Below are positions 1 through 64,000 of a stretch of 64,000 bases of DNA, one piece after another (positions within the stretch are counted from its first letter, which is position 1; every line of letters begins with the position of its first letter). The DNA is taken from positions 1 to 64,000 of the forward strand of contig JAMWCD010000012.1 of the NCBI GenBank assembly GCA_023818965.1. Direction: 5' to 3'. Below the pieces are notes generated by a model. The model did not search any database, was not told the DNA's origin, and saw only the letters and a program-made list of their open reading frames with translations. The DNA is from Candidatus Omnitrophota bacterium (lineage in GTDB: Bacteria; Ratteibacteria; UBA8468; B48-G9; DTJG01). The translations under genes were made by a program, and so were the position numbers.

Positions 1-71
1 ATTTTTGTCAAGAGTTCAAATTGCCTCATTAAAAAACTAATTAAAAATTTTTCTCATCTTCGACCCAATAG

Positions 72-200
72 AGACTCAATCCCCCTTTGCTCTCCCTCCT
101 TTTCTAAAGGAGGGTAGGGGTGGATTTAAATCCCCCTTAATCCCCCTTTTACAAAGGGGGAAAGCGAAAGTGGGAAATGAAAAAGGGATTGGAGAGGAGA
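72..200. repeat. GC-rich hairpin repeat, copy 1
   Basis: A pyrimidine-rich stretch with runs of C5 is followed by a purine-rich stretch with runs of G5, so the whole block can fold back on itself. Its best stem is a perfect 9-bp match (141-149 with 153-161) around a 3-base loop. The composition is far more GC-rich than the AT-rich surroundings. A second block of the same style lies at 3150-3360. It looks like a mobile intergenic hairpin (MITE-like) repeat. No transposase is visible and no function is implied. Confidence 0.6.
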
Positions 201-271
201 TTTACAAAAATGGGAAAATTGAAAAAGAAGAAATTTTTGTATAAATTCTTACATAAAGCAAAAGGAACAAC

Positions 272-300
272 TAAACAATGTCATAATTTTGTGATAAAAT
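272..300 (+). promoter_or_regulatory. possible promoter for the URO-D-like gene
   Basis: A TAAACA -35-like box (272-277) and a TAAAAT -10-like box (295-300) are separated by 17 bases, upstream of the gene starting at 332. The -35 is a weak match, and AT-rich DNA produces such matches by chance. Confidence 0.3.
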
Positions 301-331
301 TTGCTTAACATTCTTTTGAAAGGGAGACAAT

Positions 332-1354
332 ATGAATAAACGGGAACGATTATTGAATTGCATTGAACTGAAAGGTGATGGAGAAATATTTTCAAGTGTT
401 TCAATTGCCTGGGTTGTGTGGGAAAAAAATATTGAATTTTTTCAAAATCTTGTAAAAAGTTGTCCACATGTTTCAATCTGGGCAGGCAAAGATGAAAACC
501 GCAGGGCAGGTAGTAAAATAAGAGATAAATGGGGATGCTTGTGGATTTATCCACTTGATTATCTCGATGGTCAGGTGATAGAACATCCTCTTGATGACTG
601 GTCAAAATTTAAAAATTATACACCGCCTGACCCTGAAAAATACATTGACTGGGAAAAATTCAAAAAGGACGTTCAGGAAGCAAAAAATAGAGGAGATTTT
701 ACTTCTGGAGGGGTTGACCATGGATTTTTCTTCCTCCTTTTAACATATCTTCGTGGATATGAAAATGCCATGATTGATTTTGCCGAAGATAATAAAAATC
801 TTTATCAGTTAATAGAAATCATTGAAAATTACTGGATGGCTGTGATAAAAAAATATGTGGATATTGGAGTTGATATGATTGGTTTCGGAGATGACCTTGG
901 GCTACAGAATTCTCTACCAATCAGCCCCTCTGCATGGAGAAAATATATCAAACCATCATATAAAAAGTTTTTTTCATTTTGCAGGCAGCACAATACCCAT
1001 GTTTCCCTTCACACAGATGGATGGATTGTTGATATTATCCCCGATTTGATTGAGTGCGGTGTAAGTGTTTTGAATCCACAGGACCTTGTCAATGGAATAG
1101 AAAATATCAAGCGACTTGCAAAGGGTAAAGTGTGTATTGACCTTGATATAGACAGGCAAAAAATTACATATTTCGGAAAACCTGATGATGTGGAAAAACA
1201 TATTGAATATTGCGTGAAGACACTTGGTTCTGAAAAAGGTGGATTACTACTGAAATTTGGAGCATATCCAGGAACGCCTGTTGAAAATATTGGTGCTGTT
1301 ATCAAAGCATTTGAAAAATATCATGACTGGTGGGTTAAAAAAGGGAGCACATAA
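332..1354 (+). CDS. URO-D-like (uroporphyrinogen decarboxylase family) protein
   Basis: This 340-residue protein belongs to the uroporphyrinogen decarboxylase-like superfamily, a TIM-barrel fold that also includes corrinoid-dependent methyltransferases. The start has a good ribosome site (GGGAG, 321-325). The N-terminal layout (MNKRERLLNCIE) and the C-terminal GAYPGTP-type segment are typical of the divergent URO-D-like proteins common in PVC-related genomes and often found beside carbohydrate genes. No heme pathway genes are nearby, so a true HemE role is unlikely and the substrate is unknown. Its stop codon overlaps the start of the downstream esterase (TAATG), indicating translational coupling. 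Confidence 0.75.
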   Translation: MNKRERLLNCIELKGDGEIFSSVSIAWVVWEKNIEFFQNLVKSCPHVSIWAGKDENRRAGSKIRDKWGCLWIYPLDYLDGQVIEHPLDDWSKFKNYTPPDPEKYIDWEKFKKDVQEAKNRGDFTSGGVDHGFFFLLLTYLRGYENAMIDFAEDNKNLYQLIEIIENYWMAVIKKYVDIGVDMIGFGDDLGLQNSLPISPSAWRKYIKPSYKKFFSFCRQHNTHVSLHTDGWIVDIIPDLIECGVSVLNPQDLVNGIENIKRLAKGKVCIDLDIDRQKITYFGKPDDVEKHIEYCVKTLGSEKGGLLLKFGAYPGTPVENIGAVIKAFEKYHDWWVKKGST

Positions 1355-3078
1355 TGAAAAAAATCATTTTGTATATGCTGGTGATTTTTACAATGAATGT
1401 AGTTTATGCTCAGAATCAGTTTAATGAGGTCATTTTCAATCTTAAGGCAATTATGAATGACCCCCTTGATGCAAAAATACTGTCAACAACAAAGAAAGAA
1501 AATATTGTTTTTCAGGAAGTTGAATTTACTTCTGAAATTTACCAGAACAGTCCTGTGAGAATTTATGGGATTGTTGCATTTCCTGAAGGAGCACATAAAC
1601 TACCAGCAATATTCTGGAGTCAAGCAGGAATGTCTCCTGCCAATAAAGCAATGCCTGAATTATTTGCAAAAATGGGTTATGTGTGTATGTGTATTACACT
1701 TCCCCATAAAATATGGAATCCACATATTACCTTTAACACAAAAAATCCTGAAGATGGAAATATGACACATTATGCTATCAGCCAGATGAGGGCCATCACC
1801 TATCTATGTTCAATGTTAGAAGTTGACCCTGAAAAAATAGGAATTGGTGGCTCTTCTTATGGTGGATTTTTTTCAACATTGATTGCAGGTGCAGATCCAA
1901 GAATTAAGTGTGGTATGTCATTTTTTGCAGGTGGAAATATGATGCTGGGAACACACATCCCGCAATTTACTCAACTAACATCTCTGGAAGATGTCAATAT
2001 CTGGAATAATACCATTGATCCTGCAATTAGATTAAGATACAGAAGTGTACCATTTTTATGGGGTGTCGCTGCAAACGATAACTGGTTTTATCTTCCATCA
2101 GTAGTAAAAACATATTGTGATTCAATCGGTGAAAAACGCATTGCCATTATTCCATTGTGGGAACATGGATTTCCTGAAGAAATTGACCAGCAACTTTTTT
2201 CATGGTTTGACATTTATCTCAAGCAAACAAAAAAACCATACAACAGTGTTTCTCCCCTTGTGATCAAGAAAATTAACAATAAACTATATGCCACATGGTC
2301 TTTTTCCGGGGAAAATAAAATTAAAAAGGCAGAGATTATTGTTAGTTATGGAAAAATTTTGCCGTGGAAATGGTGGATTTATCGAAACTATGTAAGTTTT
2401 CCTGCAGAGATTAAAGACAACAATATCAAAGGTGAAATACCTGTCGTTGAACCTGATATTGAAATGTATGTGTTTGGTAATATTACTGATGAAAATGGCG
2501 CAACCACATCAACAATGCCTGTTGAGATTAAAGCAAGTGATTACGGGATCAAAAAGGCTAATTCAGCAGGAGAATTTAATCTTTTTCAGTGGAAGATTTT
2601 TGACAGGGACACAGAAAAAAATTTTATAAGGATGGGCATTTCACAATTTGTGTTTGATTCTGAGGTGAAAATGGGTAAGCTTCCTTCTATCAGGATTGAA
2701 CCAGGTAAAACACAAAAGAAAAATACAATAACATTTAAACTTAATCATGTTCCGATGCACTCCCATGTTTTAAAGGTATGGGCAAAAGCAGAAAGCAAAA
2801 CAGAAATTACATTGAATGTCCAAGGGGTTGAATTCCCTGATTCGAAATCAACTGTTGTAAATTTGTTGAGAAACCAGAATTCCTATGGAAAAATTCCTGT
2901 TTTTACAACAACAAAAGAAATTAATGAAAAATGGCAGTATATTGAATTACAGTGTCCGTATAATAATGATGATGTTGAGGGATATGTTTTGAATATTTCG
3001 TCTTCACAACCTGTAACATACTGGTTAAGTCAGATTGTTTTCCAGCCAGTGTGGAAGAAAAATGGTAGTGTCAAATAA
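1354..3078 (+). CDS. secreted alpha/beta-hydrolase (acetyl xylan esterase / PhoPQ-activated-like)
   Basis: The 574-residue protein starts with a signal peptide (residues 1-19, cut near VYA/QN). An alpha/beta-hydrolase domain follows at about 50-295, with nucleophile Ser168 in GGSSYGG, a probable acid Asp242 (AAND) and catalytic His271 (WEHG). Residues of about 300-574 look beta-rich and may bind carbohydrate or the envelope; I do not recognise that part. The fold suggests a periplasmic or outer-membrane esterase that removes acyl groups from polysaccharide. It is coupled by one base to the URO-D-like gene. Whether the substrate is acetylated xylan is inference only. Confidence 0.7.
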   Translation: MKKIILYMLVIFTMNVVYAQNQFNEVIFNLKAIMNDPLDAKILSTTKKENIVFQEVEFTSEIYQNSPVRIYGIVAFPEGAHKLPAIFWSQAGMSPANKAMPELFAKMGYVCMCITLPHKIWNPHITFNTKNPEDGNMTHYAISQMRAITYLCSMLEVDPEKIGIGGSSYGGFFSTLIAGADPRIKCGMSFFAGGNMMLGTHIPQFTQLTSLEDVNIWNNTIDPAIRLRYRSVPFLWGVAANDNWFYLPSVVKTYCDSIGEKRIAIIPLWEHGFPEEIDQQLFSWFDIYLKQTKKPYNSVSPLVIKKINNKLYATWSFSGENKIKKAEIIVSYGKILPWKWWIYRNYVSFPAEIKDNNIKGEIPVVEPDIEMYVFGNITDENGATTSTMPVEIKASDYGIKKANSAGEFNLFQWKIFDRDTEKNFIRMGISQFVFDSEVKMGKLPSIRIEPGKTQKKNTITFKLNHVPMHSHVLKVWAKAESKTEITLNVQGVEFPDSKSTVVNLLRNQNSYGKIPVFTTTKEINEKWQYIELQCPYNNDDVEGYVLNISSSQPVTYWLSQIVFQPVWKKNGSVK

Positions 3079-3149
3079 CTTATGAAAGATTTCAGAGGTA
3101 AGAATGAGAGAAATAAGAAGTTTTCTTACACAGGGCGACAACTGCACTC

Positions 3150-3360
3150 CTGTGAGGAGGGTACACCTTTCTCTTTTCCCCTCAATCCGCCTTTGTCCCC
3201 CTTTATAAAATGGGTCCACCTCCCTTCCTTCCCCTCCTGAAATGAGGGGATGCAAGGGGAGGTTAAAAGGGGGAATGGAAGGGGGATTTGCGAAAGGGGG
3301 AAAATGAGGTGATTCAGAAGGGGATTCACTGGGAGGTTGAAGAAAAAGGGGTAGAAAATA
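3150..3360. repeat. GC-rich hairpin repeat, copy 2
   Basis: This block resembles the repeat at 72-200: C-rich runs on the left, G5-rich runs on the right, and internal stems such as CCCCTC (3231-3236) with GAGGGG (3244-3249). It fills most of the 352-base gap between the esterase and the 3-epimerase gene. Open frames crossing it on the minus strand are low-complexity artefacts of the repeat. With copy 1 it brackets the URO-D-like and esterase genes. Confidence 0.55.
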
Positions 3361-3430
3361 TAGGTAAAAAAGAGTTCTCAAGGGAGAGGGAAAAGGAAAT
3401 AATTAGTCAAAAAATCAACAGGGGTTTTTT

Positions 3431-4300
3431 ATGGAGAAAATAAAATTTTTTGTTAATAGCTGGATTTTTGGTGATTGCGCTATTGAAAGGATTATTGAAA
3501 GGGTTTCCAACCTTGGATATGATGGAATTGAACTTGTTGGAGAACCAGATATTTACGATGGAAAAAAGATTAAAAAACTTGTTTCGGATGCTGGTATTTC
3601 AATTTGCTCAATCTGTGGTATGTTTCCAGGACCAGAAGAAAATGATCTAAGGGCACTGGCTCATCCTGACAAAAAACAGAGACATGCAGCAATTTCATAT
3701 ATCAAAAGATGTATAGACCTTGCAGTACAAACTGATGCACGAAGTGTTCTTGTTGTTCCTGGACTTGTTGGAAGACCTGAATTTTTCGTTTCAAGAGAAA
3801 ATGATTTTCAGTTAATTGTTGATTCAATTTCACATGTTTGCGAATATGCAGAAAAAAACAAAATCTTCCTGACCATTGAGCCAATAAACAGATATGAGGT
3901 TGGAATTATCAACAGTATCAGCGAAGCAATTGAAATGGCAAAAAAGATTAATCATCCACAGGTGAAAATCATGGGAGACACATTTCACATGCAGATTGAG
4001 GAAGCAGATGGAATTCCCAATGCCATCAGAAGGGCAGGGAAAAATTGGCTATATCATTTACATGCAGCAGATAACACCCGTCAGGCGCCAGGAAAAGGAA
4101 CAATGAACTGGAGAGAAATTTTAAGAGCACTTTATGATATTAAATATACTGGAGTAATGTCCCTTGAACCACTTCCAAAAGGGGCTTCTCCCTACGATGC
4201 AAGAAAGGGTAAAATACCAGAAGAAATTCTTGATAAAGAACTTTCTTTCGCTCTTTCGTATCTCAAACTTCAACAGGATATCGTGAGGCAACATATATGA
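3431..4300 (+). CDS. ketose 3-epimerase-like TIM-barrel protein
   Basis: A 289-residue xylose-isomerase-like TIM barrel. The expected metal ligands are visible at E150 (TIEP), D183 (GDTFHM), H209 (YHLHA) and E246 (SLEP). This spacing matches the D-tagatose/D-psicose 3-epimerase group and also fits UlaE-like L-ribulose-5-phosphate 3-epimerases. It would interconvert C3-epimeric ketoses or ketose phosphates in the cytoplasm. The next gene overlaps by 4 bases and is AraD-like. That pairing mirrors ulaE-ulaF and supports a pentulose-phosphate role. The exact substrate cannot be read from the sequence. Confidence 0.75.
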   Translation: MEKIKFFVNSWIFGDCAIERIIERVSNLGYDGIELVGEPDIYDGKKIKKLVSDAGISICSICGMFPGPEENDLRALAHPDKKQRHAAISYIKRCIDLAVQTDARSVLVVPGLVGRPEFFVSRENDFQLIVDSISHVCEYAEKNKIFLTIEPINRYEVGIINSISEAIEMAKKINHPQVKIMGDTFHMQIEEADGIPNAIRRAGKNWLYHLHAADNTRQAPGKGTMNWREILRALYDIKYTGVMSLEPLPKGASPYDARKGKIPEEILDKELSFALSYLKLQQDIVRQHI

Positions 4301-4959
4301 ATGAATTGAAAAAAAGGGTGTATCAGGCAAATATTCTCTTACCACAATATGGGCTTGTTATTGGCACACAGGGTAATGTCAGTGGTATTGATAGGAAAAG
4401 AAACATTATCTACATAAAACCAAGTGGTGTGCCGTATGAAAAAATGAAAATATCTGATATTGTGGGAATAGATTTGGATGGAAATGTTGTTGATGGGAAA
4501 TTAAAACCATCTGTTGACTGGATTCATCATGCATTTATTTATAAAAACATCCCTGAAGTCAATGGAGTTGTTCATACGCACAGCATTTATGCCACAGCAT
4601 TCGCTGCTGTGGGTATTGACATACCCTGCCTGACAACCGGCCAGGCAGACATTTTTGGTGGTGAAATACCTGTTACTGAATACGCAGATAATATTTCAGA
4701 CCACATTGGGAAGGCAATTCTCAAATACAGGAAAAAGGGATGCCCTTCAATAATCCTGGGAAAACATGGTGTATTTACATTTGATTCTACATGTGAAAAA
4801 GCACTGTTTGCAGCACAAATGACAGAATATTTTGCAAAGATTAATCTTCTCGCAATAATTCTTGGGGCAATAAAAAACAAAAAAATTTTGCCACTTGGTA
4901 AAAACGAAATTAAGAAATGGTATGACAGGTATCATGGTGGCGGCTATGGTCAAAAATAG
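4297..4959 (+). CDS. araD: class II aldolase family, AraD-like L-ribulose-5-phosphate 4-epimerase
   Basis: The 220-residue protein is a class II aldolase/adducin family member. It has the phosphate-binding GNVSG loop (26-30) and zinc ligands H93 and H95 (VHTHS) and H157 (GKHG). The AraD-type residues Asp74 and Asp118 (QADIFGG) and a terminal HGGGYGQK with Tyr217 favour a 4-epimerase over fuculose-phosphate aldolase, which has Glu in place of Asp74. It would convert L-ribulose 5-phosphate to D-xylulose 5-phosphate. It overlaps the 3-epimerase gene (ATGA) and ends abutting the convergent msbA gene. A ribulokinase lies at 21308-22990, but no arabinose isomerase is seen. Confidence 0.75.
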   Translation: MNELKKRVYQANILLPQYGLVIGTQGNVSGIDRKRNIIYIKPSGVPYEKMKISDIVGIDLDGNVVDGKLKPSVDWIHHAFIYKNIPEVNGVVHTHSIYATAFAAVGIDIPCLTTGQADIFGGEIPVTEYADNISDHIGKAILKYRKKGCPSIILGKHGVFTFDSTCEKALFAAQMTEYFAKINLLAIILGAIKNKKILPLGKNEIKKWYDRYHGGGYGQK

Positions 4960-6759
4960 TTACTTGTGATGCTGAAAATACCATAGTTTTGCATAAAACC
5001 CATTTTTTTCAAGTAATTGTTCATGAGAACCAATTTCTTCAATACATCCATCTTTCATCACCACAATTTTATCCATATTCCTGACTGTTGAAAGTCGATG
5101 AGCAACAAAGACAACAGTCCTGTTTTTCATAATATCCTCAAGTGCCTGATGAAGAATTTTTTCTGATTCACTATCAAGAGATGCAGTAATTTCATCAAAC
5201 AGGAGTATTTCAGGATTTTTCAAAATTGCCCGTGCAAGACAGATTAATTGTTTTTGTCCGCCTGAAAGGGTCTGCCCCCTTTCACCCACCATTGTTTCAT
5301 ATCCATCCTTCATATTACTGACAAATTCTGAAACCCTTGTAATTGTTACTGCTTTTTCAAAATCTTCGGTAGTGAAATGTTCGTTTCCAAAGCAAATGTT
5401 GTTCCTGATAGTGTCAGAAAATATGATTGGTTCCTGTGGTACAATCCCTATTCTGTTTCTCAAACTTTTTAAAGTAAATTTTCTTATATCTATGCCATCA
5501 TAGAGTATCACCCCATCTTTTGGTTCATACAACCTCAGTAATAAACTCAAAATTGTACTTTTGCCAACACCTGTTGGACCAACAATACCGATTTTTTCTC
5601 CTGCTTTTATTTCAAATGAAATATCTTTTAATACAGGATTACCACCATAGTCAAAGGAAACATTTTCAAATGTAATCTTCGATTGCAATTTCGGACACTC
5701 CATTACTCCTGAATCAATTTCTGCCTGCTCCTGCTCAAGTATGCTATAAATTCTTGGAAGTGTGGCGCTTGCCATATAAATATATGCAATTGAATTCATA
5801 ATGGCTTTTGATGGACCGATTAAGGAAACAAGACCAGCAATGAACATAAACAAAAAACCAGAAGAGAACTCATTGTTCATCACCTTACCAACACCAATGA
5901 CAATAATAATGGCACCTCCAATTGTTGTAAGTAGTTCTGAAAATGGGCTGACAAGTCCTGTTCTTTTGATAATTGAAAGATTTGAGCGATATATTGCCTC
6001 ATTTTCTTTTGAAAATTTTTCTATGACATGTTTGTGCATATTATATGCCTTGATAACAAACTGTCCGTAGATGCTTTCCTGAATAACATGTCCAAGATTT
6101 GCCCAGTTTATCTGCAAAGATCTTGAAATCTTGCGAAGTTTTCTACTGAGATTGAGGATCGGAAATAACAGTACAGGAAATATCAATAATGCAATCAGGG
6201 TCAATTTCCAGTCAATCATCAAAACAATCGCAAGAAATACTATTGCCTGGAAAATATTAAGTACAAGCATTGGTAATTCTCTTGAAAGTACTTGGTCAAG
6301 CATACCAATATCAATAAGAATCCTTGATGAAAGTTCTCCTGTGTTCTTTCTTGCAAAAAATTCCATTGGAAGATACTGAATTTTCTCATATATGCGCATT
6401 CTAATATTGGCAAGAATTCTGCTTCCAAAACTTCTTAAAAAATAATTTTGATAATAAAATGTGAGACCCTTGCCTATCACCATGATGATCAAAAAGCATA
6501 CAGCAAAATTCAAAAGAACCATTGGTTCCATTGAATTTAATTTCTCAACAAAATTTTTTAGTACTGGAAACTGTGGAATACTTTCTGGCAGTACAATCGG
6601 ACGTCGGGCAAAAATTCTATCAACAAGAGGAACAATTGCTGTAATTGAGGCACCATTGAAAAATGTTGAAAAAATACTTGCAACTATTCCTGCGAAAAAA
6701 TTTTTATAATCAATCTCAATAAACTTTTTTAGTTTAAAATACTCAAACAATACTTTCAT
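4960..6759 (-). CDS. msbA: ABC exporter, MsbA-like lipid flippase
   Basis: A 599-residue half-transporter with an N-terminal six-helix membrane domain (about 20-320) and a C-terminal ATPase. The ATPase has Walker A GPTGVGKST, signature LSGGQ, Walker B ILLFDE and the H-loop VAHRLST. It starts immediately after the lpxB stop (TAA then ATG), with an AAGGGT ribosome site inside the lpxB end. Adjacency to lpxB supports export of lipid A-core across the inner membrane. Related exporters of other lipids or peptides have the same architecture, so the substrate is inferred from context. Confidence 0.8.
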   Translation of the reverse strand: MKVLFEYFKLKKFIEIDYKNFFAGIVASIFSTFFNGASITAIVPLVDRIFARRPIVLPESIPQFPVLKNFVEKLNSMEPMVLLNFAVCFLIIMVIGKGLTFYYQNYFLRSFGSRILANIRMRIYEKIQYLPMEFFARKNTGELSSRILIDIGMLDQVLSRELPMLVLNIFQAIVFLAIVLMIDWKLTLIALLIFPVLLFPILNLSRKLRKISRSLQINWANLGHVIQESIYGQFVIKAYNMHKHVIEKFSKENEAIYRSNLSIIKRTGLVSPFSELLTTIGGAIIIVIGVGKVMNNEFSSGFLFMFIAGLVSLIGPSKAIMNSIAYIYMASATLPRIYSILEQEQAEIDSGVMECPKLQSKITFENVSFDYGGNPVLKDISFEIKAGEKIGIVGPTGVGKSTILSLLLRLYEPKDGVILYDGIDIRKFTLKSLRNRIGIVPQEPIIFSDTIRNNICFGNEHFTTEDFEKAVTITRVSEFVSNMKDGYETMVGERGQTLSGGQKQLICLARAILKNPEILLFDEITASLDSESEKILHQALEDIMKNRTVVFVAHRLSTVRNMDKIVVMKDGCIEEIGSHEQLLEKNGFYAKLWYFQHHK

Positions 6760-7890
6760 TTAGACCCTTTTTATTATGAAATCTGCTATCTTTTCACTGA
6801 CATTTGCCTGTCCGAGTATCTGTCTGATATTTTTGAATTGAGCCATCTGTTTTTTTCTTGCTTCACCTGATTCACAAATCAATTGTGAAAATACCCTTTG
6901 AAATTTCTGCCAGTTTACATTCTGTATAAATTCTTCAACAACCTTTTTCCCGCAGATGATATTGACAGGACTAACATAGTTTAATTTTACTATAAGTTTC
7001 GCAATTAAGTAATTAAATCTACTCAACCTGTAAAATACAATCATCGGTGTTCCACAAAGGGCAATTTCCAGATTCATTGTGCCACTTGCACACAAGGATA
7101 TCTTTGAATTTTTTGCAAGAACATGGGGTGATTTTTTCCATATGCACCAGTGTTCTCCATATTGTTCAAGTATACCTTTAATATCTGAATACAATTGCTC
7201 ATCCGCGCATGATACAACAAACGTTGCTTCACTGTAGATTTTTTTTACCCTGTTTGCAGCCATTACAAGCAATGGAAGAATATATTTTATTTCTTCCTGC
7301 CTGCTACCTGGAAAAATCCCAATAATAAAAGCATCCTTATTAGAACCTATCTCACTGAAAAAATTTTCATTACTGATTTCTCCAGGAATCAAATCAATCA
7401 CAGGATGTCCGAAATAGTATGCAGGAACATTTTCCTTTTCATAGATTTGTTTTTCAAAAGGAAATATGACAATCACTGCCTCAAACAGATGCCTTATCAA
7501 AAAAATTCTCTGATAGTTATGAGCCCAGATTTTTGGTGGAATATAATAAATTTTTCTGAAATCCATTAATTTTTTTGCAAGGGAAAGATTAAAACCTGGA
7601 TTATCAATAAAAACAATAAGGTCAGGACATTCATTTTTTATCGCCTTAAGACAGGTATTAAAAAACTTCAAATGGGATCGAAAATTTTTTATAACGGAAC
7701 TGAAACCAAATGCACCTGAAAGTTTATTTTCTGCAATAATCCTGATACCTGTAGATGTTAATTTTTTCCCACCAATACCAGTAATTTCAATCTCTGGATT
7801 CAGTTTCTTTATATTTGAGGCAAGTGTTGCTGCATACTGGTCTCCAGAAATTTCTCCTGATACAATAGTAATTTTAGGTCTTTTCACCAT
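6760..7890 (-). CDS. lpxB: lipid-A-disaccharide synthase
   Basis: LpxB joins UDP-2,3-diacylglucosamine and lipid X to form the lipid A disaccharide. The ATG at 7890 is chosen because the protein then begins MVKRPKITIVSGEISGD, the usual LpxB N-terminus, and the length (376 residues) fits the family. A longer open frame to 7968 would run deep into the upstream oxidoreductase gene. Other family signatures are GIGGKKL, the PPKIWAH segment and FPGSRQEEI. The ribosome site is weak. The gene is followed without a gap by msbA. It is the clearest evidence here for an LPS outer membrane; the other lpx genes are not in the window. Confidence 0.88.
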   Translation of the reverse strand: MVKRPKITIVSGEISGDQYAATLASNIKKLNPEIEITGIGGKKLTSTGIRIIAENKLSGAFGFSSVIKNFRSHLKFFNTCLKAIKNECPDLIVFIDNPGFNLSLAKKLMDFRKIYYIPPKIWAHNYQRIFLIRHLFEAVIVIFPFEKQIYEKENVPAYYFGHPVIDLIPGEISNENFFSEIGSNKDAFIIGIFPGSRQEEIKYILPLLVMAANRVKKIYSEATFVVSCADEQLYSDIKGILEQYGEHWCIWKKSPHVLAKNSKISLCASGTMNLEIALCGTPMIVFYRLSRFNYLIAKLIVKLNYVSPVNIICGKKVVEEFIQNVNWQKFQRVFSQLICESGEARKKQMAQFKNIRQILGQANVSEKIADFIIKRV

Positions 7891-7906
7891 GTTGAAAGCT
7901 AAAATA

Positions 7907-8893
7907 TTACACCTTTGCAATCTTTTTTTCTTTATAAGACAGGTAAATTTTGTCTGAAAGAAGCGCAACCTTTTCTATTACTGAAAACGGTGTCTGTGGC
8001 TGTTTTTTCCCTTTAATGCATTCAATGAAATCCTCTGCAGGAGAATTTACCTGAGATGGAATTTCTGGTATTGCTTCTGGTTCTTTTTTCCCGTAATAAT
8101 GGACATAACTGTTTTCTCCATATGCACTGATTTTTAATACACCTTTTTTGCCCCATATAAGTAATGCTTCCCTGAATGATGGGTCAATCCCGAGTATTCC
8201 AAAACTTCCTATTACCTTTTCCTTGAAATTCACAATAAATGCGGTATTGATATCAACCTTCATTCCATGATAATCAATGAATGAACAAACCTTTTCTGGA
8301 GTCAGCCCTGTAAGAAAGAAAAGCATTGCTACAAAGTGGCTGCCTGAATCAGTCAATTGTCCTCCGCCAGAGAAAGCAGGATTAAATCTCCATATTCTTC
8401 CTGTATTTCTAACAATTTCAATCCAGTTCTGAGCAAGATAACCTGAAATAAAAACAATTTTTCCCAGTTTCTTTTTATCGAGAATTTTCTTTGCTGAAAG
8501 AAAAGAAGGATTATAGTGTCGTTGATATCCAACAACAAAAACAAGTTTTGTCTTTTTCAGTATTTTTTTTACCTCCATTGCTTCCCTGTAATTAACAACT
8601 GCAGGTTTTTCAACAAGAACATGGACACCATTTTTCAAACAGAGTTTTATCTGAGGCGCATGGAATGTGTGCGGAGAACATATTACAGCACCATCAATAT
8701 TTCCTTTCTCCACAAGTTCCCTGTCACTTTTATAGACATCTACATCTCCTGCCTCTTTTTTGAATTTTTCTACATTTTCCTTCTTTGGATCAAAAATACC
8801 CGTAATTTTCACATTCTCAATACCTTTGAGTATCCTTAAATGCCCATACGAATGCCCACCACAACCAATGAAACCAATCCTGATTTCCTTCAT
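7907..8893 (-). CDS. Gfo/Idh/MocA-family oxidoreductase
   Basis: A 328-residue NAD(P)-dependent sugar dehydrogenase-like protein. It has a Rossmann GCGGHSYGH motif near the N-terminus, the family VLVEKP motif, and a GSHFVAM segment in the substrate domain. The start at 8893 is preferred over 8929 because a strong GAGGAG ribosome site sits just upstream and MKEIRIGFIG is the natural N-terminus. It is 16 bases upstream of lpxB on the same strand. In some bacteria a family member (GnnA) beside lpx genes makes diamino-lipid A, but no partner aminotransferase is present, so the function stays open. Confidence 0.75.
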   Translation of the reverse strand: MKEIRIGFIGCGGHSYGHLRILKGIENVKITGIFDPKKENVEKFKKEAGDVDVYKSDRELVEKGNIDGAVICSPHTFHAPQIKLCLKNGVHVLVEKPAVVNYREAMEVKKILKKTKLVFVVGYQRHYNPSFLSAKKILDKKKLGKIVFISGYLAQNWIEIVRNTGRIWRFNPAFSGGGQLTDSGSHFVAMLFFLTGLTPEKVCSFIDYHGMKVDINTAFIVNFKEKVIGSFGILGIDPSFREALLIWGKKGVLKISAYGENSYVHYYGKKEPEAIPEIPSQVNSPAEDFIECIKGKKQPQTPFSVIEKVALLSDKIYLSYKEKKIAKV

Positions 8894-8929
8894 TTTTCTC
8901 CTCCTCTGATTTGGTTCAGTTGACTTCAA

Positions 8930-8958
8930 ATATTATTACATACGATGGGAAACGTCAA
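8930..8958 (-). promoter_or_regulatory. promoter for the oxidoreductase-lpxB-msbA operon
   Basis: On the minus strand, TTGACG (8953-8958) and TAATAT (8930-8935) are separated by exactly 17 bases. They lie upstream of the GAGGAG ribosome site and the start at 8893, in a divergent intergenic region. Confidence 0.55.
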
Positions 8959-8984
8959 ATTATACTTTATTAAATCATGCCTTT

Positions 8985-9013
8985 TTGCCCTTACAAAACG
9001 ATTGTGATATTCT
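8985..9013 (+). promoter_or_regulatory. promoter for the thioesterase-flavodoxin pair
   Basis: TTGCCC (8985-8990) and TATTCT (9008-9013) are spaced by 17 bases and lie about 20 bases before the start at 9035. This promoter is back to back with the minus-strand one at 8930-8958. Confidence 0.5.
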
Positions 9014-9034
9014 TTAGTTAAAAAAGGGAGAAAA

Positions 9035-9424
9035 ATGGCTGGTATTATCACCAAAAAAATCTATTACCATGATACTGATGCAGGTGGTGTTGTTTATTAT
9101 GCAAGCTACCTGAAATTTTTTGAAGAGGGAAGAACCCGGTATTTTGAAGATAAAGGAATTTTTACTGAAGAACTTTTAAAACAGAATATTGCCTTTGTTG
9201 TGGCAAAGGCAAATGTAGAATATAAAAAGCCACTAAGATACATGGATTCTGCAAAAATTATTACTGATGTGAAAAACAGTGGTAATTTCTCAATCGTTTT
9301 TTTGCAAAAAGTAATGAAAAATGACGATTTATGCTGTGTGGCAGAAATTACAGTTGTTTGTGTCAATGATAAAATGAAACCAGTAAAAATTCCAGAAAAA
9401 GTGAAGCAGGCAATCAGGAGGTGA
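9035..9424 (+). CDS. YbgC/4HBT-type acyl-CoA thioesterase
   Basis: A 129-residue hotdog-fold thioesterase. The N-terminal YHDTDAGGVVYYASY segment is the family signature, with the conserved Asp in the DTD part, and the size is typical. It hydrolyses acyl-CoA or acyl-ACP thioesters in the cytoplasm. A GGGAG ribosome site precedes the ATG. The stop codon lies within the ribosome-site region of the flavodoxin gene, so the two are probably co-transcribed. In many genomes YbgC sits with tol-pal; here it does not. Confidence 0.8.
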   Translation: MAGIITKKIYYHDTDAGGVVYYASYLKFFEEGRTRYFEDKGIFTEELLKQNIAFVVAKANVEYKKPLRYMDSAKIITDVKNSGNFSIVFLQKVMKNDDLCCVAEITVVCVNDKMKPVKIPEKVKQAIRR

Positions 9425-9426
9425 AA

Positions 9427-9894
9427 ATGGAAAAGAAAATTCTTGTTGTTTTCTATTCAAGAACAGGGACAACAAAAAAAATTGCTGAAGAAATTTCACA
9501 TCTTTTGCAATGTGATATAGAAGAAATCATTGATAATAAAGACCGCTCAGGAATAAAGGGATTTATGACAGGAGGCAGGGATGCAATGGCACGCAATCTC
9601 ACTGAGATTAAAGAAATTATAAAAAATCCTGGTGATTATGATATTGTTGTAATTGGAACTCCTGTCTGGGCAGCAAATATGACGCCAGCGATCAGGACAT
9701 ATATTTCAAACAATAAGGAAAAATTCAAGCAGGTCGCATTTTTCTGTACCACTGGTGGAACAGGCATTGACAAAACATTTCTTGAAATGGAAGTACTGTC
9801 CGGGAAACAACCCATTGCAACATTTTCAGCCACAGCAAGACAGGTGAAAACGAACAAATATGACCTCAGGGAATTTATTGAAAAACTGAAATAA
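9427..9894 (+). CDS. flavodoxin-like protein
   Basis: This 155-residue protein opens with a beta strand and the FMN phosphate loop YSRTGTTKKIA (about 9-19), followed by the flavodoxin-type GTPVWAANM segment. It probably carries electrons or reduces quinone-like substrates in the cytoplasm. ATG 9427 is preferred to a GTG at 9421 because AGGAGG (9416-9421) is then spaced 5 bases from the start. The gene runs convergent with the isomerase gene at 9901, only 6 bases apart. Confidence 0.8.
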   Translation: MEKKILVVFYSRTGTTKKIAEEISHLLQCDIEEIIDNKDRSGIKGFMTGGRDAMARNLTEIKEIIKNPGDYDIVVIGTPVWAANMTPAIRTYISNNKEKFKQVAFFCTTGGTGIDKTFLEMEVLSGKQPIATFSATARQVKTNKYDLREFIEKLK

Positions 9895-9900
9895 ACAATT

Positions 9901-10683
9901 TTACCCTCTGAGATAATCAAGGGTTTTTTTAAGTGAAAGCGTGTGGTCGGGCATTTTTGGCATGTATTCAAGCCCAAAACATCCGGCATAACCGAGCCGT
10001 TCAAGTAATTTTATTATAAAGGGATAATTGATTTCTCCATCAAAAAGTTCATGTCTTCCTGGCACTCCTGCAGAATGGAAATGTCCGATAATATCAATGT
10101 TTTTTTCAATGAAACTGCAAAGGTTTCCTTCCATAATCTGCATATGATAAATGTCATAAAGAAGTTTTATATTTGGGCTGTTGACACTTCTAACAATTTC
10201 TGCTGCCATTTTTGCGCTGTTGAGAAAATATCCCTTATGGTCAACATATGTATTCAAAGGTTCAAGTAAAAGAGTAAAAGATTTTTTTCTCAATTTCTCA
10301 TCAACGCAGCATAGCATCTCAATAATATTGTCTTTCATCTGTGTTTCTGATAAATCAGGCAATGAATTACCTGAACAAGTTATTGCTTTATTACATCCCA
10401 TTTTCTCAGCAATTTCTATAATCTGGTCAATTCTTTTCATATAAATCTCTTTATCCTGTTTTCTTACAAGGCTTCCACCCCGTGAACCATCTGGAGAATT
10501 GGCAACCACATTATTCAGGTGCATGTTATGGAAAGAAAGGGATTTTGCAACTGCATCAATATTTTTATTGTCAGGAAACCACATTTCCAACCAGTCATAA
10601 CCAATTTCCTTAATCTTTGCAATTTTCTCTTCAGGACTCAATTCAGGAAAAACCGTCTCAATACAAACATCTATCTTTACCAT
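9901..10683 (-). CDS. hydroxypyruvate isomerase-like (Hyi/OtnI family) protein
   Basis: A 260-residue TIM barrel of the xylose-isomerase-like superfamily. The segments LLEPLNTY, LLYDIYHMQIMEG, HFHSAGVPGRHE and GEINYP are characteristic of the hydroxypyruvate isomerase / 2-oxo-tetronate isomerase group, more specific than a generic sugar isomerase. They supply the metal ligands Glu, Asp, His and Glu. A clear GGAGAGG ribosome site precedes the ATG. It may isomerise hydroxypyruvate and tartronate semialdehyde or a related ketoacid. No glyoxylate-pathway partners are adjacent. Confidence 0.72.
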   Translation of the reverse strand: MVKIDVCIETVFPELSPEEKIAKIKEIGYDWLEMWFPDNKNIDAVAKSLSFHNMHLNNVVANSPDGSRGGSLVRKQDKEIYMKRIDQIIEIAEKMGCNKAITCSGNSLPDLSETQMKDNIIEMLCCVDEKLRKKSFTLLLEPLNTYVDHKGYFLNSAKMAAEIVRSVNSPNIKLLYDIYHMQIMEGNLCSFIEKNIDIIGHFHSAGVPGRHELFDGEINYPFIIKLLERLGYAGCFGLEYMPKMPDHTLSLKKTLDYLRG

Positions 10684-10716
10684 ATCCTCTCCTTTTTATT
10701 TTTCTTGTTTTCTGTA

Positions 10717-10728
10717 GTATAATTATAC
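10717..10728. promoter_or_regulatory. palindromic shared -10 element (GTATAATTATAC)
   Basis: A perfect 12-bp palindrome in the 83-base divergent gap contains TATAAT on both strands (plus strand 10718-10723, minus strand 10727-10722). Such symmetric -10 elements can drive transcription both ways, here toward the isomerase (minus) and the OsmC gene (plus). No strong -35 boxes were seen. Confidence 0.4.
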
Positions 10729-10766
10729 GAGAGGAAACAAGTTTTTTCAATTCACAGGGAGTGAAT

Positions 10767-11156
10767 ATGGCGGCAATTTCGATAAGTTTTGTTGATAAGA
10801 TGAAATTTGAAGCAAAAATTAGAAAGCATACAATGACCATTGATGTCCCTGAAGACCTGAAGGGAACAGATTCTGGCCCAATGCCACCTGAATTATTTGT
10901 GCTGTCCCTCGCTTCATGTATGGGTTATTATGTTCTTTTTTATTGCAGAAAAAATGGAATTCCTGTTGAAGGATTGAAAATAGATGCTGATTTTGAAAAA
11001 GCAAAAGACCCCGACAGAGTTTCAAAAATTGATATTAAGTTTCATGTTGGAAATGTATCAGAGGAACATAAACAGGGAATGATTAAGATAGCAGAGAAAT
11101 GCATGGTGCATCAATCAATCATTCATAAGCCAGACATCAATATTTCAGTAGGGTAA
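10767..11156 (+). CDS. OsmC/YhfA-like family protein
   Basis: A 129-residue OsmC-fold protein. Two conserved cysteines lie in the usual places, Cys51 in LSLASCMGYY and Cys112 in AEKCMVH; Cys60 is additional. The family reduces organic hydroperoxides or, in the YhfA branch, has unknown thiol-based functions. The ATG at 10767 with GGGAGTGA upstream is preferred over the open frame that extends upstream into the promoter. The stop abuts the end of the convergent isomerase gene. Confidence 0.75.
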   Translation: MAAISISFVDKMKFEAKIRKHTMTIDVPEDLKGTDSGPMPPELFVLSLASCMGYYVLFYCRKNGIPVEGLKIDADFEKAKDPDRVSKIDIKFHVGNVSEEHKQGMIKIAEKCMVHQSIIHKPDINISVG

Positions 11157-11966
11157 TTACAGGAATTTTTTCAGGTACTGGAGACTTTTTTCGGCAATGG
11201 TTTGTGGTCCTGGTGAAAAATCAAAAACCTCAACAGAAATAAAACCACAATACCCAATCTCTTTCAGTTTCCTGATAATGGGACCAAAATCAATATTTCC
11301 AAAACCCGGACCAAGAAGATTCTCATCATTTGCATGGAAATGTGCAAGATAATTTCTACCTTCTTCAATAATTTCAGTATATGGTCGTTTTTCATCTGTC
11401 ATTGCTTTAACATCAAGAATAAGTTTTAAATTCGGATGATTGACAATTTTTATAATGGAAATTGCATCTGTCACAGTATTGACAAAATTTGTTTCCTTTT
11501 TTGCAAGTGGTTCAAGACATATTGTGATTGATTTTTCTTCAGCAATCTTCAGGGGGTTTTTTATTACTTCAACAAAATACTCAATAACTTCCTGTTTTGT
11601 CTGCGACTCTGCAATTGACCTCTGTTTTGGAGAACCAAGAACCATAATTTTACCGCCAATATCAGCAGTGAATTTCACAAGTTGTTCAAAATACTGTGAT
11701 GTCTTTTTTCTCAATGATGGGTCAGGGGATGAAATAGAAAGTCCTTCGGGTTTTACAAAAAGCCAGTGAGTCCCGATGATTTCAATATTGTTTCTTTGAG
11801 CAAGGGCTTTGATTTCACTTCTTTTTATCTGTGAAATGTCCTCAACTGAATTTGCAAGGGTAAATGGCGCTATTTCAATTCCATCATAACCAATACTGCT
11901 GACATATTCTATTGTTTTTTCTATTGTCCAGGATGAAAAAATTTCATTACATATACCTGTTTTCAT
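11157..11966 (-). CDS. sugar phosphate isomerase/epimerase-like TIM barrel
   Basis: A 269-residue xylose-isomerase-like TIM barrel. Probable metal ligands are seen in CLEPLAKK, LILDVKAM, AHFHAND and VEVFDF. The opening MKTGICNEIFSSWTIE resembles other putative endonuclease IV-like sugar isomerases. Its start lies 20 bases inside the end of ftsZ, with a GAGGAG ribosome site within ftsZ, so it is the last gene of the division operon. The link to division is probably only co-transcription. Substrate unknown. Confidence 0.7.
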   Translation of the reverse strand: MKTGICNEIFSSWTIEKTIEYVSSIGYDGIEIAPFTLANSVEDISQIKRSEIKALAQRNNIEIIGTHWLFVKPEGLSISSPDPSLRKKTSQYFEQLVKFTADIGGKIMVLGSPKQRSIAESQTKQEVIEYFVEVIKNPLKIAEEKSITICLEPLAKKETNFVNTVTDAISIIKIVNHPNLKLILDVKAMTDEKRPYTEIIEEGRNYLAHFHANDENLLGPGFGNIDFGPIIRKLKEIGYCGFISVEVFDFSPGPQTIAEKSLQYLKKFL

Positions 11967-13119
11967 TATTTTTTCTCCTCATACTTGGTGGTATTTCAAT
12001 ATCTTCCTTTGAAGAATCCTTATCAAAAATTTCATCTGCTTTGCCTGAAACTTCTTTGTTTTCTTTTCTCCAGGATGGTGGAATATCTATGTCCCTTCCG
12101 ATTTCTCCAAATACACCAGTTTCTTCTTCCTGTTTTTCTCTGATTTTCTTTGATACTTCTTTACCTGGCTCAATACCTGTGGCAATAAGGGTAACCTTCA
12201 CTTCATCATTCATTTTTTCATCAATACTCAAACCAAAAGCAACCTGCTGAATCTGGGCAACTTCATTGATGTGATTCATTGCTTCCACAACATCCTGAAG
12301 TGTAAGGTCAGGGCTTCCGATGATACTGACAAGGATATTTTTTGCTTCCTGAATACCCTTTTCACCAAGCAATGGATCGTCAAGCGCTGCTTTCAGTGCC
12401 TTCACTGTCTTTTTTTCTCCCTTTGAAAATCCTGTCCCTACAATACCTCTGCCACCATTCTGCAGCACCCTTTTAATATCAGTGAAATCAAGATCCATAA
12501 TATGAGATGGCTTATTTATCAGGTCAGCCACCGCAAATATTGACCTGCTTACAACCTCATCAACCCTTGCAAAGGCATCCCTGATAGGTGTATCTCTTTC
12601 TACAATTTCATGAAGTCGCTCATTACTGATAGATATCAAGGTATCAACATTTGATTTAAGATTATTCAAACCTATTTCTGCCTGTTTATCACGTTTCTCC
12701 CATTTAAATGGAAGTGTTACAGTTGCAATTACAAGTGCTCCCATATCCCTGGCGATTTTCGCAACAACAGGGGATGCACCAGTACCAGTACCTCCACCGA
12801 GACCTGCAACAATAAAGACAATATGAGTATTTTTCAGAACCTCTTTTATTTTTTCCTGGTCCTCATTGGCAGCATATTTACCCTTTTCAGGATCAGAACC
12901 TGCTCCACCAATACCCTGGGTAATCTTTTCTCCAATTTGAACCTTCAATGAAACAGGACAATGTTGAAGTGCCTGAACATCCGTATCAATAGCCATTGTT
13001 TCAATACCTTCAAGGGTTGGAGCAATTCTTCCCACAATTTTTCCTCCACCGCCACCAACACCAATTGCTTTGATTCTTATTGGAGTAATTTTGGTTTCTT
13101 CAAGTATGAAATTTGTCAT
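11947..13119 (-). CDS. ftsZ: cell division protein FtsZ
   Basis: A 390-residue tubulin-like GTPase that forms the division ring. It has the GTP-binding GGGGG loop near the N-terminus, the tubulin signature GGGTGTG and the T7-type catalytic region. ATG 13119 is preferred to upstream in-frame ATGs (13137, 13128) because GGGAGG then lies 9 bases before it. The C-terminus is unusual. Two similar tail peptides, DIDIPPSWRK (343-352) and DIEIPPSMRR (373-382), are present where FtsZ normally has one FtsA-binding peptide. It lies directly downstream of ftsA in the usual order. Confidence 0.95.
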   Translation of the reverse strand: MTNFILEETKITPIRIKAIGVGGGGGKIVGRIAPTLEGIETMAIDTDVQALQHCPVSLKVQIGEKITQGIGGAGSDPEKGKYAANEDQEKIKEVLKNTHIVFIVAGLGGGTGTGASPVVAKIARDMGALVIATVTLPFKWEKRDKQAEIGLNNLKSNVDTLISISNERLHEIVERDTPIRDAFARVDEVVSRSIFAVADLINKPSHIMDLDFTDIKRVLQNGGRGIVGTGFSKGEKKTVKALKAALDDPLLGEKGIQEAKNILVSIIGSPDLTLQDVVEAMNHINEVAQIQQVAFGLSIDEKMNDEVKVTLIATGIEPGKEVSKKIREKQEEETGVFGEIGRDIDIPPSWRKENKEVSGKADEIFDKDSSKEDIEIPPSMRRKNNENRYM

Positions 13120-13121
13120 TT

Positions 13122-14396
13122 TTACCATCCCTCCCATAATGATTTAAGTTTGTTGTAAACTGTTTTTCTAAAATTTTTTAGTTTTGTCAACCAGACGGGT
13201 TCTGGTTCAGATATTATTTCTATTTCTTTTTTCCTGAGCATCAGGGTACCGACAACAGCAGAAAAACATGGATATTGATATGATGCTGGAAGTCCAAGAA
13301 TGTTTTTGGGAGCCCCTATCCTTGCAGGCCTTTTGAAAGCATTTTCAACATAACTGACCATTCCTTTTAACTGAGAACAACCACCTGTGAGAACAATACC
13401 TGCTCCTAACCTTGGCATTTTTCCTATGTCTTTTTCAATTGCTTCCCTCACACTCTTACCAATAATATCATCAATTCTTTCGTAAACAGCCTTTGATATT
13501 TTATCAACAGTAACGTAAATTTTTGAACCTGTTCCGACTGTTCTCATCTCAACCTGGTTTGCAAGTTCAGGGGATCTTTGTTCCACAAGTTCCGGGTAAT
13601 TGCAAAAACCATATTCTTTTTTTATTTCTGATGCAGTTTCCATGGAAATATTCAAAATAAGGGAAAGGTCGCTATCAATATATTCTCCACCATATCTGAT
13701 GGAATATGTTCCATAAAGGTTCCCATTTGAATAAACAAGAAAATCAGTTGTCCCCTTACCAAAATCAATCACACAAACACCTGATTTTTTTTCTTCTTCT
13801 GTAAGCAATACTTCTGCTGAAGCCCATGAATGTGGATAGATACAATCAACTTCTGAGCCAGCATTTTTTACACACTGGAGAATGTTCTCCAGTGGATTAT
13901 CAAGTACCAAACATAGGTGTACAAGTGCTCCAATTGAACTACCGAACATTCCCTTTGGATTCTTTTTCACATTTGTTGTATCATCAATAATATATTCCTG
14001 CGGAAGTAATTTCAAAATACCAGATCCTGGTGGAATATTGCTTTCATTCTTTACATTTTTTAACAGATTTTCTACGTCAATTTCTGTAATTCTTCTTCTT
14101 GCTGTCTCGAGATTTAATTTGTGAGAGGTAGTCCAGCCCCTGACAAATCCACCACCAATACTGATATTAACCAGTGGTAATGGAAGATTGGTTTGCTGTT
14201 CAAGTTCTGTAAGCACCTTTTTTATGTATTCAGTGCAACCTTCAATGTCAACAACCCTGCCTTTTCGAACAATTTCTTCTTCATACTCAATATGTTCTGC
14301 GCCAATGATTTCCATTGTGCCTTCATTGAGTGCAGCAACCATCCCTGCAATTTTGTATGAACCAATATCAAGAGAAACAATAATTTCTTTTGTCAT
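13122..14396 (-). CDS. ftsA: cell division protein FtsA
   Basis: A 424-residue actin-like ATPase that anchors FtsZ filaments to the membrane. The phosphate-1 motif SLDIGSYKIA, phosphate-2 motif CVIDFGKGTTDF and adenosine motif VLTGGCSQL are visible. The last residues (VYNKLKSLWEGW) form the expected amphipathic membrane-targeting helix. The start overlaps the ftsQ stop by 4 bases. The ftsZ gene follows 2 bases after its stop. Confidence 0.93.
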   Translation of the reverse strand: MTKEIIVSLDIGSYKIAGMVAALNEGTMEIIGAEHIEYEEEIVRKGRVVDIEGCTEYIKKVLTELEQQTNLPLPLVNISIGGGFVRGWTTSHKLNLETARRRITEIDVENLLKNVKNESNIPPGSGILKLLPQEYIIDDTTNVKKNPKGMFGSSIGALVHLCLVLDNPLENILQCVKNAGSEVDCIYPHSWASAEVLLTEEEKKSGVCVIDFGKGTTDFLVYSNGNLYGTYSIRYGGEYIDSDLSLILNISMETASEIKKEYGFCNYPELVEQRSPELANQVEMRTVGTGSKIYVTVDKISKAVYERIDDIIGKSVREAIEKDIGKMPRLGAGIVLTGGCSQLKGMVSYVENAFKRPARIGAPKNILGLPASYQYPCFSAVVGTLMLRKKEIEIISEPEPVWLTKLKNFRKTVYNKLKSLWEGW

Positions 14397-15151
14397 GTTT
14401 TTGGAACAATTTTTTCTTTTACATATGGTTGTTGAAATCTCAGGTCAATATATTCAAATTGTAAATTTCTTTCTTTGCAACCTGCAAGAACCTTTTTTGC
14501 TATCTCAAATTGTTTATCGATATCCTGACCACGAATTAACAATGTTGCTTCTGGAGATTTCAATTCAATTTTATCAATATCCTCAATCAATACCGTATCA
14601 ATTTTAAAGAAGTTTGAAATTCCATAATAATTATACCATTGTTCAATTTCTTTCAAAATCTCAAGTTTTTCTATTTCACTCGTTTTGGTCCCGATTTCTT
14701 CAACCCTCATCCCTTCAACATTCCAGCCATTAAAATTTTCCTGTAATGGAAGAAAATATCCATTCCTGTCCATCAACTCAGCAGACCTTGAATCAATAAC
14801 AAGAACCCATGGTGTTCGTATTTTCAACTGAATTACCAGTGTATCTGGAATCCTTTTTTCAAGGTAACAATCATCAATAAAATAAATCTGTTTCAATTTT
14901 GAATAAATTTCATCAAGTTTCAGGGCAAAAATACTTGTATTTTTCGGCACAGGAATATAAGTTTTTATTAATTGCTCATACTCACGTGGTTCCACAATTA
15001 TATTTTTTATGTAAAAAATCGAAAGATTTTTAAACCACGCCTGTATGAAAAACCACAAAAATATCAGAAAACATACAGAAAGCAAAATTGCCAATCCCTT
15101 CAACCATTTTTTTATCCTTTTCTTTCTTTCCTCAATCAGTTTTTCCCGCAT
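14393..15151 (-). CDS. ftsQ: cell division protein FtsQ/DivIB
   Basis: A 252-residue bitopic protein with a basic cytoplasmic N-terminus (1-16), one membrane helix (about 18-40) and a periplasmic part. The periplasmic part begins with a POTRA-like domain and continues with LEKRIPDTLVIQL and LMDRNGYF, segments conserved in FtsQ. It links early and late division proteins. The gene overlaps ddl by 16 bases and ftsA by 4 bases. Position and topology together make the call firm although sequence conservation in this family is low. Confidence 0.85.
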   Translation of the reverse strand: MREKLIEERKKRIKKWLKGLAILLSVCFLIFLWFFIQAWFKNLSIFYIKNIIVEPREYEQLIKTYIPVPKNTSIFALKLDEIYSKLKQIYFIDDCYLEKRIPDTLVIQLKIRTPWVLVIDSRSAELMDRNGYFLPLQENFNGWNVEGMRVEEIGTKTSEIEKLEILKEIEQWYNYYGISNFFKIDTVLIEDIDKIELKSPEATLLIRGQDIDKQFEIAKKVLAGCKERNLQFEYIDLRFQQPYVKEKIVPKT

Positions 15152-16047
15152 CGTTCAAGTCCTAAGGTAATCAGTTTCTCGCACAACTCCTCAAAGGAAA
15201 TACCTGCATGCGCCGCTGCATCAGGAAGAAGACTTACTGGTGTAAAGCCAGGAATAGTATTAACATCAAGAATAAACATTTTCCCATTATCCTGAATAAT
15301 AATTTCCATCCTTGCACAGCCAGAACAACCAAGTGCCTTATAGGTTTCTGTTGCATATTCTTTTGCTTTATCAAGCAATTTTTTATTGATCTCAGGCGGA
15401 ATAATGTGAACACTTCCTCCTTTTTTATATTTTGCTGTGTAATCATAAAGTTTACGTCTTGTTCTTATTTCAATAGGAGGAAGAACTTCAATTTTTTCAT
15501 TTCCAATAATTCCTATTGTGATTTCTTTTCCTTTTATAAATTTTTCAATGAAAACATTTCTATCAAGTTTGAATGCTTTTTTTATCGCTGTTTTCATTTC
15601 TCTTTCATTTTTTACAATGGATATACCAATTGTAGAACCAAGATTTGCTGGTTTCACAACACATGGAAACGGAAAAGGCAGAGATGGAAAACTATCAGGT
15701 TGAACAATCAGAAAATCAGGGGTTGGAATATTGTGAAAACAAAGAATTTTTTTCGTAATAATTTTGTTCATACATATTGCGCTTGCACTAACTCCTGAAC
15801 CTGTATACGGAATATTTAATGTTTCAAGAAATCCCTGAATGACGCCATTTTCACCCTTTCCACCATGTAAAGCAATAAACACACAATCAGGTTTTAATGA
15901 AATCAATTTTTCTGCGAAATTTTTTTCTACAGGATCAAGTTTAAAAACCCTGTGTTTTCTTGAAAGTGCTTTTGCCACTGCTTCACCTGAAACAAGGGAA
16001 ACATCTCTTTCAGGACTATCTCCTCCACACAATATCACAATTTTCAA
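15136..16047 (-). CDS. ddl: D-alanine--D-alanine ligase
   Basis: A 303-residue ATP-grasp ligase that makes the D-Ala-D-Ala dipeptide for peptidoglycan. Visible signatures are the N-terminal GGDSPERDVSL, LHGGKGENG, the SGVSASAICMNK region and the C-terminal metal-binding DVNTIPGFT. Length fits the family. It overlaps murB by 4 bases at its start and ftsQ by 16 bases at its end, in the usual murB-ddl-ftsQ order. Confidence 0.93.
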   Translation of the reverse strand: MKIVILCGGDSPERDVSLVSGEAVAKALSRKHRVFKLDPVEKNFAEKLISLKPDCVFIALHGGKGENGVIQGFLETLNIPYTGSGVSASAICMNKIITKKILCFHNIPTPDFLIVQPDSFPSLPFPFPCVVKPANLGSTIGISIVKNEREMKTAIKKAFKLDRNVFIEKFIKGKEITIGIIGNEKIEVLPPIEIRTRRKLYDYTAKYKKGGSVHIIPPEINKKLLDKAKEYATETYKALGCSGCARMEIIIQDNGKMFILDVNTIPGFTPVSLLPDAAAHAGISFEELCEKLITLGLERCGKN

Positions 16048-16952
16048 GGGAACCTCCCTATCAGTTCGATTTCTGGTTCAAGTGTTATATTATACTTGTT
16101 TTTTATTGTTTGCTGAATGTATCTCATTAATTTCCAGATATCAGTTGAGCTTGCATTACCTGTATTGACAATAAAATTTGCATGTTTTTCTGATATCTTT
16201 GCTTTTCCTTCACAATATCCCTTCAATCCTGCCTGTTCAATCAGTGCGCCTGCGAAAAATCCCTCAGGATTTTTGAACACCGAACCTGCTGATGGATATT
16301 CAAGTGGCTGTGAATGTTTTCTTTGTTTCATAATTTCACTGATGGTTTTTTTTATCTCCTGTGCATTACCCTTTTTAACCTTCATAGTTGCTGAAAGAAT
16401 AAAAAACGCTTTTCCCTTCAATTGAGAATATCTATATTTCCACGTGATTTGTTCCCTTTTTTCCCTGCACCATTTACCATCATGATCCATAAATTCAACT
16501 GACAGAACAATATCAGAAATACTCATTGTCTTTGTACCAGCATTCATAATAAGTGCTCCGCCAAGTGTTCCTGGTATTCCTGTAAGAAATTCAAGACCGG
16601 ATAAACCTTTTTCAATACAAAACCCAATAACTTTGTTCAATTTTACCCCTGAAAAAGCACCCACAATTTCATCTTCGCATTCAATGTGAGAAAAGTTTTT
16701 TGTAAATGCTATCACACCATCAAATCCATGGTCGCTTACAAGAATATTTGAGCCATTGCCCACAAATTTCACAATTATACCAGTGTTCTTTTTTAAATTA
16801 AAAAGAAATTCGATATCCCTTTTTTCACACGGATACACAACAGCACTTACAGGTCCACCTGTCTTAAATGTTGTAAAATCTTTTGCATAAACATTAAAAG
16901 ATGCTTGTCTTCCAAAATAATCTTGAATTAATTTTTTTTCTGAGTCACTCAT
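16044..16952 (-). CDS. murB: UDP-N-acetylenolpyruvoylglucosamine reductase
   Basis: This 302-residue FAD enzyme reduces UDP-GlcNAc-enolpyruvate to UDP-MurNAc in peptidoglycan synthesis. The N-terminal TFKTGGP, FAD-contacting VGNGSNILVSD and LTGIPGTLGGA, and the PSAGSVFKNP segment carrying the catalytic serine are all present. The type II form (lacking an extra domain) fits its length. It overlaps truA by 4 bases upstream and ddl by 4 bases downstream. Confidence 0.93.
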   Translation of the reverse strand: MSDSEKKLIQDYFGRQASFNVYAKDFTTFKTGGPVSAVVYPCEKRDIEFLFNLKKNTGIIVKFVGNGSNILVSDHGFDGVIAFTKNFSHIECEDEIVGAFSGVKLNKVIGFCIEKGLSGLEFLTGIPGTLGGALIMNAGTKTMSISDIVLSVEFMDHDGKWCREKREQITWKYRYSQLKGKAFFILSATMKVKKGNAQEIKKTISEIMKQRKHSQPLEYPSAGSVFKNPEGFFAGALIEQAGLKGYCEGKAKISEKHANFIVNTGNASSTDIWKLMRYIQQTIKNKYNITLEPEIELIGRFP

Positions 16953-17716
16953 TTTTTATCACCGTAGATGACATCACTCAAATAAAGACCACAGGATGGA
17001 GCAGTGGCTGAAGCCAGTTTTCTATCTCTACCATCAATAATCTGTTTAATTTGTGATGGCAATATTTTACCCCTTCCAACATCAACAAGTGTTCCAACAA
17101 TATTTCTAACCATTTTATAAAGAAAGCCAGTACCACATATTTCAATTACTATCACCCTTATTTCAGGGTCAATGCAAAATTTTTCCTTTCTTATTTTAAT
17201 ATACTCAATTGTTCTTACAGGATTTTTCACTGGCCTTCCTGATGCCTGGAAACTTGTAAAGTCATGAGTTCCCGTAATATACGATGCTGCTTTTTTCATC
17301 TCTTTCAGATTTAATGTTTCAGGAATATTCCATGCTTTATTTATCAGAAAAGGAGAATTGAAATTTGTTATCAGATAGCGATAAACTTTTTTCTTTGCAT
17401 CATACCTCGGATGAAAATTTTCTCTTACAGGTAGAACTTCTTTTATCCTGATCTGGGCAGGTAGTAGTGCATTCATTGCATTTTTAATTTTTTCAGGACG
17501 CATGTCTTTTAATAGACAAAATGAGATTACATGTCTTGTTGCATGAACACCTGAATCAGTTCTTCCACTTGATTGAATTTTCACCTGTTGCTGGAAAATT
17601 TTAAGGAGCACGTGTTCAATTTCAGATTGAATGGTTTTTCCCCCTACCTGCCTCTGCCATCCATGAAAGCCTGTACCATCATAAGTCACTGTTGCTTTGA
17701 ATTTAAAGACATTCAC
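16949..17716 (-). CDS. truA: tRNA pseudouridine(38-40) synthase
   Basis: A 255-residue TruA. The catalytic Asp54 is in the family motif SSGRTDSGVHA, and the C-terminal half has the conserved FLYKMVRNIVGTLVDVG segment. It modifies uridines 38-40 of tRNA anticodon arms. It overlaps the mscS gene by 4 bases and murB by 4 bases, so it is part of the same tightly packed operon. Confidence 0.93.
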   Translation of the reverse strand: MNVFKFKATVTYDGTGFHGWQRQVGGKTIQSEIEHVLLKIFQQQVKIQSSGRTDSGVHATRHVISFCLLKDMRPEKIKNAMNALLPAQIRIKEVLPVRENFHPRYDAKKKVYRYLITNFNSPFLINKAWNIPETLNLKEMKKAASYITGTHDFTSFQASGRPVKNPVRTIEYIKIRKEKFCIDPEIRVIVIEICGTGFLYKMVRNIVGTLVDVGRGKILPSQIKQIIDGRDRKLASATAPSCGLYLSDVIYGDKK

Positions 17717-18477
17717 GATTGAAACGTAATGGTTGCATTAATATTTCTGTCTTTCAATGCAGACCAGATGTTTTTGATAATTTCTTCTGTTTCAAAAATT
17801 TTTTCCTTCGGGACTTCAAGATAAATCGTATAGTTTACTCCTGAAACAGAAACACCAGTAAGAAAACATTTGAAATCAATCCCTTTGTTTTCAAGAAAAC
17901 TTTTCAATATTTCATTGATATCGTGCACCTGTTCAGAAATTGCTAATTGCAGTGTAACAATATTTTTGCCTTCTCGGGTAAAATTATAAATAATCTGTCC
18001 CCAGGCACTGCGGTTTGGAACAAGAATTTTTTTATTGTCTTTCCCCTTTAGTTCAATATTGACAGGACTGATGGCAACGATTTCTCCTTCAACGCCACCA
18101 ATTTTTACATAGTCCCCGATTTTAAAAGGTCTGTACATAAAAATCATCATTCCACTTGAAAAATCTGCAACTGTTTCTCTTACACCGAACCCAATAATGA
18201 GACCACCTGCACCGATACCAGCAATAAATGGTGAAATATTTAATCCAAGTACTGAAAGGGCAATGATTATTGAAAGTGCAAAAACAGCAATATAAACAAA
18301 CCTTCCAATATATTTTCTTGCAAGTGGGTCAATTCTTGAATTTTTTGATATTTTTATGTAAAACTTGTTCCAGCCCTTGCCAGTTAGCCAGCCAGCAGCG
18401 ATAATAACCAGTGCAAGTGGAATTCTTGGCAAATACAGGATAATTTTATCAAGATATTCCAGTGATATTTTTCCCAT
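17713..18477 (-). CDS. small-conductance mechanosensitive channel (MscS family)
   Basis: A 254-residue inner-membrane channel with three hydrophobic segments (about 15-31, 53-75 and 79-110). The third is glycine- and alanine-rich (FIAGIGAGGLIIGFG), as expected for the MscS pore helix. It is followed by the beta domain with YRPFKIGDYVKIGG. It protects against hypo-osmotic shock. It is the first gene of the division operon. No ribosome site precedes the ATG, and the promoter at 18485-18513 would start transcription at or next to it. Confidence 0.88.
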   Translation of the reverse strand: MGKISLEYLDKIILYLPRIPLALVIIAAGWLTGKGWNKFYIKISKNSRIDPLARKYIGRFVYIAVFALSIIIALSVLGLNISPFIAGIGAGGLIIGFGVRETVADFSSGMMIFMYRPFKIGDYVKIGGVEGEIVAISPVNIELKGKDNKKILVPNRSAWGQIIYNFTREGKNIVTLQLAISEQVHDINEILKSFLENKGIDFKCFLTGVSVSGVNYTIYLEVPKEKIFETEEIIKNIWSALKDRNINATITFQS

Positions 18478-18484
18478 ACATAAA

Positions 18485-18513
18485 ATAGTAATACCAACAG
18501 TTCATAAAGTCAA
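18485..18513 (-). promoter_or_regulatory. promoter of the mscS-ftsZ operon, giving a leaderless mRNA
   Basis: On the minus strand TTGACT (18508-18513) and TACTAT (18485-18490) are spaced by 17 bases. The -10 ends 7 bases before the ATG at 18477, so the predicted transcript begins at or within a base or two of the start codon. There is no Shine-Dalgarno sequence. Confidence 0.55.
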
Positions 18514-18561
18514 TATTGTTGAAAGTTTTCAGCACCAGTCGGCACAATTTTCGGTATATCT

Positions 18562-18576
18562 AATCCTTAAAGGATT
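18562..18576. promoter_or_regulatory. 15-bp palindrome, possible operator
   Basis: AATCCTT and AAGGATT flank a single A in a perfect dyad within the 160-base divergent gap between mscS and the glycosyltransferase. It could be a regulator binding site. No regulator is identified. Confidence 0.3.
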
Positions 18577-18638
18577 GTTATTTCGTCAAATGTTTATTAA
18601 AATGTGGTATGATAATGGAAAAATTTCAATGAGTGAAA

Positions 18639-20036
18639 ATGATAGATGATGCAAGAATAGTTCTAAATGAAAAACAGAAACTGATTGGTTTGATACTGCT
18701 TGTTTTTTTCTTTGCCTGCAGTATTTACCATGGCAAAAATTTTTTTATTGTATTGAATCTTTGCATCAGCATTTTCTATCTTGTGACAATACTTTATAAA
18801 TTTTTTCTTGTGCTCATCGGATTTACGCAAAAAAATGACATTGTCATTACTCATTCCGAAATAAAAAATATTCCTGATGAATCACTGCCTGTTTACACAA
18901 TTCTTCTCCCTGTTTTCAAAGAAACAAAAATTGTTCCACAGTTGATTACAGCAATCAGCCAGATGGACTATCCACAGGATAAACTTGATGTAAAACTTCT
19001 TGTTGAAGAATCAGATTCTACAATGCAGGAAGCATTAAAAAAAATCAAACTTCCTTCATTTTTTGATGTAATTATTGTCCCTGACTCACTGCCAAGAACA
19101 AAACCAAAGGCATGTAATGTTGGATTATCAAAAGCAAAGGGCGAATACCTTGTGATTTATGACGCAGAGGATATCCCTGATGCAGACCAGTTAAAAAAAA
19201 GCATTATTGCCTTTCGTAAACTCAATGATGAATCCATCGTCTGTCTTCAGGCAAAATTGAACTATTATAATCCAAGACAGAATCTTTTAACACGTTGGTT
19301 CACATCTGAATATTCAATGTGGTTTGACCTTTATCTTCCTGGACTTGATGGACTCAATGCTCCTATTCCTCTTGGTGGTACCTCAAATCATTTTAAAACA
19401 TCTGCCCTGAAAACCATCGGTGGCTGGGATCCATATAATGTTGCAGAAGATTGTGATCTTGGTATACGACTTTTCAGGGAAGGTTACAGAACAAGGGTAC
19501 TTGATAGTACTACATGGGAGGAGGCAAACAGTAAATTAAAAAACTGGTTAAGACAACGTTCACGATGGGTAAAGGGTTATATTCAAACCTGGTGTGTTCA
19601 TATGCGAAGACCTGGTTATTTACTAAAAAGAATGGGACTTATAAATTTTTTGAGTTTTCAGTTAACTGTTGCAGGTCTTTTTATCACATTGCTTTTTAAT
19701 CCTGTATACTGGATTATCACAGGAATATGGTTTATCACTGCAGAAGGAAAATTTATGTCAGGTTTTCTAACTCCAACAGCAGACCTTATTACCTGGGTGT
19801 TATTAATCAGTAATGGCATTTTTGTTATCTTGAATGTTATGGGCTGTCTCAGACGCTCATACAGATACCTGATACCAGAAACCCTGATATCCCCATTATA
19901 CTGGGTTCTTATCAGCATAGGCGCGTGGAAAGGATTTTTTCAATTGTTTACAAAACCACATTTCTGGGAAAAGACCGAACACGGATTTTTTATTTCCCAT
20001 GTTTCTGTTTCATCCCAGAATCAACAGTTACCTTAG
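18639..20036 (+). CDS. membrane-bound family 2 glycosyltransferase
   Basis: A processive-type GT2 enzyme of about 465 residues. Two N-terminal membrane helices (about 15-55) precede a cytoplasmic GT-A domain with the DAED nucleotide-sugar site, the EDCDLG acid motif and a QRSRW acceptor-binding motif. Hydrophobic helices follow at about 335-445. This layout is shared with cellulose-synthase-like and N-acetylglucosaminyl transferases making exopolysaccharide or glycolipid. ATG 18639 is chosen; a GTG two codons upstream (18633) is also possible and neither has a strong ribosome site. Its end overlaps the convergent tRNA-binding gene by 4 bases. Confidence 0.8.
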   Translation: MIDDARIVLNEKQKLIGLILLVFFFACSIYHGKNFFIVLNLCISIFYLVTILYKFFLVLIGFTQKNDIVITHSEIKNIPDESLPVYTILLPVFKETKIVPQLITAISQMDYPQDKLDVKLLVEESDSTMQEALKKIKLPSFFDVIIVPDSLPRTKPKACNVGLSKAKGEYLVIYDAEDIPDADQLKKSIIAFRKLNDESIVCLQAKLNYYNPRQNLLTRWFTSEYSMWFDLYLPGLDGLNAPIPLGGTSNHFKTSALKTIGGWDPYNVAEDCDLGIRLFREGYRTRVLDSTTWEEANSKLKNWLRQRSRWVKGYIQTWCVHMRRPGYLLKRMGLINFLSFQLTVAGLFITLLFNPVYWIITGIWFITAEGKFMSGFLTPTADLITWVLLISNGIFVILNVMGCLRRSYRYLIPETLISPLYWVLISIGAWKGFFQLFTKPHFWEKTEHGFFISHVSVSSQNQQLP

Positions 20037-20362
20037 GTAACTTTTGTCCCTGGTTTGAGTTCCCTATCAACAGTAAGAATACCAAGTGTGTTATCGTCCA
20101 GACCTGCAAGAAGCATTCCGTTGCTTTCAACACCACGTATTGCGCGGCTCTGTAAATTCACAACGATTACCACAAGTTTCCCTAAAAGTTTTTCTTTGTC
20201 AGGATAGTACGGCTTGATACCTGCAACAATTTTCCTTTTCTCATCACCGATATCAACTTCAAGGACATACAATTTATCAGCATTTGGATGATCTTCAACC
20301 TGCAGAATTTTGCCAATCCTGATATCAAGTTTCTTGAAATCATCAAAAGAAACCATTTCCAT
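20033..20362 (-). CDS. stand-alone tRNA-binding domain (MetG C-terminal-like)
   Basis: A 109-residue OB-fold tRNA-binding protein. FKKLDIRIGKI, EDHPNADKLYVLEVDIG and the GMLLAG end match the C-terminal dimerisation domain of methionyl-tRNA synthetase more closely than CsaA. As a free protein it may serve as a beta subunit for a MetRS lacking this domain. The synthetase gene itself is not in the window. GGAGGAATATGG upstream provides the ribosome site. It is 12 bases downstream of the esterase gene on the same strand. Confidence 0.8.
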   Translation of the reverse strand: MEMVSFDDFKKLDIRIGKILQVEDHPNADKLYVLEVDIGDEKRKIVAGIKPYYPDKEKLLGKLVVIVVNLQSRAIRGVESNGMLLAGLDDNTLGILTVDRELKPGTKVT

Positions 20363-20374
20363 ATTCCTCCTCTG

Positions 20375-21292
20375 TTATGAATTTAAAAGGTGCTTTTTAA
20401 AAAATTTTATTGTTTCAAATACCATCTGTCGGGTCAATCTGTGTCCAACAGGATATCTTTTTAATTCCCAGTTATCAGGTGCCTGGTATTCAGCATAAAC
20501 CTTTTTCAAATTTTTATCAATTCTGTCAAGTCCTTTTGAAGGAGTAAGACCATCATATTCACCCGCAAGAGACAGATGTGGTCTTGGTGCTATAAGAGCA
20601 TTTATGGAGGATGTATCAAAATGTTCAAGCAAACATGGTACATAATAATAAATACCATGCCCATTCAATTTTCCTGTTTCAATCAGTGCTTCAAAATCAG
20701 TCAAACAGCAAATATCAACACACGCTGATACTCTGACATCAAGGGCTGAAACCCACCATGTCATAGTACTACCCATGGAAATGCCCATCATTCCGACTTT
20801 TTTCATATCAATGTCATTCCTTGTCTCTAAATAATCAATTGCCTTTATGACATCAAACACCATTAATCCCCAAAGCACCATTCCTTTCCATATAAGTTCC
20901 TTAAACAAGGAAGTTTCATCTCTTCCACTTCTATCACCAAAATTCCAGCAATCAATCGTTAAAACAGCAAAACCATTTGAAGTTAAAATCTCAGCCCATG
21001 ATTTTCCTGAAAGGGCAGGATGGCTGATAATCAATTCATCCTTACCAATTTCGTATTTGCCTCCATGTGCATGATTAAATACTATCACAGGATACTTCTT
21101 TTTTTCTTTGAGTGGTTTTACAAAATAGGCAGGTACTGGCTCAATACCATTGAGGTCAAGCACAAGATGTTCAAGTGTATATGTTTTGAAGTTTTCCATT
21201 CCAAAAGCTCTCCCACCAACAGGTCTATTTCTGTCAGGAAGTTTACCGAGTAAACTATAAAGCAAATCTCTTTGTTTTTTCTGATCTTCCAT
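20375..21292 (-). CDS. alpha/beta-hydrolase, acetyl xylan esterase-like
   Basis: A cytoplasmic alpha/beta-hydrolase of about 305 residues with no signal peptide. It has a GGK-type oxyanion region, nucleophile Ser in GISMGS, a probable acid in GEYDG and catalytic His in PVGHRL. It resembles dienelactone-hydrolase and acetyl-xylan-esterase-like enzymes acting on plant-derived esters. ATG 21292 is preferred to 21304 because GGAG then lies 6 bases upstream. It sits just downstream of ribulokinase, which suggests a role in pentose-polymer use. The substrate is inferred. Confidence 0.7.
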   Translation of the reverse strand: MEDQKKQRDLLYSLLGKLPDRNRPVGGRAFGMENFKTYTLEHLVLDLNGIEPVPAYFVKPLKEKKKYPVIVFNHAHGGKYEIGKDELIISHPALSGKSWAEILTSNGFAVLTIDCWNFGDRSGRDETSLFKELIWKGMVLWGLMVFDVIKAIDYLETRNDIDMKKVGMMGISMGSTMTWWVSALDVRVSACVDICCLTDFEALIETGKLNGHGIYYYVPCLLEHFDTSSINALIAPRPHLSLAGEYDGLTPSKGLDRIDKNLKKVYAEYQAPDNWELKRYPVGHRLTRQMVFETIKFFKKHLLNS

Positions 21293-21307
21293 TTTTTTCT
21301 CCATTTA

Positions 21308-22990
21308 TCATTCTGAACTTGTTTCTGATTGAATTTTTAACAGATTTTTCATAACGTCATAAAGATTCCCCTGATGTGTCTTCAAACCAAAAGCATCATG
21401 TAATTTTTTGTATTCTTGATACAGCTGATTGTAGATTTTCTGATTTTCTTCTATGGGCTTATATGAAACTGGCTTGTACTTACACATAATTTCCCGCAAC
21501 TGACTGATATTATCGAAACCACTTTTTTCCTTTCCTGCTGCTATTGCACCAAACATTGCTGCACCAAGGGCACAAGTTTGTTTTGAGGCAGCAATTTTCA
21601 ATTCCTTTCCTGTAATATCAGCATATATTTGCATCAACAGGGGATTTTTTTCGGGCAACCCACCACAGGTAACTATTGAATCAACCTTTACTCCATATTC
21701 ATTCAGTCGCTCAATAATTACCCTTGCCCCAAAACCCGTTGCCTCAATCAATGCCCTGTAAACTTCCTCGGGTTTTGTGTTAAGTGTGAAACCAGCAATC
21801 AACCCTGTAAGTTTCTGGTCAACAAGAATTGTCCTGTTTCCATTATGCCAGTCAAGTGCAATAAGTCCGGAACTACCAGGTTTCACATTTCTTGCAAGCC
21901 GTGTGTAATAATTAAATACATCCTGTCTTTTTTCTGGAAGAAATGTCTTCAGGTACCAGTAAAAGATATCACCTACTGCAGATTGTCCTGCTTCAAGTCC
22001 AATATAACCAGGAATCACTGAATCAGGTACAATGCCACAGAGTCCCGGGATATCAGGAAGATTTTTATCTTTCGGAAAAATCATAATATCACATGTAGAT
22101 GTTCCCATAATTTTAACAAGAACATTTTCCTTAATTCCTGCGCCGACTGCTCCCATATGGGCATCAAAAGCACCAACACTTACAGCCGTATTTTCAAGTA
22201 ATCCTAATTTTTCTGCCCAGTATTGTGAAAGATAACCTGCAGGAGTTCCTGCAGGATATGCTTTCTCGTATAACTTACTTCTTAAATTTTTGAAACAAGG
22301 GTCAAGTTTTTCAATGAATTCACTATCAGGTAATCCACCCCATTGTTCATTGTACATTGCCTTATGACCTGCTGCGCATATACTTCTCATTACTTTTTGA
22401 GGACTATTACAACCTGTCAGTATTGCAGGAATGTAATCACACAGTTCAACAAAACTTGCACTTGCTTCAAAAACTTTCTTATCTGTTCTTGCAAGGTGGA
22501 GAATTTTTGAAAAAAACCATTCTGATGAATAAACCCCACCAATCTTGGCGAGATATTCAGGTCTGATTTTTCTGGCAAGTTCTGTAATTTCTTCTGCCTC
22601 ATCTGAAGATGTATGATCTTTCCAGAGCCATGCCATTGCATTTTTGTTGTTTCTGAATTCTCTTTTCATTGAAAGTGGAACGAGGTTTTCATCGACAGGA
22701 ATTGGTGTACTGCCTGTTGTATCAACACCAATACCAATAACCTGTTCAGGTTTTATTCCCTTTTTCTTCATCATCTTTGAAAGTTTTTTTCCTGCTGCTG
22801 TTAAACAGTAAATATAATCAGAAGGATTCTGTCTTGCGAGATGAGGATTTTTGGGATCAACAATCACTCCGTCCTTACCTGATGGATAATTTTCAACAAT
22901 CTCAATTGTTTCCCTGCCTGTTGAAAGATTAACAAAAATTGCCCTCATTGAATTTGTTCCAAAATCGAGACCGAGAGCATATTTTTTCAT
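21308..22990 (-). CDS. araB: ribulokinase (FGGY family)
   Basis: A 560-residue FGGY carbohydrate kinase. The N-terminal ALGLDFGTNSMRA phosphate loop, the ribulokinase-type HLARQNPSDY and DTTGSTPIPV segments, and the C-terminal VTCGGLPEKNPLLMQIYAD are seen. It phosphorylates ribulose, probably the L form. The length matches AraB, longer than xylulokinase. ATG 22990 is favoured because AGGGAG lies 7 bases upstream; an ATG at 23014 lacks one. With the AraD-like gene at 4297 and the 3-epimerase at 3431 it could complete a pentulose route, although they are 17 kb apart. Confidence 0.85.
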   Translation of the reverse strand: MKKYALGLDFGTNSMRAIFVNLSTGRETIEIVENYPSGKDGVIVDPKNPHLARQNPSDYIYCLTAAGKKLSKMMKKKGIKPEQVIGIGVDTTGSTPIPVDENLVPLSMKREFRNNKNAMAWLWKDHTSSDEAEEITELARKIRPEYLAKIGGVYSSEWFFSKILHLARTDKKVFEASASFVELCDYIPAILTGCNSPQKVMRSICAAGHKAMYNEQWGGLPDSEFIEKLDPCFKNLRSKLYEKAYPAGTPAGYLSQYWAEKLGLLENTAVSVGAFDAHMGAVGAGIKENVLVKIMGTSTCDIMIFPKDKNLPDIPGLCGIVPDSVIPGYIGLEAGQSAVGDIFYWYLKTFLPEKRQDVFNYYTRLARNVKPGSSGLIALDWHNGNRTILVDQKLTGLIAGFTLNTKPEEVYRALIEATGFGARVIIERLNEYGVKVDSIVTCGGLPEKNPLLMQIYADITGKELKIAASKQTCALGAAMFGAIAAGKEKSGFDNISQLREIMCKYKPVSYKPIEENQKIYNQLYQEYKKLHDAFGLKTHQGNLYDVMKNLLKIQSETSSE

Positions 22991-23121
22991 CGCCACTCCC
23001 TGTACAATGTTCATTATCTTTGATTATCCCATTGTTTTTTAACATCAGGTATTTTAACAAACCCGAAAGAAATTGTAAAATCATTATTTTAAAAAATTCA
23101 AAGAAGGAGTAAAATAAGATA

Positions 23122-24114
23122 ATGAGACAATTTCACATTCAATGGCATATAACAGAATCCTGTAACCTGCGGTGCAAACACTGTTATCAGGAAAAATTTG
23201 AACAAAAGGAAGATCTGTCATTTGAGGAAATACAGAAACTTTTCAACAACCTCATCCAGTTTCTCAGAGATAAAAATAGAAAATTGACAGTTGACATTAC
23301 TGGTGGAGAACCACTATTGCACAAAGATTTCTGGAAAATTCTTGATATGCTCGAAGAAAACAATACTGTTTCTCGTTGTGGAATCATTACAAATGGAACA
23401 TTGCTTGATAAAAATACTATAAAACTTTTGTCAGAAGTAAAAAAACTTAAAGTTATTAAGGTTTCGTGTGAAGGAGTTGAAAAAAATGTGTATGAGTACT
23501 TCAGGCATTTTCCCTTTGAAAAATTTCTGAACACTCTTGAAAATTTATCAAATTTTCACGGTGAGAAGCTACTGATTTTCACCCTTTTTGAAACAAATGC
23601 AGACCAGGTTATGAAATTGTTTGAAACGATTGAAAAATTCAATCTTGATGGCTTTATTGTGGAGAGATTTTTTCCAATGGGCAAAGGATACCAGTTGAAA
23701 GATTTAACAATCCACAAAAAGACATGGAAAACAGTGATAAAAAATCTTTTTGAAGCATGCGATATTCTATGGGACCCAGAGATTGTTTCTCAATACAGAG
23801 GTTTCAAAGTATTAAAGAAAAATTCTGAGTACCAATTATTTGGTGCTCCCTGCATCATTGGTAAAGATGGGTGTGCGATCATGCACAATGGTGATGTTTA
23901 TCCATGCAGAAGATTTCCTTTAAAAATCGGGAATGCTGTTTTAGAACCATTTGAAAAAATATGGGATAATAATCGTGGCAGAAAAATTAAAAAAAGGGAC
24001 TTAAAAGGAATTTGTGGGATATGCAGGGTAAAAGGATGTCTTGGTTGCAGGGCATTTTCTTACTGTGTATATGGCGATGATCTCGCTGAAGACCCATTAT
24101 GCATTTTATTTTGA
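23122..24114 (+). CDS. radical SAM/SPASM domain protein
   Basis: A 330-residue radical SAM enzyme. The 4Fe-4S cluster motif is C14-x3-C18-x2-C21 (ESCNLRCKHCYQ). The DITGGEPLLHKD segment binds SAM. A cysteine-rich SPASM-type C-terminus (from about residue 250, with CIIGKDGC, VYPCRRF, CGICRVKGC and SYC) would bind one or two auxiliary clusters. Such proteins usually modify peptides or cofactors. No small precursor peptide gene was identified beside it. It is 51 bases upstream of thioredoxin, which might reduce its product. Substrate unknown. Confidence 0.82.
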   Translation: MRQFHIQWHITESCNLRCKHCYQEKFEQKEDLSFEEIQKLFNNLIQFLRDKNRKLTVDITGGEPLLHKDFWKILDMLEENNTVSRCGIITNGTLLDKNTIKLLSEVKKLKVIKVSCEGVEKNVYEYFRHFPFEKFLNTLENLSNFHGEKLLIFTLFETNADQVMKLFETIEKFNLDGFIVERFFPMGKGYQLKDLTIHKKTWKTVIKNLFEACDILWDPEIVSQYRGFKVLKKNSEYQLFGAPCIIGKDGCAIMHNGDVYPCRRFPLKIGNAVLEPFEKIWDNNRGRKIKKRDLKGICGICRVKGCLGCRAFSYCVYGDDLAEDPLCILF

Positions 24115-24165
24115 AACTTTTATCAATTAAAGGCATCTAATTTTTAACATAACAGGGAGGAAATT

Positions 24166-24483
24166 GTGAAAATACTGAATGATGCAAATTTTGAGTCAGT
24201 AATAAAAGAAAATTCGTTTGTTCTGGTTGATTTTTATGCTGACTGGTGCGGTCCCTGCAGAATGATGGCACCTGTTATAGAAGAACTCGCAAAGGAACTT
24301 GAGGGGAAAATTGTTGTTGCAAAAATCAATGTTGATGAAAACCCTGACACAGCCGCAAAATTCCAGATTTTTTCTATTCCCACTTTCATTCTTTTCAAAG
24401 ATGGTAAGGCAGAACAGAAAATTCTGGGTGCTGTAGGTAAGGCAGGATTACTTGAAAAAATCAAGCCGTACATCTCCAGTTGA
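24166..24483 (+). CDS. trxA: thioredoxin
   Basis: A 105-residue thioredoxin with active site WCGPC (Cys28, Cys31), the cis-proline segment FSIPTFILF and usual length, so a general cytoplasmic disulfide reductant. It starts with GTG, supported by AGGGAGG (24154-24160). No thioredoxin reductase is nearby. It lies between the radical SAM gene and the HAMP-like protein on the same strand. Confidence 0.92.
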   Translation: MKILNDANFESVIKENSFVLVDFYADWCGPCRMMAPVIEELAKELEGKIVVAKINVDENPDTAAKFQIFSIPTFILFKDGKAEQKILGAVGKAGLLEKIKPYISS

Positions 24484-24540
24484 CAGAAAAAAATAATAGG
24501 GGTAATATGATAGTAGAACATTGCAGGTCTGGAGAAAAAA

Positions 24541-25101
24541 ATGGGAAGAAGAAGATTGGTTGTGGACAGGGAAATACAATTCAGAGCAGTCGTATATTCA
24601 CTAATATTTCTTGTAATCACAAGCATATTTGTTAGCATTGCAACTTTTAATGGGGTCTGGTCTCAACTTGTCAGTTATCTTGTAGCAGCAAACGAAAAAA
24701 ATCTCACACAGATTTTTGAAATCACCTTCAAAACATTTGCTATTCGTATTACGCTTATGACAATATTTCTTGCAATTCTTGCAACACTGGGAATGTTGCT
24801 TGTCTCCCATCGTGTTGCAGGACCTGTTTACAGGATTACACAGATTTTAAAAGAACTTCAGGAAGGAAAAACACCTGCTTTTACATTGAGAAAAGGAGAT
24901 GCCCTCAGTTCATTGATGGAAGAAATTAAAAATTTTGGCACAAAGCATATAGAGCTTTCAAACGCAAGCAAAAGGGTTCTTGAAATCTGGAGCAGGACAC
25001 AGGTACAGGACATGAGTTTAAATATGGCTTTAAGAGAACTTGAAGAATGTTTTCAACCAAAAATGAAGAAAGAAGTTGAAAATGAAACAAAAAAACAGTA
25101 A
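24541..25101 (+). CDS. HAMP-like two-helix membrane protein
   Basis: A 186-residue inner-membrane protein with helices at about 16-37 and 66-88. A short periplasmic loop lies between them, and a HAMP-like region follows (about 89-140, HRVAGPVYRI onward). The C-terminal tail is helical and charged, and there is no recognised output domain. HAMP proteins convert periplasmic input into cytoplasmic signals. It is 15 bases upstream of the pseudopilin gene and two genes before the CHASE2/HD-GYP gene. It is probably part of the same signalling operon. Confidence 0.65.
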   Translation: MGRRRLVVDREIQFRAVVYSLIFLVITSIFVSIATFNGVWSQLVSYLVAANEKNLTQIFEITFKTFAIRITLMTIFLAILATLGMLLVSHRVAGPVYRITQILKELQEGKTPAFTLRKGDALSSLMEEIKNFGTKHIELSNASKRVLEIWSRTQVQDMSLNMALRELEECFQPKMKKEVENETKKQ

Positions 25102-25116
25102 AAATAGGAGGGAAAT

Positions 25117-26046
25117 ATGATGAAAAAGGGATTTAGTTTGCTTGAGATTATTATCATCTCTTTCATTGTTGTATCTCTCGCAGCAATGGTGTTTGGACTT
25201 GTCCTCAGGTCAAAATCTCTTTCAAAATCAATGGTATGTTTAAATAACCTAAGGCAGATTTCAATGGCTATTGAAAATTATCAGGCAGATTGGAAATCCA
25301 GTCCAGGTCAATTGTATCATCTTTACCCAAATTACATTAAGGACAAATATACATTCAAATGCCCTGAGGATAAAGAAATACCTGTATCACAACTTCCAAA
25401 CAGAAATAGTTATGGAAACTTTTATGTAAATCGTTCATTCAATGATGAAGATACAGGAAAACTATTTCTTTATTGCCCAAGACATTTCAATGGTACTAAA
25501 GGGGTCGGTGCATTTCTTTCTTATTCTGCCAATATCATGACAAATAACACTGTTTTATGGAATGATAAAAAGATTATGCCTGGAGAAGTTAATCAGGGAG
25601 GAACATACAAATTTGTTGATGGAACAATTGTAACTGCTGACCCATCTTTAAAAGTTGGTCTTTGCGGTTCATTTGTAAGTCCTGATGATAAAAATTACAG
25701 TATCCTGTACATACCAGAAGGTTCAGAAGGTTCACTTACAGTTGACCATCAGGGTGATTCAAGATTTGAGGTTATTACTCCTGCCTTGATTGCAGGTGTC
25801 AGTGGAACAAAGTTCTCTGTGGCATGCAGTTATAATACATCAACAAATGAAGCAACAACGATTGTTTCTGTTACAAATGGGACTGTAATAAATGAAGACA
25901 GAACTGATGGAACAAAAATTTCTCTCAATGCTGGACAAAATCTTGAATCAACTGTTGTATGCCAGGCACCTGATTCAAGTTCAACAAACAAAACAAAGAG
26001 TGTTCCTTTAAAACCATTGAAGAGAAAGAACATCAGGAAATTCTGA
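25117..26046 (+). CDS. type IV pilin-like protein with FecR-like domain
   Basis: A 309-residue protein with a prepilin peptidase site, KKG then FSLLE (Gly5/Phe6, Glu at +5), followed by a hydrophobic helix (6-30). Residues 40-90 resemble the globular start of type II secretion pseudopilins in PVC-like bacteria (CLNNLRQI). Residues of about 140-285 look like a FecR domain, including ITPALIAGVSGTKFSV, VSVTNGTV and LNAGQ. The C-terminal tail is basic and Ser/Thr-rich. FecR domains often accompany CHASE2 signalling proteins, as in the next gene. The fusion is unusual. The FecR call is by pattern and needs a profile search. Confidence 0.65.
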   Translation: MMKKGFSLLEIIIISFIVVSLAAMVFGLVLRSKSLSKSMVCLNNLRQISMAIENYQADWKSSPGQLYHLYPNYIKDKYTFKCPEDKEIPVSQLPNRNSYGNFYVNRSFNDEDTGKLFLYCPRHFNGTKGVGAFLSYSANIMTNNTVLWNDKKIMPGEVNQGGTYKFVDGTIVTADPSLKVGLCGSFVSPDDKNYSILYIPEGSEGSLTVDHQGDSRFEVITPALIAGVSGTKFSVACSYNTSTNEATTIVSVTNGTVINEDRTDGTKISLNAGQNLESTVVCQAPDSSSTNKTKSVPLKPLKRKNIRKF

Positions 26047-26057
26047 GTGAATAAAGC

Positions 26058-28346
26058 ATGCGAAAATGGAGATGTATTGTACTTACAATTGTTATATTTT
26101 TCGTTGTATGCTCTCTTTATTCAATCAAGGCATTCAATCGGTTTACAAATGTTTTCTATGATTTTCTCATAAAAACAAATCCTGAAAAACCTCGCAATGA
26201 TATTCCGGTTGTTCTTGTCACAGCAACAGAAAAATTTGTTCAGGAAATTGGACACGAACCACAAAGACATGATTATGCAAAACTTCTTGATTTGCTTGGC
26301 AATTCAAAAATCATTGTTTCTGATATTTTCTTTCCTTCATTGCAATCTGAAAAAATGGATGTTATTCTTAAAAATTCCTTTTCTTCTCATGCAGATAAAA
26401 TTATTCTTCCTGTCTTCACGCCTTACAGATTCAGCGAAAATAAAAAAATTGATGTAGGATATGCTGTTGATGTTTTAAATCAAAATCATCCTTTTTTTCA
26501 GTCCTCAGTGAAACATACAGGTCATATCAATGTTTTTCCTGACAGGGATACAGTTGTCAGAAAATGTCCTGCTTTTATCTTTTATCAGGGACAATTAATC
26601 CCGCACGTTGCAATAAAAGCATTAAGCATACTCAAAAACAACAACATTCAAATAAGAAAATTTACAGGTTTTAAGAAATATGAAGGAACAATACCTGTTG
26701 ATATGGACGGATGTTTCGGCATTAGATTTTTGAAACCATCTGATTTGGCAGTAATGGTTTACCCAATGGAACAGGTTCTTTCTGGAAAAATTTCTCAGAA
26801 TATTTTTAAAGATAAAATCATTGTTATTGGACACACTATCATTGGTTCAAAAAATGCTGACCTTATTCCAACCCCATTTGGTGTGCAGTTTGGGGCACTT
26901 GTTCAGATGCAAGCATTATACACAGTTTTCAATGAAAAATACATATGGGTCATTGATCCAAAATCTGTTATCCTGATCATGTTTTTTATCATGCTTGTGG
27001 CAATTTTTGCTTTTTCATCTTCATTCTGGAATGGTACTCGTTTCTTTATCTTTTTTGTTCTTGCTCTTTTATTTACAAGTATCTTTCTTTTCAAAAAAGA
27101 AAGCATTTTTTTTGACCCTGTGCCAGGGCTTATTGCGACAATTGTTTCTTATGCTGGTTTTATCGCAACAAACTTTTTTGAAGCAAGAACACAATTATCA
27201 AAAGGGCACCATCTTCTTTCTGTTCTTGAAGCAACACAAAGAGAAATTGCAACCATTATCAGACCTCAGGAAATGCCAGGATTACAAAAGCGTGTATATG
27301 TACCAGTAATTCATGGAGAAACATTTTTCAATAGAACCCCACAGATTACATTAAAAACAATCAATTCCCTTCTCGGTATTTCCGAAGCCGTTATTTTCAA
27401 TGTAGAAAAAGGAACAAAAAATATTAACATCCTTGTAATAACGGAAAACACCAAAATTGATAGACACCTTATTTCACTTGCACTTGACACAATTGGCAAT
27501 GACACAGTGAAAATATTCAATAGAAATATTTCAGCAGATTTCAAAAGGCAAGGAATTTCAAACTTCTTGATTTTACGAGTTCTTCAGGAACCATTGATGG
27601 AAATTTTTGGACTGTTTGTAAATAAGACATCTGGACCTGTTTCTCCTGTAAGATTTTTTACACAAGACGATTATCAGTGGATAGCTTCATTCTGTCTTCA
27701 GATTGTTGTTGCTCTGTTTAATGCCCAGCTCAATGATGCGTTGAAAAAATCCCAACTGGAAACCATTATGCGGCTTGCCGCTGCAATTGAATATCGTGAC
27801 AGAGAAACAGGTATGCATATTTCTCGTGTGAGCGAGTACTGTGCATTAATCGCATCTGAAATCAATCTACCACCATTTGAAGTTGAATTGATTAAAATAG
27901 CCGTACCGCTTCATGACATAGGTAAAATTGCTATTCCTGATAGCATTCTTCTGAAACCATCTTCATTAACTGAAAAAGAAAGAGAAGAAATGAAAACCCA
28001 TACAATCATTGGTGCAAAGATGCTTGAAGGGTCTGATTCTTTTATTCTTCAGGCAGCATACCTGATTGCCCTGTATCATCATGAAAAATTTGATGGAACA
28101 GGTTATCCTTATGGATTGAAAGGAAAAGCAATCCCACTATATGGTCGGATTGCATCGCTTGCTGATGTTTTCGATGCCATCAGTTCAAAAAGGGTTTACA
28201 AGCATGCAGAATCATTTGATGAATCAATACATAAAATCATTGATATGGCAGAAAAGGACTTTGACCCTGAAATTGTTGATGCCTTTGTAAAAAATCGTAA
28301 TCTTGCATTTGAAATTTACACAAAATATCAGGAGAAATCCAGTTGA
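26058..28346 (+). CDS. CHASE2 sensor with HD-GYP cyclic-di-GMP phosphodiesterase domain
   Basis: A 762-residue transmembrane signalling protein. One N-terminal helix (about 6-24), a periplasmic CHASE2 domain (25-300) and three membrane helices (about 308-385) come first. A GAF-like cytoplasmic region follows (about 400-570). The HD-GYP domain (580-755) has HDIGKIAIPD and the HHEKFDGTGYP motif intact, so phosphodiesterase activity is expected. It probably lowers c-di-GMP in response to an envelope signal. No GGDEF protein occurs in the window. Twelve bases separate it from the pseudopilin-FecR gene, and it overlaps the MFS gene by 4 bases. Confidence 0.85.
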   Translation: MRKWRCIVLTIVIFFVVCSLYSIKAFNRFTNVFYDFLIKTNPEKPRNDIPVVLVTATEKFVQEIGHEPQRHDYAKLLDLLGNSKIIVSDIFFPSLQSEKMDVILKNSFSSHADKIILPVFTPYRFSENKKIDVGYAVDVLNQNHPFFQSSVKHTGHINVFPDRDTVVRKCPAFIFYQGQLIPHVAIKALSILKNNNIQIRKFTGFKKYEGTIPVDMDGCFGIRFLKPSDLAVMVYPMEQVLSGKISQNIFKDKIIVIGHTIIGSKNADLIPTPFGVQFGALVQMQALYTVFNEKYIWVIDPKSVILIMFFIMLVAIFAFSSSFWNGTRFFIFFVLALLFTSIFLFKKESIFFDPVPGLIATIVSYAGFIATNFFEARTQLSKGHHLLSVLEATQREIATIIRPQEMPGLQKRVYVPVIHGETFFNRTPQITLKTINSLLGISEAVIFNVEKGTKNINILVITENTKIDRHLISLALDTIGNDTVKIFNRNISADFKRQGISNFLILRVLQEPLMEIFGLFVNKTSGPVSPVRFFTQDDYQWIASFCLQIVVALFNAQLNDALKKSQLETIMRLAAAIEYRDRETGMHISRVSEYCALIASEINLPPFEVELIKIAVPLHDIGKIAIPDSILLKPSSLTEKEREEMKTHTIIGAKMLEGSDSFILQAAYLIALYHHEKFDGTGYPYGLKGKAIPLYGRIASLADVFDAISSKRVYKHAESFDESIHKIIDMAEKDFDPEIVDAFVKNRNLAFEIYTKYQEKSS

Positions 28347-29494
28347 TACAGATAATCATCCTGGGATTTGTTAGTTTTTTTGTGGATGTCAGCACAGAAA
28401 TGGTTTATCCCCTTATTCCTGTATTTTTGACATCAGCCCTCGGAGCAAGTACTGCTGTTCTTGGTTTAATAGAAGGACTTGCTGAAAGTGTTGCAAGTTT
28501 ATTAAAAGTTTTTTCCGGCTATATTTCGGATAAACTTCAAAAAAGGAAATTTCTTGCAATTTTTGGCTATGGGTTTTCATGGCTTGGAAAAATATTTTTT
28601 GTCATTGCAACAACATGGCAACATGTTTTCACAGGAAGATTACTTGACAGAATAGGAAAAGGAATAAGAACAGCACCAAGGGATGCCCTTATCGCAGATT
28701 ATTCTGACAAAAGCAAAAGGGGTTATGCTTATGGCATCCACAGGGCAATGGATACACTTGGTGCCTTTACAGGGGTTGTTATTGTATTATTTTTTGTTTC
28801 AAAATCAAATTTTGATTTTCATAATGCTGTACTGTTCAAAAAAATTTTCTTACTCTCAGTTATTCCTGCAGTAATTGGATGGCTTCTTCTTTTTACAATA
28901 AAAGAAAGGCATGCATCAAGTTCAAATAAAAAGGAAATTGTTTTCTCATGGAAAAAACTTCCTCGAAGATTAAAGATGTTTCTTGTGTTTACTTTCATTT
29001 TTGCGCTCGGAAATTCTTCAAACCAATTTCTTCTTTTGAAAATTCAAAAAGAGACAAATTCCCTTGTAATTGTCCTCACAGCATATCTTATTTTTAATCT
29101 TGTGTATGCTGTTATGTCTATTCCTTGTGGAAAAATTTCAGACATCATCGGACAAAAATCTGTACTTATCGCTGGATACATTGTTTATGGCATTGTATAC
29201 TGGCTTTTCACCGCATCAACAGGCAGTATTTCTTATTATATTTTTTCCCTTGGACTGTATGGGTTCTACATGGCTCTCACTGAAGGAGTTGAAAAATCCC
29301 TTGTTAGCCAGCTTGCACCAGCAGAGTTACGGGCATCAATGCTTGGAATGCATGCCACGCTTGTTGGAATTGGTTTACTTCCTGCATCACTGATTGCTGG
29401 CATTCTGTGGCAAAAATTCGGTTCTGCCTTTACCTTTGGCTTTGGTGGAAGTTTAGGAATTATTGCAGCAACAGGACTATTATTTATCCTGTGA
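28343..29494 (+). CDS. MFS transporter
   Basis: A 383-residue major facilitator with about 11-12 hydrophobic segments. The loop 2-3 motif is GYISDKLQKRK. RTAPRDALIADYS is typical of a drug-efflux-like MFS subfamily. The start is TTG at 28343, inside the stop of the preceding gene (TTGA), supported by AGGAG 8 bases upstream. It ends overlapping the convergent glycyl-radical gene by 15 bases. Substrate unknown; coupling to the HD-GYP gene is probably transcriptional only. Confidence 0.8.
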   Translation: MIQIIILGFVSFFVDVSTEMVYPLIPVFLTSALGASTAVLGLIEGLAESVASLLKVFSGYISDKLQKRKFLAIFGYGFSWLGKIFFVIATTWQHVFTGRLLDRIGKGIRTAPRDALIADYSDKSKRGYAYGIHRAMDTLGAFTGVVIVLFFVSKSNFDFHNAVLFKKIFLLSVIPAVIGWLLLFTIKERHASSSNKKEIVFSWKKLPRRLKMFLVFTFIFALGNSSNQFLLLKIQKETNSLVIVLTAYLIFNLVYAVMSIPCGKISDIIGQKSVLIAGYIVYGIVYWLFTASTGSISYYIFSLGLYGFYMALTEGVEKSLVSQLAPAELRASMLGMHATLVGIGLLPASLIAGILWQKFGSAFTFGFGGSLGIIAATGLLFIL

Positions 29495-29812
29495 TACCTG
29501 TATCACATTTGAACCAATATCAGTGGATCTGTATCTATCCTTAAATTCTTCCTTTTTCCCCTTATTCCAGGCATTAATTTTTGAAAAGTATCCTGTGACT
29601 CTGCTAATCCACTCAACATTTCTACCATGATGGGTTTGTTTTAATAAATCCACCAGTTCCATTTCTTCAATGGCTTGTTCAGTGAAAAAGGTAAGAGTAT
29701 TGTATTCCTTGTCCCTGACAAGAACTCCTGAATAACCATTATCCTTTTTCTCCTCAAACTCATACAGATGAGGATATTTTCCAAGATGCTCAATAAATTT
29801 ACTTCTTTCCAT
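29480..29812 (-). CDS. stand-alone glycyl-radical domain of class III ribonucleotide reductase
   Basis: A 110-residue protein whose last 45 residues carry the element that normally ends NrdD: WISRVTGYF, then AWNKGKKEEFKDR. Gly74 in RVTGY is the expected radical site. The first 65 residues are unlike the usual NrdD sequence and unrecognised. The NrdD gene directly upstream stops after its zinc-binding cysteines and lacks this tail. The gap is 17 bases and contains a strong AAGGAGGG ribosome site, so the split looks real rather than a sequencing frameshift. It probably associates with NrdD to supply the glycyl radical. Confidence 0.75.
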   Translation of the reverse strand: MERSKFIEHLGKYPHLYEFEEKKDNGYSGVLVRDKEYNTLTFFTEQAIEEMELVDLLKQTHHGRNVEWISRVTGYFSKINAWNKGKKEEFKDRYRSTDIGSNVIQVSQDK

Positions 29813-29828
29813 TTTTCCCTCCTTTTGG

Positions 29829-32183
29829 TTAAAAGGTTTCAGTATTTACTTTTATTACACCGTTTTCCGTAGCAGAACAGTAAGGACATTCCTTTGTTAT
29901 TCCCCTGTAAATTCTTCCACAATCAAGACACGAAGAAAATTCAGGACTGAATGCAATCTGGGCATTTTTTGTATTATGGAAAACCTTGATAACAAAATTT
30001 GAAAGTGCTTTTGGGTCGGGTTTACTCTCACCAAGCCAAATATGTGTAAGGGCTCCGGCTTCAATCAGAGGATGGAAAACACCTTCTTTTTTGACCCTTT
30101 CTATTGGTGATAGTGACTCTGAAATATTCAAATATGTTGAATTTGTATAATAAACCCTGTCAGGTAATGTTCCTTTCAAAACCTCTGCACTTTTTGAACG
30201 AAAATGTTCATAATCAAGTTTTGCAAGGCGATATGCCGTTGATTCTGCTGGCGTTTGTTCAAGAACAAATCTATAACCAGTTTCCCTTGTCTTTTTATCA
30301 CATAAGATTTTAAGATAGGATATAATTTTCAAGCCAAATTTGAATGCATCCTCTGATTCATGTAATTGTTTTCCTGTATGATATTGAACCATTTCATTGA
30401 GTCCGAGGATTCCTATCAAATGGGTAACCCTGTGCATTCTGAGATATGGTTCACCATCAAGATTCATTGTCAGCAGTGCAAGAGGTCCATTTTGCCCGAG
30501 TGAAAGAAGTTGTTCTATGAAACGACGTTTTTCAATGTGTGCCTTTACTGCAAGTTCCATCAGATGATCCAGTGTCTCAAAAAGTTTTGAATCATCATGT
30601 TCAGCAATATAAGCAACTCTTGGAAGATTAAGTGTTATGTTCTGAAGTGCTGAAAATCTCATTTTCCATGGAGTTTTTGCATCTTCTAAATCTGATGCCT
30701 CAAGTTTGAAAGACAACCTGCAACATTCACTGATTTTTGCGGTATTATCCCTGTCAAAAACAAAATATGGATTGCCTTTTTCTGTTGCTACAAGACAAAC
30801 AAAGTCAAGAAAATCATTCCAGCCATCTGTCTGGAAAAATCTGTTTGTAATATGCAGTAGTGGCTTCGGGAAGAAAAATGGTCTTCCAATACCATCTCCT
30901 TCAAGATAAACCTCAAAAAGAGCCATTACAAATTTCTGGGCAAGTTTCTGATACTCACCATATTTTTTGCCTGTTGGTTTACCACCAGGACCAATGGCAT
31001 CCACATCAAGAAAATGGTCAGGCATTTCCCAGTAAAGATTGATATCACTGAATATTGCCTGTCCACCCCGTGCAACTGCCTGCTGACTGTATTCATAGAT
31101 GAGCATCTGAGCAAGTTGTTTTATTTCCCTTTCGCTCATTCCTTCAAGAAATGGTGCAAAGAATATGTTTACAGCATCCCAGCCAATGGCTCCATTGAAA
31201 TGCCCCTGAAGAGCAGCTGAAAATTTTACCATATGAGCAAGAAGTGTCTCAGGATGCTTTGCTGGTTTTGCAATGGAAAGTGCATTGGGAAGATGAAGCC
31301 CGAATTTTTTTACATACTCAAGTGATTGTCCTGAACAATAAGGTCTATCAATAAATCCAAGGTCATGCAAATGTAAGTCACCTTTGAGATGGGCATCAGC
31401 AACTTCTGAAGAAAAAACCTCAAGCAATGCAAATTCTTTTTTTATTTGCTCAGCCAGTGTAAGATTTGTAGCTTCTGGATTATGTGGGATATTGGCATTT
31501 TCTTTATTCGGATTAAAAATAATATTTTTGACATCATATAGTGGTAGCCCGAGTCGGGTATACTTCCGCCTTGCATCTTCCATGCCAAATTCAACAAGTT
31601 TTGCATTAACAAGTTCTCTGATGAGAGGGGCAGTTAAATTCTTAACCTTTGATGCAATAATTTCCTTTTCCACTTCAGCAGCAATAAAAATTGCAATATT
31701 TCTGCTCATACCTGTTTCCCTGACAAGGGAATCAACAATTTTCTCTGTATCCCAGGAAACAATATCCTCAGCGCTTGTTCTTACAAAAAGACTTAAATCT
31801 GTTGATTCTTTAATTCTTGCAATTTCTCTATGCTCATCAAGAATATCCTGTTTTATGATACCCTGTTTAATCTCTCTGATTCTTGCCCTTTTTTCTCGAT
31901 AAAGAATATACGCCTTTGCCGTTTTTGCATGGCCTGTTTTTATGAGAACCTTTTCCACGATATCCTGAATTTCTTCAACAGTCGGAATTTTTCCTTTGAA
32001 TTCCTTATTCAGATACACAGTCACTGCTTCAGCAATATCTTCAGCAAGATATCTGTCCTGACCTCCTACACTCTGTGCTGCTTTGAAAATTGCATCTGCT
32101 ATCTTTGATTTCTCAAAAGGTACGATTCTTCCATCTCTTTTGCGGATAAACTCAATTTTATTGGTGTTAATCTGCTTTTCCAT
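29829..32183 (-). CDS. nrdD: anaerobic ribonucleoside-triphosphate reductase, catalytic part lacking the glycyl tail
   Basis: This 784-residue class III reductase makes deoxynucleotides from NTPs under anoxia. An N-terminal ATP-cone (about 10-100, RKRDGRIVPFEKSKI) gives allosteric control. The glycyl-radical barrel follows, with CCRLSFKLE near a likely active-site cysteine. The C-terminus has a zinc site C752, C755, C766 and C769, and the protein ends 15 residues later (VNTETF). The RxxGY radical loop that should follow is missing and is encoded by the next gene. It overlaps nrdR by 17 bases. The activase gene nrdG was not found in the window. Confidence 0.9.
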   Translation of the reverse strand: MEKQINTNKIEFIRKRDGRIVPFEKSKIADAIFKAAQSVGGQDRYLAEDIAEAVTVYLNKEFKGKIPTVEEIQDIVEKVLIKTGHAKTAKAYILYREKRARIREIKQGIIKQDILDEHREIARIKESTDLSLFVRTSAEDIVSWDTEKIVDSLVRETGMSRNIAIFIAAEVEKEIIASKVKNLTAPLIRELVNAKLVEFGMEDARRKYTRLGLPLYDVKNIIFNPNKENANIPHNPEATNLTLAEQIKKEFALLEVFSSEVADAHLKGDLHLHDLGFIDRPYCSGQSLEYVKKFGLHLPNALSIAKPAKHPETLLAHMVKFSAALQGHFNGAIGWDAVNIFFAPFLEGMSEREIKQLAQMLIYEYSQQAVARGGQAIFSDINLYWEMPDHFLDVDAIGPGGKPTGKKYGEYQKLAQKFVMALFEVYLEGDGIGRPFFFPKPLLHITNRFFQTDGWNDFLDFVCLVATEKGNPYFVFDRDNTAKISECCRLSFKLEASDLEDAKTPWKMRFSALQNITLNLPRVAYIAEHDDSKLFETLDHLMELAVKAHIEKRRFIEQLLSLGQNGPLALLTMNLDGEPYLRMHRVTHLIGILGLNEMVQYHTGKQLHESEDAFKFGLKIISYLKILCDKKTRETGYRFVLEQTPAESTAYRLAKLDYEHFRSKSAEVLKGTLPDRVYYTNSTYLNISESLSPIERVKKEGVFHPLIEAGALTHIWLGESKPDPKALSNFVIKVFHNTKNAQIAFSPEFSSCLDCGRIYRGITKECPYCSATENGVIKVNTETF

Positions 32184-32637
32184 TTGAAATTCTCCTTATT
32201 TTTTCTACTTCCTTTTGAAATTCTGAAACATCCTTGAACTGCCTGTAAACTGAAGCAAAACGCACATAGGCAACCTGGTCAAGATTACGAAGTTTTTCAA
32301 TAACCAGTGCACCAATATCTTTTGAAGAAACCTCTTTTTCAAAATTCTGTCTCAACTGTTGTTCAATTTCATCAACAATCAATGAAATTTGTTCTGTACT
32401 TACAGGCCTTTTTTCACATGCTTTCTGAATTCCATTGAAAATCTTGTCCCTCATAAATTTTTCTCTTCTTCCATCTTTTTTCACCACAATCAGAGGTGAT
32501 TTTTCAATTTCCTCATAGGTGGTAAATCTTTTCTGGCATCGAAGGCATTCCCTTCTTCTTCTGATTTGTAATCCATCTTCACTTTCTCTTGAGTCAATGA
32601 CCCTGTCTTCAAGGAAACCGCAATATGGACATTTCAT
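32167..32637 (-). CDS. nrdR: transcriptional repressor NrdR
   Basis: A 156-residue regulator with an N-terminal zinc ribbon (MKCPYCGF and CLRCQKRFTTYE) and an ATP-cone (about 48-138, VVKKDGRREKF). NrdR senses ATP/dATP through the cone and represses ribonucleotide reductase genes. It is the first gene of its operon, followed by nrdD and the glycyl-radical gene. Two NrdR boxes lie immediately upstream, so the operon should be autoregulated. There is no clear Shine-Dalgarno, because one box occupies that position. Confidence 0.95.
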   Translation of the reverse strand: MKCPYCGFLEDRVIDSRESEDGLQIRRRRECLRCQKRFTTYEEIEKSPLIVVKKDGRREKFMRDKIFNGIQKACEKRPVSTEQISLIVDEIEQQLRQNFEKEVSSKDIGALVIEKLRNLDQVAYVRFASVYRQFKDVSEFQKEVEKIRRISNGKAD

Positions 32638-32652
32638 CGCAATATGTTGTGT
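32637..32652. promoter_or_regulatory. NrdR box A
   Basis: The 16 bases match the established NrdR consensus ACACWATATATTGTGT at 13 positions by hand alignment. The site touches the nrdR start codon, just downstream of the predicted transcription start, and lies 32 bases from box B. Paired boxes on the same DNA face are the usual NrdR arrangement. Confidence 0.75.
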
Positions 32653-32660
32653 TTTTTAAA

Positions 32661-32689
32661 ATTATAATACACAATATTTTGTTTGTCAA
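32661..32689 (-). promoter_or_regulatory. consensus promoter of the nrdR-nrdD operon
   Basis: On the minus strand a perfect TTGACA (32684-32689) and a perfect TATAAT (32661-32666) are separated by 17 bases. The predicted start of transcription lies near 32654, giving a leader of about 17 bases. NrdR box B sits in the spacer. Confidence 0.8.
32669..32684. promoter_or_regulatory. NrdR box B
   Basis: ACACAATATTTTGTTT matches the NrdR consensus at 14 of 16 positions by hand alignment. It occupies the spacer between the -35 and -10 boxes, so repressor binding would block RNA polymerase. The distance to box A is 32 bases, about three helical turns. Confidence 0.8.
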
Positions 32690-32706
32690 GAGGGGTGGTA
32701 AATGGG

Positions 32707-33966
32707 TCAAAATGGCTCGGGTATCTCTGTTTTCACCTTTGTTTCTGGCTCAGTAATCCGTAAGGATGACAGAAAGGCAAGAAAACTAATAAATGTACAC
32801 AGACCAACAATGACCACATAAGCATCAACAGGATATACTACTGCCTCTTTTGTTATCACTGCTTTTGAAGAAAACCTGTCCATAATAAACCCACAAATAT
32901 TTCCACTGATTGCCACAAAGATATAACAGATCCCATTGATAAAACCCACAGATGTTCCTACACCTGATGGATTGAACTCCTTTATTAATGTTGTCGTTAA
33001 TGGACCACTACCTCCAACAATGGCAAATATGAAAAAGCAAAGAAGAAAGACCACTGGATGTTTCCATATTCCAAAATTTGCAAGCATCATAACGCAGGAT
33101 ATCATTGAAATCAGACATAAAAAAACAATAAGGGATTTTCTTGTTTTAGCAATATGTGTAACTGTACCCCAGAAAAGGACAAAAAGCATTGTAGAGACCA
33201 TCATAAAAAGTGTGAAAGACGCAGCAATTTTTGATGTTACACCACAGGTATCCTGAAGTAATTTTTTACCTATAATCGATTGAAAAATGAAATACACAGT
33301 GAAATTTATTGCTGCAGAAAATATCACGGGATACATTTTTCTGTTCAATAATATCTGCTTGATGTCAATAAAGGACATCGTATTTTTTTTATAACTGAAC
33401 TGGTGGTTTTTGATGAATGAAAAAAGAGTGAAAATCATGATGAGAAATAGAATTACACTTAAAACCAGCATTGTCTGTCTCCAGCCAAAAAAGTTTACCA
33501 TCCTTTCAAATGGTAGTGTTGCAAAAAGACCACCTGAATATCCAAGAAAAAGTGCAATTCCAAGCATTAAAGAGAAAAAATCACGTCCGAAAAGTTCATC
33601 AGTTTTCTTTACAATACCCAGATATGCAACACTTGCACCAAAACCAACAAGAACCCTTGAGAAAAAAAGAAAAAACACCGAGTGTGCAAAAGAAAAAAGA
33701 AAAGAACCCACGCACAGTAAAAAACCACCTGTAACAAAAATCCTGTTTGTACCGAAATAATCAAGACAGGGACCAATAAAAAACTGTAAAAAACCATAAA
33801 TATAGAAAACAATTGCACCCAATCCTGCAACCTGGTTTGCTGTGAGATGAAAATCCATCTGGATTTCATTGAAAATGGTACCTGGTATTCCAACCCTGTG
33901 AAAATAAGAGAAAAAATAAAATCCATTCATAATAAGAAAAAGAAAAATCTTCATTTTCAAACTCAT
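32707..33966 (-). CDS. MFS transporter (glycogen operon)
   Basis: A 419-residue major facilitator with about 12 hydrophobic segments and no signal peptide. The N-terminal half has VGIPGTIFNEIQMDF and the second-helix region GPCLDYFGTNRI, resembling anion/sugar-phosphate and organic-acid MFS members. It starts within the glgB stop (4-base overlap) and is the last gene of the glycogen operon, which suggests a sugar or sugar-phosphate substrate. That is inference from position. Confidence 0.75.
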   Translation of the reverse strand: MSLKMKIFLFLIMNGFYFFSYFHRVGIPGTIFNEIQMDFHLTANQVAGLGAIVFYIYGFLQFFIGPCLDYFGTNRIFVTGGFLLCVGSFLFSFAHSVFFLFFSRVLVGFGASVAYLGIVKKTDELFGRDFFSLMLGIALFLGYSGGLFATLPFERMVNFFGWRQTMLVLSVILFLIMIFTLFSFIKNHQFSYKKNTMSFIDIKQILLNRKMYPVIFSAAINFTVYFIFQSIIGKKLLQDTCGVTSKIAASFTLFMMVSTMLFVLFWGTVTHIAKTRKSLIVFLCLISMISCVMMLANFGIWKHPVVFLLCFFIFAIVGGSGPLTTTLIKEFNPSGVGTSVGFINGICYIFVAISGNICGFIMDRFSSKAVITKEAVVYPVDAYVVIVGLCTFISFLAFLSSLRITEPETKVKTEIPEPF

Positions 33967-36134
33967 TTTTTTGCGTTCCTTTCAGGCGCAAAAACAAGGA
34001 AACCCAGCGGCGGGAGGGTTATCTCAATGCTCTGCTGGAAACCGTGGATTGGTGTTTGCTTTGTTTTGACAAGACCAAAATTTCCTGTGTTGGAACCCCA
34101 GTAAAAAAAAGAATCACTGTTAAGGATTTCAACATAATTACACAGGTAAGGCACTCCTATCAAATATTTATGTCTCGGGACAGGTGTAAAATTAAAGACA
34201 AAAATCAGATGATTGTCTTTTTTCTTATTCCATCTTATAAATGACACAACTGAATTATCAACATCTGAAAAATCTATCCACTGAAAACATTCGTGGTTTG
34301 ATTCATTTTCGTGCATTGCTGAATTATTTTTATAGAGATGATTGAGGTCTTTGATAAGATTGAATATTCCCCTGTGGCTTTCATATTTCAAAAGAAACCA
34401 GTCAATTTCTTTATCACAGTTCCATTCATTCCTCTGAGCAAATTCATCTGACATAAAAATGAGCTTTTTCCCTGGATGACCGAATTGCCATCCATAAAGA
34501 AGACGGAGATTTGCAAATTTCTGCCAGTCATCACCTGGCATTTTTTCAAGCAATGACTTTTTGCCATGTACAACCTCATCATGTGAAAGAGGAAGAATAT
34601 AGTTTTCTGAAAAGGCATAGAGGAAACTAAAGGTAATATCATTAAAGTGATATTTTCTGAAAATCGGATCTTTTGATAAAAAATTCAAACTATCATGCAT
34701 CCATCCTAAATTCCATTTAAAACCAAAACCAAGACCACCGAGATGCACAGGCATTGTTACACCAGGCCAGGCAGTGGATTCCTCTGCTACTGTAAAAGCA
34801 TATGTGTATTTTCCATACAAAATGGTATTAAATTTTTTCAAAAATTCAATTGCCTCGAGATTTTCTCTTCCGCCATAAATATTTGGAATCCATTCTCCCT
34901 CTTTTCTTGAATAATCAAGATAAAGCATTGAAGCAACAGCATCAACTCTCAGCCCATCGATATGATATGTATCAATCCAGTTATTTGCACTTCCTAAAAG
35001 GAAATTTGATACTTCTCTTCTTCCATAATTAAAAATTGCACTTTTCCAGTCAGGATGTTCCCCTTTTCTCGGGTCCTGGTGCTCATAAAGATGTGTCCCA
35101 TCAAAACGATAAAGACCATGCGCATCTTTTGGAAAATGGGCAGGCGTCCAGTCAAGGATCACTGCAATGTTATTTCTGTGACATAGATCGACAAAAAATT
35201 TAAAATCATCAGGATTACCATATCTTGATGTTGGAGCATAATAACCGGTTACCTGATATCCCCATGATGTATCAAGTGGATGTTCTGCAACAGGTAAAAG
35301 TTCTATACAATTGAAACCTGCTTCTTTCACATAATCAATAATTTCAGGAGCGAGTTGGCTGTAATTCAAAAAGTTATTGTCCTTTGTTCTTCGCCACGAA
35401 CCTAAATGAACCTCGTAAATACTCAGCGGACGATCAATCAAATCTTTTTTTTGTTGTTTCAAAAATTCTTCATCCTTCCAGACATAACTACTTTTCCATG
35501 TCAATGATGCAGTTTTTGGCCTCTGTTCAAAATAACTGCCATAAGGGTCTGATTTCAAAATCAATTCGTTATTATGCGTAAGAATTTCAAATTTGTAGGG
35601 AATATTTGGCTTTACTTCTGGTATAAATATCTCCCAGACACCTGAACTACCGAGAACCCTCATCTGATGTCTTCTGCCATCCCATTGATTAAAATCTCCT
35701 ACAACACTGACTCTTTTTGCATTTGGTGCCCAAACACTGAAATTATATCCTTCAACATTCTCAATAATACGGAACATTGCTCCCATCTTTTTGAAAATTT
35801 CAAAATGATTGCCTTCATTAAAAAGATGTAAATCCATTTCTCCAAAAATTGAACAATCAAATTGATAGGCATCAAAAAATTCTTCTGTTCTACCATTGCT
35901 ATATTCTGCTTTTACTCTGTATTGAAATTTTCTATCAAAATATTTCTCAAAAATCCCTGATTCAATGTGATTGAGGCAAAATTCCTTCAAACTGATACAA
36001 TCAATGACACAAACCTTTTTTGCTTCAGGCACAAAAACACGCAATATATAACCATCATCCTTTTTTTGCCATGAAAGTATTTCAAATGGATTATGATACT
36101 CGTAGTTGACAAGTTTTCTTATTCTCTCATCCAT
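33963..36134 (-). CDS. glgB: 1,4-alpha-glucan branching enzyme
   Basis: A 723-residue GH13 enzyme that introduces alpha-1,6 branches into glycogen. An extra N-terminal N1 module precedes a CBM48 domain (about 125-220, FSVWAPNAKRVSVVGDFNQWDG). The catalytic barrel has DWTPAHFP, GLRVDAVASML (nucleophile Asp), VAEEST (acid/base Glu) and LPLSHDEVVHGK. The short C-terminal beta domain ends in LPPLGFLVF. It overlaps the M14 peptidase gene by 8 bases and the MFS gene by 4 bases. Confidence 0.95.
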   Translation of the reverse strand: MDERIRKLVNYEYHNPFEILSWQKKDDGYILRVFVPEAKKVCVIDCISLKEFCLNHIESGIFEKYFDRKFQYRVKAEYSNGRTEEFFDAYQFDCSIFGEMDLHLFNEGNHFEIFKKMGAMFRIIENVEGYNFSVWAPNAKRVSVVGDFNQWDGRRHQMRVLGSSGVWEIFIPEVKPNIPYKFEILTHNNELILKSDPYGSYFEQRPKTASLTWKSSYVWKDEEFLKQQKKDLIDRPLSIYEVHLGSWRRTKDNNFLNYSQLAPEIIDYVKEAGFNCIELLPVAEHPLDTSWGYQVTGYYAPTSRYGNPDDFKFFVDLCHRNNIAVILDWTPAHFPKDAHGLYRFDGTHLYEHQDPRKGEHPDWKSAIFNYGRREVSNFLLGSANNWIDTYHIDGLRVDAVASMLYLDYSRKEGEWIPNIYGGRENLEAIEFLKKFNTILYGKYTYAFTVAEESTAWPGVTMPVHLGGLGFGFKWNLGWMHDSLNFLSKDPIFRKYHFNDITFSFLYAFSENYILPLSHDEVVHGKKSLLEKMPGDDWQKFANLRLLYGWQFGHPGKKLIFMSDEFAQRNEWNCDKEIDWFLLKYESHRGIFNLIKDLNHLYKNNSAMHENESNHECFQWIDFSDVDNSVVSFIRWNKKKDNHLIFVFNFTPVPRHKYLIGVPYLCNYVEILNSDSFFYWGSNTGNFGLVKTKQTPIHGFQQSIEITLPPLGFLVFAPERNAKK

Positions 36135-37254
36135 AAAAATGTTTGAGTGTTTTCATTGCCATTGTAAAAACCTTTAATCCTCTTTTTCCTGATTGAAATG
36201 GTCCTGCTGTACCACCATTGATTTCATAGAATACATGTGGAATATTGTATCTCAATGCAAGTTGATACTCAAAACTGTTTTTCCAGTGGATTTCTGGTTC
36301 TATCCATGTAGATGGGGCATCTGTTTGAAGCCGCAGGGTATCACACAGTGCTTGATATATTGTTTTCTGTCGCGTATCACTAAAAACATCATAAGGAACC
36401 TGATACCAGCCATCATACGGATATTCAGAGTTTGCTCTCCATCCAAGATAGCAGTGAAAATTTATCCACAGACATAGTGGTCGTGAAGTGGCAAGATTCC
36501 ACAGCAATTCTCCTTCTTTTGAAGGTGCCTGTGCTGCAAAAGGATTTTCACCAAAAACCTGATAGAGGTCTATACCTTCATCGGTGAAACAGTTTCTTCC
36601 TGCAACATTTCCGTCTGGATTGACAATTGGAATAATTTCAAAGAGGAAATCATTTCTCAACTCTTTTGCTTCTGGAAGTGAAGATGTAATAAAATCAATA
36701 ACAGCACGTACAGCCCAGATTCCTGGAAACTCCACAGGATGTTGCCCTGCAATACACATCACAACTGGTTTATTTGTATTTCCTGTTCTTATTCCCATAA
36801 TATCCCTGTTTCCGAATGATTTACCAGGAACAAAAAATTCGCAATTCTTTCTTTCTTTTACAATCTTGTTTATAAAATCACAGGTGTCAGAATACGAACA
36901 AACCCAGTTGTTTGTTACACGAATTTTTTGTTCAGGCATTAGAAACAATGAAATTTCTATATGGTCATCAAAACATTTACAATAAGATTTGTCCAGCGGT
37001 AAAAATCTTCTTCCATCCTTTGAGACCCATATTGTTGTTGGAAAATGTGAAATAAAACCATCAGGGTCATTGATATCTGGATCATGCCACACTTCAATTG
37101 TAATATCTTTTTTTTCAGAACTTATCACATCAAAGCAGAAGTAATAACAATAAACCTTTTTATCTCCTTTTACCTGGCATCTGAATCTATCGCTTGAAAT
37201 TTGCTGGAAGTTTTTTCCATTACCGCATTCAAAGTCAGATGAAAATTTCACCAT
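36127..37254 (-). CDS. M14-family zinc carboxypeptidase-like protein
   Basis: A 375-residue protein with a beta-rich N-terminal domain (about 1-130) and an M14 peptidase domain. The zinc-binding GQHPVEFPG (HxxE), NPDG, the NFHCY histidine and a C-terminal FYEING glutamate, a candidate catalytic residue, are present. It lacks a signal peptide, so it should be cytoplasmic. That resembles cytosolic-carboxypeptidase/M14_6-like members. It sits between GH57 and glgB in a glycogen operon with no obvious peptide substrate. Deacylation of a non-peptide amide is an alternative. Confidence 0.72.
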   Translation of the reverse strand: MVKFSSDFECGNGKNFQQISSDRFRCQVKGDKKVYCYYFCFDVISSEKKDITIEVWHDPDINDPDGFISHFPTTIWVSKDGRRFLPLDKSYCKCFDDHIEISLFLMPEQKIRVTNNWVCSYSDTCDFINKIVKERKNCEFFVPGKSFGNRDIMGIRTGNTNKPVVMCIAGQHPVEFPGIWAVRAVIDFITSSLPEAKELRNDFLFEIIPIVNPDGNVAGRNCFTDEGIDLYQVFGENPFAAQAPSKEGELLWNLATSRPLCLWINFHCYLGWRANSEYPYDGWYQVPYDVFSDTRQKTIYQALCDTLRLQTDAPSTWIEPEIHWKNSFEYQLALRYNIPHVFYEINGGTAGPFQSGKRGLKVFTMAMKTLKHFYG

Positions 37255-37263
37255 TTTTCCCTC

Positions 37264-39240
37264 CTATACAGTCCAGTCATCATCAAAAATTTTTTTCTTA
37301 AACACAACAAATCCTGCAGGTGGAATACGAATTTCAGTATCAGATGTTTTCAGTTTCAATGCAAATGCAACATCATCGTTTGAACCAATTTTTTCCCATG
37401 GAATTTTTATTTCAAGAAAATCCACAAGGGCAATATTTTCGAAAACAAAATTTCCCTCTGGTATGTCAAAGGAAAAAATCACTCCTTTTTCTTTTATTTC
37501 AACAGAAATGGCTCTGAATACTTTCTGAGAGATATCTAACCTGAAATACAGATTTTTCATATCGTATCCATAGAAAAGTTTCTTTACAGGTAAATCAAAT
37601 GGTTGAAATGTTGTCCATAGTTGCTCAATCTTTATCTCTGAAGCACCTGACCACTCAAAAAAGGATGTCAGTTTCCCATCAATGGTTGCTGTAATTGCCC
37701 TATCAGGTTGACCTATCTGCGTTGCTGGAAGGTATGCACTCATGACCTCCTGCGGTGTTTTCAGTCCGATGGTTTGATAGATACTGGAAATAATTGCCTG
37801 GAACAATGAATAAAACTTCGTTTTTGTCGTAATATCAGCAGATACACTCATCCACCAGAAAAAATCACTTGATTCAGCCATCAAAATGAGATTTCGTAAT
37901 CCATCATGAAGTGGAGTTTTACCAGTTTGCTGGTAAACTGTTTTTCTGGCATTTGCAAGTATCTGCCATAATCTATTGGCATCAGGATTTCCAATCCAGT
38001 TATCAAAATGCAGTCCCATCCAGGAGCCCGGTGGTATATTTGAAAGAGAAATGTTTTTCATTGAAAGATTACATGCAGAACTGAAAGTGATTGGTTTGAT
38101 TTTTTTGCTTGAATTGATGCGACCATAAAACTCGGGTAAAAAAATACTTCCACCATCCCTGTACCATTCCCACGGGTTTTCTCCGTCAAGAATGATTGTA
38201 AGAATTTTCTCATTGTTTTCTGAAAAATCTTCGATCTTTTTGAAAAGGTCTTCTGCTGCAGATTTTTCATCCCACCAGTGGTAAACAAATCCAATCCTGT
38301 CTGAAAACTCATGATTTCTGAAAAATATGCAGAATGAATTTTTCCATCTGTAAATTGTTGAAGAAATTTCTTTATCTGCAACATCTGTGTTATGCAAAAT
38401 CTGTTCATCAGCACCAATCCATTTAATATTACAGTCAACCAGCATATCAAGTATCTCATTGCTGATAGAACCTTCTGCAGGCCAGATACCAGAAACATTT
38501 TTACCAAAGATTTTTTCTGCTGTTTCAAATCCCATTTCAATATGACCTCTAACATCTTCTGGATAGCGAAATTCAATGTCTGGAATTTGAAGGGATGTTT
38601 TTGTTTTTTTTGCTATAGATAAATCATAAACCAGTGGCATAATTGGATGATAACCTGGAGTAATACTGATTTCTATCAAACCACTATTCCATAAATTGTT
38701 GTAAAAACCAAGTGTTTGTGAAAAAATTTCTTTCTCTAACTTTACAAGCATTTTCCTATCATCAGAGTCAAAACCAGCACCTTTTTCAATCAATTGTTTA
38801 ATTTCTGGAAACCATCTGACCATACAGGGATGGAAACATACAAGATGCATCCAGATCTTCATGTCAGAAATCTCCCTTTTTGAGATATCTTGTGAAAAAA
38901 ATTTTTCCATCAGTTTCCTCAAAATTTCGTTTTTGTTCTTAATCCTTTCAGGAATGTCCTCAAGAAATATCTTTATTTTTACACTGTCGTTTTCACTGTC
39001 TTCAATTAACATCTCTTGAAAAGAATCAATAATTTCTCCTTCATCAATTTTTTTTATCTGCAGGAGTAAAGGTACAGTAAAATTGCATGTAAGTGTTGTT
39101 CCTGATTCCTGAATCATTTTTGCCATAGGGTAATAATTATAGAGGGTTCTGAACGTGATGATTGCCCTTTCAATCCTGTTTGATCCAGGAAAAATGTACC
39201 AGGGCTGATGGAAATGCCACAAGAGATTAAGGTATGTCAT
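37264..39240 (-). CDS. glycoside hydrolase family 57 alpha-glucan enzyme
   Basis: A 658-residue cytoplasmic GH57 protein. The barrel opens with WHFHQPWY (H9, H11). The probable nucleophile is E256 in GIWPAEGS, and the probable acid/base is D352 in LDGENPWEW. Residues of about 505-658 look like a glucodextranase-type/DOMON-like beta domain, with IDGKLTSFFEWSGA and LEIKIPWEKIG. GH57 members include alpha-amylases, 4-alpha-glucanotransferases and branching enzymes. Since GlgB is present, an amylase or transferase is more likely. It overlaps glgA by 4 bases. Confidence 0.85.
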   Translation of the reverse strand: MTYLNLLWHFHQPWYIFPGSNRIERAIITFRTLYNYYPMAKMIQESGTTLTCNFTVPLLLQIKKIDEGEIIDSFQEMLIEDSENDSVKIKIFLEDIPERIKNKNEILRKLMEKFFSQDISKREISDMKIWMHLVCFHPCMVRWFPEIKQLIEKGAGFDSDDRKMLVKLEKEIFSQTLGFYNNLWNSGLIEISITPGYHPIMPLVYDLSIAKKTKTSLQIPDIEFRYPEDVRGHIEMGFETAEKIFGKNVSGIWPAEGSISNEILDMLVDCNIKWIGADEQILHNTDVADKEISSTIYRWKNSFCIFFRNHEFSDRIGFVYHWWDEKSAAEDLFKKIEDFSENNEKILTIILDGENPWEWYRDGGSIFLPEFYGRINSSKKIKPITFSSACNLSMKNISLSNIPPGSWMGLHFDNWIGNPDANRLWQILANARKTVYQQTGKTPLHDGLRNLILMAESSDFFWWMSVSADITTKTKFYSLFQAIISSIYQTIGLKTPQEVMSAYLPATQIGQPDRAITATIDGKLTSFFEWSGASEIKIEQLWTTFQPFDLPVKKLFYGYDMKNLYFRLDISQKVFRAISVEIKEKGVIFSFDIPEGNFVFENIALVDFLEIKIPWEKIGSNDDVAFALKLKTSDTEIRIPPAGFVVFKKKIFDDDWTV

Positions 39241-40661
39241 AGTTTTCCAATGGCTTTTTCGTAAAGTGAAACATACTGAACAATTGAATTGTTCCAGGAA
39301 AAATCAAGGGAAATAGCACGCTGGAAACAGTTTTCCATAAAAGAATTATCAGAATAAAGTGTGATTGCATTTTTCATTGCGTCTGCAAGCTCCAGGGGGT
39401 CAGGATTAATAAAAACAAGTCCCCACCCACTCTGTCGGGATTTATCAATGGGTTCAACAGTATCTGCCAGGCCACCTGTTTTTCTTACAACAGGGATTGT
39501 GCCATATTTTAAACTTATTAATTGCCCGAGCCCGCATGGTTCAAATCTTGAAGGCATCAGAAAAAAATCACTTCCTGCATAAATCTGACGCGCAACAGTA
39601 TCGTCAAAACCAATTTTTACTGCAATCTTTTCAGGATACTTTTTTGCCATATACATTATTGCATTCTCATATGCGGTTTCTCCTGTACCAAGGCAAATAA
39701 ACTGAAAATCAAACCCTTTAATATTTTCTATTGCGCCAATAATAAGATCAATTCCCTTTTGTTCAACAAGACGTCCAACGAATCCAAACAAAGGAATTTC
39801 TTTTGCTACCTGGAGACCAAATTTATCCTGCAGCATGATTTTGTTTTGCAGTTTCCCTTTTCTTGTACGATATTTTTTAAAAATGGCTTTATCAAAAAAT
39901 GGATTCCATTCTAGATAATCAATACCATTAAGAATACCTGTAATATCTTTTTCCCTTGTTTTCAACAGTCCTTCAAGTTTGCACCCAAATTCAGGTGTAA
40001 GGATTTCCTTTGCATAGGTTGGACTCACTGTGTTAATCATTTCAGAATGAACAATCCCTGCCTTCATGACATTAATGTTCCCATAAAATTCCAGTTCGTT
40101 CATGGTAAAAAATTCATCAGGCAATCCAAGAAAAGGAAATTGCTCTGGTGGAAATATTCCCTGATACGCAAGGTTATGAATTGTAAATACAGTCGCAGCA
40201 TTTAAATCCCTGTAGTAAAGCTTTCTGTAAAGTGGTAATAATGCTGTCTGCCAGTCATTGCAATGGAAAACATCAATTTTAATTTTCGCTGTTTTACAGC
40301 ATTCAAGCACTGCTTTTGAGAAAAAAGAAAACCTCAAAAGATTGTCAGGATAATCAACACCACCTTCTCCGTATAATTGATTTCTACTGAAGTACATTTC
40401 ATTGCCAATGAGATACACATTCTGATAATCTTTTAATTTCAAAAGTTGTGCCTTCTCAACCCTGTCCTTTGAAAAAAAGACATCGCATTCACCAACAACA
40501 TCGTACTGATACTTATCACATATATGTTTCAGTCCAGGCAGGAAAATTTTTGTATCAGCATATTTTGGAAGTTTTTTCAATAAAGCACCAGCAACATCAG
40601 CCAATCCTCCCACTTTCACAAATGGCACACATTCACATGAAACAATGGCAATACTTCTCAT
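39237..40661 (-). CDS. glgA: glycogen synthase
   Basis: A 474-residue GT5 glycogen synthase that transfers glucose from ADP-glucose to alpha-1,4-glucan. The N-terminal PFVKVGGLADVAGAL binds the nucleotide sugar. The C-terminal half has GFVGRLVEQKGIDL and the FEPCGLGQL and RKTGGLADTV motifs. Length is typical. It lies between galT and the GH57 gene, with a GGAG ribosome site, and together with glgC and glgB makes a complete glycogen synthesis set. Confidence 0.95.
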   Translation of the reverse strand: MRSIAIVSCECVPFVKVGGLADVAGALLKKLPKYADTKIFLPGLKHICDKYQYDVVGECDVFFSKDRVEKAQLLKLKDYQNVYLIGNEMYFSRNQLYGEGGVDYPDNLLRFSFFSKAVLECCKTAKIKIDVFHCNDWQTALLPLYRKLYYRDLNAATVFTIHNLAYQGIFPPEQFPFLGLPDEFFTMNELEFYGNINVMKAGIVHSEMINTVSPTYAKEILTPEFGCKLEGLLKTREKDITGILNGIDYLEWNPFFDKAIFKKYRTRKGKLQNKIMLQDKFGLQVAKEIPLFGFVGRLVEQKGIDLIIGAIENIKGFDFQFICLGTGETAYENAIMYMAKKYPEKIAVKIGFDDTVARQIYAGSDFFLMPSRFEPCGLGQLISLKYGTIPVVRKTGGLADTVEPIDKSRQSGWGLVFINPDPLELADAMKNAITLYSDNSFMENCFQRAISLDFSWNNSIVQYVSLYEKAIGKL

Positions 40662-40685
40662 TTTTTTCTCCTTTAATGGTAATTT

Positions 40686-41717
40686 TTATTGAACACTCAG
40701 GTCACGCAAAAATTGAGCAGCTTCCTCAGGCGGGGTTGGGTTAATATAAAAACCAGTACCCCATTCAAATCCACCAGGTCTTGTAAGCCGTGGCATAATT
40801 TCAATATGCCAGTGATAGTCCTTATCAATTGTCTGCCAGTACCCTGGATGTAAAAATCTGTTTGGAGCCGTATGAAATATGAAATTAAATGAAGGATTAC
40901 ATAATCCATTAATCAATTTTTTCAGTACCAGCCCGAGTATTTCAGCAAGAGAAATTCTTTCTCCATCAGATATTGAATCAAAATCAGGACTGTGTCGTAA
41001 TGGTAATAACCATAGTTCAAATGGAAATCTTGAAGCATAGGGAGTAAGAGCAATAAAATCCTTGTTCATGGCAACAATCCTTTCACCCCTTTCAATTTCA
41101 TCCTCAATAATATCACAGAAAATACATCGTTCTTTGTATTCATAATACCACTGCGTTCCTTTTAATTCTTCCTTGACCCTTTTCGGGGTTACTGGTGTTG
41201 CAATTAATTGAGTATGGGAATGATAAAGCGAAGCACCTGCTTCCTTACCATAGTTTTTGAAAATCATATTGTATTTAAACCTCTTATCATTTTTCAAATC
41301 CAGACTTCTCAATTGATATGTATAAATAACTCTTTCAAGTTGAGTTTGGGTAAAATCATGCATCTGTTGTTTATGGTCAGGTGTCTCAATAATCACTTCA
41401 TGTGCACCTATGCCATTCATTTTATCGAAAATGCCAACCCCTTTTTTATTAAGATCTCCTTCAATTCTCAGCGCAGGGTATTTGTTTGGAACAACCCTTA
41501 CAAGCCATCCTGGAGTATTTGGTTGGGAACCATTTTCCCTGATAGCAAATATTTCAGGTGGTGTCTTTGATTCATTTCCAGGACAGAAAGGACAAAAACG
41601 ACCTTCTTCTTCACTGGTCGTCTGACACATTTCAGAATAATCAGATGGTCTAAGTTTCCTTTCTGTTGCAATAATCACCCATCTTCCAATAACAGGATCT
41701 TTCCTGAGTTCTGGCAT
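40686..41717 (-). CDS. galT: galactose-1-phosphate uridylyltransferase
   Basis: A 343-residue HIT-superfamily enzyme. The zinc cysteines CPFC and CIFC and the nucleophilic histidine motif YHSHTQLIA (HxHxQ) are clear. It exchanges the UMP moiety between UDP-glucose and a hexose-1-phosphate. Placement between glgC and glgA recurs in thermophile and candidate-phylum glycogen clusters. There the true role may be feeding or draining glucose-1-phosphate rather than galactose catabolism. A GGAG ribosome site precedes the start. Confidence 0.85.
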   Translation of the reverse strand: MPELRKDPVIGRWVIIATERKLRPSDYSEMCQTTSEEEGRFCPFCPGNESKTPPEIFAIRENGSQPNTPGWLVRVVPNKYPALRIEGDLNKKGVGIFDKMNGIGAHEVIIETPDHKQQMHDFTQTQLERVIYTYQLRSLDLKNDKRFKYNMIFKNYGKEAGASLYHSHTQLIATPVTPKRVKEELKGTQWYYEYKERCIFCDIIEDEIERGERIVAMNKDFIALTPYASRFPFELWLLPLRHSPDFDSISDGERISLAEILGLVLKKLINGLCNPSFNFIFHTAPNRFLHPGYWQTIDKDYHWHIEIMPRLTRPGGFEWGTGFYINPTPPEEAAQFLRDLSVQ

Positions 41718-41735
41718 TTCTTCTCCTTTCTTAAA

Positions 41736-42953
41736 TTACCATTGATAGTCCTTCGGAATAACCACAATCCCTGTCTCACTCACAACAAATCTTTTTCTAT
41801 CTTCCTCAAGGTCATAACCAATTATTGTTCCCTGTGGTACAACCACATTTTTATCAATGATGGTCCTTCTAATTTTGCAGTATCTTCCAACATTGACCCT
41901 GTCAAACAATATTGAATCACTGACCTCAGCATAACTATTGATTCTTACCCATGATGAAAGCACACTTCGTATCACCTTACCTCCACTGATAATGCAACCA
42001 CCGCCAGCGATTGAATCAAGCATCATACCCATTCTATCACCCTGAGAAAAAACAGTTTTCAAAGGTGGAAGTTGTTCCTGAAATGTTCTGATGGGCCAGT
42101 CAGGGTCGTAAAGGTTAAGAACAGGTTCAACACTCACAAGATCCATATTAGCCTCGTAATATGCCTCAATCGTTCCAATATCCCTCCAGTATTTTGTCTC
42201 TTTGCGATTTTCATCAATAAATGGAAAAGCGAAAACCCTGTCCCTTCCGATCATTGAAGGAATAACATCTTTTCCAAAATCATGGGAACTTTCAGTTTTT
42301 TTTGCATCTTCAATAAGTCGTCTTACAAGGGTTTCTGTATTAAATAAATATATTCCCATTGATATTAAACAAACATTTGGATTATGTGGTGATGTTTTTG
42401 GATTTTCGGGCTTTTCCTCAAAACCAATTACCTGTTGATCTTCATTGATTTCAAGAACACCAAACCTTTTTGCTTCCTTTACAGATTCTTCAAATACACT
42501 GATGGTGAGGTCTGCATTTTTTTGTTTATGAAATTCAATCATTCTTCTGTAGTCCATTTTATAGATATGGTCTCCTGAAAGAATAAGAACCATATCAGGT
42601 TTTTCCTGATTAAGAAAATAAATGTTTTGAAAAACAGAATCTGCGGTTCCCAGGTACCAGTCAGTACCAATCCTCATCTGTGCAGGAATTACATCAACGA
42701 ATTCACCAAGTTCCCTGCTGAAAATGTTCCATCCTTCCCTGATATGTCTTTGAAGAGAATATGACTTATACTGAATGAGAACATAAATTTTTCTCAGTCC
42801 TGAATTAATGGCATTGCTCAAAGTAAAATCAATAATGCGATAAATCCCGCCAAAAGGCACAGACGGCTTTGCCCTGTCCCTTGTAAGTGGATATAATCGT
42901 TCTCCCTTCCCGCCTGCAAGAACAAGAGTAAGAATTTTTTCTTTTTTAATCAC
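41736..42953 (-). CDS. glgC: glucose-1-phosphate adenylyltransferase
   Basis: A 405-residue ADP-glucose pyrophosphorylase, the committed step of glycogen synthesis. The N-terminal LAGGKGERLYPLTRDRAKP binds nucleotide, GDHIYKMDY contains the catalytic Asp, and the C-terminal part is a beta-helix (RRTIIDKNVVVPQGTIIG). Length fits GlgC. It overlaps the receiver gene by 8 bases and lies 18 bases upstream of galT. Confidence 0.95.
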   Translation of the reverse strand: MIKKEKILTLVLAGGKGERLYPLTRDRAKPSVPFGGIYRIIDFTLSNAINSGLRKIYVLIQYKSYSLQRHIREGWNIFSRELGEFVDVIPAQMRIGTDWYLGTADSVFQNIYFLNQEKPDMVLILSGDHIYKMDYRRMIEFHKQKNADLTISVFEESVKEAKRFGVLEINEDQQVIGFEEKPENPKTSPHNPNVCLISMGIYLFNTETLVRRLIEDAKKTESSHDFGKDVIPSMIGRDRVFAFPFIDENRKETKYWRDIGTIEAYYEANMDLVSVEPVLNLYDPDWPIRTFQEQLPPLKTVFSQGDRMGMMLDSIAGGGCIISGGKVIRSVLSSWVRINSYAEVSDSILFDRVNVGRYCKIRRTIIDKNVVVPQGTIIGYDLEEDRKRFVVSETGIVVIPKDYQW

Positions 42954-43308
42954 CTATTAACTCCTTAACCTTTGCCACAAGTTCATCAAGTCCTGTTGAA
43001 CTTTTTATGATATACGCATCCGCTGCCCAGCTCATAAAATCTGTCTTATACTGCGGGTATGAAGTATAAATGATTACTGGAAGATTTTTCCTCTGTCCTA
43101 AAATGTTTGAAATTGTTTCAAGCCCGCTCATTTTAGGCATCCTGATATCAACAATGACAAGGTCAACACTGGTAGTCCCAAGAAGTTTCAAACCATCCTC
43201 TCCATTTGAAACAGCAAGCACCTCGTATCCATGTGTTTCAAGTGTTTCCTTATAAAGGATCCTCTGGTTGGCTTCATCCTCAATGAGAAGGATTTTCTTC
43301 TTTTTCAT
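42946..43308 (-). CDS. stand-alone response regulator receiver
   Basis: A 120-residue CheY-like receiver without an output domain. The acidic pair E10/D11, phosphoacceptor Asp54 (VIVDIRMP) and conserved Lys near 104 (YIIKSS) are in place. ATG 43308 is supported by AAGGAGG upstream; a longer reading would run inside the kinase gene. It overlaps the histidine kinase by 29 bases and glgC by 8 bases, so it is the partner of that kinase. With no DNA-binding part it must act through protein contact. Confidence 0.88.
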   Translation of the reverse strand: MKKKKILLIEDEANQRILYKETLETHGYEVLAVSNGEDGLKLLGTTSVDLVIVDIRMPKMSGLETISNILGQRKNLPVIIYTSYPQYKTDFMSWAADAYIIKSSTGLDELVAKVKELIGD

Positions 43309-44689
43309 GTTCCTCCTTTTCCGGTATTGTAAAACGAATTCTTGTCCCGGTATTAAGTTGTGAAACAACATCGATTGTTCCACCATGATTTTCTTCAACA
43401 ATCATTTTCACAAGATGAAGTCCAAGTCCCATTCCATGCGGTTTTGTTGTAAAAAATGGTTTAAAAAGATGCTTCATCACATCTTCGGGTATTCCATTGC
43501 CTGTATCTGAAATTTCAATCCATACTTGCTTGTTATGTTGTCCTGCTTTTATTACAATAGAACCACCTGGCTTCACACTGTCAATTGCATTGTGAATGAG
43601 ATTATAAAAAACCTCGCTCAATTGAATTCTGTCTGCATAGACATAAATATTTTCAGGAATTTCAACGGAAAATTTCACCTGCCTTTCTTCGATATTTATT
43701 GATAACACTTCCATCAATTCATTAAGAAAACTCTGTAAGTGAATGAGTTGTTTTTTGGCTGGTTGTTTAAAAGAAAAACGTAATAAATTATTAAGAACAA
43801 GTTCAAGCCGTCTGACCTCATTCACGATAATTCTTGCGTTTCTTGATATTCTTGGATCTATTTTCTTATCCTTGCATATTTCAAGAATCTGCCCTGCGAA
43901 CCCACCTATGGTCACAAGGGGATTACGAATTTCATGGGCAAGATATGTTGAAATCCTTCCGGCAGCTGCAAAACGTTCGCATGCCAGTAATTCTTCCTGT
44001 GTCTTCCTCAGTTGCTCATTCAATTGCCTGAGTTGTTCAAGGTTTCTTTTTACTGTCTCATAAGCAAAAGCATTGGCAAGAGCAAGACCTGCCTGATTCA
44101 AAACAATAGAAAGGAAGGATATGGTTTCAGGTGTAATGTGTTTATAATGGAATGCATTGTCAGCAAAAATAATAGCAGAAACCTTACCAGAAATTACAAT
44201 TGGAGCAATGACAACTTCAGTAGCATGCCTGACAAACCAGTGAAACTCTTCTGGAACAGTAAATCTTTCTGAATCCCTCAGAACAACAATCTCATTGTTA
44301 AAGATTACTTTTTTGAGTGGACTTTCAGGTGGAAGTTTTGCAATTTCAAGTTTCATTGTTTTTATTTCCACAGGAAATCTCTGACTTTCAAGTGTTCTGC
44401 GATGACTGTTTTCAAACATCTCTTCCAGTGTTACTGATGAATCTGTCAGCTCAGCCCAGATTTTCCCTGCTTCATTGTGGTCATATGGACCAATACCCCT
44501 GCCTTCACCAATAAACCCACTTTCTGAAATGAAAAATATTGCTGCCCGGCTGAATCCAAGAGATGCTCCTGCTGTAAGTCCTGTCAAAACAATATGGATG
44601 ATTTTATCAACATTCAACGTTTCCTGCAGTCCCCTGCATATTGTATCAAGAAGTTGTATTTCATATTGAAGTTTGCTCTGTGCCTCCAT
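43280..44689 (-). CDS. GAF-domain sensor histidine kinase
   Basis: A 469-residue cytoplasmic kinase with no membrane helix. A GAF domain (about 20-200) precedes a short coiled coil (200-235). The HisKA domain has phosphorylated His in LAHEIRNPLV, and the HATPase domain has NAIDSV (N box), DTGNGIP (G1) and GMGLGLHLVK (G2). The soluble GAF suggests sensing of a small cytoplasmic ligand. It is followed by an overlapping receiver and then glgC, so it may adjust glycogen metabolism. That link is inference from position. Confidence 0.88.
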   Translation of the reverse strand: MEAQSKLQYEIQLLDTICRGLQETLNVDKIIHIVLTGLTAGASLGFSRAAIFFISESGFIGEGRGIGPYDHNEAGKIWAELTDSSVTLEEMFENSHRRTLESQRFPVEIKTMKLEIAKLPPESPLKKVIFNNEIVVLRDSERFTVPEEFHWFVRHATEVVIAPIVISGKVSAIIFADNAFHYKHITPETISFLSIVLNQAGLALANAFAYETVKRNLEQLRQLNEQLRKTQEELLACERFAAAGRISTYLAHEIRNPLVTIGGFAGQILEICKDKKIDPRISRNARIIVNEVRRLELVLNNLLRFSFKQPAKKQLIHLQSFLNELMEVLSINIEERQVKFSVEIPENIYVYADRIQLSEVFYNLIHNAIDSVKPGGSIVIKAGQHNKQVWIEISDTGNGIPEDVMKHLFKPFFTTKPHGMGLGLHLVKMIVEENHGGTIDVVSQLNTGTRIRFTIPEKEEHEKEENPSH

Positions 44690-45396
44690 TATGAACTTTC
44701 CTTTTCATCAATCTTCAGATAAACTTCAATCTTTGCCTTTTGTTTTTGATTTTCAAGCCATTTGTTGAAATACTGTTGTTCCTTCTGCGACTGCAAATAC
44801 CTTTTTATTTCCTGAAATTTATCTTCTTTCATGTCAGGACCCATCAGGGCTTTTACCTCATCATCTTTAACAACAATTGTTGTTTCGGATAAAACTTCCT
44901 GTTTTAATTTTTGATACTTGATTTCCTGCTTTATCTGATCTTCAATTTCTTTAATTTTTTCTGGTGGAATCCTTGAAAAGTATGCTTTGAATCTTGTCTC
45001 GTCAAACTGACCCTTTTCATCTTTGAATGATGGTTCAGATTTTATTACTTCCATCACTTCGGATGGTCTAACCTTGATACGATGTTTACGATAAAGTTGT
45101 TCAAGAAATTTTTCCTGAATCATCCTGTTCAATACCATTTTTTCAAGTTCCTTTTCATTAATGAGTTTTGAATAATTTTCTTTAAGAAGGTCCCGATACT
45201 GCTGCCTTGTTTGTTCAAGAACCCTGTAAAATTCGTGCTGATATATTGGTTCTTTGTTTACCACTGCAACAAGATACCTTTTATCAGTACCCGAAATACT
45301 TACACCCCAGATGACAAAACCAGGGATAACCAGAGCAGCGGTTACTATCATTACCATCCTGAAATTTCTTTTTTTCCTGAACCATTTCATCAACAT
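44689..45396 (-). CDS. SurA-N/PpiD-like membrane-anchored chaperone
   Basis: A 235-residue protein with an N-terminal membrane anchor (about 14-31) and a periplasmic helical region. Features such as VVNKEPIYQHEFYRVLEQ and EKMVLNRMIQEKFLEQ are typical of the SurA/PpiD N-terminal domain. No parvulin PPIase domain follows, so it is a chaperone-only form and much shorter than PpiD. It probably aids folding of outer-membrane or secreted proteins. AGGAGG lies 6 bases before the ATG. It overlaps rsmI by 7 bases and the kinase gene by 1. Confidence 0.72.
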   Translation of the reverse strand: MLMKWFRKKRNFRMVMIVTAALVIPGFVIWGVSISGTDKRYLVAVVNKEPIYQHEFYRVLEQTRQQYRDLLKENYSKLINEKELEKMVLNRMIQEKFLEQLYRKHRIKVRPSEVMEVIKSEPSFKDEKGQFDETRFKAYFSRIPPEKIKEIEDQIKQEIKYQKLKQEVLSETTIVVKDDEVKALMGPDMKEDKFQEIKRYLQSQKEQQYFNKWLENQKQKAKIEVYLKIDEKESS

Positions 45397-46058
45397 TGTT
45401 TTCCTCCTAAAATAAGAACAAATTCTCCCTTTACTGGAGATTGTCTGAATTTATCATAAATTTCACTGACACTCCCGGCAACAATTTCTTCAAATTTTTT
45501 TGTCAGCTCCCTGCATACAACAATTCTCCTTTCAGGAAACAAATCTTTGAGAACTTCAAGAGTATCCATTATTCTGTGAACTGATTCAAAAAAAACAATC
45601 ATTTCCTTTTTTTCCCTGATGCTATTAAAAAATTCAATTTTTTCCTTTTTTTTTCTCGGGATAAAACCATAAAACGAAAAACAGTCAACAGGAAAACCTG
45701 AAACAGATAGTGCTGCTGTCAGCGCTGAAGCCCCAGGAACAGGAATAACATTTAATTTATGCTGGTGACACATTTCTACAATATAATGAGCAGGGTCAGA
45801 TATTCCAGGCGTCCCCCTGTCGCAAACGAGGGCAATTTTCTTACCTTCTTGAAGCAATTTTATAATTTCATATGACCTTCTTTTTTCGCAACCCCTGTAG
45901 TAACTGATCAATGGTTTCTTGATGTTATAATGACTGAGTAATTTTAGTGTTTCCCTTGTGTCTTCTGAAACAACAAAATCCACCTGGTTCAAAACATTCA
46001 ATGCCCGCAATGTAATATCTTCTAAATTTCCTATTGGGGTTGCCACTATAAAAAGCAT
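45390..46058 (-). CDS. rsmI: 16S rRNA (cytidine(1402)-2'-O)-methyltransferase
   Basis: A 222-residue SAM-dependent methyltransferase of the tetrapyrrole-methylase fold. The N-terminal VATPIGNLEDITLRAL, then SEDTRETLKLL and the family motif DRGTPGISDPA are all present. It modifies C1402 of 16S rRNA. It ends near residue 222, omitting the C-terminal extension seen in many homologues; short forms are common. It is the first gene of the long minus-strand operon running to the glycogen genes. Confidence 0.93.
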   Translation of the reverse strand: MLFIVATPIGNLEDITLRALNVLNQVDFVVSEDTRETLKLLSHYNIKKPLISYYRGCEKRRSYEIIKLLQEGKKIALVCDRGTPGISDPAHYIVEMCHQHKLNVIPVPGASALTAALSVSGFPVDCFSFYGFIPRKKKEKIEFFNSIREKKEMIVFFESVHRIMDTLEVLKDLFPERRIVVCRELTKKFEEIVAGSVSEIYDKFRQSPVKGEFVLILGGKQC

Positions 46059-46156
46059 TTACAAAATCACCTCTTTCGCTCATTGCTTCTTGACAATTTT
46101 CCACAATTATAGTACCCTAAAATAGTAAATTTTTCAATCTTTTCAGGATACGCAAA

Positions 46157-47371
46157 ATGGAAATAGAAAAAATTCTCAGTGGTATCATAAAGAAAAACGA
46201 AAACAAAATCCTTTTGATTGTCATGGATGGAGTTGGTGGATTACCACATCCTGAAACAGGTCTTACTGAACTTGAGTCAGCAAAAAAGCCAAATCTTGAT
46301 AAACTTGCTAAATCAGGAATGTGCGGCCTTTCTATTCCAGTGCTTCCTGGAATCACTCCAGGTAGCGGTCCTGCTCATATATCCCTTTTTGGTTATGACC
46401 CGATTCAGCATCAAATAGGAAGGGGTGTACTTGAAGTTTGCGGGATAGGTATGGAAATGAACAGGGACGATATTGCCATAAGGGGAAATTTTGCTACCAT
46501 TGACGAAAATCACATTGTAACAGACAGGCGGGCAGGAAGAATACCAACAGACGAAAACAAAAAAATTGTTCAGAAAATTCAGGAAAACATTAAGGAAATC
46601 AAAAATATGCAGATTATTGTTCAAACAGTAAAAGAACATCGCCTTGCAATTCTGTTGAGGGGAAAAGGACTTTCACCTTTTGTATCAGAAAATGACCCAC
46701 AAAAGGAAGGTCTAAAAATAAAAAAAATTGTCCCACTAAATGATGATGCCATTTTTACTGCTGAAGTATTGAATGAATTCGTTGACAGGGTTGAAAAAAT
46801 ACTTAAAGGAATGGATACAAAAGCAAAAACAATACTTTTAAGGGGTTTTTCTAAAATCCCTGATATTGACTCATTTGAGAAAAGATACCTTTTGAAACCT
46901 GTTTGTATTGCAAGTTATCCAATGTATAAAGGACTGGCAAAAATTGTGGGTATGGATGTGATACAGGGACTTGACACAATTGATGATGAAATTTCTGCCC
47001 TGCATAAACTTTATGACGAATACGACTTCTTTTACCTGCATTACAAGAAAACAGATAGTGCAGGCGAAGATGGTGATTTTAATAAAAAAATTTCTGCCAT
47101 AGAAGAATTTGATGAAAAAATTTCAAAAATAATGCATCTAAAGTTTGATGTCATCTGTGTTACAGGAGACCACTCAACTCCGTGTGTATTAAAAGGACAT
47201 TCCTGGCATCCTGTACCACTGGTAATAGTTTCAAAAAATATAATGCCCGATGATGTTGAAACATTTACAGAAAGAGCATGTTCCAGGGGATTACTCGGAA
47301 CAATTCCAGCAAAAGAGATCATGTATATACTGCTTGCCAGTGCAATGAAATTTGAAAAATTTGGAGCATAA
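46157..47371 (+). CDS. apgM: 2,3-bisphosphoglycerate-independent phosphoglycerate mutase, archaeal type
   Basis: This 404-residue alkaline-phosphatase-superfamily mutase interconverts 3- and 2-phosphoglycerate in glycolysis. It has the LLIVMDGVGG metal site with Asp, the phosphorylated Ser region TPGSGPAHISLFGYDP and a C-terminal GDHSTP metal site. It belongs to the aPGAM family common in archaea and deep-branching bacteria, shorter than GpmI. It is divergent from rsmI and 12 bases upstream of the ferritin gene. Confidence 0.92.
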   Translation: MEIEKILSGIIKKNENKILLIVMDGVGGLPHPETGLTELESAKKPNLDKLAKSGMCGLSIPVLPGITPGSGPAHISLFGYDPIQHQIGRGVLEVCGIGMEMNRDDIAIRGNFATIDENHIVTDRRAGRIPTDENKKIVQKIQENIKEIKNMQIIVQTVKEHRLAILLRGKGLSPFVSENDPQKEGLKIKKIVPLNDDAIFTAEVLNEFVDRVEKILKGMDTKAKTILLRGFSKIPDIDSFEKRYLLKPVCIASYPMYKGLAKIVGMDVIQGLDTIDDEISALHKLYDEYDFFYLHYKKTDSAGEDGDFNKKISAIEEFDEKISKIMHLKFDVICVTGDHSTPCVLKGHSWHPVPLVIVSKNIMPDDVETFTERACSRGLLGTIPAKEIMYILLASAMKFEKFGA

Positions 47372-47383
47372 CAAAGGAGGAAT

Positions 47384-47872
47384 ATGGAAAAGAAATTGCA
47401 TGAAGCAATGAATGAGCAGATCAAGAATGAGCTTTATTCTGCGTATCTTTATCTAAGTATGGCTGCATGGTGTGAGGAAAAAAATTTTCCTGGAATTGCA
47501 CACTGGCTTAAGGTTCAGGCAAAAGAAGAAGTAAGTCATGCCATGAAATTTTTTGATTTCATGGTTGATGTTGGCGCAAAAATTCAGTTGCTTGCCATAG
47601 AAAAACCACCTTCAGATTTTTCATCGGTTACAGATATCTTTGAAAAAACACTTGAACATGAAAAAAAGGTGACATCCCTGATTAATAATCTTGTTGACCT
47701 TGCAAAAAAGGCAAATGATAATCCTGCAACACTGATGCTTCAATGGTTTGTCAATGAACAGGTGGAAGAGGAAAAAAATGCCCTGCATATTCTTGAGACA
47801 TTAAAGATGATAAAGGACCAGGGTCCTGCACTTGTAATGCTTGACAGGGAACTTGCGAAAAGAGAAGGGTAA
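47384..47872 (+). CDS. ftn: ferritin (FtnA type)
   Basis: A 162-residue non-heme ferritin. The four-helix bundle has ferroxidase ligands in NELYSAYLYL (Glu), KEEVSHAMKF (ExxH) and the later LEHEKKV and NEQVEEEK segments. It stores iron and removes ferrous ions. A strong AAAGGAGG ribosome site precedes the ATG. The next gene, 37 bases away, is a second ferritin-like protein. Confidence 0.93.
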   Translation: MEKKLHEAMNEQIKNELYSAYLYLSMAAWCEEKNFPGIAHWLKVQAKEEVSHAMKFFDFMVDVGAKIQLLAIEKPPSDFSSVTDIFEKTLEHEKKVTSLINNLVDLAKKANDNPATLMLQWFVNEQVEEEKNALHILETLKMIKDQGPALVMLDRELAKREG

Positions 47873-47909
47873 TAAAGGTTAACATTAAAATTTTTAAAAA
47901 GGGAGGAAT

Positions 47910-48389
47910 ATGGAAAGAAAAGGAATAAAAATTATTAAGGCAGATATTAAAGAAATTGTTAAGCAATTGAACAAGGCACTTTCTGACGAATGGCTTGCTT
48001 ATTACCAGTACTGGCTTGGAGAAAAACTTGTGAGAGGGAAATTCAGGGAAGAAGTCGCTGCAGAACTTGGCCAGCACGCAGGTGATGAACTGAAGCATGC
48101 TGGAATGATTGCTGATAGAATCATACAGCTTGGTGGTACTCCTGTTTTAAAACCAGAGGAATGGTACAAACTTACAAATTGTGGTTATGATGCTCCAGAA
48201 GACCCAGATGTAATACCGATTCTTAAACAGAATATCAAGGGTGAACAGTGCGCAATAGAAGTTTATCAAAAACTTGCTGAAATGCTCAAGGATAAAGACC
48301 CTATCACTTACCTGATGGTACTTTCAATCTTAAAGGATGAAATTGAACACGAGGATGATTTAATTAATATCCTTGAGGACATTCAATAA
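47910..48389 (+). CDS. Dps-like ferritin (DPSL/thioferritin-like)
   Basis: A 159-residue ferritin-like four-helix protein. Iron ligands appear at Glu27 (SDEWLAYYQY), Glu60/His63 (DELKHAG), Glu112 and Glu144/His147 (DEIEHEDD). Two cysteines, C91 (TNCGYDAP) and C114 (GEQCAIE), sit where the DPSL/thioferritin group has a cysteine pair beside the ferroxidase centre. Those proteins use peroxide to oxidise iron and protect anaerobes from oxidative stress. A bacterioferritin-like role is the alternative. GGGAGGA precedes the start. Confidence 0.75.
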   Translation: MERKGIKIIKADIKEIVKQLNKALSDEWLAYYQYWLGEKLVRGKFREEVAAELGQHAGDELKHAGMIADRIIQLGGTPVLKPEEWYKLTNCGYDAPEDPDVIPILKQNIKGEQCAIEVYQKLAEMLKDKDPITYLMVLSILKDEIEHEDDLINILEDIQ

Positions 48390-48427
48390 TCGGGATGTAT
48401 AAGTTCCTTCAGTTACAGGAGGGGATT

Positions 48428-48889
48428 ATGAAAAGAATTGTGCTGGTATCTGGTATTTTGCTCCTTTTTTCATATTATGGCGTATGTGAAATAAAACCGT
48501 CAACAAAGAATGATATTATTTCAAGTTTTAAAAACATTGATAAACTGACTGAACAGGGAAAAGAAAATCTTGTAAACATTTATATGTCAGCGATAGAAAT
48601 TGAAAAACGTGCGACAAATCCATATCTTGCAAAAGAAATTGCAAAAAAGATTATTGATACTTCAAAAATTTCTGAAAAGGATTTTAATGTAATCAGAAGT
48701 AAAAATGGATTTTCTGAAATTTCTATTGCCTGGGCAATTTCCCGCCTGACAAAAATACCACTTACAACAATTGTTTCTGAATTAAATGAATATGGTGTTG
48801 ATTACATTGTTGACAAATATGGTCCTGAATGTGAACACATTGCTTCAGAAATTTTAAAATTAAATCCGAAAAAGACAGCCCAGAATTGA
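48428..48889 (+). CDS. small secreted helical protein of unknown function
   Basis: A 153-residue protein with an N-terminal signal peptide (MKRIVLVSGILLLFSYYGVC, ending near residue 20). The signal may be a Sec or a lipoprotein type, as a Cys lies at the end, but no clear lipobox is present. The remainder is mostly helical and charged. ATG 48428 is preferred because AGGAGGGG (48417-48424) lies just upstream; an open frame from 48395 would bury the signal peptide. It follows the ferritin pair on the same strand. I do not recognise the family. Confidence 0.6.
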   Translation: MKRIVLVSGILLLFSYYGVCEIKPSTKNDIISSFKNIDKLTEQGKENLVNIYMSAIEIEKRATNPYLAKEIAKKIIDTSKISEKDFNVIRSKNGFSEISIAWAISRLTKIPLTTIVSELNEYGVDYIVDKYGPECEHIASEILKLNPKKTAQN

Positions 48890-48901
48890 TTTCATTTATA
48901 A

Positions 48902-49348
48902 CTATGTTTGATTTGTTGTGTCGCATGGAATAATCTTAAGGTTGTAAAAAAGCAAAATCACAAGTATCGGAAGAAAAATTTTCTTTCCTGTAAGATAAAT
49001 AAAGGAGGTTTTCAAAATCTCTTCTTCAATTCCTTCGTCCCACGGGATATAAACCATAAAATATAAATAATGAGCCAGTTCCAGAACTATCAAAAAAGTG
49101 AACCTCGAAATATTTTCCTTTATCGGTCGGGACCTTATTAAAAACAGAAAATTCACAAGGAGAAAAAGGAAAATAGCCCCTGAAAAATTACAAAAATTTA
49201 TAACTTCAGAGTTCCCTGTTTCTTCCTCAGGAATTATGGTAGTGATTCCGGTGTAAACCAGAAGGATGCAGATTTCTATTAAGAACGTGAGCAATATTCT
49301 ATTCTGTATCTCTAAAAAATCCCAATTTTTGTATTTTAACCGTCTCAT
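48902..49348 (-). CDS. small multi-pass membrane protein of unknown function
   Basis: A 148-residue protein with about four hydrophobic segments (near 18-38, 51-70, 80-97 and 120-138) separated by short charged loops. I do not recognise it. The ribosome site is weak. It ends 12 bases from the convergent secreted-protein gene. Hydrophobic pattern and length favour a real gene over a chance frame, but conservation is unchecked. Confidence 0.45.
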   Translation of the reverse strand: MRRLKYKNWDFLEIQNRILLTFLIEICILLVYTGITTIIPEEETGNSEVINFCNFSGAIFLFLLVNFLFLIRSRPIKENISRFTFLIVLELAHYLYFMVYIPWDEGIEEEILKTSFIYLTGKKIFLPILVILLFYNLKIIPCDTTNQT

Positions 49349-49600
49349 GTGCCTGATGTTTTTATTTTATGTCTTTTCCACCAGAAATTCAACTACCAAT
49401 TTACCTTCTGTCAAAATAAATGAAATAATTTACTGCCCCTTGTTTAAAAACAGGAGGAATATACCGTTTAAATTTTCGTTTAATCTCTTTTTGAAACAGT
49501 GATTTACCTCTTTTATGGTTGTTTTTTCGGTCATAAATGTGGTTGATGTACGAACCCAGGTCACCTGGAGCAAGATTGTGGATGAACTGAAGGGTTATGA
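49349..49600. other. intergenic region downstream of pckG, no confident gene
   Basis: The 252 bases hold only short, weakly coding-like frames. On the minus strand an open stretch without a start codon runs from the pckG stop to a TAA at 49401-49403. It would encode about 65 basic residues (for example HNLAPGDLGSYINHIYDRK), possibly a degraded gene end. Nothing recognisable was found on the plus strand. Confidence 0.3.
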
Positions 49601-51370
49601 TTATTTTAATTGTTTGCGCAATTTTTCATATTCCTGCCAGATTTCTGGAGGCATTCTTTTCCCAAAGGTATTGAAAAATTGTTTGATATCATCTAATTCC
49701 TGTTCCCATTCTTTTATATCCACATTCAAAATCTTTTCAAGATTCTCATCTGATAAATCAATGCCAGATTTTTCAATATCCTTGGCATAAGGAACTATCC
49801 CAACAGGTGTTTCTCTCCCTGATACTCTATTGTTTACCCTGTCAATAATCCATTTCAATACCCTGATATTTTCACCAAATCCAGGCCAGATAAATTTTCC
49901 ATTTTCATCTGTCCTGAACCAGTTGACTGTAAATATTTTCGGTGGATTTTTCATCCTTGATCTCATGGAAATCCAGTGACCAAAATAATCAGCCATATTA
50001 TAACCACAGAATGGAAGCATTGCCATCGGATCTCTTCTTAAAACTCCTACCTGTCCGATCGCTGCTGCGGTTGTTTCAGAACCACTTCTTGCACCAAGAA
50101 ATACACCATGATTCCATGAAAATGCCTCTGTAACAAGTGGAATAATTTTACTTCTTCTTCCGCCAAAAATGATTGCAGAAATTGGAACACCATACGGATT
50201 ATCAAATTCTTTTGACAATGTTGGCGCATTGTATATTGAAACAGTGAATCTTGAATTTGGATGCGCTGCTTTAGTCCCGGATGAAGCATTCCACATATTT
50301 CCCTGCCAGTCCTGCATATTTTTCCCTGGCAGGTCATCAATACCTTCCCACCATGGTTCATTTGTATCAATATTCAGTGCAGTATTGGTAAAAAGTGTTG
50401 GATAAAAATTTCGTCCTTTCAATGTTTTCATCATATTAGGATTTGTTTTATATGATGTTCCTGGAGCCACACCAAAAAATCCAATTTCAGGATTAATCGC
50501 ATAAAGACGGCCATCATTTCCTATATGAAGCCACGCAATATCATCTCCAAGTGTCCATATTTTGTATCCAGGAAGCGCTGACTCCATCATCGCAAGATTT
50601 GTTTTACCACAGGCAGATGGCATTGCAGCAGTGATGTATGTAATATTTCCTGATGGGTCTTCTACACCCATAATAACCATATGTTCTGCAAGCCATCCTT
50701 CATGATATCCCAACCATGAAGCAATTCTAAGAGAAAAACACTTTTTACCTAATAGTGCATTTCCGCCATAACCTGAACCAATGCTCCAGACGAAATTTTC
50801 ATCTGGAAAATGCATGATAAATCTTTTTTCAGGATCAAAATCACCAACAGAATGAAGTCCTTTAACAAAATTTTCGTTGCTGCCTATTTTCTCTATCACA
50901 TTTTTACCCATCCTTGTCATAATACGCATGCTCACTGCAACATAACTAATATCAGTAAGCTGTACGCATGCCTTTGCAAAAGGACTATCAGGATGACCCA
51001 TCATATATGGCAAAACATACATTGTTCTTCCGCGCATACAGCCATCTGAAAGACGTGTAAGAAGTTTTTTTGCTTCTTCTGGCGGCATCCAGTTATTGTT
51101 CGGTCCTGCTTTTTCTTTATCAGGATGACAAACATATGTAAGATGTTCTGTCCTTGCAACATCTGTTGGATGGCTTCTATGGAGATAGGCATTGGGCCAT
51201 TTATCGTGATTTAATAAATAAAAAACTGGCTTGCCATTGATTTTTTCTTCTTCCATCCCGACCTTCATCAACCATCTTGCTTCTTCTTCAGACCCATCAC
51301 ACCAGTAGATTCTGTCGGGCTTTGTTAATTCTGCCTGCTTCTGTACCCATTGTTCTAATGGGGTTGGCAT
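49601..51370 (-). CDS. pckG: phosphoenolpyruvate carboxykinase (GTP)
   Basis: A 589-residue GTP-dependent PEPCK interconverting oxaloacetate and PEP. The P-loop MPSACGKTNLAM contains the hyper-reactive cysteine typical of the GTP class. IWTLGDDIAWL gives metal-binding Asp residues, and FGGRRSKIIPLV is present. It serves gluconeogenesis, or PEP carboxylation in fermenters. GGAG (51379-51382, read on the minus strand) precedes the ATG. The gene is single, with its own promoter at 51420-51447. Confidence 0.95.
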   Translation of the reverse strand: MPTPLEQWVQKQAELTKPDRIYWCDGSEEEARWLMKVGMEEEKINGKPVFYLLNHDKWPNAYLHRSHPTDVARTEHLTYVCHPDKEKAGPNNNWMPPEEAKKLLTRLSDGCMRGRTMYVLPYMMGHPDSPFAKACVQLTDISYVAVSMRIMTRMGKNVIEKIGSNENFVKGLHSVGDFDPEKRFIMHFPDENFVWSIGSGYGGNALLGKKCFSLRIASWLGYHEGWLAEHMVIMGVEDPSGNITYITAAMPSACGKTNLAMMESALPGYKIWTLGDDIAWLHIGNDGRLYAINPEIGFFGVAPGTSYKTNPNMMKTLKGRNFYPTLFTNTALNIDTNEPWWEGIDDLPGKNMQDWQGNMWNASSGTKAAHPNSRFTVSIYNAPTLSKEFDNPYGVPISAIIFGGRRSKIIPLVTEAFSWNHGVFLGARSGSETTAAAIGQVGVLRRDPMAMLPFCGYNMADYFGHWISMRSRMKNPPKIFTVNWFRTDENGKFIWPGFGENIRVLKWIIDRVNNRVSGRETPVGIVPYAKDIEKSGIDLSDENLEKILNVDIKEWEQELDDIKQFFNTFGKRMPPEIWQEYEKLRKQLK

Positions 51371-51419
51371 AGGATTTTCTCCTTCGGGTTCTCAGGTTGA
51401 ACCAGTTTTTTGGGAATAT

Positions 51420-51447
51420 ATTATAATGCAATCTCGCGGAAAATCAA
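51420..51447 (-). promoter_or_regulatory. promoter of pckG
   Basis: On the minus strand TTGATT (51442-51447) and a perfect TATAAT (51420-51425) are separated by 16 bases, about 50 bases before the pckG start. Confidence 0.55.
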
Positions 51448-51709
51448 AATTCAAATTAAATTCCAGGAGTTTAATTTACAAACGCCGTTGCTTGACTTGA
51501 AAAAATTTTGAACACTCCGCGAAATATCAGGGTTTAGGGAATACAGATTTACTGAGTATTAGATCTCACAAAGTAATTATATCTTCCCAACCTGAAAAGA
51601 TTCTGTTAATAAACTGGTTAGTAGAACCCAGCAATCACGATTGCATTTTACTCAGGGCAAATTTTGACTGAAAAACTGAAAAAGCTTTGTCCGTGTGTTT
51701 CATCAATAC
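51448..51709. other. intergenic stretch between pckG and csoR, no gene seen
   Basis: No supported gene or RNA was found here. A 7-bp inverted pair, TCGCGGA (near 51434) and TCCGCGA (near 51515), spans the left part, too short and distant to interpret. A TTG-initiated extension of the csoR frame begins at 51664 but adds a non-family N-terminus and lies upstream of the csoR promoter, so it is not used. This is the left edge of the copper island. Confidence 0.4.
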
Positions 51710-51738
51710 TTGACAACTATACTGGGGTAGTGTATGAT
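51710..51738 (+). promoter_or_regulatory. csoR promoter, leaderless, with operator in the spacer
   Basis: A perfect TTGACA (51710-51715) and TATGAT (51733-51738) are spaced by 17 bases. The -10 ends 6 bases before the csoR ATG (51745), so the transcript would start at or next to the start codon; there is no ribosome site. The spacer carries TACTGGGGTAGTG, a G-run flanked by ACT/AGT. This resembles operators of the CsoR/RcnR family (known RcnR site: TACT-G6-N-AGTA). Confidence 0.65.
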
Positions 51739-51744
51739 TACAAT

Positions 51745-52023
51745 ATGATAGATGAAAAACTAAAAAAAGAAATTATACCAAGAATTAGAAAGGTAAAGGG
51801 CCAGATCGAAGGAATTGAAAGAATGGTTAATGATAAGAGATACTGCGTAGATATCTTGCAGCAAATATATGCAATTATTGGTGGGTTAAAGGTCATCTCG
51901 CTGATGATATTAAAAAACCATATAGACACCTGTGTGAAGAAATCGATAACTTCAAAAAACAAAGGGGAAATAGAAACAAAGGTGGATGAACTTATTGAGA
52001 TATACAAAAGATTTTTAAAATAA
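51745..52023 (+). CDS. csoR: CsoR-type copper-sensing repressor
   Basis: A 92-residue all-helical repressor of the CsoR/RcnR/FrmR family. Copper ligands C34 (RYCVD), H59 and C63 (NHIDTC) have the same spacing (25 and 4) as Cys36-His61-Cys65 of Mycobacterium CsoR, so Cu(I) is the likely inducer. RIRKVKGQIEGIERMV is the family N-terminal signature. ATG 51745 is chosen over the TTG at 51664 by family length and promoter position. It heads the copper-efflux operon and probably represses itself and the genes downstream. Confidence 0.9.
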   Translation: MIDEKLKKEIIPRIRKVKGQIEGIERMVNDKRYCVDILQQIYAIIGGLKVISLMILKNHIDTCVKKSITSKNKGEIETKVDELIEIYKRFLK

Positions 52024-52033
52024 GAAAAATTAT

Positions 52034-52064
52034 AAACTTTTTAAAAAATATTTTTAAGTTTTTT
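52034..52064 (+). terminator. AT-rich hairpin with T-run after csoR
   Basis: AAACTT (52034-52039) pairs with AAGTTT (52056-52061), with an inner A5/T5 stem, and the 3' arm runs into six T bases. It could terminate or attenuate transcription between csoR and the copper genes. The stem is almost all A:U pairs, so its strength is doubtful. Confidence 0.3.
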
Positions 52065-52105
52065 ACACAACCGCCACGCTGTAAAAATGGAAGGGGGTGA
52101 TAGTA

Positions 52106-52384
52106 ATGAAAAAATTAATCTTAACGGGTCTATTTATAATTTCTTCAAGTGTTCTCTTTGCACAGGCATGTCGTTCTTGCAGTTCACAGGATATGAAGCA
52201 AGAAAAAGAATGTGATTTTTCAAAGATAGGAAATTATATGATTTGTCCCGTGACAAAGGAAAAATTTCAGGCAAATGAAAAGTCAGAAAGTAGTGAGTAT
52301 AAAGGGAAAATTTATATCTTCTGCTGCCCAATGTGTAAAGGGAAGTTTGAAAAAGAGCCGGAAAAATATATGAAAGGTAAGTAA
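52106..52384 (+). CDS. secreted YHS/TRASH metal-binding protein
   Basis: A 92-residue exported protein with a signal peptide (1-21, cut near AQA). A short Cys-containing linker (CRSCSSQDMKQEKEC) and a YHS/TRASH-like domain (about 46-90, ICPVTKEKF and FCCPMCKGKFEKEPEKY) follow. Such domains bind copper or related soft metals. ATG 52106 follows AAGGGGGTG. Co-location with csoR and the efflux genes suggests a periplasmic copper scavenger or chaperone. A second YHS domain lies two genes downstream. Confidence 0.75.
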   Translation: MKKLILTGLFIISSSVLFAQACRSCSSQDMKQEKECDFSKIGNYMICPVTKEKFQANEKSESSEYKGKIYIFCCPMCKGKFEKEPEKYMKGK

Positions 52385-52385
52385 A

Positions 52386-52574
52386 ATGATTTATCGGTAC
52401 ACAAAGATAACAGGATACATTTCATATATCTTTCTTGTTTTGACTTTTATTTATGGTATAACCGGTATAAATTTTTTTGTTCATAAAATTTTAGGGATAA
52501 CAACAGTATTTTTTGCTTCTTTACATCTATTCTTTAACATTAAAAAGAATCTGAAAATCAGGAGGAAAAAATGA
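52386..52574 (+). CDS. 62-residue two-helix membrane protein
   Basis: A very small membrane protein with two hydrophobic helices (about 7-28 and 34-52) and a basic tail. His33 and His47 (HKILG and SLHLFFN) are spaced 14 residues apart, like heme or metal ligands in the second half of cytochrome b561/DUF4405-like proteins. It starts 2 bases after the preceding stop, with an AAGGTAAG ribosome site, and overlaps the next gene by 4 bases, so it is translated as part of the copper operon. Function unknown. Confidence 0.6.
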   Translation: MIYRYTKITGYISYIFLVLTFIYGITGINFFVHKILGITTVFFASLHLFFNIKKNLKIRRKK

Positions 52575-53062
52575 AAAGGATTATTATTTTCTTGTTCCTA
52601 TTTGTTTCTCTTCTTTTCCCAGCCGTTCATAAACATCCGGAAGAAAAAAACAATTATGGTTTATGTCCCGTACTTGCAGAACCTGCGTCAAAGGAATTCT
52701 CCTATGAGTACAAAGGTAAAAAATATTATTTTTGCTGTCAAGATTGTGTTGAAAAATTCAAAAAAGCACCTGAAACATATATATCAAGAATAAAAGAAAT
52801 AAAGATTGAGGCATTCCAATTTGGATATCTCCCAGAAGTTATAAAGGTTAAAAAGGGAGATATCGTCAGGATTATGCTTACAACGAGAGATGTTCCACAT
52901 GGTTTTATGATAAAAGAATATGGGATTGATGTAAAGGTTAAAAAAGGAGAAAAAAAAGAGTTTGAATTTCTTGCAGATAAAAAGGGAGAGTTTGATATTA
53001 TATGTTCTGTTTATTGCGGTAAAAATCATTCAAAGATGAAAGGAAAGTTAATTGTTGAATAG
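52571..53062 (+). CDS. secreted YHS domain fused to CuA-type cupredoxin
   Basis: A 163-residue exported protein with a signal peptide (about 1-18), a YHS-like domain (30-72, LCPVLAEPA and FCCQDCVEKFKKAPETY) and a cupredoxin domain (78-163). The cupredoxin has H110 (DVPHGF), C145, C149, H153 and M156 (CSVYCGKNHSKM). These ligands and their spacing, including 35 residues from the first His to the first Cys, match the dinuclear CuA site of cytochrome oxidase subunit II. No oxidase genes are near. It sits in the copper operon, so copper binding or reduction is likely. Confidence 0.8.
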   Translation: MKRIIIFLFLFVSLLFPAVHKHPEEKNNYGLCPVLAEPASKEFSYEYKGKKYYFCCQDCVEKFKKAPETYISRIKEIKIEAFQFGYLPEVIKVKKGDIVRIMLTTRDVPHGFMIKEYGIDVKVKKGEKKEFEFLADKKGEFDIICSVYCGKNHSKMKGKLIVE

Positions 53063-54395
53063 AATAGGAAAATTTTTTATATTTATTTTGGTCATAACTC
53101 TTACAGGGTGTTCTTATTTTTATTCTGACAGACAAAAAACAAAAGAGAAAGTTATTGAGAAAAAAAAGGAGATCGAAGGTCTTGAAGGTATTTATAGACC
53201 CAAAGGAGAAAGACCAAAATTGCCCTTACTTGATGAGAATTCGGATATCTCTGATTTTATTAAATATGCCATATTAAACAATCCAAAAATTGAAGCAGAA
53301 TTTTATTCCTGGAAAGAAGAAGTTTATAAGCTTGCTTCTGAAAGATTTCTTCCTGAACCAAAAATTTCTTTTGAAGGAACAATAAATTCTATTTTAAAAG
53401 AATTAATGGTTGGGATTATGTTTATGTTTCCGAAATCAGAAAAAATTCCATTATCTATTGAATTATATTCCCTTGAGGTAGAAAAGAAAAGATTGAACTT
53501 TGAGTATGAGATATTGAAAACAATTTATAAGGTGAAAAACATATCTTACAGATATTATCTCATTGAGAAAAAGATAAAATTTGTCGAGAAAATTATAAAT
53601 CTCCTTGAAGAAATTGAAAAAATAAATATGTCAAAATTAAAAGTTGCAAAGGCCTCTGAAAAAGATATATTGAAAATACAGATTGAAAAGGAGCAGATGA
53701 AAAATATGCTTTTGGATATGATTGATAGTAAAAATTATATTTTGAGAGAATTTGCATCAGTTCTCGGAATTCCACCTGAGGAGAAAATACCAGAACCACC
53801 AGGAAATTTGAAATTTACAGAAGGAACATTCTCAGAAACAGAAGTATGGAAGATTGTCAAGGATAAAAATCCAAAACTATCAATACTTGAAAAAGGAATA
53901 AAACAGGCAGAAATCTTTATTAAAATTGCTTATAGAGAATATTATCCGGAAATGGAAACAGGGATTATGAGAAACTTTTTTTCATCAATGATAATAACAA
54001 AACCCTTTATAGCATTATCATTGCCATGGCGAGAGAAGGTACAATATCAAATTCGTTCAACAGAAAGTACTTTAAAAGTTGAAAAGGCAGAATATTCATC
54101 GGAATTACTCGATCTTGCTACTGTTTTATCTGAAGCACTTTTCAGATGGCGACAGGCAAACAGAGAGAAAAATCTCTATGAAAAAATTCTTCTCCCAAAG
54201 GAAGAATCAGTATTTTATTTAACAAAATCAAATTATATAACAGGCCTATCAGACATAGATGAATTTTTGATTTCAGAAAAAAATTATTATGAATTTAACA
54301 TAAATTATCTTTCAGCCGTTGTTTTAAGAGAGATAACATTAAATGAGATATCCCTTACAATTGCAGGAATAATGCCCGAAGACATATGGAGATAA
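53052..54395 (+). CDS. TolC-family outer-membrane efflux lipoprotein (CusC-like)
   Basis: A 447-residue lipoprotein with a lipobox at residue 20 (TLTGCSYF) and long helical, coiled-coil-prone stretches typical of outer-membrane efflux channels. It would form the outer exit of a tripartite copper pump with the next two genes. The start is TTG at 53052, or possibly TTG 53055, overlapping the end of the CuA gene; AGGAAAG lies just upstream. Its sequence is diverged, so the call relies on helical pattern, lipobox and context. Confidence 0.78.
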   Translation: MLNRIGKFFIFILVITLTGCSYFYSDRQKTKEKVIEKKKEIEGLEGIYRPKGERPKLPLLDENSDISDFIKYAILNNPKIEAEFYSWKEEVYKLASERFLPEPKISFEGTINSILKELMVGIMFMFPKSEKIPLSIELYSLEVEKKRLNFEYEILKTIYKVKNISYRYYLIEKKIKFVEKIINLLEEIEKINMSKLKVAKASEKDILKIQIEKEQMKNMLLDMIDSKNYILREFASVLGIPPEEKIPEPPGNLKFTEGTFSETEVWKIVKDKNPKLSILEKGIKQAEIFIKIAYREYYPEMETGIMRNFFSSMIITKPFIALSLPWREKVQYQIRSTESTLKVEKAEYSSELLDLATVLSEALFRWRQANREKNLYEKILLPKEESVFYLTKSNYITGLSDIDEFLISEKNYYEFNINYLSAVVLREITLNEISLTIAGIMPEDIWR

Positions 54396-54397
54396 AT

Positions 54398-55714
54398 ATG
54401 CAAAGGAAAATCATTTTTATAATTTCTTCTTTTATTCTTCTTATAATCCTTATTTCATTTACAAATACAAAAATAAAAAGACAGGAAAATAAAGAAAGGG
54501 AAAAAACGACCGAAGTGAAAGGAGAACAAAAGAAAAGAATACTTTTCTGGACATGCAGTATGCATCCTCAAATAAAACTTCCTGCTCCTGGAAAATGTCC
54601 CATTTGTTTTATGGATTTGATTCCTGTTTATGAAGAGAAAAAAGAAGATATTTCAGAGATTAGATTTACCAATGAAGAAAGAAAAATCGCTGAAATTGAG
54701 ACAGTTCCAGTTTCTTATAGACATTTAAATGTTGAAATAAAATTGCTTGGAAAGGTTGAGTATGATGAGACACAAATTTCAAATATTTCTGCTTATATAC
54801 CAGGGAGAATCGAAAAACTTTATGTTAATTTTATAGGAGCAAGAGTTGAAAAGGGAGAGAAACTTTTTCAGATTTATAGTCCTGATGTTTATACATATCA
54901 GGAAGAATACCTTGTATCTCTTAAGCGGTACAAGGAAGCGGTCGAGAGAAAAGAAACTTCTTCTATAAATTCTGAAAAAGAAATACTTGAATCAGTTAGA
55001 AAGAAACTTTTACTTCTAGGTTTATTACCCTTTCAAATTGATGATATAGAAAAGAAAGGAGCCCCTTCAGATAAGGTTGATTTTTATTCTCCATCTTCTG
55101 GTTTTATCATTGAAAGGGATGCCTATGAGGGTAAATATATCAACACAGGAGATATTTTGTTTAAAATAGCTGATATTAAAAAGGTCTGGATTAAACTTGA
55201 TGTCTATGAGAAAGATATTCCTTTTGTAAAAATTGGTCAGAATGTTGACATACTCTGTGAGGCATATCCTGAAAAAATATTTAAGGGAAATATAATTTTT
55301 ATAAACCCATTTCTCGATGAAAAAACCAGAACCATAAAAGTGAGAATTGAGATAGATAATCCAAAAGAGGAGTTGAAACCCGGTATGTTTGCCCATGTTT
55401 TTTTGAAATATCATCTTGGTAGAAAATTGAGTATCCCGTATACATCGGTCCTTTTAACCGGAAAAAGAGCAGTTGTTTTTGTTGAGGAAGAACCAAACCT
55501 CTTCCGTGTGAGAGAGGTTGTGATAGGTCAAAGGGCAGGTGATTTTTATCCTGTTATAGATGGTTTAAAAGAGGGTGAAAGAGTTGTTAAAAAAGGGAAT
55601 TTTGTCATTGATTCAACATTACAGATAAAAGGGAAAGAAAGTATGATGAAGATTATGTCTGGAGAAAAAGAGAACATTGAATTTGAAAGTCCGATGAGTG
55701 TACATCATCATTAA
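54398..55714 (+). CDS. cusB: CusB-like periplasmic adaptor with heavy-metal-binding domain
   Basis: A 438-residue membrane-fusion protein. It has an N-terminal membrane anchor (about 4-22). A heavy-metal-binding domain follows (50-78, WTCSMHPQIK with CPICFMDLIP). The lipoyl/barrel and beta domains come next (IPGRIEKLYV, GFIIERDAYEGKYI and the C-terminal VVIGQRAGDFYPVIDGLKEGE). It ends MSVHHH. It links the RND pump to the outer-membrane channel and may pass copper ions. ATG 54398 after GGAG is preferred over an in-frame ATG 12 bases earlier. Confidence 0.88.
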   Translation: MQRKIIFIISSFILLIILISFTNTKIKRQENKEREKTTEVKGEQKKRILFWTCSMHPQIKLPAPGKCPICFMDLIPVYEEKKEDISEIRFTNEERKIAEIETVPVSYRHLNVEIKLLGKVEYDETQISNISAYIPGRIEKLYVNFIGARVEKGEKLFQIYSPDVYTYQEEYLVSLKRYKEAVERKETSSINSEKEILESVRKKLLLLGLLPFQIDDIEKKGAPSDKVDFYSPSSGFIIERDAYEGKYINTGDILFKIADIKKVWIKLDVYEKDIPFVKIGQNVDILCEAYPEKIFKGNIIFINPFLDEKTRTIKVRIEIDNPKEELKPGMFAHVFLKYHLGRKLSIPYTSVLLTGKRAVVFVEEEPNLFRVREVVIGQRAGDFYPVIDGLKEGERVVKKGNFVIDSTLQIKGKESMMKIMSGEKENIEFESPMSVHHH

Positions 55715-55723
55715 AGAGAAAAA

Positions 55724-58700
55724 ATGACCGAAGAGATAAAAGCAAAAGGAATTATAGACAGATTTATACTTTTTTTCCTTCAAAATAAACTTATAACATT
55801 CTTATGGATTTCTTTTATAATAATTGCTGGATTTTATTTTATGCCTTTTGAGTATAAAGCGGATTTAAGAAATCCAATACCTGTTGATGCTATTCCAGAT
55901 ATAGGAGAAAAACAGGTAATTGTTTTTGCTGACTGGGAAGGCCGTTCTCCTCAGGATGTTGAGAACCAGGTTACATATCCTCTCTCAATTTCCCTTCAGG
56001 GAATACCAGGAGTTAAAACAATAAGAAGTTATTCAATGTTTGGGTTTTCAACTTGTTTCGTTATTTTTAATGATAATGTTGACTATTACTGGGCAAGAAG
56101 CAGAGTAATGGAAAGATTGAATGTATCTCAAAAACTTTTACCAGAAGGTGTTATTCCATATCTTGGACCTGATGCGACACCTCTTGGTCAGATTTTCTGG
56201 TATACATTGGAAGGAGAAGGATTTGATTTACAGGAGTTAAGATCAATTCAGGACTGGTATGTAAGATACGCTCTTCAGTCAGTTGAGGGAGTCAGTGAGG
56301 TTGCTACTGTAGGTGGATTTGTTAATGAGTATCAGATAGATGTTGATCCTGATGCAATGAGACAGTTTGGAGTTGGTCTTGGTGAAGTTGTTAATGCTAT
56401 TAAGAAGTCAAATATTGATGTTGGGGCAGGGACAATAGAATGGAATGAGGTTGAATATATAATCAGGGGAAAGGGTTTTATAAAAAAAATTGAAGATATA
56501 GAAAATACAGTTATCAAGGAATATGATAATGTTCCTGTATTTATTAAAAATGTAGCAAAAGTTTCTACCGGTCCTGCATTCAGGAGGGGATTACTTATTA
56601 AAAAAGATAAAGAGGTTGTTGGTGGAGTTATTACCTGTAGATATGGAGAAAATCCACTTTTGGTTATAAATAGAGTTAAAAAAAAGATAGCAGAAATATC
56701 TCCAGGACTTCCAGAAAAAATATTACCTGATGGAAAGATTTCAAAAGTTAAAATAGTTCCTTTTTATGATAGGACTCAACTTATAAGGGAGACACTTTAT
56801 ACATTACAGGATACTCTTATACTTGAAGTAATAATAACCTGTTTTGTTGTATTTCTAATTTTAAATCATATTTCAAGCAGTTTTATAATTTCTTTTAATT
56901 TACCACTTGCCATTTTTCTTTCATTTATTCTTATGAAGGTCTTTAATGTTCAGTCAAATTTAATGAGCTTGGGTGGAATAGCAATTGCAATTGGAACAAT
57001 GGTTGATATGGGCATTATTCTTTGTGAAAACACTGTAAGACATTTTTCATTAAGAAAAGACGGAGAAAGTTCCCTTTTTATTGTCTTCAATGCAGCCAGT
57101 GAAGTTGGTTCAGCAATAATGACTGCAATAGCAACTACTATTTTTTCTTTTTTACCAATTTTTGCATTAACAGGCCCTGAAGGAAAACTGTTTAGACCAC
57201 TTGCCTATACAAAAACATTTGCTCTTATATCTTCAATAATTGCTGCTTTAACTGTTGTGCCAACACTTTCCCATATATTTTTAACTCCAAGGCAGTATTC
57301 AAAGAAGGCAAAGATAATAACCTCAACAATATTAATGCTCTTTGGAGTAATGGGATGGATTTTTATAAATAAATGGTTTGGTATACCAATTTTTCTCGGA
57401 GGAATATATTTTCTTTTTGTTCATTTATATCTATCAAAAAAACTCTCTCAGAAGAAAATTGATTTTTTAACAGGTGTCCTTGCTTCCTTTTATGTTTTTT
57501 TACTTCTTACAAGAAGATGGATGCCAGTTGGAATTGAAGAGGGTTTTTTTAAAAACCTTTCCATAGTTCTTTTACCAACAATTTTCTGGGGTGCTCTTGC
57601 TTTAATTTTTATAAAATTTTATCCCAAGATTTTGTCTTTCCTTTTAAAAATAAAATTTATATTCATGCTTTTACCTCTTTCTATCACAGTTTTTGGTTTT
57701 ATGGTTTATTTTGGATTTCAAAAATTTTCTTCCCCCATAATTTTCCTTTTTAAAAAAATTGGAATAGAAGAAAGAAAAATAAAAGAGGTAGATTTATATG
57801 GCTATCTTTCCCATAAGTTTCCTGGTTTTGGAAGGGAATTTATGCCAACACTTGATGAAGGTTCATTCTTATTTATGCCTGTTGTTATGCCACATACATC
57901 AATTGGAGGGGTAACTGATATAGTAAAAAAACAGAATTTATATATATTGAGCATTCCTGAGATAGAAGATGTTGTTGCAAAAATAGGAAGGGCAGAAACA
58001 CCTCTTGACCCTGCCCCAATTGATATGATTGAAACAATAATAACATATAAACCAGAATATTCTCAACCAGACCCAAAAACAGGCCAAAGAACAAGATTAT
58101 GGAGAGAAAATATAAAGACACCGGATGATATATGGAAAGAGATTATAAATAAAGCAGGAATTGTTCCAGGGGTAACTTCTGCACCAAAACTCGGTCCAAT
58201 TGCTGCAAGAATTGTTATGCTCCAAACAGGTATGAGATCTTCAATGGGAGTTAAGGTTTTTGGGACAAATTTAAAGGAGATTGAAGAGGTTGGTTTTAAG
58301 ATCGCTTCATATTTAAAAGAGGTCCCTTATGTTGAGCCATCTTCTGTTATTCCTGACAGGTTGATAGCGAAACCATATATTGAAATAGATATAGACAGGG
58401 AAAAAATTTCAAGATATGGGGTTAATATCAGGGATGTTCAGGATATTATTGAGGTTGGAATTGGTGGAATACCAATAAGTTTAACTGTTGAGGGAAGAGA
58501 AAGATATCCTGTTAGGGTTAGGTATATGAGAGAATTGAGAGACAATCCTGATGAACTGGCAAATATTCTTGTTCCTTCGATGGATGGAGCACAAATTCCC
58601 TTATCACAGTTGGCTGAAATAAGAATTGTTCCTGGTCCAACGATGATAAAAAGTGAAGAAACATTTCTTGTTTCCTATGTTTTATTTGATAAGAAGGTTG

Positions 58701-59416
58701 GATATCCTGAAGTTGAGGTTGTTGAGAGTTGTAAAAGATACATTGAAAATAAGATAAAATCAGGTGAGTTGAAATTGCCACCAGGTGTATTTTATACATT
58801 CAGTGGAAGTTATGAACAACAATTAAATTTTCAGAGAAGATTAAAACTTATTTTACCTTTTGCAATCTTTCTAATATTTTTAATTCTTTACTTTCAATTC
58901 AAACTGCCCTCATTAACACTGATTGTATTTCTTCAACTTTTCTGTGTATGGGGAGGAGCGCTTTTTGGTATGTTTCTTATTTCAAACGAGTGGTTTTTAA
59001 ATTTTAATATTTTTGGAGTAAATCTGAGGGAATTATTCAATCTTAAAACATATAATATAAGTGTTCCTGTATGGGTTGGTTTTCTTGCTTTATTTGGAGT
59101 GGCAACTGATGACGCCGTTGTTATTGGGACATATTTAATTCAACAGTTTTCACAAAAAAAAGCAAAGAATGTTGAAGAGGTGAGATATTTAACTGTTGAA
59201 GCAGCAAAAAAAAGAGCAAGACCATGTTTTATGACAACAATAACAACAGTTCTTGCTTTATATCCTGTTTTAACCTCAATTGGGAGGGGTTCAGAGGTTA
59301 TGATGCCTATGAGTATACCAATAGTTATTGGAATGACATGGCAACTTGTTACTTTATATATAACACCTGTCCTTTTCTGCTGGATAAAAGAAAAAGAGGC
59401 AAGAGAATTTGAATAA
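55724..59416 (+). CDS. cusA: CusA-type heavy-metal RND efflux pump, extended form
   Basis: A 1230-residue inner-membrane RND transporter of the heavy-metal efflux family. The TM4 segment SLGGIAIAIGTMVDMGIILCEN (Asp428, Glu435) matches the CusA (Cu/Ag) subgroup rather than CzcA. It is about 190 residues longer than usual. The excess is mainly an insertion at about 530-635 between TM6 and TM7 with three to four extra hydrophobic helices, plus a shorter loop near TM9-10. GREFMPTLDEGSFLFMP resumes the normal periplasmic core. It uses proton force to expel copper or silver with the two preceding gene products. Confidence 0.9.
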   Translation: MTEEIKAKGIIDRFILFFLQNKLITFLWISFIIIAGFYFMPFEYKADLRNPIPVDAIPDIGEKQVIVFADWEGRSPQDVENQVTYPLSISLQGIPGVKTIRSYSMFGFSTCFVIFNDNVDYYWARSRVMERLNVSQKLLPEGVIPYLGPDATPLGQIFWYTLEGEGFDLQELRSIQDWYVRYALQSVEGVSEVATVGGFVNEYQIDVDPDAMRQFGVGLGEVVNAIKKSNIDVGAGTIEWNEVEYIIRGKGFIKKIEDIENTVIKEYDNVPVFIKNVAKVSTGPAFRRGLLIKKDKEVVGGVITCRYGENPLLVINRVKKKIAEISPGLPEKILPDGKISKVKIVPFYDRTQLIRETLYTLQDTLILEVIITCFVVFLILNHISSSFIISFNLPLAIFLSFILMKVFNVQSNLMSLGGIAIAIGTMVDMGIILCENTVRHFSLRKDGESSLFIVFNAASEVGSAIMTAIATTIFSFLPIFALTGPEGKLFRPLAYTKTFALISSIIAALTVVPTLSHIFLTPRQYSKKAKIITSTILMLFGVMGWIFINKWFGIPIFLGGIYFLFVHLYLSKKLSQKKIDFLTGVLASFYVFLLLTRRWMPVGIEEGFFKNLSIVLLPTIFWGALALIFIKFYPKILSFLLKIKFIFMLLPLSITVFGFMVYFGFQKFSSPIIFLFKKIGIEERKIKEVDLYGYLSHKFPGFGREFMPTLDEGSFLFMPVVMPHTSIGGVTDIVKKQNLYILSIPEIEDVVAKIGRAETPLDPAPIDMIETIITYKPEYSQPDPKTGQRTRLWRENIKTPDDIWKEIINKAGIVPGVTSAPKLGPIAARIVMLQTGMRSSMGVKVFGTNLKEIEEVGFKIASYLKEVPYVEPSSVIPDRLIAKPYIEIDIDREKISRYGVNIRDVQDIIEVGIGGIPISLTVEGRERYPVRVRYMRELRDNPDELANILVPSMDGAQIPLSQLAEIRIVPGPTMIKSEETFLVSYVLFDKKVGYPEVEVVESCKRYIENKIKSGELKLPPGVFYTFSGSYEQQLNFQRRLKLILPFAIFLIFLILYFQFKLPSLTLIVFLQLFCVWGGALFGMFLISNEWFLNFNIFGVNLRELFNLKTYNISVPVWVGFLALFGVATDDAVVIGTYLIQQFSQKKAKNVEEVRYLTVEAAKKRARPCFMTTITTVLALYPVLTSIGRGSEVMMPMSIPIVIGMTWQLVTLYITPVLFCWIKEKEAREFE

Positions 59417-59439
59417 TTCCATGCTTGTGGAATTTTTAC
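59415..59439 (+). terminator. terminator of the copper operon
   Basis: A 7-bp stem, AATTCCA (59415-59421) with TGGAATT (59428-59434), encloses a 6-base loop and is followed by TTT. It overlaps the cusA stop codon. Modest GC content, but well placed. Confidence 0.5.
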
Positions 59440-59620
59440 TTACCTGTATGATTTATCCTATTTTGGCATTGAGATAAAACGATGCAAGATGAAAACAAGG
59501 AGCAAGTTTAAAAGCTTATCCGCTTTGATTAAAAAAATTAAGAGTTTTTGCTCGAGATACTTCCAGGAAGAGGGTTTCCGATACATAAAAGTCGTAAACA
59601 TATACACGTTTCTGCAGGAC
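59440..59620. other. intergenic region between cusA and cysK, no gene seen
   Basis: These 181 bases follow the cusA terminator and precede the cysK promoter. I see no supported ORF, tRNA or riboswitch. In particular, no SAM-riboswitch or T-box features are recognisable. Confidence 0.4.
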
Positions 59621-59648
59621 TTGACAAAAAAAATTTTTGTTTTAAAAT
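59621..59648 (+). promoter_or_regulatory. promoter of the cysK-met cluster
   Basis: A perfect TTGACA (59621-59626) and TAAAAT (59643-59648) are spaced by 16 bases; the spacer is an A-tract/T-tract. The leader to cysK would be about 115 bases, long enough for regulation, though no known element was recognised. Confidence 0.55.
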
Positions 59649-59768
59649 ATCTACAAAAACTATAGAAAAAGTAGAATAATTAATCACCCTATTGATAAAG
59701 CAAACACGAAATCTTATAGAGATTAGACAATACAGGGTCAATTTTAAAAATTAAACCAGGAGAAGAAA

Positions 59769-60692
59769 ATGGGAAAGATATATGAAGATATTACTAAGAC
59801 AATTGGTAATACGCCGCTGGTCAGATTAAACAGGATAACCAGAGGCGTAGTAGCAGAAATAGTAGCAAAGATTGAGTCCTTTAATCCCTTATCCAGTGTC
59901 AAAGACAGAATTGGTATTTCAATGATAGAAGACGCAGAAAAAAAGGGTTTGATTAAAAAGGACACAATTATTGTTGAACCAACTAGTGGCAATACCGGCA
60001 TTGCTCTTGCTTTCGTATGCGCAGCGAGAGGATACAGATTAATTTTGACTATGCCAGAAACAATGAGTATGGAAAGAAGGAAATTACTTCAGGCATTCGG
60101 TGCTGAATTGGTCTTAACTCCAGGAAGTGAAGGAATGAAAGGCGCCATTAGAAAAGCTGAAGAGATTGCAAAGGATAATCCAAATGTTTTTATGCCCCAG
60201 CAGTTTAAAAATCCTGCTAACCCTAAGATTCATAGAGAAACTACTGCTGAGGAAATCTGGAGAGATACTGATGGCAAAGTGGATATATTAGTTTCTGGTG
60301 TAGGAACTGGCGGGACAATTACAGGGGTTGCTGAAGTAATTAAAAAAAGAAAGCCTGAGTTTAGAGCCGTAGCTGTTGAACCAAAGGATTCTCCAGTTCT
60401 TTCTGGTGGAAATCCAGGCCCACATAAGATACAGGGCATTGGAGCAGGATTTGTACCGGATGTATTAAGGACAGATTTGATAGATGAGATTATACAGGTC
60501 AGCTACGAAGATGCTGCTGAAACATCAAGAAATTTGGCTAAGGAAGAAGGAATTCTGGTAGGTATATCATCAGGTGCTGCGGCATGGGCAGCCATTCAGA
60601 TTGGTAAAAGGAAAGAAAATAAAGATAAACTTATTGTTGTGGTATTACCTGATACTGGGGAACGATATCTATCTACAGAATTGTTTAAGTAA
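59769..60692 (+). CDS. cysK: cysteine synthase (O-acetylserine sulfhydrylase)
   Basis: A 307-residue PLP enzyme that makes cysteine from O-acetylserine and sulfide. Lys45 in SSVKDR binds [15 protein letters not shown] binds substrate, [11 protein letters not shown] binds the PLP phosphate, and the C-terminal DTGERYLST is typical. The ribosome site is CCAGGAGAAG. It heads a sulfur-assimilation group with metY, metX and metW. Confidence 0.93.
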
Positions 60693-60766
60693 AAATCTTA
60701 AAAAACTTTATATTACAAAAATGATCATTAAAGGCAGGTGATGGAAATGATATGGATTATGTGTAG

Positions 60767-62122
<1,356 letters not shown>

Positions 62123-62171
62123 ATTTATCTGGAAGGCGAAGATAACTTATGCTTTTTAAGGAGTGTTCACA

Positions 62172-63323
62172 ATGAATGAAGATGGAAAAAGCGTTGGAAT
62201 CGTTGAGACACAATATTTTGTCTTTGCCCATCCACCAGATGAATTAATACTGGAAAGCGGCAAAAAAATAGGCCCTGTTACGCTGGCTTATGAGACATAT
62301 GGAAAACTTAATGCTCAGAAGTCCAATGCCATTCTTATCTGCCACGCCCTCTCAGGTGATGCCCATGCTGCTGGTTTCCATCAGGGAGAACAAAAGCCAG
62401 GATGGTGGGATGATATGATAGGTCCAGGTAAAGCATTTGATACAGATAAATATTTTGTTATTTGTTCAAATGTTCTCGGTGGATGCAAAGGGTCAACAGG
62501 TCCATCTTCTATTAATCCGAAAACCGGCAGGCATTACGGACTTGATTTTCCAGCCATAACCATTGGAGATATGGTAAATGCCCAGCGATATCTCGTTGAT
62601 TATCTGGGAATAAATTGTCTTCTTTCAGTTGCTGGTGGTTCTATGGGTGGGATGCAGGTTTTAGAGTGGTTGGTTTCATATCCTGACAGGATTCGAAGTG
62701 CCATACCCATTGCTACTGCAATAAGGCACTCTCCCCAGCAAATTGCGTTCAATGAGGTTGGCAGGCAGGCGATTATGTCAGACCCTGATTGGAAAGGTGG
62801 GTATTATTATGGTGGGCCCCTGCCTGCCAAAGGACTTGCTCTGGCAAGAATGATTGGGCATATCACCTATATGAGTGATATATCCATGGAGAAGAAATTC
62901 AGCAGACGTATTAAAAACGGGGATTCAAAAGATGATACCAAATTTGAGGTTGAGGAATATCTGCATTATCGGGGCAACAGTTTTGTAAAAAGGTTCGATG
63001 CCAATTCCTACTTGTATATTACCAGAGCAATGGATTACTTTGATGCTGCAAGGGGTAAATTTTTGTGGGATGTCTTTAAAAAAAATATCAATGTAAAGGT
63101 TCTGGTTATTGCTTTTAAATCTGACTGGCTATATCCTGCATACCAGTCAAAGGAAATCGTCAAAGCATGCAAAATTGCTGGGCTTGATGCTACCTATTGT
63201 GAGATAGATTCTACTTATGGACATGATGCTTTCCTTCTTGAAACAGAAGAACAAACCCATCTTATCAAGCATTTTCTTGAAAAAGTAAAAAAGGGTGAGA
63301 CAACGGATGAATACGAAATATAA
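62172..63323 (+). CDS. metX: homoserine O-acetyltransferase
   Basis: A 383-residue alpha/beta-hydrolase-fold acyltransferase that makes O-acetylhomoserine. Nucleophile Ser is in AGGSMGGMQ, and the acid and His are in FKSDWLYP and [22 protein letters not shown] and the CKGSTGPSS segment are family marks. ATG 62172 is preferred over GTG 62163 because AAGGAG lies 8 bases upstream. It feeds MetY. The family also includes succinyltransferases, which are hard to tell apart by eye. It overlaps metW by 17 bases. Confidence 0.92.
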
Positions 63324-63918
63324 TTCAATAAGATTAGATTACAGGATAATTCTTGACCTGATTCCCGAAGGTTCATCGGTACTTGACCTTGGTTGTGGAA
63401 CAGGAGAATTATTGTATCTGTTAATAAAGGAAAAAAAAGTAAAAGGTCAGGGTATAGAAATAGATGAGAAGGCAATATATATGTGCGTTGAAAAGGGACT
63501 AAGTGTATTACATTGGGATTTGGATTCTGGTTTATCAGAGTATAAGGATAAATCCTTTGATTATGTAATACTGAACCAGACCATCCAGGAATTAAAGAAA
63601 CCAGAAATTGTTCTTAAGGAATCTCTTAGAGTTGGTAGAAAAGCCATAGTTAGTTTCCCAAATTTTGCCTGCTATCAGGCGCGTTTTCAGATATTTTTCA
63701 AAGGGAGAACTCCTGTCACACCTTCTTTACCTTATAGATGGTATGACACCCCTAATCTCCATTTCCTGAGTATTTCAGATTTTATTGAATACTGCCGTGA
63801 GAGAGACATCGAAATTGAGAAAGCATTGTTTATCGGGAAAAGTAAACGGGTAATTTTATTTCCAAACCTATTATCTCAGGTAGGAATATTCATTATCAGG
63901 AACCGAGATAAATCATAA
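63307..63918 (+). CDS. metW: MetW methionine biosynthesis protein
   Basis: A 203-residue SAM-binding methyltransferase-like protein. [15 protein letters not shown] is motif I and [12 protein letters not shown] is present. MetW works with MetX in methionine synthesis, and metX-metW is a common gene pair. ATG 63307 is chosen over the GTG at 63295, with AAGGGTGAG upstream. It overlaps the metX end by 17 bases. Confidence 0.9.
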
Positions 63919-63938
63919 TACCTAACGAGGGGGATTTA

Positions 63939-64000
63939 ATGGAAAAATATAAATATCTTCAACTAAAAGCCGAACTGCTTGTAGAAGGTATCAATGCAAC
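63939..64000 (+). CDS. partial CDS at window edge
   Basis: An ATG follows a strong GAGGGGG ribosome site, 20 bases after metW. The first 20 residues (MEKYKYLQLKAELLVEGINA) read open to the window end. The family cannot be told from this fragment. Spacing suggests it belongs to the cysK-met operon. Confidence 0.6.
   Translation, partial: MEKYKYLQLKAELLVEGINA

Follow-up and report, generated by a model that had tools for sequence, protein, structure and literature searches.

A candidate copper-handling protein with fused YHS and CuA-type domains in a CusCBA-type efflux operon

A YHS–CuA gene in a predicted copper-efflux operon

The window (that is, the whole analysed stretch of 64,000 nucleotides from contig JAMWCD010000012.1 of a Candidatus Omnitrophota bacterium) contains a run of genes, all on the forward strand, in the order csoR, YHS, 62-aa two-helix protein, YHS–CuA, outer-membrane efflux protein (OEP), CusB and CusA (Table 1). 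CusA, CusB and the OEP stand together with a copper regulator, the arrangement that marks a Cus/Czc RND operon. An earlier note on this DNA had placed csoR and CusABC-like genes around the fusion gene, and Pfam searches bear this out (csoR, OEP, CusB with its HMBD, and CusA); the note had left out the small YHS gene and the two-helix gene. The adaptor also matches the NCBIfam CusB subfamily (E 1.4e-48), and the repressor matches the RicR-like family (E 2e-17, under the family cut-off) and scores below the equivalog cut-offs. The YHS–CuA open reading frame is preceded by the ribosome-binding site AGGAGG and shares 4 nt with the gene before it and 11 nt with the gene after it, overlaps that suggest co-translation.

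Table 1 Features of the predicted copper-efflux operon in the window
Feature	Position	Strand	Basis
Promoter-like site TTGACA-17-TATGAT, directly 5' of csoR	51710–51738	+	consensus scan, 11/12 matches
CsoR-family metal-sensing repressor	51742–52023	+	PF02583, E 3.7e-24
Small secreted YHS protein	52106–52384	+	PF04945, E 1.9e-11
62-aa protein, two predicted membrane helices	52386–52574	+	hydropathy
YHS–CuA fusion, 163 aa, secreted	52571–53062	+	ORF, Pfam, PDB phmmer, AlphaFold2
YHS metal-binding cysteines C32 (52664–52666), C55 (52733–52735), C59 (52745–52747)	52664–52747	+	sequence
CuA ligands H110 (52898–52900), C145 (53003–53005), C149 (53015–53017)	52898–53038	+	sequence/structure alignment
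CuA ligands H153 (53027–53029), M156 (53036–53038)	52898–53038	+	sequence/structure alignment to T. thermophilus ba3
CusC-like OEP	53052–54395	+	PF02321, E 3.1e-18; TTG start overlaps YHS–CuA end
CusB-like periplasmic adaptor with N-terminal HMBD	54386–55714	+	PF16576, E 7e-72; PF19335 (HMBD), E 3e-11
CusA/CzcA-family heavy-metal RND pump, 1230 aa	55724–59416	+	TIGR00914, 764 bits against cut-off 701

The promoter-like site comes from a scan of the region that returned 48 sites where 39 were expected, and such sites are as a class not significant; a likeness of its spacer (ACTATACTGGGGTAGTG) to CsoR-type operators was seen by eye only. The small YHS frame could start at GTG 52097, but ATG 52106 better suits the ribosome-binding site AAGGGGG. 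The 62-aa protein carries H33 and H47, 14 residues apart, and has a weak match to Ferric_reduct (E 0.027, under the cut-off); such a histidine pair would suit a dimeric heme-b protein, and the protein possibly binds heme b. Convincing homologs of it were not found in the phylum, where the matches were weak and several contained stops. An Rfam search of the window returned no match.

Ferritin-like and rubrerythrin/bacterioferritin-like genes (47384–47872 and 47910–48389), recognized from sequence only, lie a few kilobases upstream, and a cysteine-synthase (cysK) homolog (59769–60692) lies 350 nt 3' of cusA. Counting also those at L012 3076–3993, L009 5925–6890 and L024 6114–7052, cysK homologs are found close to all three YHS–CuA loci (8.4 kb 5' in genome G029; directly 5' of the locus on contig L012) as well as to the L024 CuA gene. 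This proximity is possibly a link between thiol supply and copper stress.

The predicted CuA site and the YHS domain

The fusion described in the earlier note is recovered by Pfam as a YHS domain (PF04945, residues 40–72; E 3.7e-12, 46.5 bits against a cut-off of 30.3) N-terminal to a CuA-type cupredoxin domain, and a signal-like N-terminal helix, present in both sequence and model, agrees with the proposed secretion. The profile searches that the note had recommended match Cupredoxin_1 over residues 73–162 (E 2.8e-11) and COX2 (PF00116) over residues 68–157 (E 1.1e-7, CuA domain only), both over the curated cut-offs. Among proteins of known structure, the top phmmer matches are the CuA domains of Thermus thermophilus ba3 oxidase (2lln/2cua; E ~6e-14), to which residues 77–162 align without a gap, including H110, C145, C149, H153 and M156; the Thermus equivalents (H114, C149, C153, H157 and M160) are offset by +4 at every ligand. 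The separation of 35 residues between H110 and C145 is that of the Thermus domain, and the pattern His...Cys-x3-Cys-x3-His-x2-Met is matched in sequence and in superposition. V147 occupies the Glu/Gln position between the two cysteines, at which the CuA ligand is a backbone carbonyl.

An AlphaFold2 model built with 20 homologs (mean pLDDT 91) has a cupredoxin fold. Residues 71–163 superpose on residues 75–167 of the T. thermophilus-based CuA domain 6pty (Z 15.9, 0.9 Å, 93 residues), and the best Foldseek match is 2cua (E 6.5e-11, 0.9 Å over 91 columns). The model is metal-free, and the ligand geometry is read from the superposition. The earlier note's claim of the CuA ligand set and spacing holds in both the gap-free alignment and the model, and the structural modelling that it had proposed as a check brings all five side-chain ligands onto those of the Thermus site, in a superposition of 0.9 Å over ~92 residues. 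Judging from this predicted structure, the C-terminal domain very probably holds a two-copper CuA site.

The YHS cysteines, spaced C32-x22-C55-x3-C59 and kept in four of four YHS–CuA copies, are spaced as C181/C204/C208 in the YHS domain of a mycobacterial adenylyl cyclase, a probable copper sensor (PMC4626032). The fourth ligand of that domain is D178 or Cys, three residues before the first cysteine (PMC4626032); the window protein has Y29 there, and its relatives have no conserved Cys or Asp at the position. The cyclase precedent speaks for a periplasmic copper sensor that would signal to a regulator through its YHS domain, but CsoR is already the cytoplasmic sensor of the operon and neither the protein nor the operon contains a kinase or transmembrane signalling domain; we regard such a sensor as very unlikely.

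No respiratory partner in the genomes searched

CuA is regarded as a respiratory electron-transfer centre, and the protein could be envisioned as an orphan respiratory subunit (that is, a fragment of COX2 or N2O reductase whose oxidase or NosZ partner is encoded at another locus). Its domain scores to the CuA regions of L-NosZ, NosZ and CoxB would allow this, as would the state of the genome that contains the window (1.38 Mb, only 65% complete). However, the best NCBIfam domain match, L-NosZ (E 3e-20), reaches 72 bits against a cut-off of 700 and covers only the CuA end of the NosZ models, and CoxB (TIGR02866) reaches 45.5 bits against 147.7, again with the CuA part alone matched. Because both full-length models miss their cut-offs widely, YHS–CuA is not a member of either family.

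COX1 (PF00115) had no match in the 65%-complete genome itself, in 35 genomes of the phylum (16 of them at least 90% complete with low contamination; controls as expected) or in the seven genomes whose CuA gene has Cus, RnfD-like or copper genes as neighbours (G025, G029, G041, G252, G254, G295 and G335). The earlier note had seen no oxidase nearby and had asked whether one might be encoded elsewhere; its observation now extends to the whole of the available genome and the phylum. A tblastn search of the genome likewise found no second CuA protein at E<=0.1. Together with the failed full-length models, a separate position in the tree (see below) and a YHS fusion inside a Cus operon, these results, which for the source genome cover 65% of its content, lead us to reject an oxidase or NosZ partner, and the orphan subunit is the least probable of the explanations that we considered.

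Recurrence beside Cus genes

The earlier note had also suggested a search for recurrent neighbourhoods, and YHS–CuA genes do lie beside CusBA in two further genomes (G029/L013 and L012). In G029, from the same phylum, a tandem pair of YHS–CuA genes precedes the genes for OEP, CusB and CusA. The CuA ligands are complete in the second copy; the first (L013 7456–7938, the same gene as L005 920–1405) has Arg in place of the first His and is also without the second Cys and the second His. It has thus lost three of the five ligands, while its YHS cysteines and the equivalents of C145 and M156 are kept. This degenerate copy is a natural test of whether the YHS half functions alone. On L012 (MAG BP5.bin76, from another phylum) the order is YHS–CuA, NQR2/RnfD-like, CusB, CusA, and this is the only genome with a YHS–CuA fusion among 241 sampled from its phylum; that sample also yielded the unfused CuA loci of G295, G254 and G252 described below.

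Unfused CuA genes occur at three further Cus loci (G025/L017, G295/L081 and G335/L093). In G025 (L010/L017), again from the same phylum, the order is CsoR, YHS, OEP, CuA, NQR2/RnfD-like, CusB, CusA, with YHS and CuA as separate genes. The five-ligand set is complete in every Cus-linked member except the degenerate G029 copy. In G008, from the same family, a related CsoR–OEP–CusB–CusA operon (L109 4016–10198) has neither YHS nor CuA, which argues that such pumps can do without the CuA protein and that it is an optional accessory; in G018 and G027 the contigs stop short of the region upstream of cusB/cusA.

Searches found no viral homologs of YHS–CuA and no plasmid homologs covering 80% of the query; the plasmid matches were to the CuA domain only, mostly Thermus ba3 COX2, with Ilyobacter in addition. 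Small CuA-type proteins of varied kinds are found in Omnitrophota-labelled MAGs, Woesearchaeota, Acidobacteriota, Elusimicrobiota, Thermodesulfobacteriota and Ilyobacter. The earlier note's statement that CuA sites outside oxidases and N2O reductase are rare is therefore too strong, and one report already gives DPANN examples (PMC10936187). Two woesearchaeal contigs carry paired CuA lipoprotein genes (L014 7836–8288 and 9153–9626; L015 8001–8444 and 9341–9784), with one gene, encoding a weak YcdB/YcdC-like domain, between the members of each pair; these genomes have no COX1 match.

A short NQR2/RnfD-like neighbour

A short NQR2/RnfD-like gene directly follows the CuA gene in five genomes (G025, G041, G295, G254 and G335). 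Three of these have adjoining Cus genes: for example, G295 encodes CuA and then the RnfD-like protein, with YHS, OEP, CusB and CusA. A fourth, G335, has CusB, OEP and YHS within ~6 kb. G025, G041, G295 and G254 were found through CuA; G335 was found through the RnfD profile and is for that reason independent. When 388 genomes were searched with this profile, four matches were strong (E<1e-70); three of these had contributed to the profile, and the fourth, G335, was new. The weaker matches (E 1e-23 to 1e-33) had no CuA neighbour. As most of the five RnfD-like proteins helped to build the profile, the count of five is partly circular. The pairing suggests a redox partner.

The short family (L010 4018–4785, L012 4730–5587, L081 6081–6854, L084 6628–7425, L093 6930–7688, L052 8556–9461 and L060 6494–7252) has invariant HxFNPA and EPKT motifs and is encoded next to cupredoxins in both bacteria and DPANN archaea; on the DPANN contigs L052 and L060 the nearby cupredoxin is without the CuA cysteine pair. 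The L012 member falls under the Pfam cut-off (E 0.0025) yet clearly matches the short-clade profile. A stretch of ~40 residues between the RnfD halves is skipped in these proteins, and a search for a flavin-attachment motif in them found none, which together make their redox competence uncertain. The window operon has no RnfD-like gene, and PF03116 was not found in its 65%-complete genome. Elsewhere, on L097 (5413–8148), an NQR2/RnfD-like membrane domain is fused to a long C-terminal region that by eye resembles FG-GAP/ASPIC-type repeats.

Proposed role in periplasmic copper handling

Since the six loci have Cus genes in common and the searches gave no respiratory partner, we propose that YHS–CuA handles copper beside the Cus pump. 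We consider it highly probable that it serves the pump by handling periplasmic copper, rather than serving respiration, and, somewhat less firmly, that the protein would be secreted as an accessory to a copper-efflux operon of the CusCBA type under CsoR control, in a lineage lacking heme-copper oxidases. As to the metal of the pump, the evidence consists of the CusB-subfamily match and the HMBD, alongside the CsoR/RicR-like regulator with its scores under the equivalog cut-offs. Against the accessory reading, the degenerate G029 copy has been kept despite the loss of most CuA ligands.

In the mechanism that we envision, the YHS domain and the free-standing YHS protein would capture copper arriving in the periplasm, and the CuA domain, as a two-copper redox-active site, would take over the copper and/or one electron and keep or pass copper as Cu(I), the form exported by Cus pumps, towards the HMBD of CusB. 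In the relatives, the electron may be exchanged with the short NQR2/RnfD-like membrane protein encoded by the adjoining gene; in the window, the 62-aa two-helix protein may occupy a similar place.

Whether the site relays electrons or passively hands over copper is a choice between readings of close to equal likelihood, neither of which we would put at quite even odds. As an electron relay, CuA would link an inner-membrane NQR2/RnfD-like (or other) redox protein with periplasmic copper, acting as an O2-independent cupric reductase or cuprous oxidase. The RnfD-like neighbour favours such a setting of copper valence through a redox-active CuA over simple holding and passing. Pointing in the same direction, CuA in G252 adjoins a multicopper oxidase and a ferric-reductase-like FAD/NAD protein, and a plasmid of the anaerobe Ilyobacter polytropus carries a CuA cupredoxin in a copper island of multicopper oxidases, an HMA protein and heavy-metal sensors. 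CuA sites elsewhere transfer electrons and hold their copper tightly, and tight holding would fit poorly with quick hand-over. The relay, however, has to contend with the window operon itself, which is without the RnfD-like gene, as well as with the missing flavin-attachment motif and the partial circularity described above.

As a passive buffer or chaperone, the CuA fold would serve only to bind Cu(I) and deliver it to CusB in place of CusF, with no electron transfer. Consistent with this possibility, no CusF-like ORF was found among the operon proteins scanned, the operon encodes a second YHS protein besides the fused YHS domain, and the degenerate L013 copy retains the YHS cysteines and not the CuA ligands. 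There is also a precedent in CupA of Streptococcus pneumoniae, a cupredoxin-fold copper chaperone with a binuclear Cu(I) site that serves an efflux pump (PMC7558416); it appears as a weak PDB match (E 8e-5). Yet the five-ligand set in all other Cus-linked members exceeds what a simple holder needs, and the repeated pairing with a redox-type membrane family would be left over.

A broader extension of the relay is that oxidase-less bacteria have wired CuA, YHS-linked or stand-alone, to the short NQR2/RnfD-like protein and so set copper valence for CusCBA without oxygen. We offer this as a speculative and rather unlikely generalization; if true, the CuA–RnfD module would be the anaerobic equivalent of detoxification by multicopper oxidases, and CuA would have a use outside respiration.

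Relation to known systems

Of the known CuA domains, that of ba3 oxidase subunit II (T. thermophilus, 2cua/1ehk) shares the fold, the five side-chain ligands and their exact spacing. In contrast to that subunit, YHS–CuA is soluble and secreted, has no oxidase membrane helix and no COX1, is fused to YHS and falls in a separate clade; compared with clade II/III (Sec-dependent, L-type) NosZ, it is without the propeller and CuZ, is shorter (163 aa against 480–580) and again falls in a separate clade. The DPANN 'nosZ-like' CuA proteins are likewise small and extracytoplasmic, without CuZ, and belong to oxidase-less organisms (PMC10936187). The accessible portion of that report describes other neighbours and neither a YHS fusion nor a Cus operon, and given its examples the broader stand-alone CuA group is not new.

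PmoD/AmoD proteins, offered in the earlier note as a parallel, likewise have a CuA-type centre outside oxidases and N2O reductase and are linked to copper genes. The parallel is not a good one: the PmoD site lies at a homodimer interface and uses other ligands (Cys41/Met49/His51, in Cx7MxHxnC), and the protein has a C-terminal membrane helix (PMC6189053). Both motif and helix are absent from the YHS–CuA sequence and model, and membership was rejected.

In its proposed role as donor to an efflux system, YHS–CuA resembles CupA and also CusF of Escherichia coli, which supplies CusB with copper; the copper sensitivity of cus mutants shows mainly when oxygen is absent (PMC7558416). The proteins themselves differ: CusF has an OB fold with Met/His/Trp ligands, and the two-copper site of CupA is not a two-His/two-Cys CuA. 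The CopI/plastocyanin-like copper-tolerance proteins are periplasmic cupredoxins as well, induced by copper (PMC7558416); YHS–CuA has a trace score of 14 bits against 280 for the CopI model of NCBIfam, and no CuA motif is recorded for CopI. In the literature searched, with few subscription journals covered, we did not find the YHS–CuA fusion, its Cus setting or the RnfD pairing, and, with those journals thinly covered, no paper contained both 'YHS domain' and 'CusA' or both 'cupredoxin' and 'RnfD'.

A CuA protein belonging to a copper-efflux operon in oxidase-less genomes would show the CuA site at work in metal homeostasis, and YHS–CuA would bear on the origin of the CuA domains of oxidases and N2O reductase. 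It would also be a candidate for the means by which oxygen-poor bacteria control the valence of copper where Cus pumps face the periplasm.

Phylogenetic position

In a maximum-likelihood tree (48 domains, 89 columns), in which the deep branching among stand-alone CuA proteins lies beyond the resolution, the three intact YHS–CuA fusions and the degenerate copy form one group (89/87) outside the ba3 COX2 (99/98) and NosZ (100/98) clades. The nearest others are the woesearchaeal CuA lipoproteins and the Cus/RnfD-linked CuA proteins. The simplest reading of these sequence relationships is that the fusion may have arisen once, followed by transfer between phyla or by loss. Among the NosZ sequences, that of L036 (labelled Chryseobacterium) groups with Bacillaceae NosZ and is near-identical to that of Cytobacillus L033 over the part compared; L036 is probably a mislabelled genome.
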